A stretch of DNA of 64,000 bases from [Leptolyngbya] sp. PCC 7376 (GTDB lineage: Bacteria; Cyanobacteriota; Cyanobacteriia; Cyanobacteriales; MRBY01). Below, one piece after another: positions 1 to 64,000 of this stretch. Position 1 is the first letter of the stretch, and every line of letters begins with the position of its first letter. A program made the translations under genes and the position numbers. The notes beneath the pieces were generated by a model. That model made no database searches. It saw nothing but the letters and a program-made list of their open reading frames with translations, and was not told the DNA's origin. Location: assembly GCF_000316605.1 (NCBI RefSeq), contig NC_019683.1:2588036-2652035 (forward strand), written 5' to 3'.

Positions 1-1
1 A

Positions 2-694
2 ACTGCTCACTATTCCATGGGTGGCATTCCCGTTAATACCGAGGGGCGTGTCCGAAAAAATGGCACTGAGTTAACGGAAGGATTTTTTGCAGCAGGGGAA
101 TGTGCTTGTGTTTCGGTTCATGGCGCGAATCGTCTCGGTAGTAATTCTCTACTCGAATGTATTGTTTATGGCCGTCGTGTCGGTAGCAAAATTGCCGAAT
201 ACATCGGCGATCGCCCTTTGCCAGACATTAGCGAAAAAGATTACCTAGAAGCCGCAAAAACCCGCATCAAAAAACTAATTGACCAAACTGGAAAAACAAG
301 AATTGGCGATTTAAGACAAAGATTTCAAGACACGATGAGTGAACACTGCGGTGTCTTCCGTACCGATGAAATCATGTCCGAAGGGATTCAAGAAATTCAA
401 TCTTTAAAAGCAGAATATAACGATGTTTTTCTTGATGACAAATCCACTCACTGGAACACAGAACTTATCGAAGCTATGGAGCTACAAAGTATTCTTAAAG
501 TTGGGGAAGCCATTCTCACTTCTGCCTACAATCGCAAAGAAAGTCGCGGTGCTCATTCACGGGAAGATTTCCCCATACGTGATGATAAAAAGTACCTAGG
601 CCATACCCTAAGTTTCTGTTCAGAAGACGGCGTAGACATTGAATATATGCCAGTCGTCGTTAATCGTTTTGAACCCAAAGAACGCAAGTATTAA
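2..694 (+). CDS. sdhA: Succinate/fumarate dehydrogenase flavoprotein subunit, C-terminal part (cut by window edge)
   Basis: The reading frame is open from base 2, so the start lies before the window. The visible part begins with an HYSMGG motif and continues with VNTEGRVRKNGTE and GLN-type FAD-contact residues (GECACVSVHGANRLGSNSL), typical of the FAD-binding and C-terminal helical domains of SdhA/FrdA/NadB-like flavoproteins. The long helical C-terminus (about 120 residues, ending DIEYMPVVVNRFEPKERKY) fits succinate dehydrogenase rather than L-aspartate oxidase. The enzyme oxidises succinate to fumarate and passes electrons to quinone in the thylakoid or plasma membrane. Its stop codon overlaps the convergent Uma2 gene by four bases. 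Subunit identity is well supported; SDH versus fumarate reductase cannot be decided here. Confidence 0.88.
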   Translation, partial: TAHYSMGGIPVNTEGRVRKNGTELTEGFFAAGECACVSVHGANRLGSNSLLECIVYGRRVGSKIAEYIGDRPLPDISEKDYLEAAKTRIKKLIDQTGKTRIGDLRQRFQDTMSEHCGVFRTDEIMSEGIQEIQSLKAEYNDVFLDDKSTHWNTELIEAMELQSILKVGEAILTSAYNRKESRGAHSREDFPIRDDKKYLGHTLSFCSEDGVDIEYMPVVVNRFEPKERKY

Positions 695-1233
695 TTAAGT
701 AATTTAGCAACAGAAATCTCTAAGTTTGGAAAAGCATTGGGTATAACATTTCCTTCAGTGTAAATTGTCATTGAACGGTACTGAGCATTTATTAAGTCTT
801 TAAAAATGTGAAGTTGGTTGTTAACTAAATCAATTACCCAATATTCTTTAATGCCTTCTTTCTGATAAAGATTTTTTTTGTCACTTAAATCAGAAGAAAG
901 TGTTGATTTTGCAACCTCAATTAGGAGAAAAATCTCACTGGCATTGGGATGTCTTTCTGAATATTGAGATTTTGGCAGTTGAACAACGACAATATCGGGT
1001 TCAGGCTCAGAGTTCGTGAGAGTTATGGGATGACCTTCATAAACGCCCGCTTTTCCATGCAATAAACTTCGAAGATAATCATTACCTTTGTCCATTACCG
1101 TACGGTGTAAAGGACTCTCTGGGGCCATTTCTACTAATTCTCCATCCAATAATTCAACTCGCTTGTGATCTAGAATGCCTTTTTGAATTAGATTATGGTA
1201 CTCACTAACCGTCCATTTTGTGAGAGTTCTCAT
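691..1233 (-). CDS. Uma2 family (DUF820) putative endonuclease
   Basis: A 180-residue protein with the cyanobacterial Uma2/DUF820 layout: an N-terminal WTVSEYHNLIQKGILDHKRVELLDGELVEMAPES segment, then PEPDIVVVQ, a FLLIEVAKSTLSSDLSDKK core (PD-(D/E)xK-like E and K positions) and EYWVIDLVNNQLHIFKD near the C-terminus. The family is much expanded in cyanobacteria and has a restriction-endonuclease-like fold; its biological role is not settled. The gene is convergent with the dehydrogenase gene and lies 19 bp downstream of metH on the same strand, so it could be read through from metH. The ATG start is preceded by an AGGAG sequence (CGAGGAGTACTT), a good ribosome site. Confidence 0.85.
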   Translation of the reverse strand: MRTLTKWTVSEYHNLIQKGILDHKRVELLDGELVEMAPESPLHRTVMDKGNDYLRSLLHGKAGVYEGHPITLTNSEPEPDIVVVQLPKSQYSERHPNASEIFLLIEVAKSTLSSDLSDKKNLYQKEGIKEYWVIDLVNNQLHIFKDLINAQYRSMTIYTEGNVIPNAFPNLEISVAKLLN

Positions 1234-1251
1234 AAGTACTCCTCGCAGGTT

Positions 1252-4200
1252 CTAAGTGTTGAAGTATTTGGCAACGGGGTGGTAGGTAATGATGGCGGAG
1301 GTGGATTGCTCTGGATAAATCTGTTCGCTCTCATCCATATACATATTAATGCGATCAACTTTAAGCAAGTCTAATTGCGTGTATTGATCTTGAATGTTTG
1401 GACAAGCAGAATAACCAAAACTATAGCGAGAACCTTGGTATCGCTGACGCAACATATCTTTGATATTATCCGGTTCTAAATCGCCATAGCCTAGCTCTCT
1501 TCGTACACGAGCATGACCCCACTCAGCAAGGGCTTCAGCGGTTTGAACAGCGAGACCATGATAGTAAAGGTAATCGGTGTATTCGTTGGCATCAAATAGT
1601 TTTTTTGCGTACTCAGTGGCAATTTCGCCGACTGTTACCGCCTGCATCGGAAAGACATCAACTTGGCCAGATTCTACAGTTGCAAAGAAGTCTGCAATAC
1701 AGAGTCTCTTGCCAGATTTTTGGCGAGGAAAATCAAACTTCGCTACTTTCTCTAGGGTTTCATCGGCTGCATATTTATCAACATCGTAAATAATCAAGCT
1801 ATTCTCTTGAGATTGACAGGGAAAATAACCATAGATTAATGTCGGATCGAGGATTTTTTCGGCGATCGCCCGTGCTTTCCATTGCTCTAATAAAGGATGC
1901 ACTTCATCAATGACAAACTGATCATATTCTTCTTTGGTCTGGTTTTTCTTCTTACGGAATTGCCATTGACCAACGATTAAAGCCTGCAAATCTAGATGCC
2001 AGAAAAGTTCTTTCAGATCTAGGTCAGCCGCAGTCAAAATCTTTGTGCCCCAGAAAGGTGGCGTTGGACGTTCGATATCCAAAGCAACAGCTTCAGAACG
2101 ACGAGTGTCAATGACTTCTGGCTCCTCTGGCTCTGGCGCAACTTCTTCGATGATGGCAGATCCGTTGGTTTCATGATGGCCATTACCATTACTCCCATTC
2201 TCGTCATACTCATCGAGGAAACCTTTGAGATCATCCCAATTTTCCGCCGATTTCGCGGGCATGAGCTTGTCCATAAAGTGCAAATCAGCAAAGGCATCGC
2301 GACCATAAACCACTCGACCTTTATAGGTGTTTTGACAGTCTTGATTAACAAATTTAGGTGTTAATGCTGCGCCACCCAAAATGACAGGAACAGTAATTCC
2401 TCGCTCATTAAATGCTTCAAGATTATCTTTCATAAAAGCAGTTGATTTCACCAATAAACCACTCATCGCAATGCAATCAGGTCGGTGTTCTTCATAGGCT
2501 TTTACGATGTTTTCAATCGGCTGTTTAATGCCGAGATTGACGACGTTATAACCATTGTTTGAAAGGATAATATCGACCAAATTTTTGCCGATATCATGCA
2601 CATCGCCTTTAACTGTTGCAATCACAAATGTGCCTTTACCACGATCATCGCCTTCCTCTTTATCCATAAAGGGTTCGAGGAATGCCACTGCCGCTTTCAT
2701 AGTTTGGGCTGACTGGAGTACGAAAGGTAATTGCATCTGACCCGAGCCAAATAATTCACCGACAACTTTCATGCCGTCCAATAGAAAGACATTAATAATA
2801 TTGAGCGGTGGATGATTTTCTAGAGCTTCATTAAGGGCATCTTCTAAACCGAGTCTTTCACCATCAATAATGTGTTGTTTTAAACGCTCATCAATGGGTA
2901 GGTTTTTATCAATCGCCTCAGATTTTTTCGCTTTCTTACCAGCAAAGAGTTCCGTTAGTTTCGTCAGCGGATCGTAGGTACATACATCGCCATCAAATTC
3001 ACGGCGATCGCCGATCAGATCGAGACAAACTTTCTTATGTTCATCACTAATTTTCGACATCGGCAAAATCTTACTGGCACTAACGATCGCCGAATCCATC
3101 CCCACTTGCATACATTCATGGAGAAAGACTGAGTTTAAGACCTGCCGTGATGCGGCATTCAGACCAAAGGAAATATTCGAAACACCCAAAATAATGTGAC
3201 AGTGAAGCAGTTCATCACGAATTTGTTTAATGGCATCTACCGTTGCCTGACCGTTGAGACGATCTTCTTCAATACCAGTTGAGATAGGTAATGCCAGCGG
3301 ATCAAAGAAAATTTCATAGGGAGGAATGCCATATTCTAAGCAAGCATCGTAGGCACGTTTGGCGATCGCAAACTTTTTCTCCGCAGTCCGCGCCATTCCA
3401 TCTTCGTCAATAGTTCCAATGACTACACCAGCACCATATTTTTTCGCGAGAGATAACACCTTATAAAAACGCTCTTCACCATCCTCGTAGTTGGTGGAGT
3501 TGAGAATGCATTTACCGCCCGCAACCTTGAGGCCAGACTCCATTTTTTCCCATTCGGTGGAGTCGAGCATTAATGGCAACGTGATGTTATTCACTAGCCG
3601 TGACGCCAGTTCATGCATATCTCGCACGCCATCACGACCAACATAATCAACGTTGACATCGAGGACGTGAGCACCTTCTTTCACCTGGGATTTCGCAAGG
3701 GAAATCAAGCTATCCCAATTTTCTTCATTGAGTAATGTTCGACATTTTTTCGAGCCACTCGCATTCAATCTTTCGCCAACGATTAGGAAAGAATTGTCTT
3801 GGATATAGGGCTGTGTGCTGTAAATGGATGCTGCGGAGGGTTCAAATGTAGTGTGACGTTCTTTGGGTTTTAGTTCTGCCGCAACTTCCGCTAAAGCTTT
3901 GATGTGAGCGGGACGGGTTCCACAACAACCACCAATAACTTGCACCCCAAGATCCTCGATGAAATGCATCATCGCCATTTTCATTTCGAGGGGCGTTAAT
4001 TTGTAGTGTGCCTGGCCGCCAACATTTTCCGGTAAACCTGCGTTCGGAATACAGGAGACGATGAAGGGTGAATGTTCAGATAAATATTTGACATGCTCCT
4101 TCATTAGATCAGGGCCTGTCGCACAGTTCAATCCCAAAATATCGATCTTGTAGGGTTCAAGGATTGCAACGGCTGCGGAAATCTCTGTTCCAACGAGCAT

Positions 4201-4806
4201 TGTGCCCATCGTTTCCATCGTCACCGACACCATAATCGGCAGGCGATCGCCTTTCTTCTCAAAGGTACGTTCAATGCCATTAAGCGCTGCTTTAATCTGT
4301 AAAACATCTTGGCAAGTTTCGACAAGCATCAGGTCAACACCACCATCAAAAAGACCATCTGCCTGTTCTGCAAAGGCATTCTCTAAACTGTCGTAATCAA
4401 TGTGTCCCAAACTTGGCAGCTTTGTACCGGGTCCTATGGAACCAGCAACAAAACGAGGCTTCTCTGGGGTGGAAAATTCTGCGGTAACAGATTTGGCGAG
4501 TTCTGCCGCTTTTTTGTTTAGTTCGTAGGCTTTATCTGCTAAATCATATTCAGCGAGGACGATAGATGTCGCACCAAAGGTATCTGTTTCAATGACATCG
4601 GCTCCTGCTTCAAGGAAGCCACGATGAACGATCGCCACAGCCTCAGGTTTCGTTTCGATCAAATATTCATTACAGCCTTCATATTCAGGACCACCAAAAT
4701 CCTCAGCGGTCAACTCCTGCACTTGAAGATTTGTTCCCATCGCTCCATCAAATACAAGGACGGGACGTTCGGGACTATTGAGGCGATCGAGGAAAAGGCT
4801 TTTCAT
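1252..4806 (-). CDS. metH: Cobalamin-dependent methionine synthase
   Basis: About 1184 residues, the usual MetH length. The product transfers a methyl group from 5-methyltetrahydrofolate to homocysteine. The domains appear in order: a homocysteine-binding barrel with zinc cysteines (LGLNCATGP and [11 protein letters not shown]), a pterin-binding domain ([14 protein letters not shown], then [12 protein letters not shown]), a helical cap plus the B12 Rossmann domain with the cobalt-ligand motif DVHDIGKN, and a C-terminal reactivation domain (TPPFWG onward, with RRELGYG and YSFGYSACP). A Gly/Asn/His-rich linker separates the B12 and reactivation domains. I place the start at the internal ATG ([15 protein letters not shown]), because the 10-residue extension begins with TTG and homologues start here; no strong ribosome site is visible. 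No cobalamin riboswitch was recognised upstream. Confidence 0.95.
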
Positions 4807-5350
4807 AGATTGTTTCGAGAGACTGGTACAAAGCAAGCTAGGTTCATCATTTTAACTTGAACCCAGACCGAAAACTTGAGGTATCACTCAATCGGGCAAA
4901 TTTTTACTGTGAGGCGATCGCCTGTCGAATTGCTCAACGAACTCAAATCTTCAACCCAACCTAAATTCGACAATCAAAGCACCTCAATCTCATCATTGCC
5001 TAACACCAGGTAAAAAGTTTTACTAAATCTTCTAAAAATCAGCAAAGAAAAGAGATTCTCCTCATCGATCTACATCTCAACTTTTCACAAAGCACAAAGA
5101 TTTATGGTAAGCAAATTATCTCCTAGTTAATTTTAGATTAAGGAAAAAAGATATAATGTGAATATGTATTAGGGTAACTCATTTTTTTGTGGATTTAAGC
5201 AAAGAAAAAGTTGTTTAAATCAATATTTTCATTAATTTTTCAGAGTTAGTAAGGATATATTTCACATTAGGAAATAGAGCCATATTCCGGATCTAGGATG
5301 GAGTTAGAGAGATATAACTCTCAATTGTTGGCCCTAGGAGATGGTTATTC
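4807..5350. other. Intergenic region between divergent metH and ppsA
   Basis: About 540 bp without a convincing gene. It must hold the promoters of both divergent genes. A TATAAT hexamer at about 5151-5156 is a possible -10 box for ppsA, leaving a leader of nearly 200 nt, but no clear -35 or regulator site is visible. One HIP1 site lies at about 4914. Confidence 0.5.
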
Positions 5351-7852
5351 ATGGTTAACACTCTTACTTCGACTAAAAACTCAGATCCGCGTACGGAATC
5401 ATTGGTTTTATGGTTTGAGGAAGTTGGTTCTAAAGATGTGGGTTTAGTGGGAGGAAAGAATTCATCTCTTGGTGAAATGATTCAGCAGCTCCAGCCCAAG
5501 GGAGTAAATGTTCCAGGAGGTTTTGCAACGACAGCCCATGCTTATCGTTACTTCGTAAAATTGGCTGGTTTAGAAGAGAAATTACGCAGTCTTTTCGCCG
5601 ATTTAGATATTGATGATGTCGCCAATTTACAGGTGCGCGGTCGGCAAGCGCGGGCATTAATTCTCAACACACCTTTCCCACAGAATCTACAGGAGGCGAT
5701 CGCCTCAGCTTACAAAAAAATGTGTGAGCGGTATGGTAATGGCTCGGATGTGTGTGATCGCTTTGAAGGGGAAGACCGCAAAATTTGTGAAGATCATGCT
5801 AGCGATGTCGATGTGGCAGTGCGTTCTAGTGCGACGGCAGAAGATTTGCCCGAAGCGAGTTTCGCCGGTCAACAGGAAACTTACCTCAATGTCCACGGTG
5901 TAAAAAGTGTGCTCGATGCTTGTCATAAGTGCTTTGCGTCGCTGTTTACAGATCGGGCGATCGCCTACCGCCAGCACAATGGGTTCGATCATTTTGAAGT
6001 GGCATTGTCCGTCGGTGTGCAAAAGATGGTGCGCTCAGACTTGGCGACTTCTGGTGTAATGTTCTCCATCGATACCGAGAGCGGTTTTAAAGATGCAGCG
6101 TTTATCACTGGAGCCTATGGACTTGGTGAAAATGTAGTTCAGGGCGCAGTCAATCCCGATGAATTTGTGGTCTTTAAACCCACTCTCAAGGAAGGATTTA
6201 AGCCAATTCTCGAACGGCGTCTCGGCAGCAAGCAGATCAAGATGGTCTATGCCGACGGCGCGAAACTCACCGAAAACGTTTCGGTTCCGGCAGAGCTACG
6301 CAACAAGTTTTGCATTAGCGATGAAGATGTTTTGACCTTGGCGCGTTGGACAACCATCATCGAGGATCACTATTCTGCGGTGCGTGGGCAATATACCCCG
6401 ATGGATATTGAGTGGGCGAAGGACGGCATCACAGGTGAACTTTTCATTGTACAAGCCCGCCCCGAAACGGTTCAATCCCAAAAATCCGGCAACATTCTCC
6501 GCAATTACAAGCTCAAGGAAACGGGAACTATCCTCGCTGAAGGTCGTAGTGTGGGTGAAATGGTCGGTCAGGGTGAGGCGAATGTCATCCTCGATGTGGA
6601 GCAAATTAAACTCTTTCAACCCGGTCAGGTTCTCGTTACCCGCCGCACCGACCCGGATTGGGAACCGATCATGAAAAAGGCTTCGGCGATCATTACCGAT
6701 CAAGGCGGTCGCACTTGCCATGCCGCAATTATTGCGCGAGAAATGGGCATTCCGGCAGTAGTCGGTTGTGGTGATGCAACGGAACTCATTGCGCTGGGGC
6801 AAGAGGTTACCGTTTCCTGTTGCGAAGGGGAAGACGGCAAGATTTATGAGGGTTTACTGGACTTTGAAATTCAGGAAACATCCCTCGAAAATATCCCCGA
6901 AACCAAGACCAAGATCTTGATGAATGTTGGCAATCCAGAGCAAGCGTTTTCGCTGTCGCCGCTTCCTGCGGATGGTGTGGGTTTAGCTCGTCTCGAATTT
7001 ATCATCGCTAATCAAATTAAGGCTCACCCAAAAGCTCTTTTACATTTTGAGGAGCTAGAAGATTTGCTAGAGAAAAAGGCGATCGCCGAACTGACCCATT
7101 TGTATGAAAATAAAGCCGATTTCTTCGTGGATAAATTGGCGAGTGGCATTGCCATGATTGCAGCGGCGTTCTACCCGAATCCTGTGGTGGTGCGCATGTC
7201 CGATTTCAAATCTAATGAGTATGCCAATTTGCTCGGTGGCAAGCAGTTTGAGCCGAAGGAAGAAAACCCGATGATCGGCTGGCGTGGGGCATCCCGCTAC
7301 TACGATCCGAATTATGTGGAAGCCTTTGCCCTCGAATGTGAAGCCTTCAAGATTGCCCGCAATGAAATGGGATTGACGAATATTATTCCGATGATTCCGT
7401 TCTGCCGTACTCCTGAAGAAGGTCGTCGGGTGCTAGCAGAAATGGCGAAACATGATTTGCGTCGCGACGATAATGGCCTGCAAGTTTATGTCATGTGCGA
7501 ATTGCCTTCCAACGTGATTTTAGTGGACGAGTTTAGCGAAGTATTTGATGGTTTCTCCATTGGCTCCAATGATCTCACCCAACTAACCCTTGGTTTAGAC
7601 CGAGATTCTGCGCTGGTCGCCCACATTTTCGATGAGCGTAATGAAGGGGTTAAACGGATGGTTGCAATGGCGATCGCCGGTGCGAAGAAACATGGCCGCA
7701 AGATTGGGATCTGTGGACAAGCACCTTCTGACTATCCAGAATTTGCGGAGTTCCTCGTGGAAAATGGCATTGATTCCATTAGCCTCAACCCCGATTCTCT
7801 ACTGAAAACTAAATTGGCGATCGCTAACCTAGAAAAAAAACTCAATTGTTAA
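5351..7852 (+). CDS. ppsA: Phosphoenolpyruvate synthase
   Basis: 833 residues. The enzyme converts pyruvate, ATP and water to PEP, AMP and phosphate for gluconeogenesis in the cytoplasm. The N-terminal ATP-grasp-like nucleotide domain is clear (VGGKNSSLGEMI, VAVRSSATAEDLPEASFAGQQETYLNV, and IEWAKDG..GELFIVQARPETV). The central swivelling phosphohistidine domain has the catalytic His in GGRTCHAAIIARE. The C-terminal PEP/pyruvate barrel contains VVVRMSDFKSNEY, NPMIGWRGASRY, the CELPSNV segment and the SIGSNDLTQLTLGLDRDS and GICGQAPSD motifs. The protein is slightly longer than E. coli PpsA, with a Cys-containing insert near residues 125-150 (CERYGNGSDVCDRFEGE). It is a single-gene unit followed by a strong terminator. 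Confidence 0.95.
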   Translation: MVNTLTSTKNSDPRTESLVLWFEEVGSKDVGLVGGKNSSLGEMIQQLQPKGVNVPGGFATTAHAYRYFVKLAGLEEKLRSLFADLDIDDVANLQVRGRQARALILNTPFPQNLQEAIASAYKKMCERYGNGSDVCDRFEGEDRKICEDHASDVDVAVRSSATAEDLPEASFAGQQETYLNVHGVKSVLDACHKCFASLFTDRAIAYRQHNGFDHFEVALSVGVQKMVRSDLATSGVMFSIDTESGFKDAAFITGAYGLGENVVQGAVNPDEFVVFKPTLKEGFKPILERRLGSKQIKMVYADGAKLTENVSVPAELRNKFCISDEDVLTLARWTTIIEDHYSAVRGQYTPMDIEWAKDGITGELFIVQARPETVQSQKSGNILRNYKLKETGTILAEGRSVGEMVGQGEANVILDVEQIKLFQPGQVLVTRRTDPDWEPIMKKASAIITDQGGRTCHAAIIAREMGIPAVVGCGDATELIALGQEVTVSCCEGEDGKIYEGLLDFEIQETSLENIPETKTKILMNVGNPEQAFSLSPLPADGVGLARLEFIIANQIKAHPKALLHFEELEDLLEKKAIAELTHLYENKADFFVDKLASGIAMIAAAFYPNPVVVRMSDFKSNEYANLLGGKQFEPKEENPMIGWRGASRYYDPNYVEAFALECEAFKIARNEMGLTNIIPMIPFCRTPEEGRRVLAEMAKHDLRRDDNGLQVYVMCELPSNVILVDEFSEVFDGFSIGSNDLTQLTLGLDRDSALVAHIFDERNEGVKRMVAMAIAGAKKHGRKIGICGQAPSDYPEFAEFLVENGIDSISLNPDSLLKTKLAIANLEKKLNC

Positions 7853-7876
7853 CTCGTCTGAATTAGATAATTAAAG

Positions 7877-7909
7877 AAAACCTTATCTTGTCTTTGGGTA
7901 AGGTTTTTT
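7877..7909 (+). terminator. Rho-independent terminator of ppsA
   Basis: The arms AAAACCTTA (7877-7885) and TAAGGTTTT (7899 onward) form a hairpin directly followed by a T-run, starting 25 bp after the ppsA stop. Confidence 0.8.
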
Positions 7910-8066
7910 CTTGGAGATTTTATTTAGAATATGTCTATAGAGCGAGGAAACTCTGATGGTTGCGGCAACAGAACGTCGATATAGCTTTCGAAGAATATCG
8001 CTTTTTAAAGACAAGTCAGAACAACATCAATGCTTCATTTAAGAGTATATGCACTGACATTCAGAC

Positions 8067-9032
8067 ATGAAGATGAAAAGAACAAATAAAAAACAAAAAT
8101 CATCCAATTATTTCTGGAGTCAGATAAAAAAACAGTCTCATGTCAAAGAATGCTTTTGTAAGGATAAGACGTGTAATTCTCAAATAATTTCAGCTCACTC
8201 AATTCAAAATAATCGGATTTTAAATAAAATATCCCATCATGGTGAGGTGATGTGTGTAAAGCTAGGAGATGGTAAAGCTTTTATGCAGAAAGTAGGTCGA
8301 AAAAAAGCGACAACATTTACTGGATTTTGTCACAAACATGATGGTGAAATATTTAAGCCTATTGAGTCACAGTATTATTTGGCTAATAATAAGGAGCAAA
8401 ATTTTTTATTTGCATATCGAGCTCTTGCTAAAGAGTGGCATGCTAAAAAATTCTCTGTAAATGCATATCAAAATGGAATCAAAGAGTTAAAAAGGATTCA
8501 CGGTGAAAAACCTGAACATTTACAAGTAATGCTTTATGGAGCTAGATGTGCAGTCAATCAAATGGAATCTGACCGCAAAATCTTTAATCATGCATTAAAA
8601 ACAAAAAACTATGACTTAATCTATTCTCGTTTATACACTTTTCACGAAGAATATCATATTGCAGTTTCATCAACCTTTAATTTGATAGAGATTTTATGCA
8701 AAGAAGAACCTTCTTTAGGCGACAAAAAATACATCTATTTCACAATATTTCCACAGAATGGAAAAACTTATATTCTATTTAGTTGCTTGAAGAAATATAG
8801 AAAACATTTTTCTAAACTCATGAATGAGCCCAAGAATTTATCTATAGAACAGAGAAAGATTTTTTTATCGAATATTATTGCAATTCATATTGAAAACTTT
8901 GTCATATCACCTTTGAGCTATGCTCGTTTGACAGAAGACGAAAAGCAAAGCTTTAAGGAATTATATATGTATACACTTTATCAAAGCTCTTTGCCTTCTA
9001 AAAAGCTCCAAAAAATCAATTTGTTTAAATGA
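8067..9032 (+). CDS. Hypothetical protein with possible treble-clef/HNH-like zinc site
   Basis: A 321-residue, lysine-rich protein from an AT-rich gene that lacks HIP1 sites, unlike its neighbours, which suggests horizontal acquisition. Near the N-terminus Cys29, Cys36 and the ISAHSIQNN segment (His44) are followed by TFTGFCHKHD (Cys88 and His91), a spacing that could bind zinc as a treble clef. The rest (residues 110-321) is predicted soluble and mostly helical, with no membrane segment. I do not recognise a named family, although the 'AHSIQ ... GFCxxHD' pattern recalls uncharacterised proteins sometimes found in defence neighbourhoods. The gene stands alone between ppsA and an acetyltransferase gene. 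It is very probably a real gene given its length; the function is unknown. Confidence 0.72.
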   Translation: MKMKRTNKKQKSSNYFWSQIKKQSHVKECFCKDKTCNSQIISAHSIQNNRILNKISHHGEVMCVKLGDGKAFMQKVGRKKATTFTGFCHKHDGEIFKPIESQYYLANNKEQNFLFAYRALAKEWHAKKFSVNAYQNGIKELKRIHGEKPEHLQVMLYGARCAVNQMESDRKIFNHALKTKNYDLIYSRLYTFHEEYHIAVSSTFNLIEILCKEEPSLGDKKYIYFTIFPQNGKTYILFSCLKKYRKHFSKLMNEPKNLSIEQRKIFLSNIIAIHIENFVISPLSYARLTEDEKQSFKELYMYTLYQSSLPSKKLQKINLFK

Positions 9033-9059
9033 TTTTTTGTTAGAAAAGGGCGATTATGA

Positions 9060-9617
9060 TTATTGATAGCGGTGGCGTAAAATTTGAGTCAATTGTTCTG
9101 CGCGATCACGTTCGTATTCGAGAAGCTTGCCGTAATAATTATGACTCGCCAAATCAAGCGTTAGATAAACATGTTCACGGGGATTGCGAAAACCTTGCTT
9201 CGAGAAGAAACGAATCGCCGCTTCATTAGCTGGGTCAGTATCCATCAGAACAGTGTCAGCACCTTGGGCGATCGCCCGTTCGATTAATCTTTCTAAAAGC
9301 TTTCCGGCGATGCCCATCCGATGAAAATCGGGACTAACTCCCAACCACCGAATATAGCTATAGGTGCTCTCTTGCTTCTCGACTAATGTCCCGAGAATAA
9401 AGCCAGCAAATTGCTCATCCACAGTGGCGACAAAACAGAGATCAGGATCGGTACTATAGGCTCCCGTCACTTCCCACTGATCCCATAAGCGATAGAGAGA
9501 TGGATACAACTCACTCAGAAACAATTGCTCTCCCAAGTGAAAAACGGGTGCAATATCATCAATGTCCATCAAACGAATTTGGACAGTAGCTTGATTTTGA
9601 TTTTGAGGCTCAGACAT
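9060..9617 (-). CDS. GNAT family N-acetyltransferase
   Basis: 185 residues from the ATG at 9617. The GNAT core is visible: an N-terminal IRLMDIDDIAPVFHLGEQLF strand-helix, a FAGFILGTLVE strand, and the acetyl-CoA site VSPDFHRMGIAGKLLERLIERA (R-x-x-G-I-A-G version of the Q/R-x-x-G-x-G/A loop), then ANEAAIRFFSKQGFRN. It probably acetylates an amine on a small molecule or a protein N-terminus; the substrate cannot be told. A longer frame runs to a GTG at 9767, but that extra 50-residue stretch contains a HIP1 site and looks unlike the family, so I prefer the shorter start. The gene is transcribed alone. Confidence 0.82.
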   Translation of the reverse strand: MSEPQNQNQATVQIRLMDIDDIAPVFHLGEQLFLSELYPSLYRLWDQWEVTGAYSTDPDLCFVATVDEQFAGFILGTLVEKQESTYSYIRWLGVSPDFHRMGIAGKLLERLIERAIAQGADTVLMDTDPANEAAIRFFSKQGFRNPREHVYLTLDLASHNYYGKLLEYERDRAEQLTQILRHRYQ

Positions 9618-9939
9618 AGGCACACCGCCAAATAAATTTAGGAAAGTCGGGCGATCGCCCACAAGACTTATCTGTTCATCCACGTTAGCAATAAACTTTG
9701 GGAGAAATTGCATAACTTTCGTTTGCACCAACGATAGACAAACAAAGGCAACAATTTCATTTCGCACATCACCCGCTGATAACTCTGTTATGGATGGAGT
9801 TATCTAGCCGGTTTTTTTGGTAGTGAATTTAAACAGTGAAATGAGTGATTGGATTATGAAATTTTGAGGCGATCGCCGAGTAAGTTATTCATGTGATTTG
9901 CATTGCTAAAATGTAGCCAATGACTTATGGGGTAAGTCA
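9618..9939. other. Intergenic region between divergent GNAT and Uma2 genes
   Basis: About 320 bp. It holds the promoters of the two divergent genes, HIP1 sites at about 9651 and 9872, and the rejected GTG extension of the acetyltransferase frame. No hairpin or operator was recognised. Confidence 0.4.
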
Positions 9940-10515
9940 ATGACCGCGATTACGCTCGATCTAAATCCAGTTGCTACCTTAAGTCATGAGCAATTTTTGC
10001 AGCTTTGCCAGACAAATCCTGATTTAAAACTTGAACGCACCGCTCAGGGAGAACTAGTTGTTATGCCACCGACTGGTGGAGAAACGAGTCGCATTAATTT
10101 TGACTTGAATTTACAGCTGGGGTTATGGCATCGCAAGTATAAACTTGGTCAGTGTTTTGATTCTTCCACAGGCTTTATTTTGCCGAATGGTGCAACGCGA
10201 TCGCCGGATATGTCTTGGGTAGAGCAGTTGCGGTGGGACGCTTTACAGGCAGAGCAACGAGAGAAATATATTCCCCTTTGTCCTGATTTTGCGGCAGAAC
10301 TCATGTCTCCCAGCGATATCATTCACCACACTCGCGCCAAACTACAAGAATATTTAGCAAATGGTTGTCGGCTTGGCTGGCTCATTAATCGCGGCGATCG
10401 CCAAGTCGAAATTTATCGCCAAGGACAAGCGGTTGAAACTCTAGACGCGCCGCCAAAACTTTCTGGGGAAGATGTTCTGGTGGATTTTGAACTAGAGTTA
10501 GCGGAATTTTGGTAA
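9940..10515 (+). CDS. Uma2 family (DUF820) putative endonuclease
   Basis: 191 residues with the standard Uma2 signature: FLQLCQTNPDLKLERTAQGELVVMPPTGGETSRINFDLNLQLGLW, then GFILPNGATRSPDMSWV, the active-site-like strand DFAAELMSPSDIIHHTRAKLQEYLANGCRLGWLINR, and an EIYRQGQAVETLDAPPKL tail ending VDFELELAEFW. Here the usual 'VEV' strand reads AELMSPSD, the common cyanobacterial version. It is only distantly similar to the Uma2 gene at 691-1233 and represents a separate subfamily. It stands alone and is convergent with murE. DNA cleavage activity is inferred from the fold only. Confidence 0.87.
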   Translation: MTAITLDLNPVATLSHEQFLQLCQTNPDLKLERTAQGELVVMPPTGGETSRINFDLNLQLGLWHRKYKLGQCFDSSTGFILPNGATRSPDMSWVEQLRWDALQAEQREKYIPLCPDFAAELMSPSDIIHHTRAKLQEYLANGCRLGWLINRGDRQVEIYRQGQAVETLDAPPKLSGEDVLVDFELELAEFW

Positions 10516-10532
10516 TTAGAACATCCAGAAAT

Positions 10533-12026
10533 CTACGATGTTTTTAGGCGATCGCCCAAAGCTTTACGAGCCTCTTCACGGTCATCGAAATGGACTTTTT
10601 CGGTGCCGAGAATTTGATAATCTTCGTGACCCTTTCCAGCAATAAGTACACCGTCTCCAGGTTTGGCTTCGAGAATGGCTTGATGAATGGCGGCCGCTCG
10701 ATCAGGAATCACGAGAAACTGAATTGCTTCGGGAATACCTTCCACGACATCTACCAAAATTCGTTTCGGATCTTCGGTGCGAGGATTATCAGAAGTCACC
10801 ACCGCCCAATCAGATTTTGTTGCCGCAATCTTGCCCATCAATGGACGCTTCGTGCGATCGCGATCGCCCCCACAACCAAACACACAAATCATTTTGCGAG
10901 GGATAAACGGACGAGAGGCCTTTAGTAGATTTTCGAGACTATCGGGCGTATGGGCATAGTCCACAATCACGCTGATATCCTGCTCATCGGATACCTGCAC
11001 ACGCTCCATCCGACCGGGAACCCCAGTGAATTCCGGCAAAACTGTCAACATTTGTTCGAGGTCTAAACCCAATGCCAAACCAGCACCAATCGCCGCCATC
11101 ACATTTTCGAGGTTAAATTGACCGACTAAAGGCGACGAAAATTGAGCTGTTCCTTCAGGCGTTGTGAGACGACCAGTCACTCCGATAGCCGTATATTCCA
11201 ACCGATCCATAAAGATTGCAGCCGACTTATCTTGCAGACTATATCCCCAACATTTTTCACCAAGTTTATGGGCTAACCTTGCGCCATATTGATCATCGAG
11301 ATTAACAACAGCTCGCTCTTTACAGTATTCATCATTAAAGAGAAGCGCTTTCGCCTGAAAATACTCCTCCATCGTCTTGTGATAATCGAGGTGATCCTGC
11401 GTCAAATTAGTGAATACAGACACATCAAATTCACAACCTTTCACTCGTTTTTGGTCGAGGGCATGGGAGCTCACTTCCATTACCCCGTGGGTGTTTTCAG
11501 CTTTAACGGCTTTCGCAAAATTCTTCTGGAGGTCTATCGCAAAAGGGGTGGTATGGGTCGCAATTTTTTCATAACCTTGCCAACGGGTGTAGAGCGTCCC
11601 GATTAGAGCAGTATTTTTTTTCGCTTGCTGGAGGAAAAATTCGATTAAGTGACTGGTTGTCGTCTTGCCGTTTGTGCCTGTCACGCCGACGAGTTTGAGG
11701 GATTGGGTCGGGTTTTCAAAAAAGAGGTTAGCCAATTCTGCACAGGCAATCACTGGATCGCTGGTAACAATGACACATTCACCATTTTCGGTAGGCACTT
11801 TTTCGAGGGCATCTGCGGAAACTATTGCGGCGATCGCCCCACCATCTAAAGCACCTGACCAAAACTCACCACCATCAACTTTTGTACCCGGCAAACCAAT
11901 AAACAAATCCCCAGTCGTTACCACTTTGGAATTCGTGACAAGCCCTTTTACCTCTTGAGTTAGGGCAGGATGATCTGGCAGAGAGTCGATAACCGATACT
12001 TGCCCAAGAAGTTCACCTAATTGCAT
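10533..12026 (-). CDS. murE: UDP-N-acetylmuramoyl-L-alanyl-D-glutamate--2,6-diaminopimelate ligase
   Basis: 497 residues, normal for MurE. The enzyme adds the third residue of the peptidoglycan stem peptide in the cytoplasm using ATP. The N-terminal UDP-binding domain (VKGLVTNSKVVTTGDLFIGLPG) is followed by the Mur ligase P-loop GVTGTNGKTTTSHLIE, the TTP and VMEVSSHALDQKRVKG motifs, and the C-terminal domain with VDYAHTPDSLENLL and the DNPRTEDP loop, whose DNPR signature marks specificity for meso-diaminopimelate rather than lysine. The ATG start fits the family N-terminus. It stands alone, convergent with the Uma2 gene. Confidence 0.95.
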   Translation of the reverse strand: MQLGELLGQVSVIDSLPDHPALTQEVKGLVTNSKVVTTGDLFIGLPGTKVDGGEFWSGALDGGAIAAIVSADALEKVPTENGECVIVTSDPVIACAELANLFFENPTQSLKLVGVTGTNGKTTTSHLIEFFLQQAKKNTALIGTLYTRWQGYEKIATHTTPFAIDLQKNFAKAVKAENTHGVMEVSSHALDQKRVKGCEFDVSVFTNLTQDHLDYHKTMEEYFQAKALLFNDEYCKERAVVNLDDQYGARLAHKLGEKCWGYSLQDKSAAIFMDRLEYTAIGVTGRLTTPEGTAQFSSPLVGQFNLENVMAAIGAGLALGLDLEQMLTVLPEFTGVPGRMERVQVSDEQDISVIVDYAHTPDSLENLLKASRPFIPRKMICVFGCGGDRDRTKRPLMGKIAATKSDWAVVTSDNPRTEDPKRILVDVVEGIPEAIQFLVIPDRAAAIHQAILEAKPGDGVLIAGKGHEDYQILGTEKVHFDDREEARKALGDRLKTS

Positions 12027-12185
12027 GATTTGCCTCCAAACCCTTTAATTTCCCCGATTTTAGTCTGACAAAAAGGGAATTCTGTAATTTCAGTAGCAGT
12101 TTATCCCAATTCTATCCCTGGGCGGAGACTCGATTTTTTTGATGATGAATCAGGCTCAATTATTGTCCCAAACCTTGACTAGACT

Positions 12186-12503
12186 TTACGGTGCAAATAA
12201 TTTCTCAACAATGATTTGGTCCTGCTCGCAAAGCTCTTGTGCCCCATCCGGCAATGTTTCCCACTTCCAAAAGGAGCTCTGATCAGCAACATTTTCCCGA
12301 ATTAATTCAGCAAGGGCATGGACAAAAGCAGGTGGCCATTCCGGACCCATAAACCCAACACCCCAACGACCAATCGTATCGTAATAAACCCGCAGCCACG
12401 GCTCAGGCTTCGTAATATCGATATTCATCTCACAGGCAATCCGAAACACATCGGCGAGATCAAAATCGGCATATTCCTGTTCCAGAATTTGACGGCGGCT
12501 CAT
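12186..12503 (-). CDS. Conserved hypothetical protein
   Basis: 105 residues, acidic and Trp-rich (WLRVYYDTIGRWGVGFMGPEWPPAFVHALAELI, then SFWKWETLPDGAQELCEQ). No membrane segment, signal peptide or metal motif is seen. The codon use and composition match the neighbouring core genes, which supports a real gene, but I do not recognise a family with a known function. It lies between murE and the remA-gmk pair, divergent from the latter, with a 225-bp gap. Confidence 0.6.
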   Translation of the reverse strand: MSRRQILEQEYADFDLADVFRIACEMNIDITKPEPWLRVYYDTIGRWGVGFMGPEWPPAFVHALAELIRENVADQSSFWKWETLPDGAQELCEQDQIIVEKLFAP

Positions 12504-12728
12504 CAGTTTATTTTTTCTGGGATCACTTCACGAAATGCAATGAAAAATGCACTATACAGCTTAAAGATAGACGAGATAATTCGTGTCGCGGGTAAACATC
12601 TGTAAAAATCAGGGAATTTATATTATTTTTGCGGTTAAATCGTTGTCTTTCCCAATTATTTCTCGCTACCATTGAAAGTGTCATCTGTAAATTCGCTGGC
12701 AACTGCTTGCGAAAGCTCAAGTCGACTT

Positions 12729-13001
12729 ATGGAAATACAATTAATAAATATTGGGTTCGGTAATATTGTCTCTGCGAACCGGGTGATTGCGATTGTTAGC
12801 CCCGAATCCGCCCCCATCAAGCGAATTATTAGTGACGCTCGTGACCGTGGTCAGCTCATCGATGCAACCTATGGCAGACGTACCCGCGCGGTAATTATCA
12901 CAGATTCTAGTCATGTGGTTCTCTCTGCAATCCAACCCGAGACTGTCGCCCATCGCTTCGTGGTGCAAAAAGATGGGGCGATCGCCAATGCTAAAGTTTA
13001 G
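12729..13001 (+). CDS. remA: RemA/DUF370 family DNA-binding regulator
   Basis: 90 residues from the ATG at 12729. The sequence matches the DUF370/RemA family throughout: [73 protein letters not shown]. In Bacillus, RemA is a donut-forming DNA-binding activator of matrix genes; the role in cyanobacteria is not established. A longer frame begins 57 bp upstream, but its residues are unlike the family. The gene sits 37 bp upstream of gmk in the same direction, an arrangement conserved widely in bacteria, so the two are probably co-transcribed. Confidence 0.9.
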
Positions 13002-13038
13002 GGTGGTCTTCTCGGTTTAACCCCACTTATTAGCATCC

Positions 13039-13593
13039 ATGACTTCCCCCGGAAAACTTATCGTCCTTACAGGCCCTAGCGGTGTTGGGAAAGGCACCCT
13101 TGTCCGTGAACTATTACCCCGCCACGAGCAGCTTTTTTTATCGATCTCCGCAACAACCCGTCAACCCCGTACCGGAGAAGTAGACGGCAAAGATTATTTT
13201 TTTAAAAGCCGTGCAGAATTTGAAGCGATGATTGCGGCAAAAGAATTATTAGAGTGGGCGGAATATGCTGGCAATTATTATGGAACCCCTCTCCCTCCTG
13301 TAAAAGCCCAAATGAAGAAAGGGAATTCGGCATTATTGGAAATTGAAGTAGTTGGTGCCAATTCCGTTAAAAATATTTTTCCTGAGGCTCTTCGGATTTT
13401 TATTCTGCCGCCTTCTTTTGAGGTATTAGAGGAAAGATTACGGGGACGGGGCACAGATGCCGACGAAGTGATTGCAAAACGTTTAACCCGCGCCAAAGAA
13501 GAACTCGAACTGAGCACAGAATTTGACTATCAGATTATTAATGATGATCTCGAACAGGCGATCGCCGACATTGAGGCCGCTATCTTTTCATAA
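13039..13593 (+). CDS. gmk: Guanylate kinase
   Basis: 184 residues, the usual Gmk size. It phosphorylates GMP (and dGMP) to GDP with ATP in the cytoplasm. The P-loop GPSGVGKGT is at residues 12-20, followed by SATTRQPRTGEVDGKDYFF (GMP-binding Arg, Ser and Tyr), LLEWAEYAGNYYGTP and RLRGRGTDADEVIAKRL (lid with arginines). It lies directly downstream of the RemA-like gene and 90 bp upstream of clpP. Confidence 0.95.
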   Translation: MTSPGKLIVLTGPSGVGKGTLVRELLPRHEQLFLSISATTRQPRTGEVDGKDYFFKSRAEFEAMIAAKELLEWAEYAGNYYGTPLPPVKAQMKKGNSALLEIEVVGANSVKNIFPEALRIFILPPSFEVLEERLRGRGTDADEVIAKRLTRAKEELELSTEFDYQIINDDLEQAIADIEAAIFS

Positions 13594-13683
13594 ACTATTT
13601 CGTAGTAGCCGTATGACCACGACTAGCCGAATCTATTACAATCAGACAAATAGACATAGCAAGAGAACGAGCTAACAGACCCC

Positions 13684-14283
13684 ATGATTCCAACCGTTAT
13701 CGAAAGTTCTGGTCGGGGCGAACGTGCCTTTGATATTTACTCCCGCCTTTTACGGGAAAGAATTGTTTTCCTCGGACAACAGGTTAATGATGAAATCGCT
13801 AACCTCATCGTGGCACAGCTCTTATTCCTAGAAGCCGACGATCCAGAAAAAGACATCTACCTCTACATCAACTCCCCCGGTGGCTCCGTCTCAGCAGGTA
13901 TGGGCATCTTCGATACGATGAACCAAGTTCGTCCCGATGTCTGCACCATTTGTATTGGCCTTGCAGCAAGTATGGGCGCATTCCTACTCAGTGCTGGCGA
14001 AAAAGGTAAGCGTATGAGTCTACCCAACTCCCGCATCATGATTCACCAACCCCTCGGTGGTGCTCAGGGTCAAGCCACAGATATTGAAATTCAAGCAAAA
14101 GAAATTTTGTATCTCAAAGGTAAGCTCAACCAGCACCTCGCAGATCATACGGGTCAACCCCTCGACAAGATTGAAGTTGATACTGACCGTGACTTCTTTA
14201 TGTCCGCAGCGGAAGCGATGGACTATGGCCTAATCGATCAGGTGATTGATAAGAGTCCTTCTGCAACAAATCCACCTGTTTAA
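13684..14283 (+). CDS. clpP: ATP-dependent Clp protease proteolytic subunit
   Basis: 199 residues. The serine-protease triad is intact: Ser96 in GLAASMGAF, His121 in IMIHQPLGG, and Asp170 in [13 protein letters not shown]. The N-terminus ([23 protein letters not shown]) has the standard axial-loop sequence, so no long leader is missing. ClpP forms the 14-mer proteolytic chamber that works with ClpC/ClpX. Cyanobacteria carry several clpP paralogues; which one this is cannot be settled from sequence alone, and the ClpR type is excluded because the catalytic residues are present. A terminator follows at 14306. Confidence 0.95.
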
Positions 14284-14305
14284 TCCTTAAAGATTACATC
14301 TACCC

Positions 14306-14340
14306 AAATCCCCCTTTCTCAAGGGGGATTTTTTGTTTTT
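14306..14340 (+). terminator. Rho-independent terminator of clpP
   Basis: The arms AAATCCCCC and GGGGGATTT enclose an 8-nt loop and are followed by a T-rich run. The structure abuts the stop of the convergent methyltransferase gene and could work in both directions. Confidence 0.85.
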
Positions 14341-15145
14341 AAAGCTTTGTGCCAGTAGCTCGATAAATATTGAGCGTAATCGAACCTAGTGGATCGTTCG
14401 GGACATTGCGGAAATGTTCTAAGCCGTTTTTGAGGCGATCACCATCCTTGCCTAATTTTTCAACCATCTGCGGAATCATCAGTTTTAGCCACGTATCGAT
14501 ATGGTTCACCAAACCGCGTAGCTCTTCATTTTCTGGAGTTTGCCAATAGTGAAAGGCGATCGCCTCATTATTCACTTCAGCGAAACCAGCTTGCACGAGA
14601 TAAGCACCTAAACTGCGACCCACATAAGCATTACCATTCGCAGCGAAAAATAGCTCGCATAATGCCTCCCGAAAGTATTCAAAATCCGGGTGAGTCGGAT
14701 GCACCAGCAAACTTTGATAATCCGTTTCCATTAAACAGATTTGTCCGCCAGATTTCAGAACTCGCAAAGCCTCTTGTAAAACACCTGCAGTATCTGGCAC
14801 ATGCTCTAATAGCCACACTGTCAACGCAAAATCAAACGTATTATCTGCCCAAGGTAATTGGTAGGCATCTCCCGCTCGCAAATCAAAATTCAGCCCTAAA
14901 TCTGTCAGATATTGCGTCGCGAAGGCAATTTGACGTGGTTGAAGATCGACTCCAGCAAAAATCAAGTCGGGATACTTTTGGCTAATAATGCCAAGCACAG
15001 CCCCAACGCCACAGCCAATATCAAGAATGTGGGCATCTGGTTCAAGATCTAAATTCGGAAGAAAGAGGCGATCGCTCCAATACTGAGCCTGCTCAACTAG
15101 ACGTTGCTGCTCCTCAGGATCGTAACCATGAATATATTCAGACAA
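14339..15145 (-). CDS. Class I SAM-dependent methyltransferase
   Basis: 268 residues. The SAM-binding fold is clear: motif I HILDIGCGVGAVLGIIS (about residues 40-56), an acidic VDLQPRQIAFA strand, RAGDAYQLPWADNTFDFALTVWLLEHVPD (motifs II-III of Methyltransf_11) and LRVLKSGGQICLMETDYQ. The C-terminal half is helical and may define the substrate pocket. It is related to UbiE-like small-molecule methyltransferases, but the substrate cannot be assigned. The gene stands alone, convergent with clpP. Confidence 0.87.
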   Translation of the reverse strand: MSEYIHGYDPEEQQRLVEQAQYWSDRLFLPNLDLEPDAHILDIGCGVGAVLGIISQKYPDLIFAGVDLQPRQIAFATQYLTDLGLNFDLRAGDAYQLPWADNTFDFALTVWLLEHVPDTAGVLQEALRVLKSGGQICLMETDYQSLLVHPTHPDFEYFREALCELFFAANGNAYVGRSLGAYLVQAGFAEVNNEAIAFHYWQTPENEELRGLVNHIDTWLKLMIPQMVEKLGKDGDRLKNGLEHFRNVPNDPLGSITLNIYRATGTKL

Positions 15146-15647
15146 GCGACTCCTCTCACCCTTCCTAGATTTATCGCTTTACAATCTAACGCAACCCATC
15201 TTCAAATTTTGTACGACTATCCATGAAACCAAGATAGCTAGACATAAAGGCGCCCACCCCTAACTAATCTTTAGTCTCTAAATACAACCCTGCCAACATC
15301 AATTTACAATCCCAATATTTCACTCAACAACAACCCTGATACCTGCTGTTCATTCCCTTGACGATTGATTTTCACCCTAATATTTCACATAACCTCAAAA
15401 ACGCCTTCCGTACCCGTACGTAATTACCGAGAGACTTCACAAAAACTTAAAATAAAGCCCCTAACCTTTACAGAAAACTCTTTGAATCCGGGAATTCACG
15501 TATAGCCACACCAGACCAAGCGACCCTATAATTGTGCCTACATAAGGAAAACGATCTGCATCTACCGACTATCCATTTTTGGGCAAAACGTGCATTTACT
15601 TTGCGAAATGAGTGCGTTGCCGCCCTTAAAACTATTGGCAGATCGCT
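15146..15647. other. Intergenic region upstream of the pilin cluster
   Basis: About 500 bp with no ORF, HIP1 site or hairpin that I trust. It should contain the promoters of the methyltransferase gene (minus) and of the pilin-like cluster (plus), but no consensus boxes stand out. Confidence 0.4.
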
Positions 15648-16241
15648 ATGAATACAACATCATTCCAAAAAGCATCGAAAGCACGCAAAACTCAACAGAC
15701 AGTTAACGTCAAGCCGCCAGAGCTAGTCCCTTCTAGTTGGATTAATGGTTTTGGCGTTGTCTCATTAGTTACTTGTTCGACAATTATCGCCTCTGGTTAT
15801 TCTTCTCAGCATCAAGCCCAAGCTGCTTTACATGATGCCCAAAGCCACGGTATCGCCGAGGCTGGCGTTGCTCGCATTTTCAGCAAATTAATCCAGCAGC
15901 AAAATCGAGGCTTACTCACAAAAAATTTCGATACTACTGCTAGTGTCGATGAATGGTCAACAGGATCCCTAAGCTGTGGTGCAACAATGACTGCACCAGG
16001 TTCTGTCCCAACAGATTTGTTTGGCGGAACGGTACAAAATGGTAGCTACCGCCTTGTTGCATATAAATATGATGCGAACCTCCAGCAGGGCACATTTGTC
16101 GTTGAAGGCACAGTAAACGGCTCGACATCCCGTCTTGAGGTCACGCGCAACATTAATCTTGCTGGCGCTGGCCAAGGTAATGCTTGCCCCAGTATTGCTC
16201 GTAATCTCAGAGATTCAGTTGCGACAAACATGGCATCGTAA
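15648..16241 (+). CDS. Pilus-assembly (PilX-like) single-pass membrane protein, hypothetical
   Basis: 197 residues. A positively charged N-terminus (KASKARKTQQ) precedes a hydrophobic segment at about residues 35-53 (GFGVVSLVTCSTIIASGYSS), followed by a helix QHQAQAALHDAQSHGIAEAGVARIFSKLI that resembles the region after the membrane helix in PilX-type minor pilins, where AEAG recurs. The C-terminal part has Cys109 and a second Cys near the end, possibly a disulfide. It is the first of five or six genes transcribed together. No GFTLxE pilin signal is present, so it is not a canonical prepilin. Role inferred from position and layout only. Confidence 0.62.
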   Translation: MNTTSFQKASKARKTQQTVNVKPPELVPSSWINGFGVVSLVTCSTIIASGYSSQHQAQAALHDAQSHGIAEAGVARIFSKLIQQQNRGLLTKNFDTTASVDEWSTGSLSCGATMTAPGSVPTDLFGGTVQNGSYRLVAYKYDANLQQGTFVVEGTVNGSTSRLEVTRNINLAGAGQGNACPSIARNLRDSVATNMAS

Positions 16242-16392
16242 AGACTCATTTCGCATTGATTTTCGAGTCTGATAAAGCACTTTTTTACAATTTCTTTTTC
16301 TATTTAATACCTATGCCCTTGTCACGACTTGGCTTTGTCGAGGGTGAGTCATTTTTAACGATTAGCTTCTAGATTTCACTATTTGCAAGACC

Positions 16393-17697
16393 ATGAATAA
16401 TAATCAAGATCAAGGTTTCACTTTGCTGGAACTGCTGGTGGCTCTTGCCATTATCGGTATTCTTTCAGCAATCACTACTCCCCTCGTGCTGTGGGCAAAT
16501 AAGCCGTTACAAAATGCGACTTATCAGGCGGCAGGTATTTTTTCACAAGGACGCTCACGGGCGATCGCCACAACTTCTTCAATACGGATCCAACCAGACC
16601 CCAGCGATCCAGACCATTCGCTCATAGTTGAAGCATCGGATACCCGCAGTTGTGATCCGAATACTACCCAGCTAACAGGAGCTGTCCCAACAACTGGCAA
16701 TCAGCTGACAGTCGTTTCGACTAATGGTTTTGCGGCAGGTGATCGCCTCAAAGTTGGTGATGATGAAACAGAAAATGTCGTCCTCACAACGGATAGCAGC
16801 ACTTCTGTTCTAACCCTAGGCCAACCGCTAGGAACATCTCAAGCTTCTGGCGAGGCTGTTGAAATTATTAGTACTTGGACTAGTGACAAGACCTTTTTCC
16901 AAGAAGATATGACCTTGCCAGATACGGTGACAATTGCCAGCAATTTAAACAATTGGGTACTTTGTTTCGACAGCCGTGGTATTGCAAGTGTGAGTGATGA
17001 CACAGGTATCACCACCGATGATTTAGAAATTACGCTGATTAGTGAGCAGAGTGCGAAAGAAGGAAAAATCACTGTTTTTCAAGGTGGTTTGATTGATTCT
17101 GTTGTCATTCAACCGAAGCCAGAGGTGGTTGTTGCATCAGCTAGCGACACAGGTACAAGCACCTCAGATGACTCGTCCTCCGGGACTGGGAGTGATTCTT
17201 CCAGCACAGGAGGTGGCTCTGATAGTGCAACATCTAGCGAAGATGACGCCTCTACTGAAGCAGATGACACTTCGACAGATCCAGAAGCATCAACAGAGAC
17301 TGAGACTTCGACGGAACCAGATGACACATCAACAGAACCAGAGGCGATCGCTGAAGAAACCGAATATGAATTAGATAACGGCGTTGTCGTCACCGTTGAT
17401 GATTCCTCTCCCATACCTCCAGACCCGGACCCAGAGCCAGCAACTACAGACCCAGAGCCAGCAGCTACAGACCCAGAGCCAGCAGCTACAGACATAACCC
17501 CTCCAGACAATACGAGCCCAGATGATGAAGAACCTCAAACATATGAAGAAAAACTCGTCGTCTACCGAGAATGGTTAGATGACAACGAATATTATCAGAG
17601 TCTTGTTGAAGGCACTCAGACGGTAGATCGCGATAGTGAGCCATATAAAAATTTCATCACAGAACTCATTGAAAAATTAACTTGGTTGTATTCCTGA
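16393..17697 (+). CDS. GspH/FimT-type pseudopilin with acidic Ser/Thr/Asp-rich tail
   Basis: 434 residues. The prepilin peptidase signal is at the N-terminus (NNNQDQG|FTLLELLVALAIIGILSAITTPLVLWA, with Glu5 of the mature form), followed by a FimT/GspH-like globular domain (residues 30-230). From about residue 250 to 390 the chain is low-complexity and highly acidic (runs of Ser, Thr, Asp, Glu and Pro, with a PEPAATD heptad repeat), ending in a short ordered region (YEEKLVVYREWLDDNEYYQSL). FimT proteins are normally 150-200 residues, so the tail is an unusual extension that may protrude from the pilus. Cys residues at about 77 and 192 may pair. It is the second gene of the pilin cluster. Confidence 0.83.
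   Translation: MNNNQDQGFTLLELLVALAIIGILSAITTPLVLWANKPLQNATYQAAGIFSQGRSRAIATTSSIRIQPDPSDPDHSLIVEASDTRSCDPNTTQLTGAVPTTGNQLTVVSTNGFAAGDRLKVGDDETENVVLTTDSSTSVLTLGQPLGTSQASGEAVEIISTWTSDKTFFQEDMTLPDTVTIASNLNNWVLCFDSRGIASVSDDTGITTDDLEITLISEQSAKEGKITVFQGGLIDSVVIQPKPEVVVASASDTGTSTSDDSSSGTGSDSSSTGGGSDSATSSEDDASTEADDTSTDPEASTETETSTEPDDTSTEPEAIAEETEYELDNGVVVTVDDSSPIPPDPDPEPATTDPEPAATDPEPAATDITPPDNTSPDDEEPQTYEEKLVVYREWLDDNEYYQSLVEGTQTVDRDSEPYKNFITELIEKLTWLYS
17431..17493 (+). repeat. Three tandem copies of a 21-bp coding repeat
   Basis: A 21-nt unit encoding PEPA(T/A)TD is repeated three times head-to-tail with one or two base changes, inside the acidic tail of the FimT-like gene. Such exact repeats point to recent slippage expansion. 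Confidence 0.85.
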
Positions 17698-17723
17698 TAT
17701 CACAATAATCACCACCTCTAACC

Positions 17724-18179
17724 ATGCTATTTTATATCAACAATTTTCTTTTTAGAGATATCGATAAAAAAGAAGACAATGGTGGATTCTCTCTCATTGA
17801 ATCTATCGTTTCCCTCTTAATTTTTGTGATTACTTTTTCCTTGGCAGCACCTTTATTTGTTGCCCAACAGAAAAGTAATATCAATAATGAAATTCGCACA
17901 GGAGCTGTATCTCTTTCTCAACAAGTGCTCGACAACTTACGTCTAGAAACATCCCTGACGCTCGGCGAAACCAACGAAAGTAGTATTAGCAGCTTAGGAA
18001 AAGAGTATAGCTACAATCAATTTGTCTGTTCTGACAAGCCTAGCTTTAATGCTGATAGCTCTGTGTCATGTAATACCACAGTAGATCTCAGCAATCCTAT
18101 GCGATATATCCTCCTTCAGGTCGAATATAATGAAGAGACAATTTATACAGTGGAAACCATCTACACAGATATCCAATAA
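17724..18179 (+). CDS. PilV-like minor pilin
   Basis: 151 residues. A prepilin cleavage site occurs after a 25-residue leader (DKKEDNGG|FSLIESIVSLLIFVITFSLAAPLF), with Glu5 and one hydrophobic helix. After the helix come QQKSNINNEIRTGAVSLSQQVLDNLR and a small C-terminal domain with two cysteines (FVCSDKPS and SVSCNTT), as in type IV pilus minor pilins of the PilV/PilI class. The leader is longer than usual. The 3' end overlaps the next gene by 50 bp, so the two are probably translationally coupled. Confidence 0.8.
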   Translation: MLFYINNFLFRDIDKKEDNGGFSLIESIVSLLIFVITFSLAAPLFVAQQKSNINNEIRTGAVSLSQQVLDNLRLETSLTLGETNESSISSLGKEYSYNQFVCSDKPSFNADSSVSCNTTVDLSNPMRYILLQVEYNEETIYTVETIYTDIQ

Positions 18180-19263
18180 GCTGAGTTTTTATCTCAAACT
18201 TTTAGATTATCAAAGAAAAACAAAAAATAATTCTTCAGAACTAGGATTTACTCTAGTTGAGCTTTTAGTATCCCTTGCTATTGGCTTGCTGGTAATCAGT
18301 TTAGCTTTTTTTGGCAGTGTCCTTAATCGCCAAATTTTTGTACAAGATAGGGCACGTTCTGAGATTGCCCAAACATTACGTTTACCTCTTGATACTGTCG
18401 GCAATGATATTAAACAAGCAGGAGAGGGAATTGGTACCAGTGACCCTAATTTCCCTGTCGTCTTACTCACTCAAAACCCAACACAGCTAACGATTCGACG
18501 TCAACTAGTCCCAACATCCATTCCTGTTTGTCGTGATATTGCAGTGGGTTCGAGTGATCCTGTTGTCGTACTCGATCAAAATGGTGGAACGCCTTTAGTC
18601 GGATGTGAAATCACAGTACTTTCTGATGCTGATAGTGATGGGTGGCCAGACCAGTGGGACAATGCCGAAAAATTCCGTGATTACCGCCTCAATAATGGTA
18701 GTGCCATCCGTGCTTTTATTTACAATGGCAATGGTGAAGGAGAATTTTTTGATTATCAAAATGAAAGAGCATTTGATATCGATGATAATGAAATCCCCAA
18801 TCCATTAGCCACAGTAAATCCTGTCGAATATACGACATTAGATAGCAATAGTAATGTTTGGACAAACAACTATCTAGGTGATAGTAGTAGTCGTATTTAT
18901 TTGCTTGAAGAGCGCCGTTACCAACTGGATGAAACATCCAATACTCTACAACTAATTACAGATAATAGTCAGACATTAAGTATCACCAATAATATCGATA
19001 TTTTAGAAGTGGCGGTGATTGTCGAGCAAGACAATGTTGAACATACTTGCACCGTTTTGCCACCGACCACAGCAACAGATTGTGACCCTGTTTTAACCAA
19101 TTCTTATTCTTGGTCTCAGATTAAAGCTATTGATGTGATGTTACAGGTAGCAGCAGATTCGTCACCGGCATTAGCTTTACAGGAAAATTGTCCGGATCCG
19201 AATGATTGTGAGGCTCTACAACTAAGGCGACAATTTGTTCCTCGAAATGTCTTTAATTTCTAG
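18130..19263 (+). CDS. PilW-like minor pilin
   Basis: 377 residues if started at the ATG at 18130, which lies inside the end of the PilV-like gene. The prepilin signal SSELG|FTLVELLVSLAIGLLVISLAFFGSVL starts near residue 37, so the leader is long and a later non-ATG start cannot be excluded. Following the helix is RSEIAQTLRLPLDTVGNDIKQAGEGIG, a PilW hallmark (RA..I.Q.L...L..I..DI..AGY). A large beta-rich domain contains several Cys pairs (PVCRDIA, VGCEITV, EHTCTV, TDCDPV, ENCPDPNDCE), probably disulfide-bonded outside the cell. Confidence 0.82.
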   Translation: MKRQFIQWKPSTQISNKLSFYLKLLDYQRKTKNNSSELGFTLVELLVSLAIGLLVISLAFFGSVLNRQIFVQDRARSEIAQTLRLPLDTVGNDIKQAGEGIGTSDPNFPVVLLTQNPTQLTIRRQLVPTSIPVCRDIAVGSSDPVVVLDQNGGTPLVGCEITVLSDADSDGWPDQWDNAEKFRDYRLNNGSAIRAFIYNGNGEGEFFDYQNERAFDIDDNEIPNPLATVNPVEYTTLDSNSNVWTNNYLGDSSSRIYLLEERRYQLDETSNTLQLITDNSQTLSITNNIDILEVAVIVEQDNVEHTCTVLPPTTATDCDPVLTNSYSWSQIKAIDVMLQVAADSSPALALQENCPDPNDCEALQLRRQFVPRNVFNF

Positions 19264-19314
19264 CTCTTAAATGATCTAAAAGCATCAGTCAATCTACTTT
19301 TTAAACTTAATCAT

Positions 19315-21849
19315 ATGAATATTTTTTTTAAATTAATTTGCCATCTAAATTATCATTCTAAAGGGAAACCGGTGCGGCGATCGCCTCGGTCAGAGGGAGG
19401 GTATGTTTTATTTGTCATTATGATGATTTCATTATCAACCCTAGGTTTACTTGCGGCCTACGCGAAAATCACCCACGTTGATAAGATGCGCTCAACCTCT
19501 TCGTTTGAGGGGAATACCGCTTTCTATGCTGCCGAAGCGAGTTTAAATTTAAAAGTTGAAGATATTCGCCAGAAATTTGCAGGCTACAATACACCGAATG
19601 GCACCCCACCCACTGACATTACGTCCTGTTTTGATTTAGACGCCACAAATGATGGCACGAATGACTTTGGCTGCGACATCGAAACATTTGTATCTAGCTC
19701 CTCAGACCAAGCCGCCTTTGAGGCAGCGTCTTACGTCATTGCAAAAAATAATGGCCAGCCAACCATTGGTACAGTGCCACGGGGCGAAGCATTTCAAAAT
19801 TTGAATATGCAAGAGTATGGTTTTGCGATCCATGCCGTTGCAAAAAAAACCGTTGCGGCTGATTCCGAGCTAGGTGCCAGCTTAAAAATGGATATTAAAA
19901 GTCGACTGATTCCAATGTTTCAGTTTGCCGCTTTTTATGCTAACGATCTTGAGATTTTGCCAGGTCCTACGATGAATTTGCGAGGGCCAGTCCATACTAA
20001 TGGTTCGCTTTATCTCGGAGCTGGTGGTACGTTGTTTGTTCATAACCAAGTGACTCTTACTGGCGAACTATACAACAGTCGAAAAAACAAAAATTCGACC
20101 TACTCGGAGGGTAAAGTTCAGATTAAAGATGCGGCAGGCAATTGGCAAAATCTATTGTCTGGTGGTACTGGCAGCACATCTCAAACAAATAGTGCAATGA
20201 ATCCAGAGCTAGTGGATAGCACTTGGGGCACGCAGGTACAAACAGATCTTGAACCTGTGATCATTCCATCTCCTTCATTTATTGATGCGACTGGTGCTTA
20301 CTATACAAATGGAGATCTTCGGATCGAATACAAGCCTGCGGATACGGCGACTAATAACACAGATTATTTGGCGACAGTTCCTTTCGAAATTCAAGTGCCG
20401 GATAGTAGTACAGGAACCCATGAACAGCTCACAGAAGGTCAATTGCGGAGTTTACGACAGCCTGTAATGGTGGGTCGAGATGTGGAGCAGGCAGGATATT
20501 GTAATGCTGTTAGTGAACCCAGTATTTCGGCACTGACCTCGGACAACGAAGTGAAGCGATATATTGTTGAAGCACTACAAACGGCGATCGCCTCCCAAGT
20601 AGAACCGCTCCAATTTACTACGCTAGATACCAGCATGAGTGATGCAGAGTTTGCCAATCTTAAAGCAAGTTTCGACACAGCTCTGACTGCTCGTTTGGAT
20701 GCACAGCTGAATTTCACGAGTATTTTATCTAGTGGTGATACAGCCCAAATTGCATCTCTAAATAGTATTGTTGACTCGACGCAACTCAACATTTTAGATA
20801 ATTTATCCCCCGAACAAATTGCGGCCATTTCTTATCAAGGCACCGACCCCGATGATGGCAGCACAATCGAATTAGGAGAGCGCTGTTTTGTTGCAGCACC
20901 TCTGCGGGATATTGGTCGTGATTCTTCTAGTCATCAGTCTCCCTATCGTTATTACAATGACCGCGAAGGTCGCGAGATGCGTCTGTTACAGATGAATATC
21001 GAGAGTTTAACGGTCTGGAATCGTGATGGTGTTTACGTGGAGTTTAATAGTGGAGCTGTCCAAAACCTCAACAGTGGTCAGGGTTTTAGCTCAGATGAAT
21101 CATTATTTGAACGCATCGAGCCAGATGGTAATGCAGTCGCTAACTCTTTTCAGAGTCTCGGTTTAGCATCCAGTGATACCAGTGAAGGTGGACTTGTTTT
21201 CCATGCCACTGTTGATCAAACAACCTATCCTGATGCAGCAGGTGTTGATAGCCCCTACGGCTTTGTCCTAACAAAAGGCGAACAACTGATGGGCTTAGCA
21301 GGCACTGCCAGTAACCCCGAAAATACCGGACTCACATTTGTTAGTGACCATGGCGTATATGTCCAAGGCGATTACAATATCGTCAATAAACAGCCAGCCA
21401 GTGTCTTAGCCGACTCGCTAAATGTTTTATCTAATGCTTGTCGCAACCAAGACGGCATGATCAATAAAAAGTCAGGGAAAAATTGCAACCCAGATATTAA
21501 CAACGAAGATACAAAATCTAATGGCGCCACCACTGAAATCAATAGTGCATTTCTAGCAGGCACTGATATTACGGTTCCGAATGGCGGTAATGGTGGTTAT
21601 AACGGCGGACTTGAGAACTATCCGCGTTTTGCAGAGAGTTGGTCTGGTAAAACCCTAAGATATCGTGGTTCCTTTGTCAGTCTAGGTACATCACAGCATG
21701 TCTCCGGGAAATGGAGTAGCCAAAAGTATAATCCTCCAGGACGTGATTGGGAATACGATTTGGACTTTAATAATGCAGATAATCTACCGCCTCTCTCCCC
21801 TCGCTTTGTCCACGTTAAGCAGTCATCTTTTGAACGCTATCTCGATTAA
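19315..21849 (+). CDS. Large PilX-like pilus-assembly protein
   Basis: 844 residues. A hydrophobic segment near residues 28-47 (GGYVLFVIMMISLSTLGLLAAYA) is followed by TSSFEGNTAFYAAEASLNLKVEDIRQKF, matching the PilX N-terminal signature in which FYAAEAG follows the helix. The remaining 750 residues are extracytoplasmic in prediction: a beta-rich part with NLRGPVHTNGSLYLGAGG (found in many Gram-negative PilX-associated proteins), a helical insertion around residues 410-500, and a C-terminal domain with GVYVQGDYNI and Cys pairs. It lacks a canonical GFTLxE cleavage site. As the largest member of the cluster it may sit at the pilus tip or be an adhesin; that is inference. Confidence 0.75.
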   Translation: MNIFFKLICHLNYHSKGKPVRRSPRSEGGYVLFVIMMISLSTLGLLAAYAKITHVDKMRSTSSFEGNTAFYAAEASLNLKVEDIRQKFAGYNTPNGTPPTDITSCFDLDATNDGTNDFGCDIETFVSSSSDQAAFEAASYVIAKNNGQPTIGTVPRGEAFQNLNMQEYGFAIHAVAKKTVAADSELGASLKMDIKSRLIPMFQFAAFYANDLEILPGPTMNLRGPVHTNGSLYLGAGGTLFVHNQVTLTGELYNSRKNKNSTYSEGKVQIKDAAGNWQNLLSGGTGSTSQTNSAMNPELVDSTWGTQVQTDLEPVIIPSPSFIDATGAYYTNGDLRIEYKPADTATNNTDYLATVPFEIQVPDSSTGTHEQLTEGQLRSLRQPVMVGRDVEQAGYCNAVSEPSISALTSDNEVKRYIVEALQTAIASQVEPLQFTTLDTSMSDAEFANLKASFDTALTARLDAQLNFTSILSSGDTAQIASLNSIVDSTQLNILDNLSPEQIAAISYQGTDPDDGSTIELGERCFVAAPLRDIGRDSSSHQSPYRYYNDREGREMRLLQMNIESLTVWNRDGVYVEFNSGAVQNLNSGQGFSSDESLFERIEPDGNAVANSFQSLGLASSDTSEGGLVFHATVDQTTYPDAAGVDSPYGFVLTKGEQLMGLAGTASNPENTGLTFVSDHGVYVQGDYNIVNKQPASVLADSLNVLSNACRNQDGMINKKSGKNCNPDINNEDTKSNGATTEINSAFLAGTDITVPNGGNGGYNGGLENYPRFAESWSGKTLRYRGSFVSLGTSQHVSGKWSSQKYNPPGRDWEYDLDFNNADNLPPLSPRFVHVKQSSFERYLD

Positions 21850-21864
21850 TTATTCGCTTAGAAT

Positions 21865-22161
21865 ATGGCTGAAAAGCTGATGCTGCCCGATTATAAACAG
21901 CTACATTTAGCCTCTATCTGCCATGAAGCAGAAATCAAGAATAGTCAAATATGTGGGTGCTTTGACTGCTTGTCAATTTTTGAGCCGCAGCGCATCTCAG
22001 AATGGATTGATGAACTGTCCAATGCAGAAGGAATTAGCGGGAGGACAGCTGTTTGCCCAATCTGCGGTACCGATTCTGTGTTGCCGGACTCTTCTATTGA
22101 GGTGCCTTTAGATCAGGCACTACTGGAAGGAATGCATCAGGTGTGGTGTCAGGTTACGTAA
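21865..22161 (+). CDS. Small cytoplasmic zinc-binding-like protein
   Basis: 98 residues. Two cysteine pairs are visible: CGCFDC (residues 31-36) and CPICGTD (near residues 69-73). With the intervening FEPQRISEWIDE they match a family of small cytoplasmic proteins (pattern CGCFYC ... EW.D ... CP.CG.DSV) presumed to bind zinc. The conserved DSVLPDSS and the tail LDQALLEGMHQVW agree with that family. It begins 15 bp after the stop of the PilX-like gene, so it may be the last gene of that transcript, though a role in pili is not implied by the sequence. Confidence 0.75.
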   Translation: MAEKLMLPDYKQLHLASICHEAEIKNSQICGCFDCLSIFEPQRISEWIDELSNAEGISGRTAVCPICGTDSVLPDSSIEVPLDQALLEGMHQVWCQVT

Positions 22162-22162
22162 T

Positions 22163-22489
22163 CTAAAATAGGCGGCGATCGCCCTGTCCCCAAAAACCAT
22201 CATATTTTGTGATCGTCAGATCATTTTCAACTGTGATTTGGCAAGCTAGGCGGCGCTGTTTCTCCGGGTTATGGGGAGGGAAAGAAAGCCGCGCTTTTTC
22301 TTTCCAATTTCTCTCCGGTAACTCCCCCTCAATCTCGACAGCACAAGTTCCACAAGAACCAATCCCCATACAGTTGATGATATTTGCTTTGCCGTTATAG
22401 AGGGCTGCATTATGCTTGAGGAGAACTTTACGAAGGTTTTCTCCTACGTCACAGGTAATGATTTGATCGCCGAAAATAATCTTTGGCAT
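22163..22489 (-). CDS. 2Fe-2S ferredoxin
   Basis: 108 residues. The cluster ligands are Cys40, Cys46, Cys49 (NCMGIGSCGTCAVEIEG) and Cys83 (RRLACQ), a variant spacing (C-x5-C-x2-C) found in a group of cyanobacterial 2Fe-2S proteins distinct from photosynthetic ferredoxin PetF. It would carry single electrons in the cytoplasm; its partner is unknown. The stop is 2 bp from that of the convergent small zinc-binding-like gene. The promoter must lie in the 100-bp gap after the CHAT gene. Confidence 0.85.
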   Translation of the reverse strand: MPKIIFGDQIITCDVGENLRKVLLKHNAALYNGKANIINCMGIGSCGTCAVEIEGELPERNWKEKARLSFPPHNPEKQRRLACQITVENDLTITKYDGFWGQGDRRLF

Positions 22490-22589
22490 AGGTTAAAAAT
22501 ATCGAGCCACGAAAGAACTGTAAATAGTCTATAAAATCTAGCCTCTAAACATATTGCTCAGAGAAAAAAACGCGCGGCGATCGCCTGAT

Positions 22590-25500
22590 CTACCAAGGAC
22601 TACCAATCAACGTAAACGCTGACCAATAGTAAGGATGAGCAAGGGAATTAGATGTTGGAGCAGTGAAATTACCCGATAGCTCTATCGAATAAGGAGAACG
22701 AGTACCGCCCCGTAGCTGATTGCCATCAATCCTCACATCACCACGAATAAGCGCGATTTGGGCCTGTCGTAGCGCTTCAGCTTTAGTACGAATATTAGGG
22801 TCGCGCAGATTTTGATAAAACTCACTCATCAGCGCCATTGTGCCCACATCACTCACCTCCCAGAGGCTGGCCACAGCAGAACGTACCCCTGCCTGAATTG
22901 CCAGTCCACCAAAACCCAGCTCTGCCTCCGGATTTCCCAAAGCTGTTTGACAAGCACTCAGCACCAACAGCTCCACAGGCGGCTCTCGAAACCATTGCAA
23001 TTGCTTCATTTCACTAATTGCCAATTGCTCTTCACCCCAAAGTTGAATATAGGAGTTCTGGAGATTACCGCCTTGAAAACTGGCATGAGTAGCCAGATGA
23101 ATAATGCCGGGATTAATCTCATCGCGAGCAGCAAGCAAATTCTCTTCCGTAAACTCTTCATTTAGAAAATAACGAGAATTATCAAATTGCTGCGTAATCA
23201 GCTCTAATTCTGTTGGCACAGCAGGCAAATCATTCAGCTCAGAGAAACTAGATGCCCCCATCGCCAACATCTCTCGGTCATGCAGGGGGCGATAGCTGGT
23301 ATCTGTCAAACTCAGATTAGGGGTGATACTCAGACTATATTTTTCGATGAGATATTGCTCTCCATCATATAAAGCAGCCCAAGGCACACTCCGTAAATCT
23401 CGTCCTAAGGAAATCAATAAATTACTGATCTCTTCCTCTCGCAATGTTTCTTCAATCGGCTCAAACACTTGTTGATGAATGCTTTCTAAGGCGCGATCTA
23501 GACGTCGCCGAAAAATTTGATTAGGCGTTATCGCAACTCTGAGGAGTTCACGTTCGAGCTGTTTGAGTTGTCTGCGAGTGATGGGAAGCGTTTTCACCAC
23601 AATTTCATCGTTAGCAGTCGTGATAATCACCTCAAGGGGATCTTCGCCATTTGTTTGCCCTGGAATTTGACCTAACCAAGGTTTGAGCGTATCTATTTTG
23701 TGATTATTTTTAGTGCGACTAAGCTGTACACTTTGTGGCTCATTATCTGACGCCAAATTGTTACTTATCGGACGAAAGCGTAAAGAAAGATAAGCAGTTT
23801 TTGTGTCTGTTTGTGCATCAAGATTCCCGAGGAGACTTTGTGATTGTTCTGGAGTGAAAGGAGACGGCAAATTTTGTCCCAAATAATCACCATATTCTGC
23901 AGCTTGTTCGACTTCTGCAGTCAGAAATGTGTCTCCATTTGTAACAATGGCATCTGGCTTATTTTGTCCACCAACCTCTGGTGTGGTTCCTCCGATCTCA
24001 GAGTCTTCATTATCGACTCCATCAGAACCTTCTTCTGGATTATCGGCAGTGATACTACTGTCATCTATCCCTTCGGCGATCACCTCCGAACTGTCTACAG
24101 TATCAATGCCTTCAGAGCCTTCTCCAAAAATGCCAGTATCTTCTTCGATGATAAAATCGGAGTCTTCGAAAAATGAATTAAGAAATGGGTCTAAAAATAG
24201 ATCAATAAAAGGATCAGTGAAAGTTTCACCTTCACTTACTAAAGTGACATCATCTGTATTGTTGAGCGTAAACACGACGATACCAGTATCCGCAAATACG
24301 AAAACATCAAAAGCTCCAACAATCCCGTTCGCACTGGCAGGAAAAGCAGCTTCACCAAAAATATCAGTGACGGTGAAAAAATCGATAGGATTAGTGCTGG
24401 CTCCAGTAACAGGGGCAAGGAAATCAACATCGATTCCTTCTAATGAATTACCAAAAATGGCCTCTTCGGCAAAAACAATTAACTCTTGAGAAAACGCTGT
24501 ATTGGTGAGTGCGGTCTGATTATCGCCTGCAAGGATAAAGAGTTCAGTCCCCTGAAATTCCACTGCTCCTAAGTCAACTATCCCAACTTGGCGATCGCCA
24601 CCTCGCTGCTCAAAAGAACTCGAAACAAAAGAATCATCACCAACATCAAAGGCAGGACTACTGGGGAGCAATAAATGTGTTTGTAGAGGAGTTGTGCCAG
24701 TATTGGGGTCACCAGTTTCAGAGCCACCATAGTCTCCCAACGGAGCAAGTAGCGGATCTACATTCAGTACTCCAGCGCCTGCAACACTACCATCTTGTAC
24801 AAGATTAAATCCAAAGACAGTCGGCGTTGCTCCACTCCAATCTCCCCCAATGCTATTGGTAATAATACTATTTGTAAGATTGGCTGTGCCTCCTCCTGCT
24901 CTGCGTACTCCTCCACCTCCAGCAGGTTGTGTAGAGTTACCAGAGATAGTGGAATTATTGATGTTTACTATTCCACTGAGATCGTAAATTCCCCCTCCAG
25001 AAGTCGTAGCAGTATTACCAGAGATAGTGGAATTATTGATGTTTACTGTTCCAACGTTGTCAATACCTCCACCTGAACCTGAAGAAGCAGAATTAGAAAA
25101 AATACTAGAGTTATTAATAGTTAGTGAACCAAAATTAGAAGCTCCTCCACCAGCAGAAGCGTCATTATTAGAGATATTAGAATCATTAACATCTATTATT
25201 CCTGTTCCAGCATTATAAATTCCTCCTCCGAAGAAACTAGATGTATTACCAGAGATAGTGGAACTATTAATATTTACTGTTCCATCATTACTAATTCCTC
25301 CACCTAAATTAGAGGCAGAATTATTCTCAATAGTGGAATTATTAATATTTACTGTTCCCAAGCTATTTTGAATACCTCCTCCATTAAGGGAAGCCATATT
25401 GCCAGAAACAGTAGAACTATTGATATTTACCGTTGCAATATTAGTGTAAATGCCAGCACCAGTACTTGCTGTATTACCAGAAATAATAGAGTTATTAATG

Positions 25501-27380
25501 TTTACTATTCCTGTTCCAGCGGTAAAAATCCCACCACCATTGAATGCAGAACCATTCCGAATTGTTATGTCTTCAATCGTGGCAGTAGGTGCAAGAATAT
25601 TAAAAATTCGGCTGGAACCATTGCCATCAACCGCAAAAAATTGTCCTGTTCCATCTAAGACCAAATTATCCGTTGTCCAGGCGATTTCTCCTGTGGTTAG
25701 CACAACATTCCCTGAGATTGTAGGGATAATTAAATCTCCAGCTACGGCCGCAGAAAATGCCTCACGTAAAGAATCAGGGCCATTATCATTTAGATTTTGA
25801 ACGAGGATCGTCGCTAATCTTCCTTCCCAAGTGGCAAGAGTTTCTAGGGTGAAAGGGTTACTCGCTTCGATATCGCCAGTGCTATATTCCAGATCCCAAT
25901 TTCCATCAAATTCAGCACTACCAGTGACATCTAAAGAGGCAGCAACGTCTGTCTCAGTTAGCTCTGCCAACTGAGTGAGTAGCGCTTCGCCATCCATCCC
26001 CAAAGCGGTAAAACAACTATAGAGTAACAAATCTGCGCCATTCCCCAAAACCGATCGCCACTGTTGTAGTTGAGCTTGATAGGCTTCTAGGGTTGCACCA
26101 TCAACTAAGTCACTACCGAGCCAAAAATAACCTTCATTACCTTCTGCAACGATATTGATCGCATCGAGAGTTTCACCCGTTGCAGCAAATTCTAAGAGAG
26201 CATTGGTAACGGCATCTAAACCAGCTTCTTGTTTCAAAACGATGGTTGCAATGGTTCCCGATTCACCACCGAAAAGTAGTTGGTCAGGATTATCAGCCCG
26301 CTGATCAATAAATGTATAACCAAGCGAATCTTCCAAATTATCTCGGAAACGCACAACGGTTAAACCGCCACGACTGGATTCACCTGCTTCAATTAGAGAA
26401 AAATCAGTGGGAGTCACACGCCCAGTCGCCATCAATTGCACGGTATCGGCTTGAACTGTCCCGGCAATGCCAACATCACCAGCATTAAAAGCAATATTTT
26501 CTCCATTTTGTTTGAGAGAAACTTCTCCAGTCTCACCAACTGAAACTGTTTCACTAGAACCTGTCAGATATTGCGGTAGATCGGTTGTGGTGAAGACTTG
26601 CAGATCATTAGGGAGAAGCGTTCCGCCAATAGGTGCAGCATCGAGAGCTAGGGACAGTAAATTACCGGGTTGGGATATTTTGATTTGTCGTTGTTCTGGG
26701 ATGGCAGTCAAACTGATATTGCCATTGGGTGCAGACAAAGTCCCCAGATTGAGTACGCTACTGCCCACCAACCATAGTGACTCATTAGCTGGCACTGCGA
26801 GATTCCCTTGATTGAGAATCATGCCTGTCGCATCGTCAAACACAAAACTGGTGGGGTTTCCGTTCAGGGCAGCATAGTTATTAGTACCAAAACTCTGGAG
26901 AAAGTCTTCGCCAAAGCCAATTCTTGTGGACGTTGTTGCAGTGAAACTACCGCCAATATCAAGCTGAGCATTAGCGCCAAAAATCAGGCCAGCAGGATTG
27001 ACGAGAAATAAGTTGGCATCGCTTTCATTGACCCGTAGTAAACCATCAATAAAAGAGGGATTGCCACCACTGATTCTGGAAAGAATATTTTGAATATTAG
27101 GGTCGGCAAAGAAAGTCGCGCTTTGGCTCGGAGATAAATTAAAGTCGGAAAAATTATGGAAAAGATTTGCGGTATCACCGGATAGGCTACCGCCCAGAAT
27201 CTCAAAGTCTGAGCCAGTTTGGTTGACAATGGTACCTGTGCCATCCCCTGCTGGGGTAATTTGGGCGATCGCCTGTTGCTGGGGCTCCAGAAAAACGAAG
27301 GGCAACGTTGGAATAGCAAGCAGAAAAAAAGAAATATTGGAGCGAAACAAAACGAGCACCTCGGTCTTAGCCCCTAACAC
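22590..27380 (-). CDS. Exported haemagglutination-domain / DUF4347 / beta-helix / CHAT protease
   Basis: 1596 residues from a GTG start. An N-terminal hydrophobic signal (FFLLAIPTLPFVFL, ending near AIAQ) leads into a two-partner-secretion (filamentous-haemagglutinin N-terminal) domain: GTGTIVNQTGSDFEILGGSLSG, LFHNFSDFNL, ILSRISGGNPSFIDG, LFLVNPAGLIFG. Residues about 365-510 match DUF4347 (GYFWLGSDL, LLLYSCFTALGMDG). Residues about 560-900 are a parallel beta-helix with repeated VNINNSTISGN turns. After an acidic linker, the C-terminal 350 residues form a CHAT peptidase: His1432 in HLATHASF and Cys1477 in VLSACQTALGN, then a C-terminal YYWSAFTLIGSPW. This implies a secreted or surface caspase-like protease. 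No TpsB transporter lies in the window. Confidence 0.88.
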   Translation of the reverse strand: MLGAKTEVLVLFRSNISFFLLAIPTLPFVFLEPQQQAIAQITPAGDGTGTIVNQTGSDFEILGGSLSGDTANLFHNFSDFNLSPSQSATFFADPNIQNILSRISGGNPSFIDGLLRVNESDANLFLVNPAGLIFGANAQLDIGGSFTATTSTRIGFGEDFLQSFGTNNYAALNGNPTSFVFDDATGMILNQGNLAVPANESLWLVGSSVLNLGTLSAPNGNISLTAIPEQRQIKISQPGNLLSLALDAAPIGGTLLPNDLQVFTTTDLPQYLTGSSETVSVGETGEVSLKQNGENIAFNAGDVGIAGTVQADTVQLMATGRVTPTDFSLIEAGESSRGGLTVVRFRDNLEDSLGYTFIDQRADNPDQLLFGGESGTIATIVLKQEAGLDAVTNALLEFAATGETLDAINIVAEGNEGYFWLGSDLVDGATLEAYQAQLQQWRSVLGNGADLLLYSCFTALGMDGEALLTQLAELTETDVAASLDVTGSAEFDGNWDLEYSTGDIEASNPFTLETLATWEGRLATILVQNLNDNGPDSLREAFSAAVAGDLIIPTISGNVVLTTGEIAWTTDNLVLDGTGQFFAVDGNGSSRIFNILAPTATIEDITIRNGSAFNGGGIFTAGTGIVNINNSIISGNTASTGAGIYTNIATVNINSSTVSGNMASLNGGGIQNSLGTVNINNSTIENNSASNLGGGISNDGTVNINSSTISGNTSSFFGGGIYNAGTGIIDVNDSNISNNDASAGGGASNFGSLTINNSSIFSNSASSGSGGGIDNVGTVNINNSTISGNTATTSGGGIYDLSGIVNINNSTISGNSTQPAGGGGVRRAGGGTANLTNSIITNSIGGDWSGATPTVFGFNLVQDGSVAGAGVLNVDPLLAPLGDYGGSETGDPNTGTTPLQTHLLLPSSPAFDVGDDSFVSSSFEQRGGDRQVGIVDLGAVEFQGTELFILAGDNQTALTNTAFSQELIVFAEEAIFGNSLEGIDVDFLAPVTGASTNPIDFFTVTDIFGEAAFPASANGIVGAFDVFVFADTGIVVFTLNNTDDVTLVSEGETFTDPFIDLFLDPFLNSFFEDSDFIIEEDTGIFGEGSEGIDTVDSSEVIAEGIDDSSITADNPEEGSDGVDNEDSEIGGTTPEVGGQNKPDAIVTNGDTFLTAEVEQAAEYGDYLGQNLPSPFTPEQSQSLLGNLDAQTDTKTAYLSLRFRPISNNLASDNEPQSVQLSRTKNNHKIDTLKPWLGQIPGQTNGEDPLEVIITTANDEIVVKTLPITRRQLKQLERELLRVAITPNQIFRRRLDRALESIHQQVFEPIEETLREEEISNLLISLGRDLRSVPWAALYDGEQYLIEKYSLSITPNLSLTDTSYRPLHDREMLAMGASSFSELNDLPAVPTELELITQQFDNSRYFLNEEFTEENLLAARDEINPGIIHLATHASFQGGNLQNSYIQLWGEEQLAISEMKQLQWFREPPVELLVLSACQTALGNPEAELGFGGLAIQAGVRSAVASLWEVSDVGTMALMSEFYQNLRDPNIRTKAEALRQAQIALIRGDVRIDGNQLRGGTRSPYSIELSGNFTAPTSNSLAHPYYWSAFTLIGSPW
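24940..25540 (-). repeat. Imperfect tandem repeats coding for beta-helix coils
   Basis: About nine imperfect copies of a roughly 60-bp unit containing GTTAATATTAATAATTCC and ATCTCTGGTAATAC-like blocks (minus strand), each encoding one V-N-I-N-N-S-T-I-S-G-N coil of the beta-helix in the CHAT protein. Unit spacing varies, so this is protein-level repetition and not a CRISPR. Confidence 0.75.
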
Positions 27381-27581
27381 CAGGGAGATGTCTGAGGGTA
27401 ATATTACGGCTCATTGTACCGACAGAAATCTAGTTTATGCGTAAAATTACACAAACACTTTCATTAAGAAAATCTCTGGCGATCGCCACCAACCATGCCC
27501 GGAAAACTTGGGCCACAGGAAAGTAGATAAAGATTCGCTATTTATTTTTTTATTTCAGGCGATCGCCGCCATGCTTAATCA

Positions 27582-29534
27582 CTAGATCAACTCTGCATCC
27601 GCAATCATTTCAACCAAAGCTGGCCCTTTATATTCCAAGGCTCGTTGCATCGCATCATCAAGCTCCTCTTTTTTTGTCACCCGAATACCCAGGCCTCCAC
27701 AAATTTCAGCATATTTCGAGAAATCAGGATTATGCAGTGATGTCTGCCAAACGTCCCATTCTCCAGCTCGTTGCTCCTTACTAATCTTCCCTAATTGCGA
27801 GTTATTCACCAAGAAATGAGTGATATTCATGTCATATTTCACCGCAGTGGTAAATTCTGCCAAATATTGACCAAAACCACCATCTCCGGATACCGAGACA
27901 ATTGGCCGTTCATGCCCAGCTGCCGCCCATGCCCCCATCGCCGCCGGGAAACTAAAACCAATAGAACCGAGATAGCCTGACATGAGAACAGATTGGGCTT
28001 CACATTCAAAGTAACGACCAAAAGAATAGGTGTTGTTGCCCACATCCACCGAAATCACAGCATTAGCTGGAATTTGGCGGGTCATCGCGGCAAAAATAGC
28101 AGCAGAACCTAAACCTTGGCCACGATCATCTGCTTCTCGACGAATTTTTTCCTCGCGCCAAATTGCCCAACGATCTGCTATTTCCTCACGCCGATTTTCG
28201 GTATTTACTTGCCCTGTTAAAGCTGTTTTTAATTGTTCGACGACAATACTGATCTCACCCCAGACTGGCACTTCTACCGGATGGAATTTACCGAGGGCAA
28301 GAGGATCAAAATCTACTTGAATAATTGGCTTTTTCGCAGAAATTCCGGTGTGATTAGAGAATGATGCACCAAATACCAACAGCAAATCCGACTCATTCAT
28401 AAACCAACTGGCAATGGGTGTACCACTACGTCCTAAGACACCGCAGCCCAAAGGATGGCGATCGCTAATTTGTCCTTTTGCTTTAAAGGTCGTAAGAATT
28501 GGTGCTCCCAATAGTTCAGCCAATTCGATAATGGCAGGCATATTAAACCGAGATCCATGACCCACAATAATCACTGGGCGACGGGATTGCTTTAGACGGG
28601 CGATCGCCTTTTGTAGAGCATCAGGTGGTGGCGCAATCTGTAACGGTGTAATGCGCCCAGTCGGACTAGAAGCTGGCACATCAACAGCAGCTTGTACCTG
28701 AACTTCATCAGGGAAAATCAAATGAGATACATCACGCTGTAAAAGTGCATTTTTTACCGCAAGGGTCATCAACTCTGCATGTTTGCTATGGCTTAAAACT
28801 GTTTGGCTCCAAGCTGCCACCCCACTAAAAGCTGCACCCAGATCACATTCCTGAAAATTGCCTGTCCCCAATACCTGAGAATTCACTTGTCCTGTCAAAG
28901 CTAAGATCGGTGAACGATCCACCTTGGCATCCCACATCCCAGTTAAAAGATTTGTTGCTCCCGGCCCGGCGATCGTCAGGCAAGCTGCAGGTCTTCCCGT
29001 TAATTTGCCATAGGCCGCTGCCGCAAAAGCCGCTGCCCCTTCATGACGAATACCAAAGAAGGTAATATTCCCTTGCTCTTCTTGACGCCGCAAAGCATCT
29101 GCCAAACCAAGATTAGAATGGCCCACCATGCCAAAAACATGGGTAACTCCCCAGTTCACCATCGTTTCAGCCATGACATCGCTTACTGTTCTGGTATGAG
29201 GGTCTTCCACAGGCAAGCCCACATAAACGCCATCCTCTCGCACCTCTACCGGGAATGTTTCCAGTGCATCATCGTCATCGAAAGCACCGGGAGACTGTCC
29301 AGTGAGAGGGCAATAATCCCAGCCATGCCAAGGACAGCGCAACAAACCATTCTCAATCGAACCTTCCCCTAAAGGCCCACCCTGGTGCGGACAGCGATTA
29401 TCCAAGGCACCATATTGACCATCGTAATGGGTTAGAGCGAGACCTTTATGTCCGGCAATCACCGTTTTGACACGACCCTCCGGCAATTCGTCTGGTGCTA
29501 AAACTTTGAACCATTGAGTTGAAGTATTTGCCAT
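27582..29534 (-). CDS. Rieske 2Fe-2S domain fused to a ThDP-dependent (acetolactate synthase/pyruvate oxidase-like) enzyme
   Basis: 650 residues. An N-terminal Rieske domain (residues 1-110) has Cys48-x-His50 and Cys67-x2-His70 (RCPHQGGPLGEG and LRCPWHGWDY). The rest is a full three-domain ThDP enzyme: the pyrimidine-binding domain with catalytic Glu in FGIRHEGAAAFAAAAYGKLTG and GPGATNLLTG, a central domain (RPVIIVGHGS), and the pyrophosphate-binding motif SGDGGFGQYLAEF...VNN. Related enzymes decarboxylate 2-keto acids. Fusion to a Rieske centre is unusual and suggests that electrons from the ThDP intermediate are passed to or from the cluster; the substrate is unknown. It lies 97 bp downstream of the Rieske-glutamate-synthase-like gene, on the same strand. 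Confidence 0.85.
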   Translation of the reverse strand: MANTSTQWFKVLAPDELPEGRVKTVIAGHKGLALTHYDGQYGALDNRCPHQGGPLGEGSIENGLLRCPWHGWDYCPLTGQSPGAFDDDDALETFPVEVREDGVYVGLPVEDPHTRTVSDVMAETMVNWGVTHVFGMVGHSNLGLADALRRQEEQGNITFFGIRHEGAAAFAAAAYGKLTGRPAACLTIAGPGATNLLTGMWDAKVDRSPILALTGQVNSQVLGTGNFQECDLGAAFSGVAAWSQTVLSHSKHAELMTLAVKNALLQRDVSHLIFPDEVQVQAAVDVPASSPTGRITPLQIAPPPDALQKAIARLKQSRRPVIIVGHGSRFNMPAIIELAELLGAPILTTFKAKGQISDRHPLGCGVLGRSGTPIASWFMNESDLLLVFGASFSNHTGISAKKPIIQVDFDPLALGKFHPVEVPVWGEISIVVEQLKTALTGQVNTENRREEIADRWAIWREEKIRREADDRGQGLGSAAIFAAMTRQIPANAVISVDVGNNTYSFGRYFECEAQSVLMSGYLGSIGFSFPAAMGAWAAAGHERPIVSVSGDGGFGQYLAEFTTAVKYDMNITHFLVNNSQLGKISKEQRAGEWDVWQTSLHNPDFSKYAEICGGLGIRVTKKEELDDAMQRALEYKGPALVEMIADAELI

Positions 29535-29631
29535 GATGGAATTCCTTTAATGAATGGATCGAGTGGCTCTAAATATTGGGTTAAATCTAAAATGACGGCT
29601 CCAGCCAAAGTCTTATTCTTTTCAATCAGTT

Positions 29632-31245
29632 TTAAAGAGGGGTGACACCGGCATAATCTACGCCTGTGAGATGGGCCATATCTCGATGCCAAGTGGTCAA
29701 ATCATCAGCGCAAAACTGATTAAAGTGAGTATGTCCGCAGGCTCGTGCAAGCACCTGCATCAACTCCGTAGAGGCACGGAAAAAACGATTTAGTCTTTCG
29801 GCTGCATCATCAATAATTAAGCGGCGACGCAAATGTTCTTTTTGGGTGGCAATACCCACCGGGCAATTATTCGTATGGCAAGCGCGCATCCCGAGACAAC
29901 CGATCGCCTGAATTGCCGCATTAGAAACGGCTACCCCATCAGCACCGAGAGCCAAAGCTTTCGCGAAATCAGCAGGCGTTCGTAACCCGCCCGTAATAAT
30001 TAAAGTCACATCCTTAGCACCGCGACTATCTAAATATTTTCTCGCTCTAGCCAGGGCCGGAATGGTGGGTACAGAAATATTATTGCGGAAGAGCAACGGT
30101 GCAGCGCCCGTCCCACCACCGCGACCATCCAAAATAATGTAATCCACACCAATGCGTAATGATGCTTCAATATCCTGTTCAATATGCTGGGCGGAAAGCT
30201 TCACACCGATAGGAATACCGCCCGTTTTTTCCCGTACAGTTTTGGCAAAGTTACGAAAGTCATCAACGGACTCCCAGTCTGGAAAGCGTGGGGGAGAAAT
30301 GGCAGATTGACCTTCTTCTAAACCTCGCACCTCAGCAATTTTACCTTTAACCTTGTGGCCGGGGAGATGGCCACCTGTGCCTGTTTTTGCGCCCTGACCA
30401 CATTTGAAGTGGAAGGCTTGCACTTGCAGGAGCTTATCCATGGAGAAACCAAACCGGGCAGAAGCGAGTTCATAAAAATAGCGGCTATTAGCAGATTGCT
30501 CTTCGGGTAACATGCCGCCTTCACCGGAACAAATGCCTGTGCCTGCCAGTTCAGAGCCTTTCGCTAAGGCAACCTTTGCTTCTTCAGATAATGCGCCAAA
30601 ACTCATGTCTGACACGAAAATTGGCATACTCAGTTTTAAGGGTTTCTTGGCATTGGGGCCAATCACCAATTCTGTGCCGACTTCTGCATCATCGAGCAAG
30701 GGTAAACGGGCTAATTGGGCTGTAACAAATTGCAGATCATCCCATTTTGGGAGCTGTGGGGCGGGCACTCCCATGGCAGAAACGGGGCCATGGTGTCCAG
30801 TTTTTGAAAGTCCGTGGGTGGCCAGAGCATGAATATAGTGGGTGCTTGGTTCATCGACAGTGCCGTGAATATCAGCGTAGGTTCCTTGGTAGGCATCTCG
30901 GTTATAAGGCTGGGGATGTTTGGTGCGCCAAGCAATTATTTCGTCGGCATCGACATACACATCGTCGTCTTCGACCCAGGCATTAAATTTGTCGAGAATT
31001 TCGCTGTCATTGTAAGAACTAACGCCTGTATCCATGCGGTAATCCCATTGGTGCAGCCCACAAATGATGTTGTCGCCTTCGATGGAGCCATCAGCCATCA
31101 AAGCTCCCCGATGTTTGCATCGGCCATAGAGCACTGAGAGTTTTTCATCCCAGCGGATAATCACAAGATCAACGTTTTCGACTAATGCGGCAACGGGCTG
31201 GCGATCGCCGATCTCACTCCAGGTGGCAATTTTGACTTTTTTCAT
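29632..31245 (-). CDS. Rieske domain fused to FMN-binding glutamate-synthase-like protein
   Basis: 537 residues. Residues 1-100 form a Rieske domain with Cys43-x-His45 (RCKHRGALM) and Cys62-x2-His65 (IICGLHQWDY). The rest is the GltB-type FMN barrel: PIFVSDMSFGALSEEAKVALAKGS, GTGICSGEGGMLPEE, QGAKTGTGGHLPGHKV, IGVKLSAQHIEQD, and GRGGGTGAAPLLFRNNISVPTIPALARA. A cysteine-containing stretch near the C-terminus (AIQAIGCLGMRACHTNNCPVGIATQ) supplies the ligands for the 3Fe-4S cluster of this family. The glutaminase domain is absent, so ammonia or a non-glutamate substrate is likely. Two iron-sulfur centres on one chain imply electron transfer. It appears co-transcribed with the ThDP-Rieske gene downstream. 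Confidence 0.87.
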   Translation of the reverse strand: MKKVKIATWSEIGDRQPVAALVENVDLVIIRWDEKLSVLYGRCKHRGALMADGSIEGDNIICGLHQWDYRMDTGVSSYNDSEILDKFNAWVEDDDVYVDADEIIAWRTKHPQPYNRDAYQGTYADIHGTVDEPSTHYIHALATHGLSKTGHHGPVSAMGVPAPQLPKWDDLQFVTAQLARLPLLDDAEVGTELVIGPNAKKPLKLSMPIFVSDMSFGALSEEAKVALAKGSELAGTGICSGEGGMLPEEQSANSRYFYELASARFGFSMDKLLQVQAFHFKCGQGAKTGTGGHLPGHKVKGKIAEVRGLEEGQSAISPPRFPDWESVDDFRNFAKTVREKTGGIPIGVKLSAQHIEQDIEASLRIGVDYIILDGRGGGTGAAPLLFRNNISVPTIPALARARKYLDSRGAKDVTLIITGGLRTPADFAKALALGADGVAVSNAAIQAIGCLGMRACHTNNCPVGIATQKEHLRRRLIIDDAAERLNRFFRASTELMQVLARACGHTHFNQFCADDLTTWHRDMAHLTGVDYAGVTPL

Positions 31246-31304
31246 TGGGTGTCGTTCCTAACTGAATTGGGGCTGATTGGGAAAATGGGGTAAAAGGGAT
31301 TGAT

Positions 31305-32036
31305 TTAACTCGATAGGATGAGTCCGGCATACAGGATAGTGCCGCCGAGAAAGGAGAAAAAACAACTCTGCTGTTCGTCGGGCAATTCTCGTTTCAAAAT
31401 ATTGAGGATGATACTTCCGGCTAAAAATGACCACACCAGGGACACTGTTACTTCACTGAGATGAAAGGCTTGTCCAGCGATCGCCCCAACCATAATCGCT
31501 CCGGTCAATATCCACCGTCCTTGCTTGTCGTAGGGCATCGAATGGTGTTCCCGTAAACTGCGATCCACAATAAAAAAGTGCAGGGCGATCGCCACAAAAA
31601 ACAAAATGCACTGCAATAAACTATGCTCACCGATGTCCTGGAGCAAATAACCCACAATGATGTTTAGTACTGAGAAAAAGGCGATATGAATCCAAAAAGT
31701 AATAGTGTCAGTACTATCAGAATTGTGATTTTCACGGTTGAACTTTCGCGAATTTAATGCCCAAATATCCAACCCATAAAAAATCAAAAGACCAACCAGT
31801 GCAATGATATAAATATGATTTTCCAGGTAGGCCATCAGGGGCACAGCAGAATGTTCTAATTCCTCTTGGGCATGGCTGAGTTCAGGGAAAATCTCTAGGA
31901 AAACATATCCAATCGATACGCCTCCGGCAAACGACAGCCAACGGTGTTCGGGAATAAATGCAAAAATATTTCGCTTGGAAACAAAAGCATGAATCAAGGC
32001 TAAACCGACAGCCAAAATCAGACCCGGTCCTTCCAT
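31305..32036 (-). CDS. ZIP-like integral membrane protein
   Basis: 243 residues with about eight hydrophobic segments. The helix GGVSIGYVFLEIFPELSHAQEE and the late segment SFLAGSIILNILKRELPDEQQ resemble metal-site helices of ZIP transporters (HxxxE-type), and ALHFFIVDRSLREHH is another polar helix. This points to a divergent ZIP-family divalent-metal transporter in the cytoplasmic membrane, but the canonical HNxxD motif is not fully preserved, so transport is uncertain. It lies 60 bp upstream of the two Rieske-fusion genes on the same strand, and its metal might be iron for those enzymes; that is inference. Confidence 0.65.
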   Translation of the reverse strand: MEGPGLILAVGLALIHAFVSKRNIFAFIPEHRWLSFAGGVSIGYVFLEIFPELSHAQEELEHSAVPLMAYLENHIYIIALVGLLIFYGLDIWALNSRKFNRENHNSDSTDTITFWIHIAFFSVLNIIVGYLLQDIGEHSLLQCILFFVAIALHFFIVDRSLREHHSMPYDKQGRWILTGAIMVGAIAGQAFHLSEVTVSLVWSFLAGSIILNILKRELPDEQQSCFFSFLGGTILYAGLILSS

Positions 32037-32161
32037 AGACGGCTCACTCTAATCTTTATTAATTAACCTGAATGTTACTGAATCATTACTTAGGGACTAG
32101 GCTTTGCTCAACAAAACAAAATGTGCGATCGCCTGTCCCTTTATTGCCCTAATTTCTCAGC

Positions 32162-32575
32162 CTAATAATCAGCAGTCGGATAGACAACTTTCACGTCATT
32201 ATTTTCCCAATAGGTATCCGCATTTGCTTTGCGCGTTTCTGGATCAGCTTCCCACTGAGGCTTTGTTTCGCCGAGCTTACCGTTATAAAACAGGAACAAC
32301 TTTCCCTCTGACACAATGTAGCTCTTAGGATCGATCGGAAAGGTTTTTCCTTCTGAGACTGCCAGCGCGCAAAAGCCACCATACTGAGGAATATAACGCT
32401 CTGGATTGGCTTCAAATGTTGCTTTGTTCGCCTCACTACTAAAGCGATAGGTTACGCCTTCGTAGGTTGCCATAATACTTTCATCACCTTTGGTCGGCAT
32501 ATCAGAGAAATAAGACACTGGGTCATAACCTTGTAGCGCAACGCCAGCTTCGTTGAGATTTTGTAAATTAGCCAT
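32162..32575 (-). CDS. YHS domain-containing protein
   Basis: 137 residues. Matches the YHS family: GVALQGYDPVSYFSDMPTKGDESIMATYEGVTYRFSSEANKATFEANPERYIPQYGGFCALAVSEGKTFPIDPKSYIVSEGKLFLFYN. These small proteins are often linked to metal or haem handling; the substrate is unknown. I chose the ATG at 32575 because AAGAGGTG precedes it at the correct spacing; a GTG two codons upstream overlaps that site. The gene is divergent from a LysR regulator 117 bp away, a classical regulator-target arrangement. Confidence 0.85.
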   Translation of the reverse strand: MANLQNLNEAGVALQGYDPVSYFSDMPTKGDESIMATYEGVTYRFSSEANKATFEANPERYIPQYGGFCALAVSEGKTFPIDPKSYIVSEGKLFLFYNGKLGETKPQWEADPETRKANADTYWENNDVKVVYPTADY

Positions 32576-32692
32576 AATCACCTCTTTTGATGGATCATTC
32601 GCCTTACGATGGGCTTACCAAGATCATGAATCGGGCTTTCGGTTGGAGCAAGCTGATTTTTTTAATTGAACCGATAGATAGTAACTATAACG

Positions 32693-33562
32693 ATGGATCT
32701 TTACCAAATACACTATTTTCTGGCGATCGCCGAGGTTGGTAGTTTTACCAAAGCAGCAGAACAACTATACGTATCGCAACCATCGCTCTCGGCAGGGATA
32801 AAAAAATTAGAACAAGATTTAGACGTGCAGCTATTTGAACGAGTTGGGCGAGGAGTATTACTCACATCGGCAGGCCGTTTATTCCAAGAAAAAGCCCAAA
32901 GCATTCTGGCAGAATATAAGGCAATTCGCCAAGATTTGGAACAGTTAAAGGATGCCCCAACCTTACGCATTGCTACACTGCACACGCTCCGAGCCGATAG
33001 CTTAACTCAGATTGTCGGTCGATTTCATGAGCAATACCCCAATGTTGCCATTGAGATTTTGCAGGGTTATTTCCAAGATATCCAGCAATGGTTGGAGCAA
33101 GGTGATGTGGATTTGGCCATTACTTGGTTACGGGGAGAAAAGACCATCCCAAATTCCCAGGCTTTGTTTCACCAGCCCTTAGCTTTAGCGGTTCATCAAG
33201 ACCATTCTTTTGCAGAAAGAGAAACTGTTTGTTTAGCTGAGTTGGATGGACATGCCTATATAAATCGGATCAATTGTGAGCTATGGCAAATGCATCCCAA
33301 ACTCTTTGCGACGGCTGGGATTGAGCCTAAATTTATTTATTCTTCTAATAATGAGGAATGGGCAATTTCATTGATCCAAGCAGGGATGGGGGTCAGCATT
33401 ATGCCGATGTGGAAAAGGATTAAGAATATCGTTTATGTGCCGATCTCGGATCTAGATTTAAACCGTACGATTGGTCTGCAATGGCGTGGGAAAACGAATC
33501 TCAAAGCTGTCAGCTGGTTTCGTGATTTTGTAGCAGATTGTGATTGGCAAGTGGCAAGCTGA
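32693..33562 (+). CDS. LysR family transcriptional regulator
   Basis: 289 residues. The N-terminal winged helix-turn-helix is typical: MDLYQIHYFLAIAEVGSFTKAAEQLYVSQPSLSAGIKKLEQDLDVQLFERVGRGVLLTSAGR. The effector-binding domain follows (PTLRIATLHTLRADSLTQIVGRFHEQYPNVAIEILQG onward, with GMGVSIMPMW). It resembles the CynR/CbbR-like group; the inducer cannot be read. It is divergent from the YHS gene and probably controls that promoter. Whether it also controls the Rieske-fusion genes beyond it is open. Confidence 0.9.
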   Translation: MDLYQIHYFLAIAEVGSFTKAAEQLYVSQPSLSAGIKKLEQDLDVQLFERVGRGVLLTSAGRLFQEKAQSILAEYKAIRQDLEQLKDAPTLRIATLHTLRADSLTQIVGRFHEQYPNVAIEILQGYFQDIQQWLEQGDVDLAITWLRGEKTIPNSQALFHQPLALAVHQDHSFAERETVCLAELDGHAYINRINCELWQMHPKLFATAGIEPKFIYSSNNEEWAISLIQAGMGVSIMPMWKRIKNIVYVPISDLDLNRTIGLQWRGKTNLKAVSWFRDFVADCDWQVAS

Positions 33563-33846
33563 TTTTTAAGCTTAAAGATTTAAAGCCTCGACTGCTGCGA
33601 GAAGTTAAGGGATTACTGTGCTTTTTCGGATTTCAAATTTAAGGGTTAGAAGCATCATGTCAAGACACAAAACAAATGCTGACATGCTTTTCTATAGACA
33701 GTTTGGGAATACTAAAGCCATGCCCAGTTTTCATTGCTCGCATCACTCAAAACGATGTTATTCCATGGAATTCTCTATCCAACGGGGAAAGCAAGCAACC
33801 GAACAAGCTGTCTATTTTTCTGCCTATTTTTCCAGGACAACACCCA

Positions 33847-34332
33847 ATGTTTAAGACTTTTTTCACTAAATTTTCTGCTGTGGCGATCGCCGCGACGACT
33901 GCTTTCATTTCAACTGCATCTGTTTTTGCGCAACCCATATCTCCCTCTGTAAATGGGCGCTACGAAGACCTCGTTCAAACAATTCATTGCCCCGAAGACG
34001 AAGAATCCTATGGCAACTTCAATGAATATGGCTATTGGGGTGGCGGCAGTTGGTGCGGTGAAGATGGGAAAGAAGGATATTGGGTTTATGATGCTCCCAA
34101 TTGGTACGTCTGGGCATCTGAGACAACAGATGAATTAGACCCTGAAGCGAGTGCCTATGGCAGTTACTCAGGTCTTGTCCAAATACTTGAATGTGCAGCC
34201 GATGTGGATGCCTATGGTGACTACAACAATTATGGCTATTGGGGCGGTGGTAGCTGGTGTGGCGAAGATGGTTCCGCTGGTTACTGGGTCTATTCTTATC
34301 CCAACTGGTACATCTGGAATTACGCCAACTAA
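33847..34332 (+). CDS. Secreted protein with two Trp/Gly-rich tandem repeats
   Basis: 161 residues from the ATG at 33847. A signal peptide (KTFFTKFSAVAIAATTAFISTASVFAQP) is followed by two tandem repeats of about 57 residues. Each has a Y.DLVQ/Y.GLVQ strand, a Cys, YG(N/D)(F/Y)N(E/N)YGYWGGGSWCGEDG, then GYWVY..PNWY(V/I)W. The paired cysteines may form disulfides. The aromatic/glycine pattern suggests a small beta-rich domain that binds a ligand or a surface polymer. I do not recognise a named family. It sits between the LysR gene and an IS element. A longer frame upstream of the ATG is not supported by any signal. Confidence 0.78.
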   Translation: MFKTFFTKFSAVAIAATTAFISTASVFAQPISPSVNGRYEDLVQTIHCPEDEESYGNFNEYGYWGGGSWCGEDGKEGYWVYDAPNWYVWASETTDELDPEASAYGSYSGLVQILECAADVDAYGDYNNYGYWGGGSWCGEDGSAGYWVYSYPNWYIWNYAN

Positions 34333-34487
34333 AGAATTTACTCAATCACTCTTTCGTTAAATCTGTTGTCTCAGTCGCTTTGTAGGCTCTGGGGCAATTT
34401 TTGTTTACAGCGCGTAAAAAACAGGAGAGTTTCAAGTAAGTAATGCTATAGCAAAATGGAGTGAGTCGTTTCCTTGGAAGTCTCGCT

Positions 34488-34907
34488 ATGACAATTCACT
34501 GTCCCCAATGTAATGCTCAAGACATCATCAAAAGTGGATTCGCTAAAAATCGTCAACGATTTAAGTGTAAGCAGTGCAATTATCAATTTACAAGCTTTTC
34601 TAAAGAGCGGGGCAAGCCTCTCTGGATGAAATTAGAAGCTGTATTGATGTATATGAGTGGTATGTCCATGAATGCGACAGCCAAGATTCTCGGTGTATCA
34701 GCTCAATCAGTGCTCAATTGGGTAAGAGATTTCGGTGAAGCCAATTATGAAAAGCCCACTCCTGAGTCTGCTGTCGTGGTGGAGCTAGATGAGCTATGGC
34801 ATTTTATCCAAGAGAAAAAAACAAACTTTGGGTCTGGAAAGCATATGACCGTAATACTGGGCGACTCATTGACTGGGAATTGGGAAGTCGTGATAGTCGA
34901 ACTTTAG
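34488..34907 (+). CDS. IS1-family transposase, upstream frame (InsA-like)
   Basis: 139 residues. A zinc ribbon CPQCNAQDIIKSGFAKNRQRFKCKQC (Cys5, Cys8, Cys28, Cys31) is followed by a helix-turn-helix (MSMNATAKILGVSAQSVLNWVR), the InsA pattern. The frame continues past an A7 run (34815-34821), after which its residues no longer match the family, while the -1 frame does. This is the classical IS1 -1 frameshift arrangement. The start at 34488 is chosen because the family N-terminus begins with the zinc ribbon. Confidence 0.85.
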   Translation: MTIHCPQCNAQDIIKSGFAKNRQRFKCKQCNYQFTSFSKERGKPLWMKLEAVLMYMSGMSMNATAKILGVSAQSVLNWVRDFGEANYEKPTPESAVVVELDELWHFIQEKKTNFGSGKHMTVILGDSLTGNWEVVIVEL

Positions 34908-35212
34908 GTCATTTACTAGAGCGGTTATCGCAATGGCAAATCACTGTCTATTGCACCGATAATTGGAAACCCTATCAACAGCTATTAGAGAATCACCCAG
35001 ATGCTTTTCATGTCATTAGCAAGAAAGAGACAATAGCAATTGAGAGAAACAACTCAGACAATCGCCATTGGTTTGCTCGGTTTCATCGCAGGACGAAGGT
35101 CGTCTCTAAATCAAAACACATGGTGGACTTGAGCATGGCACTGTTTGCGAAATTTAGAGTGAATGGAAGTATTGAGCTACTGCGCAATTGGCGTTTAACA
35201 TTACTCTCTTGA
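34796..35212 (+). CDS. IS1-family transposase, downstream frame (InsB-like, by -1 frameshift)
   Basis: 138 residues in the -1 frame. The catalytic part follows the A7 slippery run: KNKLWVWKAYDRNTGRLIDWELGSRDS, VYCTDNWKPY (second Asp), and the late HWFARFHRRTKVVSKS motif, the IS1 DDE-type core. The nominal ATG at its 5' end is inside the upstream frame and is probably not used; the active enzyme is the fusion made by frameshifting. Confidence 0.85.
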   Translation: MAFYPREKNKLWVWKAYDRNTGRLIDWELGSRDSRTLGHLLERLSQWQITVYCTDNWKPYQQLLENHPDAFHVISKKETIAIERNNSDNRHWFARFHRRTKVVSKSKHMVDLSMALFAKFRVNGSIELLRNWRLTLLS

Positions 35213-35270
35213 AACTCTCAAAAACAGATCAGATATCGCCTGGTCGATTTGTGATTAGATTTAAAAATTC

Positions 35271-35303
35271 AGATCCTCGACTTCTCTGAGAAGTCGGAGA
35301 TCT
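35271..35303. repeat. REP-like palindrome
   Basis: Arms AGATCCTCGACTTCTC and GAGAAGTCGGAGATCT around one base, with two mismatches that could form G-U pairs. Similar 'CGACTTCT...AGAAGTCG' palindromes are scattered in many cyanobacterial genomes. A degenerate relative (CTCGACTGCTGCGAGAAGTT) lies at about 33586-33605. Confidence 0.7.
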
Positions 35304-35444
35304 ATGCAACCCTATTCTGACTGAAGAGAAGCTTCATATTGAGCGGCGAGATGTTCCTGTAAATTGCGGTGAATAAATCGATCGCCACCCCTCACTCGCT
35401 GCAGAAAAAGGCGATCGCCACAATAATTCAGAATCAAACAAATA

Positions 35445-36212
35445 TTAGAGCAGTTTATAAGTCTGTGGATCAGCTTTGAGAACGTAAGCATCCCCGTAGC
35501 GCATCACATCACCCGTAATTTCAATCGGATCTGCGACTAAATCCAATACTTCATCGTTTACAGCCTTACCTTCTAGATCCGACAGCATAAAATACAGCGG
35601 CAAACCGTCCTCATTTTGCGATAAAAACACAGACGGTACACCACCAGAAATACAGCGAATCGCGCAGGAGCGGTGGGTTTTTGTGCGACCAGGTTTCATA
35701 ATGCCGGGATAACATTTACCATCCATAATTTCTCCTCGCAAAGAGAATTGCCCCATAGAGATCCCCATCTCCAATTCCTGTGGTGCAGTTTCTGGAGGGT
35801 CGATGGGCTCTGCCGAGAAAGTCGCTAAGACAGTCAAGCTATTGCGGTGTACTGGTAACCCTCTCAGCTCCACCCATTGGCCTGCATTTTCCATGACTTT
35901 AGCTGATGGCGAAGTCTTGCCTGGCCCGGACAGCAAATAAACCGAATAAGGACTCTGATCGCCCACATCGCCGGGACGAGGCACCATCAAATGGGGTGAA
36001 GGATCGCTCATTAACAACCCAACAAAAGTTTGCTGCCCGGCAAAACGACCGGGATTTACCTGCTCGGAATGGATAGACGGCAAGAGCAATGCTAAGCCGA
36101 TGTAGCCAATCACCAGTGATGGAATCAGTATTAGTAAAAAGCGGCGTATCTTACGGGGGATTTTGGCATAGCCACGATAAAATTCATCGTTGTCAGAATC
36201 ATGTAAAGCCAT
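35445..36212 (-). CDS. Membrane-anchored protein with Cys-rich conserved domain, unknown function
   Basis: 255 residues. One membrane helix at about residues 25-46 (FLLILIPSLVIGYIGLALLL), then an extracytoplasmic domain. A conserved segment (residues 160-195) reads GEIMDGKCYPGIMKPG...HRSCAIRCISGG, with three cysteines that could bind a metal or cluster. No function is known to me, although the same Cys motif occurs in proteins encoded near Rieske and cytochrome genes in other bacteria (established as co-occurrence only in my memory, not checked). Its start codon overlaps the stop of the haem-Rieske gene (TAATG), so the two are translationally coupled. Confidence 0.75.
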   Translation of the reverse strand: MALHDSDNDEFYRGYAKIPRKIRRFLLILIPSLVIGYIGLALLLPSIHSEQVNPGRFAGQQTFVGLLMSDPSPHLMVPRPGDVGDQSPYSVYLLSGPGKTSPSAKVMENAGQWVELRGLPVHRNSLTVLATFSAEPIDPPETAPQELEMGISMGQFSLRGEIMDGKCYPGIMKPGRTKTHRSCAIRCISGGVPSVFLSQNEDGLPLYFMLSDLEGKAVNDEVLDLVADPIEITGDVMRYGDAYVLKADPQTYKLL

Positions 36213-37285
36213 TATGAATCAAACTCCTCTGTGAAATGGGCAGGTTCAACCGGAGTGCCGGGTCGGTTCGGGATTGATGCAACGAAAATTTGAGTGCCTT
36301 CGACCTTCACATTGAATGTCGGAACTTTCTCAGTGAAGGGTGGCGGAGAAGAACCGTTGTCTGGATAGTATTGATACGCATGCCAAGGACAGGTAACGCA
36401 ACCATCGATTATTTTGCCTTCGCCAAGGGGGCCATTCTGGTGTTGGCAGACATTAGAAATAGCGGAGATTTTACCGTCGTATTTAAAGATAGCCACTCGC
36501 TCACCAGCAATCACAACAATTTTGGCGCGATTTTCAGGAATTTCATCGACAGTACAAGCGGCAACATAGCCTTCGGCATCGGCTTGAAGTGTGTGCTTAG
36601 CTTTACCAAAAGGCCAACTCCCATCAGTCTTAGCTTCCTTGAGTCCGGCGATGAGATGAAGTCCTACCACAGTGACAAAACCAACGCCGACTAAGGCGGT
36701 CATTAATGGGTGACGATTTGTTTCTAGTGCACCCAGGATTACGTGACTGACAAGGAGACCATAGGCGACATAAACGCCCATGTGTAAAGCTTTCCAAATT
36801 GGAGGAGTCAAATTAACCAACCAGAAGTCATGGCTCGTAACGGCCATAAAGAGGAATATGACTAAGGCGATCGCCCCTAAGCTCTCGAAGGGAAAGCGAA
36901 TAAAAGAGGTGTAGTTTGTATTACTGACAAACAGACTGACGATCGGCTTCAGATTCCCGAAGTCGTGATACCACCCTAATGTTTCCTTGGCATGGAGCAC
37001 ACCGAGGGCAAACATGGTAACGCCCATATGGCGGCGATTGTAGAGTAGTGGAAGAAACTTGGGGAACAGTCGGCAAAGGGGACCAATGGCCAAAATAATG
37101 TGGAGCAGGATAAATCCGGCAGAGCCATAATCGCGAATCCAAATCCCCTTCAGATCTAAACTCGAACCACCGCTCTTGGCGATCGCCTCAAACACAAATA
37201 AATAAGCAATGACTGACGCCCACAAAATGACGTCATAGATAATGACCTGTCGATTCCATTGAATAGATTTATAGGCAACACTCAT
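36212..37285 (-). CDS. Ferric-reductase-like haem membrane protein with C-terminal Rieske domain
   Basis: 357 residues. The N-terminal 220 residues contain about six membrane helices with histidines in pairs (His62, His98, His168 and His181 are candidates) typical of the ferric-reductase-like transmembrane / cytochrome-b fold. A soluble C-terminal domain (residues 240-345) is Rieske type: Cys280-x-His282 (VCQHQNGPLGEG) and Cys299-x2-His302 (VTCPWHAYQY). The arrangement would carry electrons between a membrane quinone or haem and a soluble 2Fe-2S centre. It is the central gene of a four-gene operon (38128 down to 35445). MsrQ is a fold relative but has no Rieske domain. Confidence 0.85.
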   Translation of the reverse strand: MSVAYKSIQWNRQVIIYDVILWASVIAYLFVFEAIAKSGGSSLDLKGIWIRDYGSAGFILLHIILAIGPLCRLFPKFLPLLYNRRHMGVTMFALGVLHAKETLGWYHDFGNLKPIVSLFVSNTNYTSFIRFPFESLGAIALVIFLFMAVTSHDFWLVNLTPPIWKALHMGVYVAYGLLVSHVILGALETNRHPLMTALVGVGFVTVVGLHLIAGLKEAKTDGSWPFGKAKHTLQADAEGYVAACTVDEIPENRAKIVVIAGERVAIFKYDGKISAISNVCQHQNGPLGEGKIIDGCVTCPWHAYQYYPDNGSSPPPFTEKVPTFNVKVEGTQIFVASIPNRPGTPVEPAHFTEEFDS

Positions 37286-37337
37286 AGAAAACTCCGATGG
37301 AAAATTCCGATGGAAAACAAAACCAACTTCACTGGGA

Positions 37338-37844
37338 TTAGAGTTGTGTCAAAGATGCTGAAATCGGGAATGCAGCTTGTATAGCTTGTCTACCTTGACT
37401 GTAGATCAACAAATATCCGTCTTTCCCCACGATTGCATCTGGCACACTAAATTGCCGTTGAGCTGAACCGGATAATCGGCCAAGTAGTAGGGCGCTATCA
37501 CCAATTTCTTCTGGTGCTTCCGCAGCGCCATCCCAGTAAATCAATAGATCTGGTTGTCTCAGATCCCACCGAGGTTTGAGGGTGAGAATGACTTTGTCAT
37601 CTTCTTGGGTATAGGTTATGGCGTTAAATTGACTCGATTTACCGAGGTCTTCAGAAGCTATCTTTTCACCTAGCTCACTATCTGCAACCAAGGCATAGCC
37701 ATCTTGTTCAAAGAGGATCTGCGCCGACTCATCCGATGGTAGATATTGGGGACGAAATATAAAGCCAAATAATAGGATCAAAGGCAGGGCGATCGCCAAG
37801 ATCGAGCTAGCGGCCAAATGGGTCTGTCGTCGGGAAAGGAGCAT
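37338..37844 (-). CDS. Hypothetical single-pass membrane protein of the haem-Rieske operon
   Basis: 168 residues. One N-terminal membrane helix (residues 10-30, LAASSILAIALPLILLFGFIF) is followed by an extracytoplasmic beta-rich domain (QDDKVILTLKPRWDLRQPDLLIYWDGAAEAPEEIGDSALLLGRLSG ... DGYLLIYSQGRQAI). No cysteines are present in the soluble part. I do not recognise a family. It is 52 bp upstream of the haem-Rieske gene and 2 bp downstream of the two-helix protein, so all four are probably one transcript. Confidence 0.72.
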   Translation of the reverse strand: MLLSRRQTHLAASSILAIALPLILLFGFIFRPQYLPSDESAQILFEQDGYALVADSELGEKIASEDLGKSSQFNAITYTQEDDKVILTLKPRWDLRQPDLLIYWDGAAEAPEEIGDSALLLGRLSGSAQRQFSVPDAIVGKDGYLLIYSQGRQAIQAAFPISASLTQL

Positions 37845-37846
37845 CT

Positions 37847-38128
37847 TTAACCTCCTGAAACAGGTGCTTGTTTCGCTGCAATGCGATGGGCATTTTTCTC
37901 AGTGGGATGTTGTTTACCCTTTAGTAGTCGAATGGCAAACAAAGGCCAAAACAAAACAACACCCGGAATAATGATCAATCGAAATCCGATCGCCCATCCT
38001 GTAGCCGCTGGGTCGACCCGTTTGATCAGAAATGTGACAAAGGGAATCGAAAAAACTAGCCCAGCGATCACGTAGGCGGTTATTAATTGCAGCGTCCATT
38101 CAACAATGCTGATAGCAAAGTTATTCAT
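37847..38128 (-). CDS. Small two-helix membrane protein of the haem-Rieske operon
   Basis: 93 residues with two membrane helices (TLQLITAYVIAGLVFSIPFVTFLI and WAIGFRLIIIPGVVLFWPLFAIRLL). A helix-turn-helix of this shape suggests a membrane subunit of the complex made with the haem-Rieske protein. No cofactor residue is obvious. It is the first gene of the operon; the promoter should lie in 38129-38250. Confidence 0.75.
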   Translation of the reverse strand: MNNFAISIVEWTLQLITAYVIAGLVFSIPFVTFLIKRVDPAATGWAIGFRLIIIPGVVLFWPLFAIRLLKGKQHPTEKNAHRIAAKQAPVSGG

Positions 38129-38572
38129 TGAATACCTCTTAATCCGACTCGATATTCATGAAAAACAGTCGTATTGAGCCGCTTTGTTGATCTATTAAAG
38201 AGTAAGACTAGAATGATGACCTATGAGCAAACACAATGCATTGAGACATATTTCTTTAAAATAATAAAAATTGCTTTTAAATCCCTTTCTTTTCTGACCA
38301 TGGTCGACATTTTGGTCAAGGATAAATCTGAGTGCCTTCACCAGGTACGCCCTGAAATAATGAGAATTGCCTAAAAAACAGCTTAAATAGACCTTAAAAT
38401 GCGATCCATTCAAGATGCTAAATACTTCAAAAAAAGGAATCTTAATTCGATTTTTTATTGATTTTCTGAGGAGAGATTGGCAAAAAAACTTTTTTAAACA
38501 TCCATATTCTAGACATATTAAAATGATCAATGGATTTCATGAAAATCGTTGTGAAGCCAGATCCTTTTCAAG
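38129..38572. other. Intergenic region before the IS982 remnants
   Basis: About 440 AT-rich bases with no convincing gene. It must include the promoter of the haem-Rieske operon (reading left). Weak ORFs on both strands have no features. Confidence 0.4.
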
Positions 38573-38599
38573 GTGAGTTCGGGATAAGAAATCAAGGTT

Positions 38600-39205
38600 C
38601 TAATCAAGTTTTAGAGAAGGTTTCTTAGGCTGATGACAGTAGGCAATGAGACCACAAAGCAAGTTGACACAAAAATTGGCAGGACTGCGGTGGCGAGAAT
38701 GTTCAATCTGAGAAATTTTCTTCAGTTGGTCAATGACTGTCTCAATTAAAGCTCGCTTACGAGCCAGAACTTTGTCACGCCAAAGCATCAAGTGATTCTT
38801 CATATTGCGACGAGGCTTAGCTAGAAGCCTCACATCATATTCTTCTTGCAAATACTGTGCCAGAGCTTGAGAGACGTAACTTTTATCTGCAAAGACTTTT
38901 CTCGATAACTCTTTCAAAAGCTCCACGGCTGGTTTTCTGTCATCAGTGTTACCAGGCGTGACTTTCACATTGAGTAATTCTCCACAGTCATTGATAACCA
39001 GATGTAGTTTGAAGCCAAAGAACCAACCCACAGAGGTTTTACCTCGAGCGGCATGACCTTCAAAAACGTGATGTTGAGATATACGACGGTTATGACAGAC
39101 ATTGATGCCACTAGCATCAATGAAACTAATGCCTGTGCATTGGCCATAACAGTGGCGCCAATAGATGCACAGCGGTACTAATGTTAAGGCATCCATTCCA
39201 CAAAG
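38600..39205 (-). pseudogene. IS982-family transposase, 5'-truncated
   Basis: The remaining 198 residues cover the DDE-type core: GISFIDASGINVCHNRRIS, GWFFGFKLHLVINDCGELLNV, VFADKSYVS and the C-terminal [42 protein letters not shown]...[10 protein letters not shown], all typical of IS982. About 90 N-terminal residues are missing. A further relic of the family (FVEWM in the neighbouring frame) just before the apparent start suggests a one-base shift there. It is inactive in this state. Confidence 0.85.
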
Positions 39206-39206
39206 C

Positions 39207-39446
39207 TATGATGTGAGGCTTCTAGCTAAGCCTCGTCGCAATATGAAGAATCACTTGATGCTTTGGCGTGACAAAGTTCTGGCTCGTAAGCGAGCTTTAA
39301 TTGAGACAGTCATTGACCAACTGAAGAAAATTTCTCAGATTGAACATTCTCGCCATCGCAATCCTGCCAATTTTTGTGTCAACTTGCTGTGTGGTCTCAT
39401 TGCCTATTGTCATCAGCCAAAGAAACCCTCTCTTCAGCTTGATTAG
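39207..39446 (+). pseudogene. IS982-family transposase, C-terminal fragment in inverse orientation
   Basis: The 3' third of a transposase nearly identical in protein to the left copy (differences Arg/Ser-Asn and Lys-Gln near the end). It starts abruptly at [13 protein letters not shown] at the breakpoint and ends at the same stop codon position. Confidence 0.85.
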
Positions 39447-39528
39447 AACCTTTATTCCTTATCCCGAACTCACGTTAATACTTATTTGATGGTTTCAATA
39501 TCTGTAGCGATGTTTGGGTATCCTGTTG

Positions 39529-39909
39529 TCAGGAGAATACAATTGCGAGATTATATTCCAAACAAAGATCCACAAAGGCTTTTGCCACTACATATCTAGA
39601 ATATTCTGAATGTTCCCATGGCTGATCACTGCGTTGTAAACTATCGAAGTCTGGCCATTCAGCATATGATAACCGTTGTTTTACTTCTTGATGTGTCAGC
39701 CAAGTATTGGATCTTGGTAACCCAGCTATTTCAGCGATTACGTAACAGCAGGCAGTGGAATCAAGCCATCCGGTCCTGAAATCTCCACAAACTGGAATCT
39801 TCAACTCCGCAAGCTCAGCAGCCTTGTTTTCGAATGCAGCCAAAATTGTAGGAACATCCACATCGCTCAGATATCCTAAGTCTGGAACAAATGCATCTGC
39901 ATCAACCAC
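39529..39909 (-). CDS. Hypothetical protein, possible immunity-type
   Basis: 126 residues from a GTG start that follows a TAA codon directly and is preceded by AAGGGG. It is acidic and Trp-containing (GYLSDVDVPTILAAFENKAAEL, LDSTACCYVIAEIAGLPRSNTW, WPDFDSLQRSDQPWEHSEYSRYVVAKAFVDLCLEY). No signal peptide or membrane segment. Size, acidity and location in a run of single minus-strand genes recall immunity proteins of contact-dependent toxin loci, but I cannot name a family. Confidence 0.6.
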   Translation of the reverse strand: MVDADAFVPDLGYLSDVDVPTILAAFENKAAELAELKIPVCGDFRTGWLDSTACCYVIAEIAGLPRSNTWLTHQEVKQRLSYAEWPDFDSLQRSDQPWEHSEYSRYVVAKAFVDLCLEYNLAIVFS

Positions 39910-39980
39910 TTACTTGCCCCTTAATATAAACATCACTGGAAATTAAGACTAGAATTTGCCATTAGTATTTGGATGGATAG

Positions 39981-40106
39981 GCGATCGCCCTCCGAAAAGC
40001 AATGCTTGCAACCCTCATCGAATTTGCAGATGATCCTGACGACCCAGCACTCTGGGCAATCCCAAATCTTTGGGCTGCACCCACTCTTATTGGCGAATCC
40101 TTGTAA
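39981..40106 (+). repeat. CHAT-tail repeat, copy A (HIP1-bordered, encodes 34-residue peptide)
   Basis: Starts at a HIP1 octamer directly after an in-frame TAG and has an ATG at 40002 and TAA at 40104. The encoded peptide begins MLATLIEFADDPDDPA and ends LWAAPTLIGESL. The preceding in-frame codons read AIALRKA. The sequence resembles the last residues of CHAT domains (ALRxAx...W.A.TLIG). An IS630 end follows 16 bp after the stop. Related copies lie at 41676 and 43471. Confidence 0.8.
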
Positions 40107-40122
40107 AGGAAATAATAGCAAG

Positions 40123-41129
40123 TATAGCAATTTCTAGTCGAGTGAGGTGCAATAGCAGCAATGTGTAAACCAGCATCGAATATCATCAAGGGTAATCTTG
40201 GAAAAAGCTACCTCAATTGCCTTGTCTAGAGCTAGATAAGTTCTTGCCCCGATACTTTTCAAGGTACTTTTCAACTTTGACCAGCAATTTTCAATGGGTG
40301 AAAAATCTGGAGAATAGGGAGGAAGGTAAATCAACTTAGCTCCCACGGCCTCAATCATTGTGCGTACTGACTCTCCTAAATGAATCGAACAGTTATCCAT
40401 CACCACACATGCTCCCGCCCATAAGTTTGGTATTAACTTCTGGCTGATGAATGCTTCAAAGGTTAATCCATCCGTACTCCCCAGCAGATGATAATTAGCG
40501 ACCATTCCCTTGAAGCCTAATGCTCCAATCAAAGAAACATTCTTGCCTCGTTTACTGGATTTCGGACTATAAGCTCGTTTCCCTTTCTCAGAACGTGCCC
40601 TCAGTCTTGTCATGGCTAAGTTCACGCCCGATTCATCGATAAAAATCAAGTTTTTCGCTAGAGTCGCTTGCATTTTCTGCCAAAAATCATATCTGGCTTG
40701 TTGCACTCGTTTTGTCGCCTTAAGGTCTGGATAGAATGTTTTTTTTGAGGCTATATCCCATTCTTCTTAAGGTGCGATGCATGGTGCTATTGGCCACACG
40801 GAGACCAGTGCGTTTCTCCATCTCATCACATAGTTCCGCTAGCGTCGCATCGTTTTTCTTGGTGAGCAACTGGCGCAATATTGTTTGATTGCTCTTCGTT
40901 TAATTTGGGAGGTGTTTGTTGGCTTCGTTTTTTCGGAGCAATCGACCCTGTCAGTCGTTTTTGGTCGAGGAGCTTTTGTACAAAACTTTTCGCCACTCCA
41001 AATTGTCGGGCAAGACTACTTTGACTCACACCACCCCTTTCGTAGGCATCCACTATTTCTGTCTTAAGTCTAATGAGTAGGCTTTCGGCAAGATGCTACT
41101 TTCTTCCTCACCAGTCAACTCACCTATAC
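40123..41129. mobile_element. IS630-family insertion sequence, decayed
   Basis: About 1 kb between TA-containing ends: AGTATAG... at the left and ...CTATACT at the right, with similar GAGTGAGG / CCTCACC motifs further inside. Insertion at TA is typical of IS630. It carries one minus-strand transposase pseudogene. Confidence 0.7.
40134..41091 (-). pseudogene. IS630-family transposase with several frameshifts
   Basis: An N-terminal helix-turn-helix (ERGGVSQSSLARQFGVAKSFVQKLL) and a C-terminal DDE core (FIDESGVNLAM, VVMDNCSIH, LPPYSPDFSPIENCWSKLK) are recognisable. They are separated by frame changes at about 40898 and at an A8 run (40739-40746), and the first residues (LPKAYSLDLRQK) are in yet another frame. 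At least three shifts make it a pseudogene, although its catalytic residues survive. Confidence 0.85.
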
Positions 41130-41235
41130 TACTTCATACACCTTGCTAGGCTGAAATTTGCTGTAAGCTTTACTTGTATTAATTGTCCCAATGCAAAAGT
41201 GATATGTGAACTACATCTGTTAGTTATGTTCCTGG

Positions 41236-41520
41236 CTAGCAATATTTATTGATAAATTCATTAATTTCACGATCACTTGCTTTCCAATCCTCACCACGAC
41301 ATTCAATGAGTTTTATTAATGCCAATAATTCGAGAGGAGCTTCACCTACCACTTCTAGTTTCCCATTTGTCGCTTTCCATATTTGTGTTTGATTCTCAGT
41401 ATCTTTGACTGAAATCTCGAATCCTAGACTTACCAAAGATAGGTAGGCTGGCACTTCAGTATTTCCTGTATAAGCTATCCTCATTGGCTTCATTTTTACA
41501 GCCTCATAATGAATATTCAT
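41236..41520 (-). CDS. Hypothetical small protein, possible immunity-type
   Basis: 94 residues, start ATG at 41520. Contains RIAYTGNTEVPAYLSLVSLGFEISV, a likely strand pair, then a tail with EDWKASDREINEFINKYC. No membrane or export signal. No known family recognised. It lies alone on the minus strand between the IS630 and repeat copy B. Confidence 0.55.
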   Translation of the reverse strand: MNIHYEAVKMKPMRIAYTGNTEVPAYLSLVSLGFEISVKDTENQTQIWKATNGKLEVVGEAPLELLALIKLIECRGEDWKASDREINEFINKYC

Positions 41521-41675
41521 ACTATATGTTTTGCTAGAAATCCCCTGATTTATATATTATTCTATTACAAACTCCAAGGCATTTATTATTATTCAGTGAT
41601 ATAGAATATTCGAGTTCGAATAAACTCAGTGCATGTATTTTATATTCTTAACAAATAAACTAGAAAATAATATCA

Positions 41676-41801
41676 GCGATCACCCTCCGACAAGCCATGC
41701 TATCAACCCTCATCGAATTTGCCGATGATCCCGATGATCCGGCACTCTGGGCAACACCAAATCTCTGGGCAGCTCCGACTCTCATTGGTGAATCAATCTA
41801 G
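41676..41801 (+). repeat. CHAT-tail repeat, copy B
   Basis: Same unit as copy A, with ATG at 41697 and TAG at 41799. The peptide begins MLSTLIEFADDPDDPA and ends LWAAPTLIGESI. Most differences from copies A and C are at third codon positions. A HIP1-like site with one change (GCGATCAC) marks the start, and homology with copy C continues past the stop to another HIP1-like site at 41814-41824. Confidence 0.8.
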
Positions 41802-41843
41802 ATAAAAGAATGGGGTGATCGCCCTTTGATTTACCTCAGAAAT

Positions 41844-42365
41844 TTAGCAGTGTTCGGCATTTAAGCTATGCTCCATCTTTCTGACCACAAGATCGCGGAC
41901 TTTTGCAGAGAGAAAGTGTGATGGAATGTACTTCAAACTGTACGAATGTCGTGATGGTCTAATCGTTTCTTTGACAAATTTAAAAATTATCCGAGCATGT
42001 CTTTTATCCCATGCCCACAAAATTCTGCCTCGGATTTTCCATTGCCAATATGCATCACTAGGCCAATTTAATTTGTGTTTTTTATTTGAGTGGCAGTGAG
42101 AACATTGAACCAAACCATTCGTCAGTAAAGGATAACCACCATAAACTGAATCACCTCCACCTCGAAGATATTGGCCTGAGCCTGAAGGTGTTTTCCAACG
42201 GACTTGAGAAGGAAATCTTTCGATAACAGTCCAACCACCCCACTGATGCATTGGTCGAGTGTCATCAGGGCAAATCTCGTTTTTCGACAAGAATTCAAAT
42301 GGCTCTTCAAATTTGGCGAGGCCGCCGCAGTTGGGGCACTTTATCTCTATTGGCTGATATTTCAT
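41844..42365 (-). CDS. Hypothetical protein with two Cys pairs (zinc-ribbon-like)
   Basis: 173 residues. Cys11 and Cys14 (KCPNCGGLAKF) and a second pair (VQCSHCHSNKKHKLNWP, near residue 98) suggest one zinc ribbon split by a 75-residue insert. The C-terminal half is basic and aromatic (YWQWKIRGRILWAWDKRHARIIFKFVKETIRPSRHSYSLKYIP), perhaps a nucleic-acid-binding region. No exact family is known to me. It stands in the run of minus-strand single genes and may be a toxin/immunity relative or a regulator; this is open. Confidence 0.6.
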   Translation of the reverse strand: MKYQPIEIKCPNCGGLAKFEEPFEFLSKNEICPDDTRPMHQWGGWTVIERFPSQVRWKTPSGSGQYLRGGGDSVYGGYPLLTNGLVQCSHCHSNKKHKLNWPSDAYWQWKIRGRILWAWDKRHARIIFKFVKETIRPSRHSYSLKYIPSHFLSAKVRDLVVRKMEHSLNAEHC

Positions 42366-42745
42366 TTGAAGGCCGAACTATCACTAAGGTCTTACTCCCT
42401 AATTTACGTGTAGTGCCACCGAAAATTGGCAAGTTCTCAAACTGATTTAGGCTTTTATTGTTAATCCTGAATACTCTCGGAAGTAATATTGTTAGATGTA
42501 TTTATTTCCGAAAGGCAGGTATCTTTTATTTTTTGTCGAATAGGGAGCGATCGCCTCAAGTCTAGAAAGTATGGGCACTTATTTTATTTTTGATTGGGCA
42601 TTGTTTAGTATTGGCGATCGCCCATTTCTAAAACTGCTTTGGCAAAATGCTTCTCCATTCATAAGGATGAGAAAGTGCCACATTAGAGACGCTAAGTATT
42701 CGTAACCTTTGGCTTGAAGCCTCGCGAAATTCAGCCAAATCCGAC

Positions 42746-43333
42746 TCAAACACACATAGGCTCTTGAAAAAAACTGATAAACCAGATGTAATCCTCTGTG
42801 CTGATCCATTCATAAGACATTGCGATTCCCTCATCCATGCAATAGGTAACTGTATGGAGTGTGCCTTGTAATAGCTCTGGCTGGAGTATTTGTCGATCAA
42901 CAGGAGATATTGAAGGAGGTCGATAACCAAAAATAGATTCAAATACATCATCAAAGATATCTATTGAATTGGCTGAAGGTTCGAATCGCTCTACTGGAAT
43001 ATTAAAGCCTGCACCATCTTGGTGGACACGAACACTCACGGCTTGATCGTTGGTAAACCTGACCGATAATCTTAAGTCTTCTGCATTATTGAAAAAAGAT
43101 CTTATTTTTCCAGGGCTGTAGGTGTAGGTTACGTGGCGATCACCTTCGGCATGGGTCAAAGTCAAGCGAGTCCAGTACTGACCAAAGTACCGTTCGATAG
43201 CAGTGGGATTTTCGCCAAAGATTTGGCGATCGCCAGAGATGACAGAGGACTGTAAACCAGTAACAAGGAAAGTACTCAAGCCGAAAACTGTGAGAGCTTG
43301 GGCGGCATATTGTCGCCACATTTTGCAATTCAT
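42746..43333 (-). CDS. Secreted hypothetical protein, possibly C-terminally frameshifted
   Basis: About 195 residues from an ATG at 43333 (17 codons inside the longest frame). An N-terminal hydrophobic segment (QYAAQALTVFGLSTFLVTGLQSSVIS) acts as a signal or anchor; the remaining domain is beta-rich (VTYTYSPGKIRSFFNN, LRLSVRFTNDQAVSVRVH, VTYCMDEGIAMSYEWI). The frame ends at 42746 just after a T7 run (minus strand). In the -1 or +1 frame another 38 sensible residues follow (FESDLAEFREASSQRL...PYEWRSILPKQF, ending at 42628), so the true protein may be longer or the gene broken. Confidence 0.55.
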   Translation of the reverse strand: MNCKMWRQYAAQALTVFGLSTFLVTGLQSSVISGDRQIFGENPTAIERYFGQYWTRLTLTHAEGDRHVTYTYSPGKIRSFFNNAEDLRLSVRFTNDQAVSVRVHQDGAGFNIPVERFEPSANSIDIFDDVFESIFGYRPPSISPVDRQILQPELLQGTLHTVTYCMDEGIAMSYEWISTEDYIWFISFFQEPMCV

Positions 43334-43470
43334 ACGCTCATCAGTTAAAGAGTTATCAGCGGTTACTGAAGCGAAAAATCCCATCTTGTTTCACCTTCTT
43401 AATAGGTAGTAAGCCTCAATTCTTTATAACCTATCCAATATTTAGGTTTTCTAATATCGCGATCAGATAG

Positions 43471-43596
43471 GCGATCGCCCTTCGACAAACAATGCTTGCA
43501 ACCCTCATTGAGTTTGCAGATAAGCCTGATGACCTAGTACTTTGGGCAACACCAAATCTCTGGGCCGCACCAACCCTCATTGGTGAATCAATCTAG
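43471..43596 (+). repeat. CHAT-tail repeat, copy C
   Basis: Third copy. It starts at a HIP1 octamer after an in-frame TAG, with ATG at 43492 and TAG at 43594. The peptide begins MLATLIEFADKPDDLV and ends LWAAPTLIGESI. It shares the after-stop segment with copy B up to a HIP1-like site (about 43609-43621). Confidence 0.8.
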
Positions 43597-43687
43597 ATAA
43601 GTGAATGTGGCGATCAATCCCAACCAGTTATTGGAAATTTCATTTATATCTCAATAACTATTGAGCAATATTCATTTCCATGATGCT

Positions 43688-43942
43688 TTAATTAATCTTT
43701 TTCTCTAAATTAGAAATGGTGACTGAAACAGCTTTGGTCTGGCAATTAACTCTCGCAGAACTAATGACAATTGCTTCCTCTGGCCGCTCTCGTGGAATAT
43801 ATAGCTCAAAAATCCGAGCATTATCTTCAAAGAATACTCCTAATACAAGACTGTCTTGCCATGTCTCAGGAAATTCATAGTCTTCAAGGGCTTTTCTTGT
43901 TGCTATCCGAGCAATTTCTTGCAGCTCATCTAGTTCTTTCAT
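43688..43942 (-). CDS. Hypothetical small acidic protein, possible immunity-type
   Basis: 84 residues with an ATG start and a GTAGAG ribosome site. A helix (ELDELQEIARIATRKALEDYEF) precedes beta strands (SLVLGVFFEDNARIFELYIPRERPEEAIVISSARVN). No Cys cluster apart from one residue. Similar alpha-beta small proteins are often antitoxin or immunity proteins; no family is assigned. It sits between repeat copy C and the SUKH gene. Confidence 0.55.
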   Translation of the reverse strand: MKELDELQEIARIATRKALEDYEFPETWQDSLVLGVFFEDNARIFELYIPRERPEEAIVISSARVNCQTKAVSVTISNLEKKIN

Positions 43943-44124
43943 CTCTACAAAAGTGTCTTTATCTTTTTCTATAAATGTAGCTTTTTATGCATAGTTTAGC
44001 TTTTTATTATTCTGGAATATTTTAAACTGATTACGGTTGTTTTATCATTGGTCTACTTTTATTTTTATTGGCTAATTATCTTAAATGGCGAAAGTTTTCC
44101 CGGTGTGGTTGATTCCCAATTTTT

Positions 44125-44688
44125 TTAACGAGAACAACTATCTTCTTCTTCATAGGCTAATTTTCCTGTGAGGACATCTTCTACAAATTTGCAAAACCAT
44201 TGTTTAAAGGAAGTATTGAGGACCGGACGTTTCTCCCAGTCATGCCACATTTCAATGACTTGACCTTTTGTTCCAGCTTCCGTTGGATCTAGATCAATGC
44301 AAAGATGATCGCCACCGCCGTTATAAGTAAATGGAATCCAGTGCTTATTCCACCAATCATTTTTTACTTCTGCTGGCGGTTCGGAATAACTATCTTCAAA
44401 ATCTCCGCCATCCAGCAAATCTTTCCAAACTAACCACTCGTCTTGAATGCGATGTAGCGAGAGAAATTCCACCCCATCAAATAGCCAAGGTGAGTCTGCA
44501 CTCTGCCCATTATGACGACGATAAAAATCCTTGAAATCATTTGGCAAAGCAATCTCTAAAACTTTTTCACAGGCTAGAAGTTCTTCTTCAGTAGCACCGG
44601 GATTTAATCCTGCTGCAACTTTTGGTGCATTTTCAGCAAGCCAATTTTCAAGCTGTTGCCAAGCCACTTCAATCGTTTGAGATGTCAT
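44125..44688 (-). CDS. SMI1/KNR4 (SUKH) family protein
   Basis: 187 residues. The SUKH signature is clear: WLAENAPKVAAGLNPGATEEELLACEKVLEIALPNDFKDFYRRHNGQ, the WLFDGVEFLSLHRIQDEWLVWKDLL segment, and HWIPFTYNGGGDHLCIDLDPTEAGTKGQVIEMWHD. SUKH proteins are best known as immunity proteins that neutralise many classes of bacterial toxins. No partner toxin gene is in the window; in an 'orphan' array it would protect against toxins of other cells. It is on the same strand as, and follows in order, the other small genes of the accessory block. Confidence 0.85.
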   Translation of the reverse strand: MTSQTIEVAWQQLENWLAENAPKVAAGLNPGATEEELLACEKVLEIALPNDFKDFYRRHNGQSADSPWLFDGVEFLSLHRIQDEWLVWKDLLDGGDFEDSYSEPPAEVKNDWWNKHWIPFTYNGGGDHLCIDLDPTEAGTKGQVIEMWHDWEKRPVLNTSFKQWFCKFVEDVLTGKLAYEEEDSCSR

Positions 44689-44808
44689 GATTATCTCTTT
44701 AATTCAGCTAGTTCAATCGTACTGCATTTTCTTGGTTGTCTCGCTACACAACAGGGAATGCGAGTTTGAAACGATTAGGCTTGGCAGGCGATCGCCCAAT
44801 ATAGATTT

Positions 44809-46062
44809 TTAGCGATTGAGTCGATTCGGAATGCCATCACAACCGCCGGGAATTGTGCCGCGAGCTTTTTCGCCACACCAAGAGCAGCAATAATATCTTT
44901 GTTCTTCGCTCATGCGTTTGACATTGGTAAAGTCAACATCCTCGACTACTGCCCCTGTAAACTCACCAGTCCGATAATCTGGTCGCTGATTTTTTACCCG
45001 TGGACTTGCTGCATCAAAAGAACCATAAAAAAGAATTGTGCCTTTCAGATCGGCATTTTTGAGGTTGGCATCCACAAGAATTGTTCTCGCTAAATTTGCC
45101 CGCACTAAATCACATCCCTGTAAATTTGCCCTTACCATATTGGCTTCGCTCAGATCAGTCCAGCGCAAATCCATGGTGTGTAAATCGGTTCCCGCTAACA
45201 TCACACCGAGGTCAATCACCCGCACACCACTTAATCGATCCTCTTGATAGCCACCAGTACCATCAAAAATCGGACGTCCCAAACGACCATCTCGCCGCAA
45301 CGGAGTCAACAAGCGAGACTGAGATAAAAATCGTAAAATTTTTGCTTTACCACCAGCATCAACACTGCTGAGAATTGCAGCTGTTCGACCTTCCGCAATG
45401 GAGCGTTCCTGTGGCCAATCTTCTAATAAACCTTCTTCATTAAGTGCTAATTCTGAAATTCCTTGGAAATAAGTATCGATGGTTTGCTGTTGGGTAATGC
45501 GGTTTTGCTGGATTGTTAGGTCACGGGAAATCACATACTGCTCCCAGGCGACATAAACAGCCAACACAGCGATCATGATTTGGCCCAATGCGCCAACCCA
45601 GTCAGCCCAAGAGCCAAATTCATCCCATTTAATTTGGTTTAGCCAATAACCAACGAGTGCATAGACACCCAAAAATTTAAATAATCCGGCGATCGCGATC
45701 GCAAAGGCAATAAATCCAATTAGCGTTTTGCGTTCTTGAGCTGTGAGAAATGTTGAAAGCCATTCTTTTACCGACGGCAAAATGATTTTGAGCGACAGCA
45801 ACAATGTCACCAAAGTGCCTGATAAACCGAGCCATAGCCAATTACTCAAGAGGCCTATGACCATGACCCCAACTGCTGTAAACACGAGCCAGGGATTTGA
45901 TGAGTCGATCTGCCGTAAGTAAAATCGACGTTCCATCAAATCTTGTCGTGGCGGGGGAATTTTCGTTGGTTTTATGGCGGGTGTAATCTCCCCAGACTGA
46001 TCCGCCTGTGGCAACTTATCATTGGGCATCTCAGAAAACGAATTAGGTTTCGTCTGACTCAT
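44809..46062 (-). CDS. Pentapeptide-repeat membrane protein
   Basis: 417 residues. Membrane helices cluster at about residues 52-125 (NPWLVFTAVGVMVIGLLSNWLWL, TLVTLLLSLKIIL, TLIGFIAFAIAIAGLFKFLGVYALVGYWL), with another at WVGALGQIMIAVLAVYVAW. A soluble region contains SKDITIQQNRITQQQTID and DGR.GRPIFDGTGGYQED. The C-terminal 120 residues carry pentapeptide repeats with A(D/N)L.X steps (LRWTDLSEANMVRANLQGCDLVRANLARTILVDANLKNADLKGTILFYG) and end in a Cys-rich YYCCSWCGE. The function is unknown; a membrane scaffold is a reasonable guess. It lies just downstream of hemL on the same strand, but separated by a likely terminator. Confidence 0.78.
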   Translation of the reverse strand: MSQTKPNSFSEMPNDKLPQADQSGEITPAIKPTKIPPPRQDLMERRFYLRQIDSSNPWLVFTAVGVMVIGLLSNWLWLGLSGTLVTLLLSLKIILPSVKEWLSTFLTAQERKTLIGFIAFAIAIAGLFKFLGVYALVGYWLNQIKWDEFGSWADWVGALGQIMIAVLAVYVAWEQYVISRDLTIQQNRITQQQTIDTYFQGISELALNEEGLLEDWPQERSIAEGRTAAILSSVDAGGKAKILRFLSQSRLLTPLRRDGRLGRPIFDGTGGYQEDRLSGVRVIDLGVMLAGTDLHTMDLRWTDLSEANMVRANLQGCDLVRANLARTILVDANLKNADLKGTILFYGSFDAASPRVKNQRPDYRTGEFTGAVVEDVDFTNVKRMSEEQRYYCCSWCGEKARGTIPGGCDGIPNRLNR

Positions 46063-46119
46063 AAACCGTCGAAATATCGCTATTCCAGCAATTGTAACTA
46101 ATTCTTAAAGTCCCCGAAA

Positions 46120-46156
46120 AAGAAAAACCCCATCCTTGAAGAGAACGGGGAGTTTG
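46120..46156 (-). terminator. Probable terminator of hemL
   Basis: On the minus strand ACTCCCC is followed by a 15-nt loop and GGGG and a T-rich run (TTTTTCTTTTT). The stem is short, four strong pairs, so confidence is moderate. Confidence 0.5.
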
Positions 46157-46220
46157 CCCTTATGGCAATCAAATTAATATCGAGGATTTAGGCGATCGCC
46201 CAAACCTTTTCAGCATGATG

Positions 46221-47519
46221 CTAGATATTGCCAAAAACAATCTTCGCAGCGGCGAGAGTCTTATCAATATCCTCATCAGTGTGAGCTAAAGACGTGAAGC
46301 CAGCTTCAAACTGAGAAGGTGCGAGGTAAATACCCTGCTCCAACATGCCACGGTGATAACGACTGAATTTCTCTAGATCAGAATGCTTTGCGTCATCGTA
46401 GTTATGGACAGACTTGCCAGTAAAGAACATGCCGAACATACCGCTGATGTTGCCACCAGAAACTTCATGACCCGCTTCACGAGCAAGGCTCAATAAACCG
46501 TTAATCAACTTGTTTGTAATTGTTTCGAGATGCTCATAAGTGCCAGGACGTTGGAGCAATTCCAATGTCTTGATCCCCGCAGTCATTGCCAAAGGATTAC
46601 CGGAAAGTGTGCCCGCTTGATACATGGGGCCAGCAGGAGCAACCATTGACATAATTTCTTTACGACCACCGTAAGCACCCACAGGTAGACCACCACCGAT
46701 GACCTTACCCATAGTTGTTAAATCAGGTGTGACGCCGAACTTGGCTTGCGCACCACCGTAGGAAATGCGGAAACCAGTCATTACTTCATCAAATACGAGT
46801 AATGCACCATTTTCTTTTGTAATTTCCCGCAGGCCTTCGAGGAAGCCAGCATCAGGTGTGACAAAGCCAGAATTACCAACGACAGGTTCTAGAATTACAC
46901 CGGCGATCGCCTCAGGATTTTCCGCGAAAAGCTTCTTCACTGCATCAAGATCGTTATAAGGCGCAGTCAAAGTCGACGCAGTTGTTGACTTTGGCACACC
47001 CGGAGAATCAGGTAAACCTAAAGTTGCTACACCAGAACCAGCCTTCACGAGGAACATATCCGCGTGACCGTGGTAGCATCCTTCAAACTTAATGATTTTT
47101 TCGCGACCAGTGAATGCGCGCATTAAACGCAACACGGACATACAAGCTTCAGTACCAGAGTTGACGAAGCGAACCATTTCAACACTGGGCACAGCATTGA
47201 TGACCATCTCAGCCAAAATATTTTCCTTAAAACAAGGCGCACCGAAACTGGTTCCCTTTTCAAGGGTTTCACGAAGAGCCACATTGACTTCATCGTTTGC
47301 GTGACCACAGATCGCTGGGCCCCAAGTGCCAACATAGTCAATATATTCGTTACCATCGACATCCCAAGCACGAGAGCCTTTGACGCGATCAAATACGATG
47401 GGCTGTCCACCCACTGATTTAAATGCTCGCACGGGGGAACTGACACCACCCGGCATTAATTTTTGAGCTGCACTAAAAATTTCGTCTGATTTGGTTGTAT
47501 TTAAAGCTGTAGTAACCAA
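46221..47519 (-). CDS. hemL: Glutamate-1-semialdehyde 2,1-aminomutase
   Basis: 432 residues. It converts glutamate-1-semialdehyde to 5-aminolevulinate for chlorophyll, haem and phycobilin synthesis. Key segments: [81 protein letters not shown] (PLP-interacting Asp) and the PLP lysine at residue 272 in [18 protein letters not shown]. Length and start match the family. It is transcribed away from a divergent ferredoxin gene; its promoter is in the 217-bp gap. Confidence 0.96.
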
Positions 47520-47736
47520 ATTATTTCTCCTTTAAGCAAGATCTATAAAAATTAACTTTTGTAATCTAGATTGTTTTAATGGCCATTCAATCCCTGTGTG
47601 CTAGGGAAAATTTGTGACAGTTTATTATTTTACGGAATAAAGGCAATTTCGGCGTTTGTCTGGTGATTAATTCACAATGTCTTACAAGTGTTATTCGACG
47701 AAATTTATTATTTGCCCTTGGAGGAAACACAACAAA

Positions 47737-47979
47737 ATGTCGAAAGTTGCAGTGAAATTTATGCCCAATGATGTCGTGATTGAAGCGGCACCTGGAGAAC
47801 CGATGCTTGAGGTGGCGCGGCGAGCTGGCATCATGATCCCCACCGGTTGTCTGATGGGCTCATGTCATGCTTGCGAAGTAGAGCTAGATGACGGAGAAAG
47901 TCTTTGCGCTTGCATTGCTGGCATCCCTGGCGATCGCCCAGAAATCACGATTCATTTATTTAGCGATCCCGTTTGGTAA
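47737..47979 (+). CDS. Small 2Fe-2S ferredoxin-like protein
   Basis: 80 residues from the ATG at 47737, preceded by GGAGG. Ligands Cys38, Cys43, Cys46 (TGCLMGSCHACEVEL) follow the plant-type C-x4-C-x2-C pattern, and a fourth comes from CAC (Cys57/Cys59). Normal ferredoxins have a longer interval to the fourth ligand (about 30 residues), so this is a short variant. HIP1 lies near its 3' end. Function as electron carrier is inferred from the cluster motif. Confidence 0.8.
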   Translation: MSKVAVKFMPNDVVIEAAPGEPMLEVARRAGIMIPTGCLMGSCHACEVELDDGESLCACIAGIPGDRPEITIHLFSDPVW

Positions 47980-48430
47980 ACCACCCTAGGAGTTTGACTC
48001 ACCATCACAATTATTGTGTTCTAAGTGTCGAACTAAATCTAAGAAACAACAGTTATTTTGTAGCGTTTGATACGGAATAAAGGTGTAAATCGTTTTAGAA
48101 ACCAGTATGCCTTAGGGTAACCAAAATCATTTCTTAATACTTTTTAAGACGTGATAAGCATAAATACTAATTTCAAAAAGAGCTGCTGAATAAGTTTCTC
48201 CCGTAATACACAGAGAAATCCAAGGCAATTAGGATTAAGACCCATCAAGTCACCCCTTGATTCTTTCGCTCGATCCATTAGTATTTTGTGAAACAAAGCC
48301 AATATTCTCATCGGTTAAAAGTTACTTCTGCTACCGATTAGAGATATTTGTCTGTGTTATTCAAGAGCATAAATGCCTAAAACATCTCAAACTAATGCCT
48401 AAGTCAACTTTCCAAAAACGGAGTCTGGCT
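47980..48430. other. Upstream region of amt
   Basis: About 450 bp. It contains the NtcA-like palindrome at 48060 and a longer in-frame extension of amt from 48257, which I do not accept as coding because it lacks family similarity; the ATG at 48395 is an alternative start. Confidence 0.5.
48060..48073 (+). promoter_or_regulatory. NtcA-like site upstream of amt
   Basis: GTA-GCGTTTGA-TAC matches GTA-N8-TAC, the binding consensus of the nitrogen regulator NtcA, 358 bp upstream of the chosen start. A clear -10 box at the usual spacing was not found; the match could arise by chance (about one per 4 kb), though amt genes are known NtcA targets. Confidence 0.5.
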
Positions 48431-49963
48431 ATGGAGCAAGCACATTTCAGCCCAGCACACGATGATAGTGTTGTTCTGAACTTTGCCCGTAAGCTCTCCC
48501 GTAACTTTTCTCCAATCTGGCTAGCTTGTATTCCTGCTGCAGCGATTATCACTGTAGTTTGGAGCACAGCAGCTATGGCAGACGGCCATGAAGTAGCCGT
48601 TGATGCAGCTGGTCAAGTCCAAATCATTTTGGACACTATCTTCCTGCTTGTTGCATCAGTGCTGGTCATTTTCATGAACGCAGGCTTCGGAATGCTCGAA
48701 GCTGGCTTCTGTCGTCAGAAAAATGCCGTTAACATCCTTTCCAAAAACCTGATTGTCTTTGCGGTTGCAACAATTGCATACTGGGCAATCGGTTACGCCT
48801 TTATGTATGGCGACGGTAATTCTTTCATCGGTTTGAAGGGTTTCTTCTTCTCCGGTAGTAGTGTTCCCTACAGTGGCGATGGTAGTGAGTGGTACACCAT
48901 GGATGGTGACGCTCAAATCCTGAACTTCGTCCCTGAAAGTATCTCTTTCCTTTTCCAAGTTGCCTTCGCAGCAACAGCGGCAACCATCGTTTCCGGTGCG
49001 GTTGCAGAAAGGATTAAGTTTGATGCTTTCTTGATTTTTAGTTTCCTTTTGGTTGCTATTTCTTACCCCATCACAGGTCACTGGCAGTGGGATGGCGAAT
49101 GGCTATCAGCGCTTCCTTTCCTCGGTGTAGATGAAGAAGGTGCAGCTCTGTTTGGTTTCCATGACTTTGCTGGTTCTACCATCGTTCACTCTGTTGGTGG
49201 TTGGGCTGCTCTTGTTGGTGCCGCTGTGCTTGGCCCTCGTGCTGGCAAGTATCGTGAAGACGGTAAAGTCAATGCAATTCCCGGTCACAACATGAGTATC
49301 GCGACCCTTGGTTGTTTGATTCTCTGGATCGGCTGGTTTGGTTTTAACCCTGGTTCCGAGTTGGCAGCAAGTGCAAATGTTCCTTACATCGCTGTAACGA
49401 CTAACTTGGCTGCTGCTGCTGGTGGTTGCACTGCAACAATCACGTCTTGGTTAAAGGATGGCAAGCCTGATCTTTCCATGATTATTAACGGTATCCTTGC
49501 TGGTCTCGTTGGTATCACTGCAGGTTGTGATAGTGTTTCTATCTTCTCTGCTGTAATCATTGGTGCGATCGCCGGCGTAATCGTGGTCTTCTCCGTTGCT
49601 ATGTTCGATAGCATCAAGATTGATGACCCCGTTGGTGCGACCTCTGTACACCTCGTTTGTGGTATCTGGGGTACATTCGCTGTTGGTCTATTCAAAATGG
49701 GTGGAGGTCTCTTCACTGGTGGTGGTATCCAACAGTTAATTGCTCAGGTCGTTGGAATTCTCTCTATCGGTGGCTTTACCGTTGCCTTTAGTTTCATCGC
49801 TTGGTACGCGATCGCCGCAGTTCTTGGCGGTATTCGTGTCGAAGAAGACGAAGAACTCCGTGGTCTCGATATTAGTGAGCACGGCATGGAAGCTTACAGC
49901 GGTTTCGTAAAAGAATCTGATGTAATCTTCAGCTCTTCAGCTTCTTCTGATTCCGAAGGCTAA
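48431..49963 (+). CDS. amt: Ammonium transporter
   Basis: 510 residues from the ATG at 48431, preceded by CGGAG. A membrane-like segment near residues 27-50 may be a signal or first helix, followed by the Amt core: [105 protein letters not shown] (the pore-lining His of twin-His), [10 protein letters not shown] and [20 protein letters not shown] (second His). The transporter brings ammonium/methylammonium into the cell under nitrogen limitation. The NtcA-like site supports nitrogen control. No glnB/glnK follows; a terminator comes right after. Confidence 0.94.
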
Positions 49964-50007
49964 ATCGCGCTTCTGAATCAGTCAAAAAATTTCATCACAA
50001 CTGGAAT

Positions 50008-50038
50008 CAAACCTCCTTGCTAAGAAGGAGGTTTTTCT
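50008..50038 (+). terminator. Rho-independent terminator of amt
   Basis: Perfect arms AAACCTCCTT and AAGGAGGTTT around a 6-nt loop, then a T-run, 45 bp after the amt stop. Confidence 0.9.
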
Positions 50039-50724
50039 GTATGGATAAACAAGCCTCTATCTCTGAGTGGGTAATCGCTCAGTATGCAGTGAAGTAATAC
50101 TTTAACTAGGTCATTCTGTAAGGATGATCATCGCCACTTATTGATTTTTGTTAAAGATCGCGCCTAGTAAATTCATTATTTTCTGAGTTGATATTTTAAC
50201 GACGTCTATGCTGTCTAGACATCCGACTCAGCAGCTTGGATGATTTAATCCTCACCAGGCAAGGAAACTAAGCCAGATAAGTACAACATATCTCCTCGGA
50301 GAGGAGCATGAAACAGCATTGAATAGCACTTATTCTTGTTGCGAAATGTAACGCAATATTTTTACAAGATGTAATGATCTAAGTGAGTAGCTCGTTGTAT
50401 AACTTGTACCTAAGATTACAAAAATGCAGCCTTAAAGATCCTTTCAAACCGGGACTTTAATCGTGAATTTTCCTTTTTCGCCCACTAAAGACTTTCGAAC
50501 TTAATCTTTGTAAAGTTTCTTAAAGGTGTGGGGAGGAAAGCCACGAAAATGGCTCACACTCTTAAATGGTTTAGAGAGTCAATTTGCCTTGTCACAATAT
50601 TTTGCTTCACAGCCTTTGAATCAAACTTTTGCGGCGCCAATGGCTCTGAACCAAGCTTAAAAAAAACTAAGCGAAAACATACTCAATAAAATCCCACTCA
50701 TAAATATAAGTAGGAGATAAAAAC
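50039..50724. other. Upstream (promoter and leader) region of the cpc operon
   Basis: About 690 bp between the amt terminator and cpcB. The cpc promoter should lie here; no clear -10/-35 pair or HIP1 site was recognised. A short ORF with a strong ribosome site lies at 50549. Confidence 0.5.
50549..50689 (+). CDS. Possible 46-residue leader ORF upstream of cpcB
   Basis: ATG at 50549 with GGGAGGAAAG eight bases upstream, TAA at 50687, ending 35 bp before cpcB. The product (MAHTLKWFRESICLVTIFCF...) contains a hydrophobic stretch with three Cys and a basic tail. A different frame of the same DNA also stays open, so coding is uncertain; no family is recognised. Confidence 0.25.
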   Translation: MAHTLKWFRESICLVTIFCFTAFESNFCGANGSEPSLKKTKRKHTQ

Positions 50725-51243
50725 ATGTTTGACATCTTTACTCGGGTTGTTTCTCAGGCTGATGCCCGAGGTGAGTTCATCTCTACTGACAAGCTCGATG
50801 CTCTTAGCAAAATCGTTAGTGATGGCAACAAGCGTGCCGATGCTGTGAACCGCATCACTGGTTCCGCTTCCGCTATTGTTACTGAAGCTGCTCGCACACT
50901 CTTTGCAGACCAGCCTCAACTTATTGCTCCTGGTGGTAACGCTTACACTAGCCGTCGTATGGCTGCTTGTTTGCGCGACATGGAGATCATCCTCCGCTAT
51001 GTAACTTACGCAATCTTCACTGGAGATGCGTCTGTTCTTAACGATCGTTGTCTCAATGGCCTTCGTGAGACTTATCTCGCTCTCGGTACTCCCGGTGCTT
51101 CTGTTGCTGTTGGCGTCAGAATGATGGGTAAAGCTGCTCAAAAGATTGTTGGCGATTCTAATGGAATCACTACTGGCGATTGCAGCACTCTACTTCAAGA
51201 AATCAACCTTTATTTCGAAGCTGCGGCAGCTGCTGTCGAGTAG
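50725..51243 (+). CDS. cpcB: C-phycocyanin beta subunit
   Basis: 172 residues, exact family length. Phycocyanobilin attaches to Cys82 ([10 protein letters not shown]) and Cys153 ([11 protein letters not shown]); Asn72 (GGNAYTS), the residue methylated by CpcM, is conserved. It forms the rods of the phycobilisome with CpcA on the thylakoid surface. An AAGTAGGAGA ribosome site (AGTAGGAGATAAAAACATG) lies upstream. It is the first gene of cpcBA-EF. Confidence 0.98.
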
Positions 51244-51352
51244 GAAGTGACGGTCTTTATGGCCCAAGCTTTTTACGCTAGTCTTACAGCAAAATTTGTA
51301 AGGCAATTTTTTAAAGAAAGTTATTGATAATCCACAGGGAGATAATTTAACA

Positions 51353-51841
51353 ATGAAAACCCCTCTCACCGAAGCGGTATCTGTTGCAGACTCTCAAGGT
51401 CGCTTTTTAAGCAACACTGAGCTCCAATCTTTGTTTGGTCGTTTTGAGCGCGCAGCAGCAGCAATGGCAGCAGCTAAAAGCCTAAGTGCTAGTTCTAGCT
51501 CTCTCATCACTGGTGCAGCTAATGCTGTTTACAGCAAGTTCCCTTACACGACTTCTACTCCTGGCCCTACTTACGCTTCCAGCGCTGTTGGTAAAGAAAA
51601 GTGTGCTCGTGACATTGGCTACTACCTCCGCATGGTTACTTACTGCCTAGTTGCTGGTGGTACTGGTCCTATGGATGAGTATCTTGTCGCTGGTCTTGAT
51701 GAGATCAACCGTACTTTTGAGCTTTCTCCTAGCTGGTACATTGAAGCTTTGACTTACATCAAAGCAAACCATGGTCTTAGTGGCCAGTCTGCTACTGAAA
51801 CTAATAACTATATCGACTACGCGATCAACGCTCTTAGCTAA
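51353..51841 (+). CDS. cpcA: C-phycocyanin alpha subunit
   Basis: 162 residues. Chromophore Cys84 is in [19 protein letters not shown], and the N-terminal segment [25 protein letters not shown] matches CpcA. It pairs with CpcB. The 109-bp spacer after cpcB and the ribosome site AGGGAGA fit normal cpcBA operons. The 140-bp gap to cpcE contains an imperfect hairpin with a T-run (near 51870-51930) that could reduce readthrough to the lyase genes. Confidence 0.98.
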
Positions 51842-51980
51842 TTGATTGTGATTGTTTGACCGACCTAGGTGGATAATCGACTAGTGGCTTTTTTGTCGAT
51901 GTTTGATTATCTATCTGGGTCTTGTTGTATCTATGAATATTTTGGTCTTGGCTATAAACCAAACATGGTAAGAAGTTGGT

Positions 51981-52793
51981 ATGGGTGATAGTGACTGGAA
52001 GATGGCTGAGGCATGGACGCTTGAAGAGGCGATCGCCAATATCCAGCAAACAGAAGATTTAGGCAAAAGATATTATGCGGCTTGGTGGTTTGGTCGTTTT
52101 CGAGTGCAAGATGATCGGGCCTTGGCTGCTTTACTCGATGCTTTAAAAGATGAAGCAGACCGTTCTCCTGATGGAGGCTATCCCCTCCGGCGCAATGCCG
52201 CCAAAGCTTTGGGTAAATTAAATAATCCCAACGTTGTTGAACCTTTGATTGGTTGTCTGGATAGCGAAGACTATTATGTGCGGGAATCAGCGGCGCAATC
52301 TTTAGAGCTTTTAAAAGATGAGCGGTCGATCTCCCCTCTCCGAAAGATGTTGGTGGGTGGAATAGAAGCCGCGGTATTAAAGGAAGGAAAACCTCATTTT
52401 GTACAACCCTATGAAGCGATTATTGAGGCTCTAGGAGCGATGTGTGCAACGGAGGCGATCGCCGATATTCAAGTATTTCTAGAGCATGATGCCGAAAAGA
52501 TTCGCTATGCAACCCTTAGAGCGATGTATCAGCTCACAGGCAAAGCAATTTATGCAGAACAATTAATCGATGCATTGGGCGGAGATACTTTGCAGCTTCG
52601 TCGGTCTGCGTTGATGGATTTGGGCGCAGTGGGCTATGTGCCAGCAGGTCCGGCGATCGCCAATACATTAGCGGAAAATAGCCTAAAATTGATTTCCCTC
52701 AAAGGTGTTTTGGAAGCCCATCTCAATCGCACCAACAGCAAATTAGACGCCGAGGGCGATAACCTCTTACAGTTAATGGATAGTTTGCTCTAA
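51981..52793 (+). CDS. cpcE: Phycocyanin alpha-subunit phycocyanobilin lyase, CpcE subunit
   Basis: 270 residues. HEAT-like repeats fill the chain: [82 protein letters not shown], then further repeats near residues 115-230. CpcE forms a heterodimer with CpcF that attaches phycocyanobilin to Cys84 of CpcA. The second ATG (52002, [11 protein letters not shown]) is a possible start. It is directly upstream of cpcF and downstream of cpcBA. Confidence 0.93.
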
Positions 52794-52828
52794 CCTCCCT
52801 CACTTATTGCCTAGTTTTTTCCGAATTT

Positions 52829-53494
52829 ATGACCGTCTCAGACTTAATTACTGCCGTTAATAATGCCGATTCTGCGCAAGGCTTAATCGATGCTGTGGAA
52901 GATTTGGTGGCTCACGTTGATCAAACCGCGATGACAACCCTTGTAGACGTGCTCAAGTTTAATAATCCAGGGGCTGCAGTGGCCGCTGTAGATGGCCTGA
53001 TTCAGTTGGGTAAGCCAGTTGTTTCGTATCTATTGGAAAATCTGGATGGCTATAACTATGGTGCAAGGGCATGGATGATTCGTGTGTTTGCAGGAGTCGG
53101 CGACCCAAGAGCTTTAGATTTATTGGTTGAGGCGGCTAATACTGATTTTTCTCTCAGTGTGAGACGAGCTGCCACGAAAGGTTTAGGGAGTATTCTCTGG
53201 CAAGATATTGCTGATGAAAATGAGCGTTTCCAATGGCAACGAAAAGTACTTGATTGTTTATTGCTCGCTTTAGAGGATGGAGAATGGGTTGTTCGCTATG
53301 GGGCGATCGCCGGCTTAGAAGGATTAGTGAAATCTCTATCTGATGAGCGACAAAGAGAAGCTTGCGATTACCTACAAAAATTTATCACTATAGAAGATGA
53401 AATTGTAGTGCGTGCCAGATGTTGGCAAGCGCTTAGACAGCTTTCTCTAGCCTATGGACTCAATGTTGATCTCGAAAACTTAGCGATTGGTTAA
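52829..53494 (+). CDS. cpcF: Phycocyanin alpha-subunit phycocyanobilin lyase, CpcF subunit
   Basis: 221 residues with HEAT-like repeats: [85 protein letters not shown] and [20 protein letters not shown]. These mark CpcF, the partner of CpcE. It begins 35 bp after cpcE. Its stop overlaps the convergent aroH gene by four bases. No linker genes (cpcC, cpcD) are present between cpcA and cpcE, unlike the cpcBACDEF order of many relatives. Confidence 0.92.
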
Positions 53495-53895
53495 CGGCTA
53501 GCCACTTGGGCTAAAGACCAATCTGGTCTGAGATTGCTAGCCTCGCGGAGGTAGGAATGCTTAATCTCTGCTTGGGGTTTGGGGGTATTGATGTGGATGA
53601 GTACCCGGATGCATTGTTGCAAGCTGGGAGTTACTGCCATCTGTTGCACATCTAAAAGAGGCACACTGTCCCAATGATCTCGTTTGCGGGCGATCGCCGC
53701 CGGAAAGATCGCGTCCAAATCCGCTGTCGTCGTAAACACAACACTGATAATTTCTTCGGGATCAAGCTCGTTACGCTGGTCGATATCATCGAGTAATTCT
53801 TTGACAGACTCTGCGATCGCCTCCTTGGTATTTGACGATGCTGTCGTTGCGCCGCGAATTGCTCGTACCTTCCAGTCCACGTTGTTGTCCTCCAC
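53491..53895 (-). CDS. aroH: AroH-type chorismate mutase
   Basis: 134 residues. The AroH fold is shown by [26 protein letters not shown] (active-site Arg), [36 protein letters not shown] and the late [13 protein letters not shown] (second Arg). It converts chorismate to prephenate in phenylalanine/tyrosine synthesis. It is longer than B. subtilis AroH by a short C-terminal tail. It stands alone, convergent with cpcF. Confidence 0.92.
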
Positions 53896-53928
53896 GAGAA
53901 ATTATGACTTCACTATATAGGGTTGTCT

Positions 53929-54747
53929 TTAGGGGCGAAATAACCAGAGTGGTTGTCCTGCTGTCGCCAGTTCAAATTCTACCCAATTGAGGGTATTGCC
54001 AATAGGCGATCGCCCCTGACTCCGATTTAAAAGTCGATTGACAAAAGATTTTGGCTCTTCAATGGTGTTACATTCTGCTTTCTCTGGATCAAGGCCCGCC
54101 AGCTCTGCCGCCCAAATTCTGGCATCTTCCTCAGTCCCTAAGCGATCCACAGTACCGAGTTCTTTTGCTTGTTCACCACTGAAAATACGGCCATCCGCAA
54201 ATGCTTTTACTGCATCGACCTCTAGACCACGAGCATCAGCAATGGTTTTGACAAATTGCCCATAACTCACGTCGATTAAGTCTTGGAGAATGCGCTCTTC
54301 CTCAGAGGTTAGCTGCCGATCAAAAGACAAAATATCTTTGTACGGCCCTGATTTAATCACCTTAAAAGAAACACCGACTTTTTCGAGGAGCCGCTCTAAA
54401 TTATTGCCTCGTAGAATGACGCCGATACTACCCGTAATCGTGCCTGGATTCGAGACAATGTGCTGCGCACCCATACTGATATAAACGCCGCCGGATGCTG
54501 AGATATTGCCAAAACTCGCGACAATTTTGACTTTCTTTTGTAATTTTTTGAGTGCTTCGTAAATTTCCTGAGAATCACCGACTGTACCACCAGGAGAATC
54601 GATGCGGAGTAATAGAGCCGGAAATTTCTTTTCCTCAACTTCTTTTAGCGCTTTTAAAACTGTTTTGCGCGTTTCCGAGGCGATCGCCCCAGTGATTTCA
54701 ATGCGAGCTATTTGTTTCCGAGATTTGGGAGGAAAAGGCCACACCAT
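53929..54747 (-). CDS. sppA: Signal peptide peptidase SppA (36-kDa type)
   Basis: 272 residues, the short single-domain form. The catalytic Ser is in NISASGGVYISMGAQH and the Lys in IKSGPYKDILSFDR; other motifs are LLLRIDSPGGTVGDSQEIYEAL, TGSIGVILRGNNLERLL and FADGRIFSGEQAKELGTVDRLG. It degrades membrane-trapped signal peptides. No N-terminal membrane anchor is visible, although it may bind the membrane through its surface. Divergent from the EamA transporter gene. Confidence 0.93.
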   Translation of the reverse strand: MVWPFPPKSRKQIARIEITGAIASETRKTVLKALKEVEEKKFPALLLRIDSPGGTVGDSQEIYEALKKLQKKVKIVASFGNISASGGVYISMGAQHIVSNPGTITGSIGVILRGNNLERLLEKVGVSFKVIKSGPYKDILSFDRQLTSEEERILQDLIDVSYGQFVKTIADARGLEVDAVKAFADGRIFSGEQAKELGTVDRLGTEEDARIWAAELAGLDPEKAECNTIEEPKSFVNRLLNRSQGRSPIGNTLNWVEFELATAGQPLWLFRP

Positions 54748-54997
54748 AGATTTTTGAGGAAAAATAAAAGACTTGAGTCGCAGTCACAATCGACGACAGT
54801 TCTTTATCTTATCGGATGCTGGTTATTCCGTGGCGATCGCCTCAGAGTCCTTGGAAAAAAAACAATTAAGAGTAGGCCAAAACATAAAGCGAAGTGATAG
54901 GGGTTTACCTTTCAGAAATGTCAGAAATTGCGCTGCGATCGCTGAGAAATTCCCCTATCCTTATCATTACGTCTTTTTTTATCCCTACCAAGACCCT

Positions 54998-56017
54998 ATG
55001 ACCGGAAACTTATCGAAGGACACATTCCTCAAATTTCCTTTGGTGTTAATTGCGCCATTCTTTTTGTGGGGCACAGCGATGGTGGCCATGAAAGGCGTTT
55101 TGGAAGTCACATCGCCTTTGTTTCTCGCCTCGACACGTCTTGTTCCTGCCGGAATTTTGGTTTTACTATTTGCTCGCATCATGGGTCGGAACCAAAGAAT
55201 TCCAGCAGAGGGCTGGATTTGGATCTGTGCCTTTGCTTTCATCGATGGCCTTATGTTTCAGGGTTTTCTTGCAGAAGGGCTGGTGAAAACTGGGGCAGGT
55301 TTAGGATCAGTCATGATCGATTCTCAACCGCTTGCCGTTGCACTACTGTCGAGTTGGTTATTTGGTGAGCGTATCGGTCTATGGGGTTGGCTGGGTCTAA
55401 CATTTGGCATCCTAGGCATTAGCCTCATTGGCATTCCCGATGACTGGATTTTTGCGGTAACGGCTGGGGATTTTTCATTTTTGCAAGTGGACAACCTCGA
55501 AATCAGTGGCGAGGTATTAATGCTAGCTGCATCGCTGTCAATGGCAGTCGGAACAATTTTGATTCGGTATGTCAGTCGTTATGTTGACCCTGTGGTGGCG
55601 ACGGGTTGGCACATGATTATCGGCGGTATTCCATTATTAGTAGCCTCTGGCTTTCTTGAAACGCAGCAGTGGCAAAACATCAATGTGTCGGGGTGGTTGG
55701 CGCTGGGTTACTCCACGATCTTTGGCAGTGCGATCGCCTATGGTTTATTTTTCCTCCTCGCTTCCAAAGGCAATTTAACGAGTCTTAGTGCTTTAACCTT
55801 TCTCACACCAGTTTTTGCCTTGATTTTTGGACACCTCATTCTTGCAGAGGAGTTAAGTCAGCTCCAGTGGTTCGGCGTCGGTTTAACCCTTGTGAGTATC
55901 TATCTTATTAATCAGAGAGAACGTATTGCTCAACAGTGGCGATCGCTAACAAATAAGTCAGCATCCAACCAGTCAGTTGCTGCCACAACGATAGAAAAAA
56001 AGGAAAGACTAAAATAG
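54998..56017 (+). CDS. EamA (DMT) family transporter
   Basis: 339 residues from the ATG at 54998; the frame extends a further 75 residues upstream, but that part is unlike the family. About ten membrane helices in two EamA repeats: APFFLWGTAMVAMKGVLEVTSPLFLASTRLVPAGILVLLF, LGSVMIDSQPLAVALLSSWLFGERIGLWGWLGLTFGILGISLIGIP, then VGTILIRYVSRYVDPVVATGWHMIIGGIPLL and LGYSTIFGSAIAYGLFFLLASKGNLTSLSALTFLTPVFALIFGHLIL. Such proteins export or import metabolites (amino acids, sugars, nucleotides); the substrate is unknown. Divergent from sppA. Confidence 0.85.
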   Translation: MTGNLSKDTFLKFPLVLIAPFFLWGTAMVAMKGVLEVTSPLFLASTRLVPAGILVLLFARIMGRNQRIPAEGWIWICAFAFIDGLMFQGFLAEGLVKTGAGLGSVMIDSQPLAVALLSSWLFGERIGLWGWLGLTFGILGISLIGIPDDWIFAVTAGDFSFLQVDNLEISGEVLMLAASLSMAVGTILIRYVSRYVDPVVATGWHMIIGGIPLLVASGFLETQQWQNINVSGWLALGYSTIFGSAIAYGLFFLLASKGNLTSLSALTFLTPVFALIFGHLILAEELSQLQWFGVGLTLVSIYLINQRERIAQQWRSLTNKSASNQSVAATTIEKKERLK

Positions 56018-56853
56018 AATAGTTAATACGAGTAAAATGCGGATAATAGATTTGAAAACTTAATAATGTAGCGCCGTCATTCCATACAAAATACAATCCT
56101 AGCGTCTTTAGGATTTAGCAATGCATTACTAAAACAAAACACAGCAAATCATCTCAGCATAAACAACATTAACCTTGGATTCTGTGTACTGGATGCCCTA
56201 TGAAACGGATTTATCAAGGTATGAGCAGCAATCCTCGCCTTGCTTATGCAAGGCACAAAGAATCGCAGTACTTTCGTCCTTGTTAAAGCTGATTTTTGGA
56301 AGTCTCCTCATATGCTGCGCTACAAAATTACGCATGGACGACAAGATATAGCAATGCCCAGATAGATCAAGACGAAGAACAAAGAACCTCATCCATCGCA
56401 TCTCTTAAAGAACGTGAGTTCGGCGATCGCCAGAAGCACTTATAGCAGTCGCCAGATAGATTAAGACACTCCATAATGGTTTTGCAGACAAGCTTAGGAT
56501 TGAGGTTCACATGACGTATCAAACTATATGACCATTGCTATAGTTCGATTTTGTGGTCTCATAAGTTCAGCAAACGAGAAATGGAGTCCCTTGCGATAAT
56601 GACCCAAATGCTTGAATCTGGTAAAATCCAGCAGCTGAGTTCTTAAGTCTTTTTTCCGAGAAAGAAAACATTGTTCCACCTTGCGTCGTAGTGTAAAAAT
56701 TCTCTTGTTAGGGAGTTCGCTCCTCAGTCAAATATTTCGATTTGTATTTCGACTTGCGACATTGAAAATATGCAGAATGAGGTTGCTTATTAGGGATTGG
56801 CCGTATTTTGTTTGGTTAAAACCGAGGTAATGGGTGTCATTGATCATCTCCAC
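56018..56853. other. Long intergenic region with possible IS relics
   Basis: About 840 bp with no credible gene. The segment AACGTGAGTTCGG near 56413 matches the IS982 end found at 39473, and suggests a solitary terminal remnant. A minus-strand frame around 56530-56700 (LRRKVEQCF...RFKHLGHYRKG) and another at 56198-56401 are open but not recognised; both could be decayed transposase or unrelated sequence. Confidence 0.35.
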
Positions 56854-58485
56854 CTAAGAATCGACAATCTGCTTATTATTGCGTTCAGTAAGTTTGAGGC
56901 GAATTTCTTCGTGGTATTCCTTGGTGATGGGATAAAAATACGCCAATACTAAACCGATAATTAAGGCAAGAGTTGGCAAGGGGGCGATCGCCACGCGGAT
57001 AGCAAACAAAGCAGAGTCTGGTTGGATGGGAGGTGTTTCACCCGCCACGGATTCGACGAAGCCCGCCCAAGATAGGGCTTGTCCCACGAGAAATAGACTA
57101 ATCGCTAAGCCCATTTTTTGGAGTAACACCATAAAGCCATAGAAAACGCCTTCCCGCCGTTTGCCTGTGTTGAGTTCGTCTAGCTCAATGACATCGGGAA
57201 CCATTGACCAAGGAATTAGATAACTGACTGCCACACCGCATCCCGCCATCACTGCAAAGAAGAACATCAAACCCACTTGTCCGGGCTGAAGGAAAAACAA
57301 GCCAACTTGCGCGAGAATCCAAATGCTAACCCCCGCAAAATAGACTTTTTTCTTGCCTACTTTTTTGCTGAAGGCACTGGCGACAAATAACAAAATTAAG
57401 GCTGTTCCCTGTACTGCAAGGGCTGCGTTGGGGAACATGGCATCGGGTAAACCCATCCAGCTAATGACGAAGTAGGGCAAAATTGACGCGGTTAATTGGA
57501 TTGCCAACCACGATGCTAAATAGATGCCGATCACATAAAGGAAAGGCTTGTTATTAAAGGCAATTTTGAGTTGTTCTTTGAATGGAACTGGGGCTTCACC
57601 ATCATCATGGCTAGGATGAGCGACTAATAGATGCTCTTCTGTCGGTGACTGAATAAAGGTAAAAGCACTCACACCCAATAGAATTGCAAGGGCGATCGCC
57701 ACAAATATCCAAACAAAACCGACTTGCAGCCATTGCAGAACAATCACCCCTAAAACCGATAATCCAGACAATCCAGCCAAAATATATCCCAAGGCAATAC
57801 GCTGTGCATTATTGAAGATGGCTTCGCGACCTTTTTCCTGCAATCGCAACGTACACCAGAGCAATGTGAGCAACGCAAATATCGAGCACACTAAACCTAA
57901 AATCCAATATTGTTTAGCTGGATTATCGGGGTAAGCCTGAAACACAATGCGCGCCACAATTAGCGAAAAAATACTGGAGCCAATGGAAAAGCTAAACCGA
58001 AAACTGTTAAGGCTTGTCCGCTCGTTATAGTCTTGCGTCAACTCTGGTGTGAGCGCAGCATAGGGCAAATTAACAGCAGTGTAGGCGAGGTTAAATAAAA
58101 TCCCCATCACCACGTAATAGCCAAATAAAAACCAGTCATTAATGGCATCAACATCGCTGAAATGTGGCACAAGCCATTGCCCGAAAAAGACGATCACAAA
58201 TGGCAAGGTTCCCCACAACATCCAAGGGATTCGCCTGCCCCATTTCGTTCGGGTGCGATCACTCATCATGCCGACGACAGGATCATTCACCGCATCGGCA
58301 ATTTTGCCAATCATCAAAATACTGCCCGCTAATCCTGGCGGTAAGCCGGCCACCTGCGTAAAAAAGTACAGCAAGAAAAAGACTAAAACATTAGCCGTAA
58401 GGGCTGGCCCAATATCTCCCGCCCCAAACGCAATTTTTGTGGTGAGATTGAGTTTTTCGGCTTGGGGTTTCAGCGGCTGGGTCAT
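56854..58485 (-). CDS. MFS-type glycoside-pentoside-hexuronide (GPH) cation symporter
   Basis: 543 residues with 12 predicted membrane helices. The GPH/MelB signature is present after the first helices (IGKIADAVNDPVVGMMSDRTRTKWGRRIPWMLWG), with PYAALTPELTQDYNERTSLNSFRFSFSIGSSI in the next part and a duplicated motif in the second half. Members transport sugars with Na+ or H+. The substrate cannot be assigned; a GGxGTP-related carrier role is also possible. Length is about 50 residues above E. coli MelB because of longer loops. It stands alone next to an IS630 insertion. Confidence 0.87.
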   Translation of the reverse strand: MTQPLKPQAEKLNLTTKIAFGAGDIGPALTANVLVFFLLYFFTQVAGLPPGLAGSILMIGKIADAVNDPVVGMMSDRTRTKWGRRIPWMLWGTLPFVIVFFGQWLVPHFSDVDAINDWFLFGYYVVMGILFNLAYTAVNLPYAALTPELTQDYNERTSLNSFRFSFSIGSSIFSLIVARIVFQAYPDNPAKQYWILGLVCSIFALLTLLWCTLRLQEKGREAIFNNAQRIALGYILAGLSGLSVLGVIVLQWLQVGFVWIFVAIALAILLGVSAFTFIQSPTEEHLLVAHPSHDDGEAPVPFKEQLKIAFNNKPFLYVIGIYLASWLAIQLTASILPYFVISWMGLPDAMFPNAALAVQGTALILLFVASAFSKKVGKKKVYFAGVSIWILAQVGLFFLQPGQVGLMFFFAVMAGCGVAVSYLIPWSMVPDVIELDELNTGKRREGVFYGFMVLLQKMGLAISLFLVGQALSWAGFVESVAGETPPIQPDSALFAIRVAIAPLPTLALIIGLVLAYFYPITKEYHEEIRLKLTERNNKQIVDS

Positions 58486-58738
58486 GGGGAGAAAGAATTT
58501 AGACTATCCGCAATTGTAGTGCCTGTAACAATCAGTGGCGGAATATGTGGCATCAGGAGGGCGGTCGCCTATTTTTGCCTTTGTGATTTATCTGAGCCAA
58601 GTAAGTCACATGCTGAAGTACAAACCATTTGGAATAGTTCTTATCCGTCAGATTCTGCATATTGAAAATACACATGATGAAATTTGCCAGAATACCGAAA
58701 TAAAGCTGGAATACCTTCTATAGCAGCGAAGGAGAAGG

Positions 58739-59329
58739 TTAGGACATAGAACAGAAGGCTATTCTGATGGCATCGAACAAATCCTCAGTCTTCTTGATGA
58801 GCTTACTTACCTCCTTCTTTAACCTCCCCCAAAACTTCTCTATCTTGTTCAGGTGTGGTGAGTAGGGTGGCAAAAATATCACTTCACATCCTGCCTTCGC
58901 CACCAATGTTTGTATTCTTTCCTTTGGATGAACACTGGCATTATCCAGAATAATAATTTGACCCGGAATCAACTCTGGCACTAAGCAATCCTCTACCCAT
59001 TGGCAAACTAAGGCGCTGTTGGCATAGCCCTCAAATACCATCGGTGCTATCTGCTCTCCCTCTCGCCATCCTCCAATCACGCTAACTCGTTCTGTACGAT
59101 GACCTAACTTCTCTGCGATAAACCTCTCTGACTTATGGCAGTAGCCATACCCATAATCTAAGGTATTATCAAATCCACTTTCATCGATATATACGAGTCG
59201 TTCTTGGACATACTGCTTCAGTTGTGCCACAAATGCTTTTTCTAATTCTTTATCTCTCTCTTGATATCGATAGGTCTTTTTTTCGAGTAAATTCAATTTT
59301 CCGTAGAGCTTCACGTCTGGATGCATCAC
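58739..59329 (-). CDS. IS630-family transposase, downstream frame (DDE core)
   Basis: 196 residues in the +1 frame relative to the upstream ORF. Catalytic residues: Asp in LVYIDESGFDN, Asp in QIIILDNASVHPKERIQTLV and Glu in LPPYSPHLNKIEKFWGRLKKEV. The frame carries EKKTYRYQERDKELEKAF across the A7 slippery run, matching the continuation of the family, so the fusion made by frameshifting is the likely active enzyme. Confidence 0.85.
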   Translation of the reverse strand: MMHPDVKLYGKLNLLEKKTYRYQERDKELEKAFVAQLKQYVQERLVYIDESGFDNTLDYGYGYCHKSERFIAEKLGHRTERVSVIGGWREGEQIAPMVFEGYANSALVCQWVEDCLVPELIPGQIIILDNASVHPKERIQTLVAKAGCEVIFLPPYSPHLNKIEKFWGRLKKEVSKLIKKTEDLFDAIRIAFCSMS

Positions 59330-59609
59330 TAATAGACTCTGGCCATTTCTCCGCCATTTCCTTCTGGGTTAGATGCCCATATTTCTCTGCAAAAGCACGA
59401 AAAGCATCTAGATCATTAATCTTCGGTTGAGGGCCTCGACGGTAATCTGTCTTCGGAGCGACTGAACCGATTTTCTCTCGTCGTTTCAGCCACAGGTCTA
59501 GCGTATTTCGGCTAATACCAAAGAAGCGACAGATATCACTTTTTCGTTCACCTTTATCGAAGGCGGCAACAGCTTTTAGGCGTAAATCAAGACTATGGGG
59601 AGCAGGCAT
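59250..59609 (-). CDS. IS630-family transposase, upstream frame
   Basis: 119 residues: MPAPHSLDLRLKAVAAFDKGERKSDICRFFGISRNTLDLWLKRREK is a helix-turn-helix DNA-binding domain, then PQPKINDLDAFRAFAEKYGHLTQKEMAEKW, and the segment REALRKIEFTRKK before an A7 run (59277-59283). Translation probably shifts here into the downstream frame. Confidence 0.85.
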   Translation of the reverse strand: MPAPHSLDLRLKAVAAFDKGERKSDICRFFGISRNTLDLWLKRREKIGSVAPKTDYRRGPQPKINDLDAFRAFAEKYGHLTQKEMAEKWPESISDASRREALRKIEFTRKKDLSISRER

Positions 59610-59669
59610 GGCATCTATGTTTATTGCTTCTATCCTATTTTGTCTTAACCCACTCCTTGCCTGCTATAG

Positions 59670-60252
59670 TGTTAGATATTTATCTGAAATAAATTGGCAA
59701 TAGAGTCTTTGGGGTATTTTAGAGGTGTGTGTCAAAAAAAGAGCTATAAGTCTGCGCACGCAATATTAAATTTACTCTCCTTGTCTTATCTGACAAAAAA
59801 TCACCCATCTTTTTTTGGAGACGACAAAAAAAGTTTCAAGGCTTATCTCACAAAGCTTTTAGGAGATTATGGGCGATCAAGAAAAATCTTTTAATGAAAA
59901 AAACATACACCAGACTGCTGGATTCTAGGTCTTTAGATCTAAAAGACCTAACCGTATTGCTTCTGAAAAACTGGAATCGAACCATGATCTGTAACTATAG
60001 AGAGAATTTTTGATCAGTCTTAATGAGATTAATTATCAACTTTGTCTGGTATGCTATTTCATGTGACATACATATTTAGTGGATAACTTCCAAACTAATA
60101 GGAATCGGCTTTCGTCTCTTCTGTGTCTCTTTTTACGCTGGAGAGATTTGATTTATTCCATGGAGAACACCATATTTACTGACATGCGTAAGCAGACTCT
60201 ACCTACTTTTCGCTAAATATCGTTTAGAAAATACTGTTTCATTAAACTTACT
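59670..60252. other. Intergenic region between the IS630 and the alpha/beta-hydrolase gene
   Basis: About 580 AT-rich bases. A short ORF at 59694-59894 has no features and is not accepted. An inverted repeat (AGGTCTTTAGATC/TAAAAGACCT) lies at about 59927-59950. A TTCGA-containing segment near 59970-59990 looks slightly like a tRNA T-arm but does not fold into a tRNA. Confidence 0.35.
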
Positions 60253-60996
60253 ATGGCCTGTCCTTCTGATGCTTTATGGCTAAGCGTCAATCCCAGCTTG
60301 AGACACTTCGATCAGCGTTTATGTCGACTACTGCGCAGACATGTCGAAATCCAATATTGGAGCTACCATCAAACACCTGATGAGCCTTGCTCTATTGAAA
60401 CGGCCGTTACGCTACTTCATGATTATCTCAAGCATCGATCAGTACCCATTCATCTCATCGGACATGGTGTAAGTGGTGCTGTAGCTTTGTTATACGCGCG
60501 CTTACACCCATCGAGAGTTAAGTCCTTGACTCTATTGGGGGTTGGTGCAAATCCTGCGATTAGTTGGCATACCCAATACTATGCTCTTAGAAATAATTTG
60601 CCTTGCAATCGTCAAATGATTTTGATGCAGATGGCAAGAATTTTATTTGGTGCTATTGGTTCAAAAAAACTGACTGGTATTGCCAGGGTGTTAGTCAAAA
60701 ATTTAGATACAGAATTGTCTTCTCACTCTCTGATCGAGCATCGTAATTTTGAGAGTGGCGGTGTGGAAGTTCCAATCCTCGTGTGCAATGGGGCGTTCGA
60801 CACCATTATTGATCCAAATGAACATGCTCGTTGGCAGCCGTATCTGAATAGTGGCGATCGCCTATGGACATGCCAAAAAGGAAGACATTTTTTCCATCAT
60901 AGCCATGCCTCACAAGTTAACCCGATCATCGTTGATTTTTGGCAGAGGGCGACCTCACCTTTCGCAAGAACAGCACTCATTGAAGTCATTTCCTAA
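60253..60996 (+). CDS. Alpha/beta-hydrolase-fold protein lacking the nucleophile Ser
   Basis: 247 residues with the alpha/beta-hydrolase fold: VPIHLIGHGVSGAVALLYARLHPSRVKSLTLLGVG is the nucleophile-elbow strand, but the usual G-H-S-x-G reads G-H-G-V-S-G, so Ser is replaced by Gly. The acid strand VPILVCNGAFDTIIDPNEHARW and a late His in KGRHFFHHSHA are preserved. Such proteins often act as binding proteins or in lipid or pigment processes rather than hydrolysis. It is followed 39 bp later by the thioredoxin-reductase-like gene and probably shares its transcript. Confidence 0.82.
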   Translation: MACPSDALWLSVNPSLRHFDQRLCRLLRRHVEIQYWSYHQTPDEPCSIETAVTLLHDYLKHRSVPIHLIGHGVSGAVALLYARLHPSRVKSLTLLGVGANPAISWHTQYYALRNNLPCNRQMILMQMARILFGAIGSKKLTGIARVLVKNLDTELSSHSLIEHRNFESGGVEVPILVCNGAFDTIIDPNEHARWQPYLNSGDRLWTCQKGRHFFHHSHASQVNPIIVDFWQRATSPFARTALIEVIS

Positions 60997-61035
60997 CTTT
61001 CAGTAGACCTCTCAATTGAATGGAGATTAGTATTT

Positions 61036-61992
61036 GTGGAAACGTATGAATTTGATGTCGCGATCATTGGTGGTGGACCAGCTGGCTGCACTTGTGCCCT
61101 ATATACATCCAGAGCCGATCTAAAGACCGTCATTTTAGATAAAAACTCAGCAGTTGGTGCACTAGCTATCACCCACAAAATCGCTAATTATCCTGGTGTT
61201 GCTACAGATATCAGCGGGGATGAACTGTTGCAAATTATGCGTGAACAAGCGATATCCTATGGCACGGACTACCGTCGGGCTCAGGTATTTGGCATCGACG
61301 TTAGCGGTGAAAAGAAAACAGTATATACACCAGAAGGTACATTTACTTGTCGGGCTCTCGTTTTGGCGACAGGTGCAATGGGTCGCAAAGCATCATTTAA
61401 AGGAGAAGCAGAATTTTTGGGACGTGGTGTCAGTTATTGCGCAACCTGTGATGCAGCTTTTTATCGCGATCGTGAAGTTGTAGTTGTGGGCTCTAACCAA
61501 GAAGCAATAGAAGAAGCGCAGGTGCTAACAAAATTTGCATCTACTGTACATTTTGTGACGTTTAAAATCCCGGTTATGGAAGAGCCCCATGTTCAAGCTT
61601 TATTAGCCTCACCAAATGTCAAACATTGGGATCGCTCTCGCCTTGTCGGTATTCAGGGTGATGATACTGGTGTGACAGGCGTTCAAATAAAAACCAAAGA
61701 ATCAAAAGAGCCAGTATCTTTATCCCTTGAAGGAGTATTCGTCTATCAAAGTGGCTCAAAGCCCATTACAGATTTTATTGGTGATCAAGTGGAATTCAAT
61801 GATGATGGTGGTGTGAAAGTTAATGATTTGATGTCTACAAATATTGACGGTGTTTGGGCAATTGGAGATATACGAAATACACCATTTAAGCAAGCAGTTG
61901 TTGCAGCCGGTGATGGTTGTGTTGCAGCAATGGCAATCGATAAATATCTAAATAGTCGTAAAGGGTTTAGACCAGATTGGGATCATTCTTAA
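61036..61992 (+). CDS. Thioredoxin-reductase-like FAD disulfide oxidoreductase (NADPH motifs absent)
   Basis: 318 residues from a GTG start. The FAD-binding motif FDVAIIGGGPAGCTCALYTSRADLKTVILD is at the N-terminus, the redox pair is in VSYCATCDAAFY, and the second FAD-site motif is NIDGVWAIGDIRN. The second nucleotide domain reads REVVVVGSNQEAIEEAQVL and lacks GGGDSA and the HRRxxxR arginines that hold NADPH phosphate in true TrxR. Cyanobacterial proteins of this kind, such as the diflavin-linked disulfide oxidoreductases (DDOR), do not use NADPH. I infer a ferredoxin- or flavin-linked reductase. The last 20 residues (DKYLNSRKGFRPDWDHS) are a typical extension. Confidence 0.85.
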   Translation: METYEFDVAIIGGGPAGCTCALYTSRADLKTVILDKNSAVGALAITHKIANYPGVATDISGDELLQIMREQAISYGTDYRRAQVFGIDVSGEKKTVYTPEGTFTCRALVLATGAMGRKASFKGEAEFLGRGVSYCATCDAAFYRDREVVVVGSNQEAIEEAQVLTKFASTVHFVTFKIPVMEEPHVQALLASPNVKHWDRSRLVGIQGDDTGVTGVQIKTKESKEPVSLSLEGVFVYQSGSKPITDFIGDQVEFNDDGGVKVNDLMSTNIDGVWAIGDIRNTPFKQAVVAAGDGCVAAMAIDKYLNSRKGFRPDWDHS

Positions 61993-62190
61993 ATGGGAGA
62001 CTGAAGATATTAATATCAATGATTATTCTGTGACATATTTTATTTTTGAGAAATTAAGTAATCTGTTTGATAAAAGATTATAATATAGTCACACCAGTGA
62101 ATTTTTTTGCGAGGGTTAACTATGCTTAATCCTCGCATTTTCATGGAGTTTTAACAAGAACTCGAAATTACTTGATAGACTGATCTTTTT

Positions 62191-62703
62191 CTATAAATTA
62201 AATAATGGTTTAAGTTGAATACACCAAATTTCGATACGTTCTCCACTCTTCTCAAACTCGTTGTCATCATCTAGAGCTAAACCACAAAACTGACTACCAC
62301 GTATGGCTTTTGAGTCTGTATGACTATAACCATCTGCTGGCCAATATCCAACAGTTTTACCGCCTAGACTGGAAATCTTTGCTTCAAGTTGACCCATTGC
62401 ATCTTGAAAGTTATCTGCATAACTAATTTGATCACCGGTACCAAAATAAGCAATTGTTTTGCCATTAAAGCTGAGATCATCTAAATCTTCAAAAACTTCA
62501 TTCTAATCATCTTGGATATCACCAATATTCCATGTGGGACATCCAATAATCAAGAAGTCATATTCTAATAAGTCAGATGCATTTTTCTCACTGATATCAT
62601 GAAGGTCTATGATCCCTTCTCCACCTAAAACCTCCTGTATTTGTTCTGCAATATCTGCTGTTTTGCCTGTTGTTGAACCAAAAAATAATCCAATCTTTGA
62701 CAT
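62191..62703 (-). pseudogene. isiB: Flavodoxin isiB with a single in-frame TAG
   Basis: A 170-codon flavodoxin frame that is intact except for one stop. The FMN site FGSTTGKTADIAEQ is followed by IIGCPTWNIG and, after the stop, by FGTGDQISYADNFQDAMGQLEAKI and SQFCGLALDDDNE, all conserved in long-chain flavodoxins. Codon 67 is TAG (62503-62505) where relatives carry Trp (TGG). I place the start at the ATG at 62703. IsiB replaces ferredoxin under iron limitation. Either a nonsense mutation or a sequencing error explains the stop; readthrough is unlikely but possible. Confidence 0.88.
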
Positions 62704-62739
62704 GATTTTAATATTTGAATGAGTGGCTGATTTAGAGCT

Positions 62740-62776
62740 CAAATTGAGTATTTAATACGATTAAATACTCAATTTG
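62740..62776. promoter_or_regulatory. Perfect 17-bp inverted repeat upstream of isiB
   Basis: CAAATTGAGTATTTAAT, a 3-nt spacer (ACG), and the exact complement ATTAAATACTCAATTTG. It is 37 bp upstream of the isiB start in the gap after fba, and could be an operator for a dimeric regulator or a 5' leader hairpin. It does not match a classical Fur box. Confidence 0.6.
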
Positions 62777-62782
62777 ATAATT

Positions 62783-62820
62783 AAAAAAACTCCCAAAATA
62801 TCGGGCTATTTTGAGAGCAC
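62783..62820 (-). terminator. Rho-independent terminator of fba
   Basis: On the minus strand CTCTCAAAATA, a 6-nt loop and TATTTTGGGAG (one G-U pair) are followed by a T7 run, about 20 bp after the aldolase stop. Confidence 0.85.
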
Positions 62821-62841
62821 TAGGCACAACTTAAAAGCTTT

Positions 62842-63882
62842 TTAGGCGATCGCCAGTTCTTTTTCCATCTCGGCAGAGTATTCACCGCGGCTGGCTGCGC
62901 TATTGCATTGAGCACGCTTAAGCAGACGAGATTGCGCTTCTGCAATATTCGCTTTATGACCAGACCAATGATCTAGAGCGGGCTGCTGGATGGCGCGTGC
63001 ATAGGAGAAGGTTACCGGCCATGGACATTGATCACCAAAGCGTTTGTTCATCTCATTCAGATGGGCAGATGATTGCTGCATTGATTGCCCGCCAGAAAGG
63101 AACGCAATCCCGGCTACAGTTGCAGGAACATTCTTGAGTAAACAGCTGATTGTTGCCTCAGCCACATCTTCAACACTTGTTTGTTGCGGACAATCTTTGC
63201 CTGCAATGACCATACTGGGCTTGAGGATCATCTGATCATAGGCAACGCTCTGGGCATGGAGCTGCTTAAACACTTCATGGAGTGTTGCGTCAGTCACATC
63301 CCAACACTTCTGTAAGGTGTGGTCGCCATCAATTAAGACTTCAGGCTCAACAATTGGGACAAGGCCACATTCTTGGCATAGTGCAGCATAACGCGCCAAA
63401 CTATGGGCATTTGCTTCGATACACCCCTTGCTAGGAATATTGTTGCCAATGGTGATAACCGCACGCCATTTCGCAAACCGCGCACCCATTTTGTAGTATT
63501 CAGCCAGGCGATCGCGCAAATCATCAAGACCTTCAGTTACTTTTTCATCAGTGTGACCAGCTAGCTCTTTCGCGCCAGTATCAACCTTAATGCCAGGAAT
63601 CATACCAGCCTCTTTAATGACAGCTAGTAAAGACACACCTTCAGGAGTTGTTTGACGAATGGTCTCATCATAGAGAATGGGCCCACTGACGTAGTCTGCA
63701 AGATTAGGAGTGGTCAAGATTAGCGTGCGATACATCTGACGATATTCCTCAGTTGCTGGAATACCAAGCTTTTGAAAGCGCTTGTTACAAGTACCGTTAC
63801 TCTCGTCCATCGCAAGAATACCCTTGCCTTTAGCAACCATTGCTTTTGCTGTTGCTCGTAATTCTTCTGAATATTTACTCAT
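62842..63882 (-). CDS. fba: Class I fructose-bisphosphate aldolase
   Basis: 346 residues from the ATG at 63882 (a TTG before it is not needed). Class I signatures: KGKGILAMDESNGTCNKRFQKLGIP, LVPIVEPEVLIDGDH, and the Schiff-base Lys in YDQMILKPSMVIAG; GGQSMQQSSAHLNEMN and SYARAIQQPALDHWSG complete the barrel. It cleaves fructose-1,6-bisphosphate (and sedoheptulose-1,7-bisphosphate) without metal. Cyanobacteria usually rely on a class II enzyme, with a class I enzyme as second form, so a class II copy is expected elsewhere. Followed by a terminator. Confidence 0.95.
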   Translation of the reverse strand: MSKYSEELRATAKAMVAKGKGILAMDESNGTCNKRFQKLGIPATEEYRQMYRTLILTTPNLADYVSGPILYDETIRQTTPEGVSLLAVIKEAGMIPGIKVDTGAKELAGHTDEKVTEGLDDLRDRLAEYYKMGARFAKWRAVITIGNNIPSKGCIEANAHSLARYAALCQECGLVPIVEPEVLIDGDHTLQKCWDVTDATLHEVFKQLHAQSVAYDQMILKPSMVIAGKDCPQQTSVEDVAEATISCLLKNVPATVAGIAFLSGGQSMQQSSAHLNEMNKRFGDQCPWPVTFSYARAIQQPALDHWSGHKANIAEAQSRLLKRAQCNSAASRGEYSAEMEKELAIA

Positions 63883-64000
63883 CAAGAGGTCCTAAATTTT
63901 TTGCTTGCAGTTGCTTATTGACATATACTCTCAATAAGATTTATTTGTCAAGCTCTATATTCTCAATATTTTCCTTTTCTTCTTTGCCGAGATGAATGCC

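Follow-up and report, generated by a model that had tools for sequence, protein, structure and literature searches.

Four adjacent genes of [Leptolyngbya] sp. PCC 7376, encoding a ferric-reductase-like protein with a Rieske domain and three companions, form a deeply conserved unit. All four lie on the minus strand of the 64,000-nucleotide stretch analysed here (hereafter, the window). From its first gene onwards the unit comprises g4 (37847–38128; 93 amino acids (aa)), which has two hydrophobic segments; g3 (37338–37844; 168 aa), modelled as a membrane helix with an outer beta-sandwich; g2 (36212–37285; 357 aa), a six-helix ferric-reductase-domain protein with a C-terminal Rieske domain, as judged from Pfam and topology; and g1 (35445–36212; 255 aa), modelled with a membrane helix at the N terminus followed by two beta-barrel domains, the second of which carries a Cys motif. 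Open reading frame calls place g4 and g3 2 bp apart and g3 and g2 52 bp apart, and g2 and g1 share one base in the sequence TAATG. This layout is the one given in an earlier note made from the sequence alone, which had also described a two-helix protein, a ferric-reductase-like protein with a Rieske domain and a GKCYPG...CAIRC Cys domain; these correspond to g4, to g2, which scores above the Pfam cut-offs for both domains, and to g1 residues 165–187. No Pfam or NCBIfam model matched g1, g3 or g4 at E ≤ 1. A promoter scan was uninformative: it gave three sites overall, compared with 6.2 expected, and none of promoter-like character ahead of g4 on its own (minus) strand.

Conservation was assessed in 80 loci, the best 80 of 175 relatives chosen by g2 similarity alone, with profiles of g1, g3 and g4 that were seeded with the window proteins and built from matches in those same 80 loci. 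All four genes are detected in 74 of these best 80 loci, and in all 74 the order is g4–g3–g2–g1 on one strand, with no opposite-strand matches; this recurrence of order and strand rules out a chance neighbourhood. Upstream of g2, g3 is found in 79 loci and g4 in 76; downstream, g1 is found in 78, and the remaining two loci end no more than 131 bp from where g2 matches. The earlier note had called for a search for the same gene order in other genomes and held that genes not co-occurring elsewhere would refute its proposal of one complex able to move electrons across or along the membrane. The proposal survives, as the order recurs across about ten phyla (taxa taken from record titles), and the set is also present on Rhizobium plasmids, among them those of Rhizobium leguminosarum WSM1689 and Rhizobium sp. 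WSM4643. Genome-wide searches gave the same picture: g2 adjoins a full-length g1 in every genome that has one, namely 24 of 24 Acidobacteriota (247 searched), 5 of 5 Verrucomicrobiota (240 searched) and 5 of 5 Cyanobacteria (386 searched). In Acidobacteriota, full length means at least 138.6 bits, a score reached by 24 of the 59 genomes with a g1-side match; the other 35 hold the Cys domain alone or a partial profile and were not counted. In two loci, L046 (Nitrospirales by title) and L128 (Acidobacteriota), g2 and g1 are a single open frame. A single g4–g3 frame in L067 contains a likely internal start and was not counted as a fusion. The earlier note knew of no named complex with this composition, and our literature search likewise yielded none with these four subunits; what is already published, in the part of PMC3591440 considered here, is the attachment of a Rieske domain to an FRD (its model M4).

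The domain assignments of g2 are clear. Its membrane part matches Ferric_reduct (PF01794) at 43.1 bits (cut-off 28) and its C-terminal part, residues 240–338 (36272–36568, minus strand), matches Rieske (PF00355) at 57.8 bits (cut-off 20.3). Four invariant histidines, H86, H98, H168 and H181, are the haem ligands, and their positions in helices 3 and 5 fit the NOX2 pattern of four haem-coordinating histidines in TM3 and TM5 set out in the consulted part of PMC3591440; this pattern and the PF01794 score place g2 in the FRD superfamily. Two further histidines, H107 and H152, are also invariant. The Rieske ligands C280, H282, C299 and H302 (CxH...CxxH) are invariant in 30 of 30 rows. Around the six hydrophobic segments, each sequence carries on average 11.6 basic residues on the side of the N terminus versus 3.0 on the opposite side, and the Rieske domain is therefore predicted to be cytosolic.

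These features set g2 apart from the systems that it most resembles. It shares the six-helix haem domain and histidine pairs with the FRD superfamily (NOX, FRE, STEAP and YedZ/MsrQ), but by Pfam no FAD- or NADPH-binding domain follows the FRD, only Rieske-type domains. The combination of haem b and Rieske recalls cytochrome bc1/b6f, but none of the four proteins matches the Pfam cytochrome b family at E ≤ 1 and the g2 Rieske domain is predicted on the inner side. NOX-type and bc1-type complexes were rejected, as their defining domains are absent by Pfam. In both PDB and NCBIfam, the sequences closest to the g2 Rieske domain are Rieske-type ferredoxins of aromatic dioxygenases, whereas here the Rieske domain is part of a membrane haem protein or, as described below, of oxidoreductases. 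Relative to the FRD–Rieske proteins of PMC3591440, the obligatory company of g4, g3 and g1, the Cys-domain subunit and the tagged enzymes go unmentioned in the part of that paper considered here.

The second outer domain of g1 carries a candidate metal site between K166 and C187 (35652–35717, minus strand). C167, M172, H180, C183 and C187 are each at least 0.99 conserved over 79 homologues, 75 of which keep the strict C/M/H/C/C motif, and from this conservation we infer a metal centre. The g1 model (mean pLDDT 89.2, pTM 0.78) gives no Foldseek match in the PDB at E ≤ 1e-3 (best E 1.4e-3). The first outer domain (residues 54–145, a range that excludes the Cys domain) returns OB-fold proteins in many rows, none of which reaches Z 8, the best being 8b2n_B (Z 7.7, rmsd 3.1, 76 residues aligned). 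The single g1 sequence has no sequence match in the PDB, and its profile finds only superoxide reductase, at E = 1.6; across Pfam, NCBIfam and PDB sequences, no family match points to CuA or another known copper electron carrier. The Cys domain also occurs as small stand-alone proteins in Acidobacteriota and in one cyanobacterial row. We compared 30 such loci, 29 of the 43 shorter Acidobacteriota rows plus the cyanobacterial one; all 30 keep the motif, a partly circular count as the search profile contains it. Against families, these proteins gave only sub-cut-off matches to DUF5818, QueF-like and DUF2645 models. A CusA-type gene lies alongside in 5 of the 30 loci and a c-type cytochrome in 10; the CusA-type genes are the sole basis for our guess that the g1 metal is copper.

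In g4, Y19, G23, D39, F49, W61, R67, E77, H81 and R82 are conserved (77 homologues). The outer beta-sandwich of g3 (model mean pLDDT 90.2) gave no match at E ≤ 1e-3 and only uninformative fold comparisons (best Z 7.0, rmsd 3.3, 98 residues). In 25 of 79 loci the g3 match stops before this domain, so that what the g3 proteins share is the membrane helix, which bears an RR..H motif.

Soluble enzymes that carry a Rieske tag at the N terminus are repeatedly found beside the module. The window holds two, both on the minus strand: a glutamate-synthase-domain (GltS-type, FMN) protein (29632–31245), assigned by Pfam, and a thiamine-diphosphate (ThDP) enzyme (27582–29534), assigned by Pfam, NCBIfam and PDB. 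The nearest solved relative of the latter is pyruvate dehydrogenase [cytochrome] (PoxB), a pyruvate:quinone oxidoreductase to which its catalytic part aligns over its length (226.6 bits); it differs in its tag and in its NCBIfam scores, which stay below the cut-offs for pyruvate oxidase/dehydrogenase (403.9 bits versus an equivalog cut-off of 742 for PoxB-type pyruvate oxidase). Among the best 80 of 175 loci, 14 contain 19 extra Rieske open reading frames, compared with about 2.7 expected from the density in the window genome, and 66 contain none. The tagged enzyme overlaps a module gene or lies within 16 bp of one on the same strand in five loci (L043, L047, L060, L066 and L068); in four others (L057, L061, L082 and L113) it is on the opposite strand. 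The tagged, pyruvate-oxidase-like ThDP enzyme occurs in 16 of 247 Acidobacteriota (25 genomes matched, nine of them dropped for matching in the catalytic part only), and 15 of the 16 have the module; in 9 of those 15 it is far from the module or on another contig. For the tagged GltS-type enzyme (16 genomes matched, five catalytic-part-only ones dropped), 3 of 11 genomes lack the module. The P values for these co-occurrences take no account of relatedness. Recurrence and co-occurrence make both window enzymes probable partners of the module. Of the genomes that hold the module, 9 of 24 in Acidobacteriota and 4 of 5 in Cyanobacteria lack a tagged ThDP enzyme, and together with the 66 loci without an extra Rieske protein this means that it cannot be the sole donor. 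A ThDP gene beside the module in Rhizobium was rejected as the same client: it is untagged, acetolactate-synthase-like and 25.5% identical to the window enzyme.

We consider it very probable that all four proteins act together in a single redox unit of the membrane. Judging from its residues and topology, the g2 Rieske cluster would accept electrons on the cytosolic side, and these would then move through two stacked b-haems, first the one bound by H86/H168 towards the inside and then the one bound by H98/H181 towards the outside. Anchored on the outer side, g1 would take them into its putative C167/H180/C183/C187/M172 centre, and g3 and g4 may hold the assembly together. Neighbourhood and co-occurrence suggest that Rieske-tagged soluble enzymes donate the electrons, docking through the tag; candidate donors are the PoxB-like ThDP enzyme, the glutamate-synthase-type FMN enzyme and a flavodoxin-like FMN reductase. 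On the full route of this proposed inner-membrane conduit, from tagged enzyme through Rieske and two haems to an outer metal centre, we are evenly divided; the physical complex, the electron direction, the metal and the acceptor are parts that we infer. Counted against this conduit are the module's other recurrent neighbours, which it does not explain: acyl-amino-acid lipid genes, ATP-grasp/CDO genes and a GH63-like glucosidase.

Tentatively, and with more doubt than confidence, we go further and suggest an unnamed family of transmembrane redox complexes. Its outer metal centre, formed by three Cys, one His and one Met in a small barrel domain, would be new, and an interchangeable N-terminal Rieske plug would let several unrelated cytosolic enzymes and their different oxidations share one membrane exit. 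If the conduit is real, a redox unit of wide distribution has gone without a name because no family model recognizes three of its four proteins. It would link oxidations in the cytosol to the far side of the membrane by a new route, possibly bring in a new metal centre, and introduce modular docking, in which a Rieske tag meets a Rieske acceptor. The idea is directly testable in Rhizobium strains, which carry the same four genes.

Other destinations for the electrons have to be weighed. The kinship of the tagged ThDP enzyme with quinone-linked PoxB would suit a dehydrogenase in which tagged enzymes pass electrons through g2 to the membrane quinone, with H107 and H152 perhaps lining the quinone site and g1 serving as a structural protein or copper chaperone and not as a carrier. 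We regard this as rather unlikely: g1 is linked to g2 as tightly as its other neighbours are and is twice fused to it, its C/M/H/C/C set is widely kept, and an inner-side quinone site needs no outer haem. Alternatively, the unit could serve outward metal reduction or copper/iron homeostasis, as STEAP and FRE proteins of the same superfamily do, with electrons reducing Cu(II) or Fe(III) at g1 so that the metal can be taken up, detoxified or loaded into cofactors. The FRD superfamily includes metal reductases (PMC3591440, in the part considered), the CusA-type pumps and c-type cytochromes beside stand-alone Cys-domain proteins lean the same way, and a polytopic membrane protein of family c29 (31305–32036, minus strand), grouped by clustering and found with the module in three further loci (L029, L035 and L036), is ZIP-like in our reading, below Pfam cut-offs. 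However, the best 80 of 175 module loci contain one weak CusA-type match (L076, 199 bits) and no metal transporter as a constant neighbour, which makes this device distinctly improbable.

An MsrPQ-like (YedYZ) periplasmic repair system, in which g1 would carry electrons to an unlinked repair enzyme, also resembles the conduit in that a haem-b membrane protein passes electrons to an outer-side partner, and among NCBIfam models with a membrane part MsrQ best matches the membrane region of g2 (35.8 bits, residues 9–182). That score is far under the MsrQ cut-off of 130, g2 has four haem histidines where short forms (in the consulted part of PMC3591440) have two or three, no MsrP came to notice among the recurrent neighbours, and both the added Rieske domain and the different outer partner depart from MsrPQ; we think this reading highly improbable.

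The earlier note had overlooked the Rieske-tagged enzymes at 27582–31245, the membrane topology and the small stand-alone Cys-domain proteins. In a midpoint-rooted FastTree phylogeny of the approximately 100-residue Rieske domain, with one in four distinct g2 domains included, each tag class clusters and the FMN-reductase tags adjoin the g2 Rieske domains, a placement that we take only as a hint.

The four minus-strand genes g4-g3-g2-g1 at window 35445–38128 form a real and widespread unit that has no name in the literature searched. Their reading frames encode 93, 168, 357 and 255 aa, respectively, with gaps of 2 bp (g4/g3) and 52 bp (g3/g2) and a one-base overlap, TAATG, between g2 and g1; the genome is a single cyanobacterial contig of 5,125,950 bases. 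A Pfam/NCBIfam scan finds a ferric-reductase domain (FRD) in g2, followed by a Rieske domain at the C terminus, and gives no match for g1, g3 or g4 at E ≤ 1. The FRD–Rieske combination itself is known: one work, PMC3591440, describes FRD proteins that bear a Rieske domain. The literature search, with subscription papers and preprints outside its scope, turned up nothing published about the four genes as a unit, about the Cys-domain subunit g1 or about Rieske-tagged enzymes.

Scanning genome contigs with g2 yielded 175 relatives, and profiles of all four proteins were run against six frames of the best 80 of these loci. Among these 80, g1 lies downstream of g2 in 78 (L025 and L092 end too early), g3 upstream in 79 (L088 begins within g2) and g4 upstream in 76. 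L051 and L083 lack g4 despite room, L055 lacks it although 623 bp are available, and L088 leaves no space for it. The complete set is present in 74 of the 80, and all 74 keep the order g4-g3-g2-g1 on one strand: the four genes are a conserved unit. Sorted manually by record title, the 80 loci comprise 27 acidobacterial, 25 cyanobacterial, 15 verrucomicrobial, 3 KSB1, 3 planctomycete and 2 Rhodothermia/Balneola records, with one each from Chromatiaceae, Nitrospirales, Calditrichia, Gemmatimonadetes and an unassigned source; because the majority are MAGs, the assignment of individual bins may be wrong. In 25 of these loci (Acidobacteriota and some others) g3 is the helix alone, and in loci L046 and L128 g2 and g1 are a single reading frame. 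A g1 profile search finds the full-length protein in 24/247 Acidobacteriota, 5/240 Verrucomicrobiota and 5/386 Cyanobacteria (window copy included), with g2 adjoining each; one cyanobacterial copy (genome G217) has an in-frame TGA. Five Rhizobium plasmid records also carry g2 and g1 (43–45% and 29–32% identity, respectively). In the two plasmids inspected, upstream genes of 71 and 53/54 aa match the g4 profile at 52.5 and 47.6 bits and the g3 profile weakly, at 16.5 and 17.2, and all module genes except g2 are annotated 'hypothetical'.

The distribution is patchy: g1 occurs in 4 of the 60 nearest genomes, the window's own counted, and in none of five genomes of its genus. Transposase-like ORFs, identified by reading the frames, lie on either side of the unit (34461–35212, 38600–39196 and 40134–40706), which fits an island that is mobile and patchily distributed. 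At locus L029, g4-g3-g2-g1 is followed by a polytopic membrane protein gene (c29 family; window 31305–32036) and Rieske-tagged genes of glutamate-synthase (GltS) and thiamine-diphosphate (ThDP) type. The window keeps this gene order, but a transposase-like pair, a LysR-type gene and a YHS-domain gene intervene; because the same genes recur in the same order with extra genes between, the larger cluster is very likely present in the window in interrupted form.

The g2 protein has four invariant histidines placed as in NOX2 (pattern from PMC3591440), with an inner pair H86/H168 and an outer pair H98/H181, and invariant Rieske ligands C280, H282, C299 and H302. It keeps all four histidines; most short bacterial FRD forms retain just two or three, according to PMC3591440. 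The six hydrophobic segments of g2 and the way its basic residues are spread (3.07, 3.10, 1.27 and 4.12 per sequence in inner stretches versus 1.90, 0.70 and 0.43 in outer ones) suggest that both ends lie inside, although the last inner stretch also has 4.39 acidic residues and carries limited weight. The AlphaFold2 model of g1 (mean pLDDT 89.2, pTM 0.78) shows a long helix (20–51) and two beta domains, the first of which may resemble an OB fold (Z up to 7.7, in a structure-match list covering that domain). Helix 178–189 holds H180, C183 and C187, with C167 and M172 shortly preceding it; each of the five is at least 99% conserved among 79 homologues. The g3 model is a helix plus beta-sandwich (pLDDT 90.2), for which fold comparison gave no informative match.

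In Acidobacteriota the g1 profile also matches small proteins consisting of the second g1 domain alone. All 30 such loci that were retrieved (L136–L165) keep C-x(8-18)-H-x2-C-x3-C without the Met, a count that is partly circular. The stretches retrieved around them include a CusA-type pump gene in 5/30 and a c-type cytochrome gene in 10/30, neighbours that hint at the Cys domain as a candidate site for copper or another metal; among the best 80 of 175 module loci, a CusA-type match occurs in just one and is weak.

Besides g2, 14 of the best 80 of 175 loci contain 19 Rieske ORFs, against about 2.7 expected from the window genome's density of 13 Rieske matches per 5.13 Mb. Those scanned or classified join Rieske to a ThDP enzyme, a glutamate synthase domain or FMN_red; in L044 and L057 just the Rieske part is visible in the scanned frame. 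With mechanically assigned ORF starts, the tagged gene shares 4 bp with g4 in L066 and L068, has a gap of 1 bp in L043, and follows g1 by 11 bp (L060) or 16 bp (L047); L061, L082, L057 and L113 carry it on the opposite strand. In the window, adjacent soluble ThDP/PoxB-like and glutamate-synthase-type enzymes (27582–31245) each begin with a Rieske domain, unusual fusions that recur beside the unit; the nearest relatives of their catalytic parts are PoxB (in the PDB) and glutamate synthase large chains. The ThDP enzyme at L068:5268–7595 has a tandem pair of Rieske domains. Adjoining the window's tagged ThDP gene is a 1596-aa ORF (22590–27380) whose sequence reads as haemagglutinin-like at the start and CHAT-like at the end.

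The tagged ThDP enzyme occurs in 16/247 Acidobacteriota genomes, 15 of which have full-length g1, against 1.6 expected (hypergeometric P 5e-17, relatedness ignored), and in 9 of these 15 the two genes are far apart or on different contigs. For the tagged GltS-type enzyme, 8 of 11 genomes among the 247 have g1 (P 3e-7, relatedness ignored). Conversely, the tagged ThDP enzyme is absent from 9/24 Acidobacteriota and 4/5 Cyanobacteria having the module. Such one-way co-occurrence is expected of a tagged enzyme that depends on the module and of a module that accepts electrons from several donors.

The most likely route, judged from sequence, would take electrons from the Rieske tag of a docked donor enzyme to the Rieske cluster of g2, across via two haems to a putative outer metal centre of g1, and on to an acceptor. 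Electrons might instead reduce quinone, the strongest rival because PoxB is quinone-linked; the other rival readings make the module a metal reductase directed outward or a repair line of the MsrPQ kind.

Further neighbours recur after g1. In Verrucomicrobiota, Acidobacteriota, KSB1 and others these are OlsB-like and PlsC-like acyltransferase, DinB-like, VTT/ATP-grasp and presumably NRDE-like genes, the OlsB-like gene standing immediately 3′ of g1 in different phyla (L037, L039, L044, L054, L057, L074, L086, L090), often with the others as companions. Some cyanobacteria (L017, L019, L020, L022, L023, L026, L027, L031) have a glutathione-synthetase-like ATP-grasp and a GNAT gene there, mostly also with a cysteine-dioxygenase-like gene and one that we take to be EamA-like. 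A glucosidase, presumably GH63-like, lies near the unit in several phyla (L035, L040, L042, L065, L069, L087, L092), and its Rhizobium counterpart (L209:8517–11138) is 54% identical to the L069 copy.
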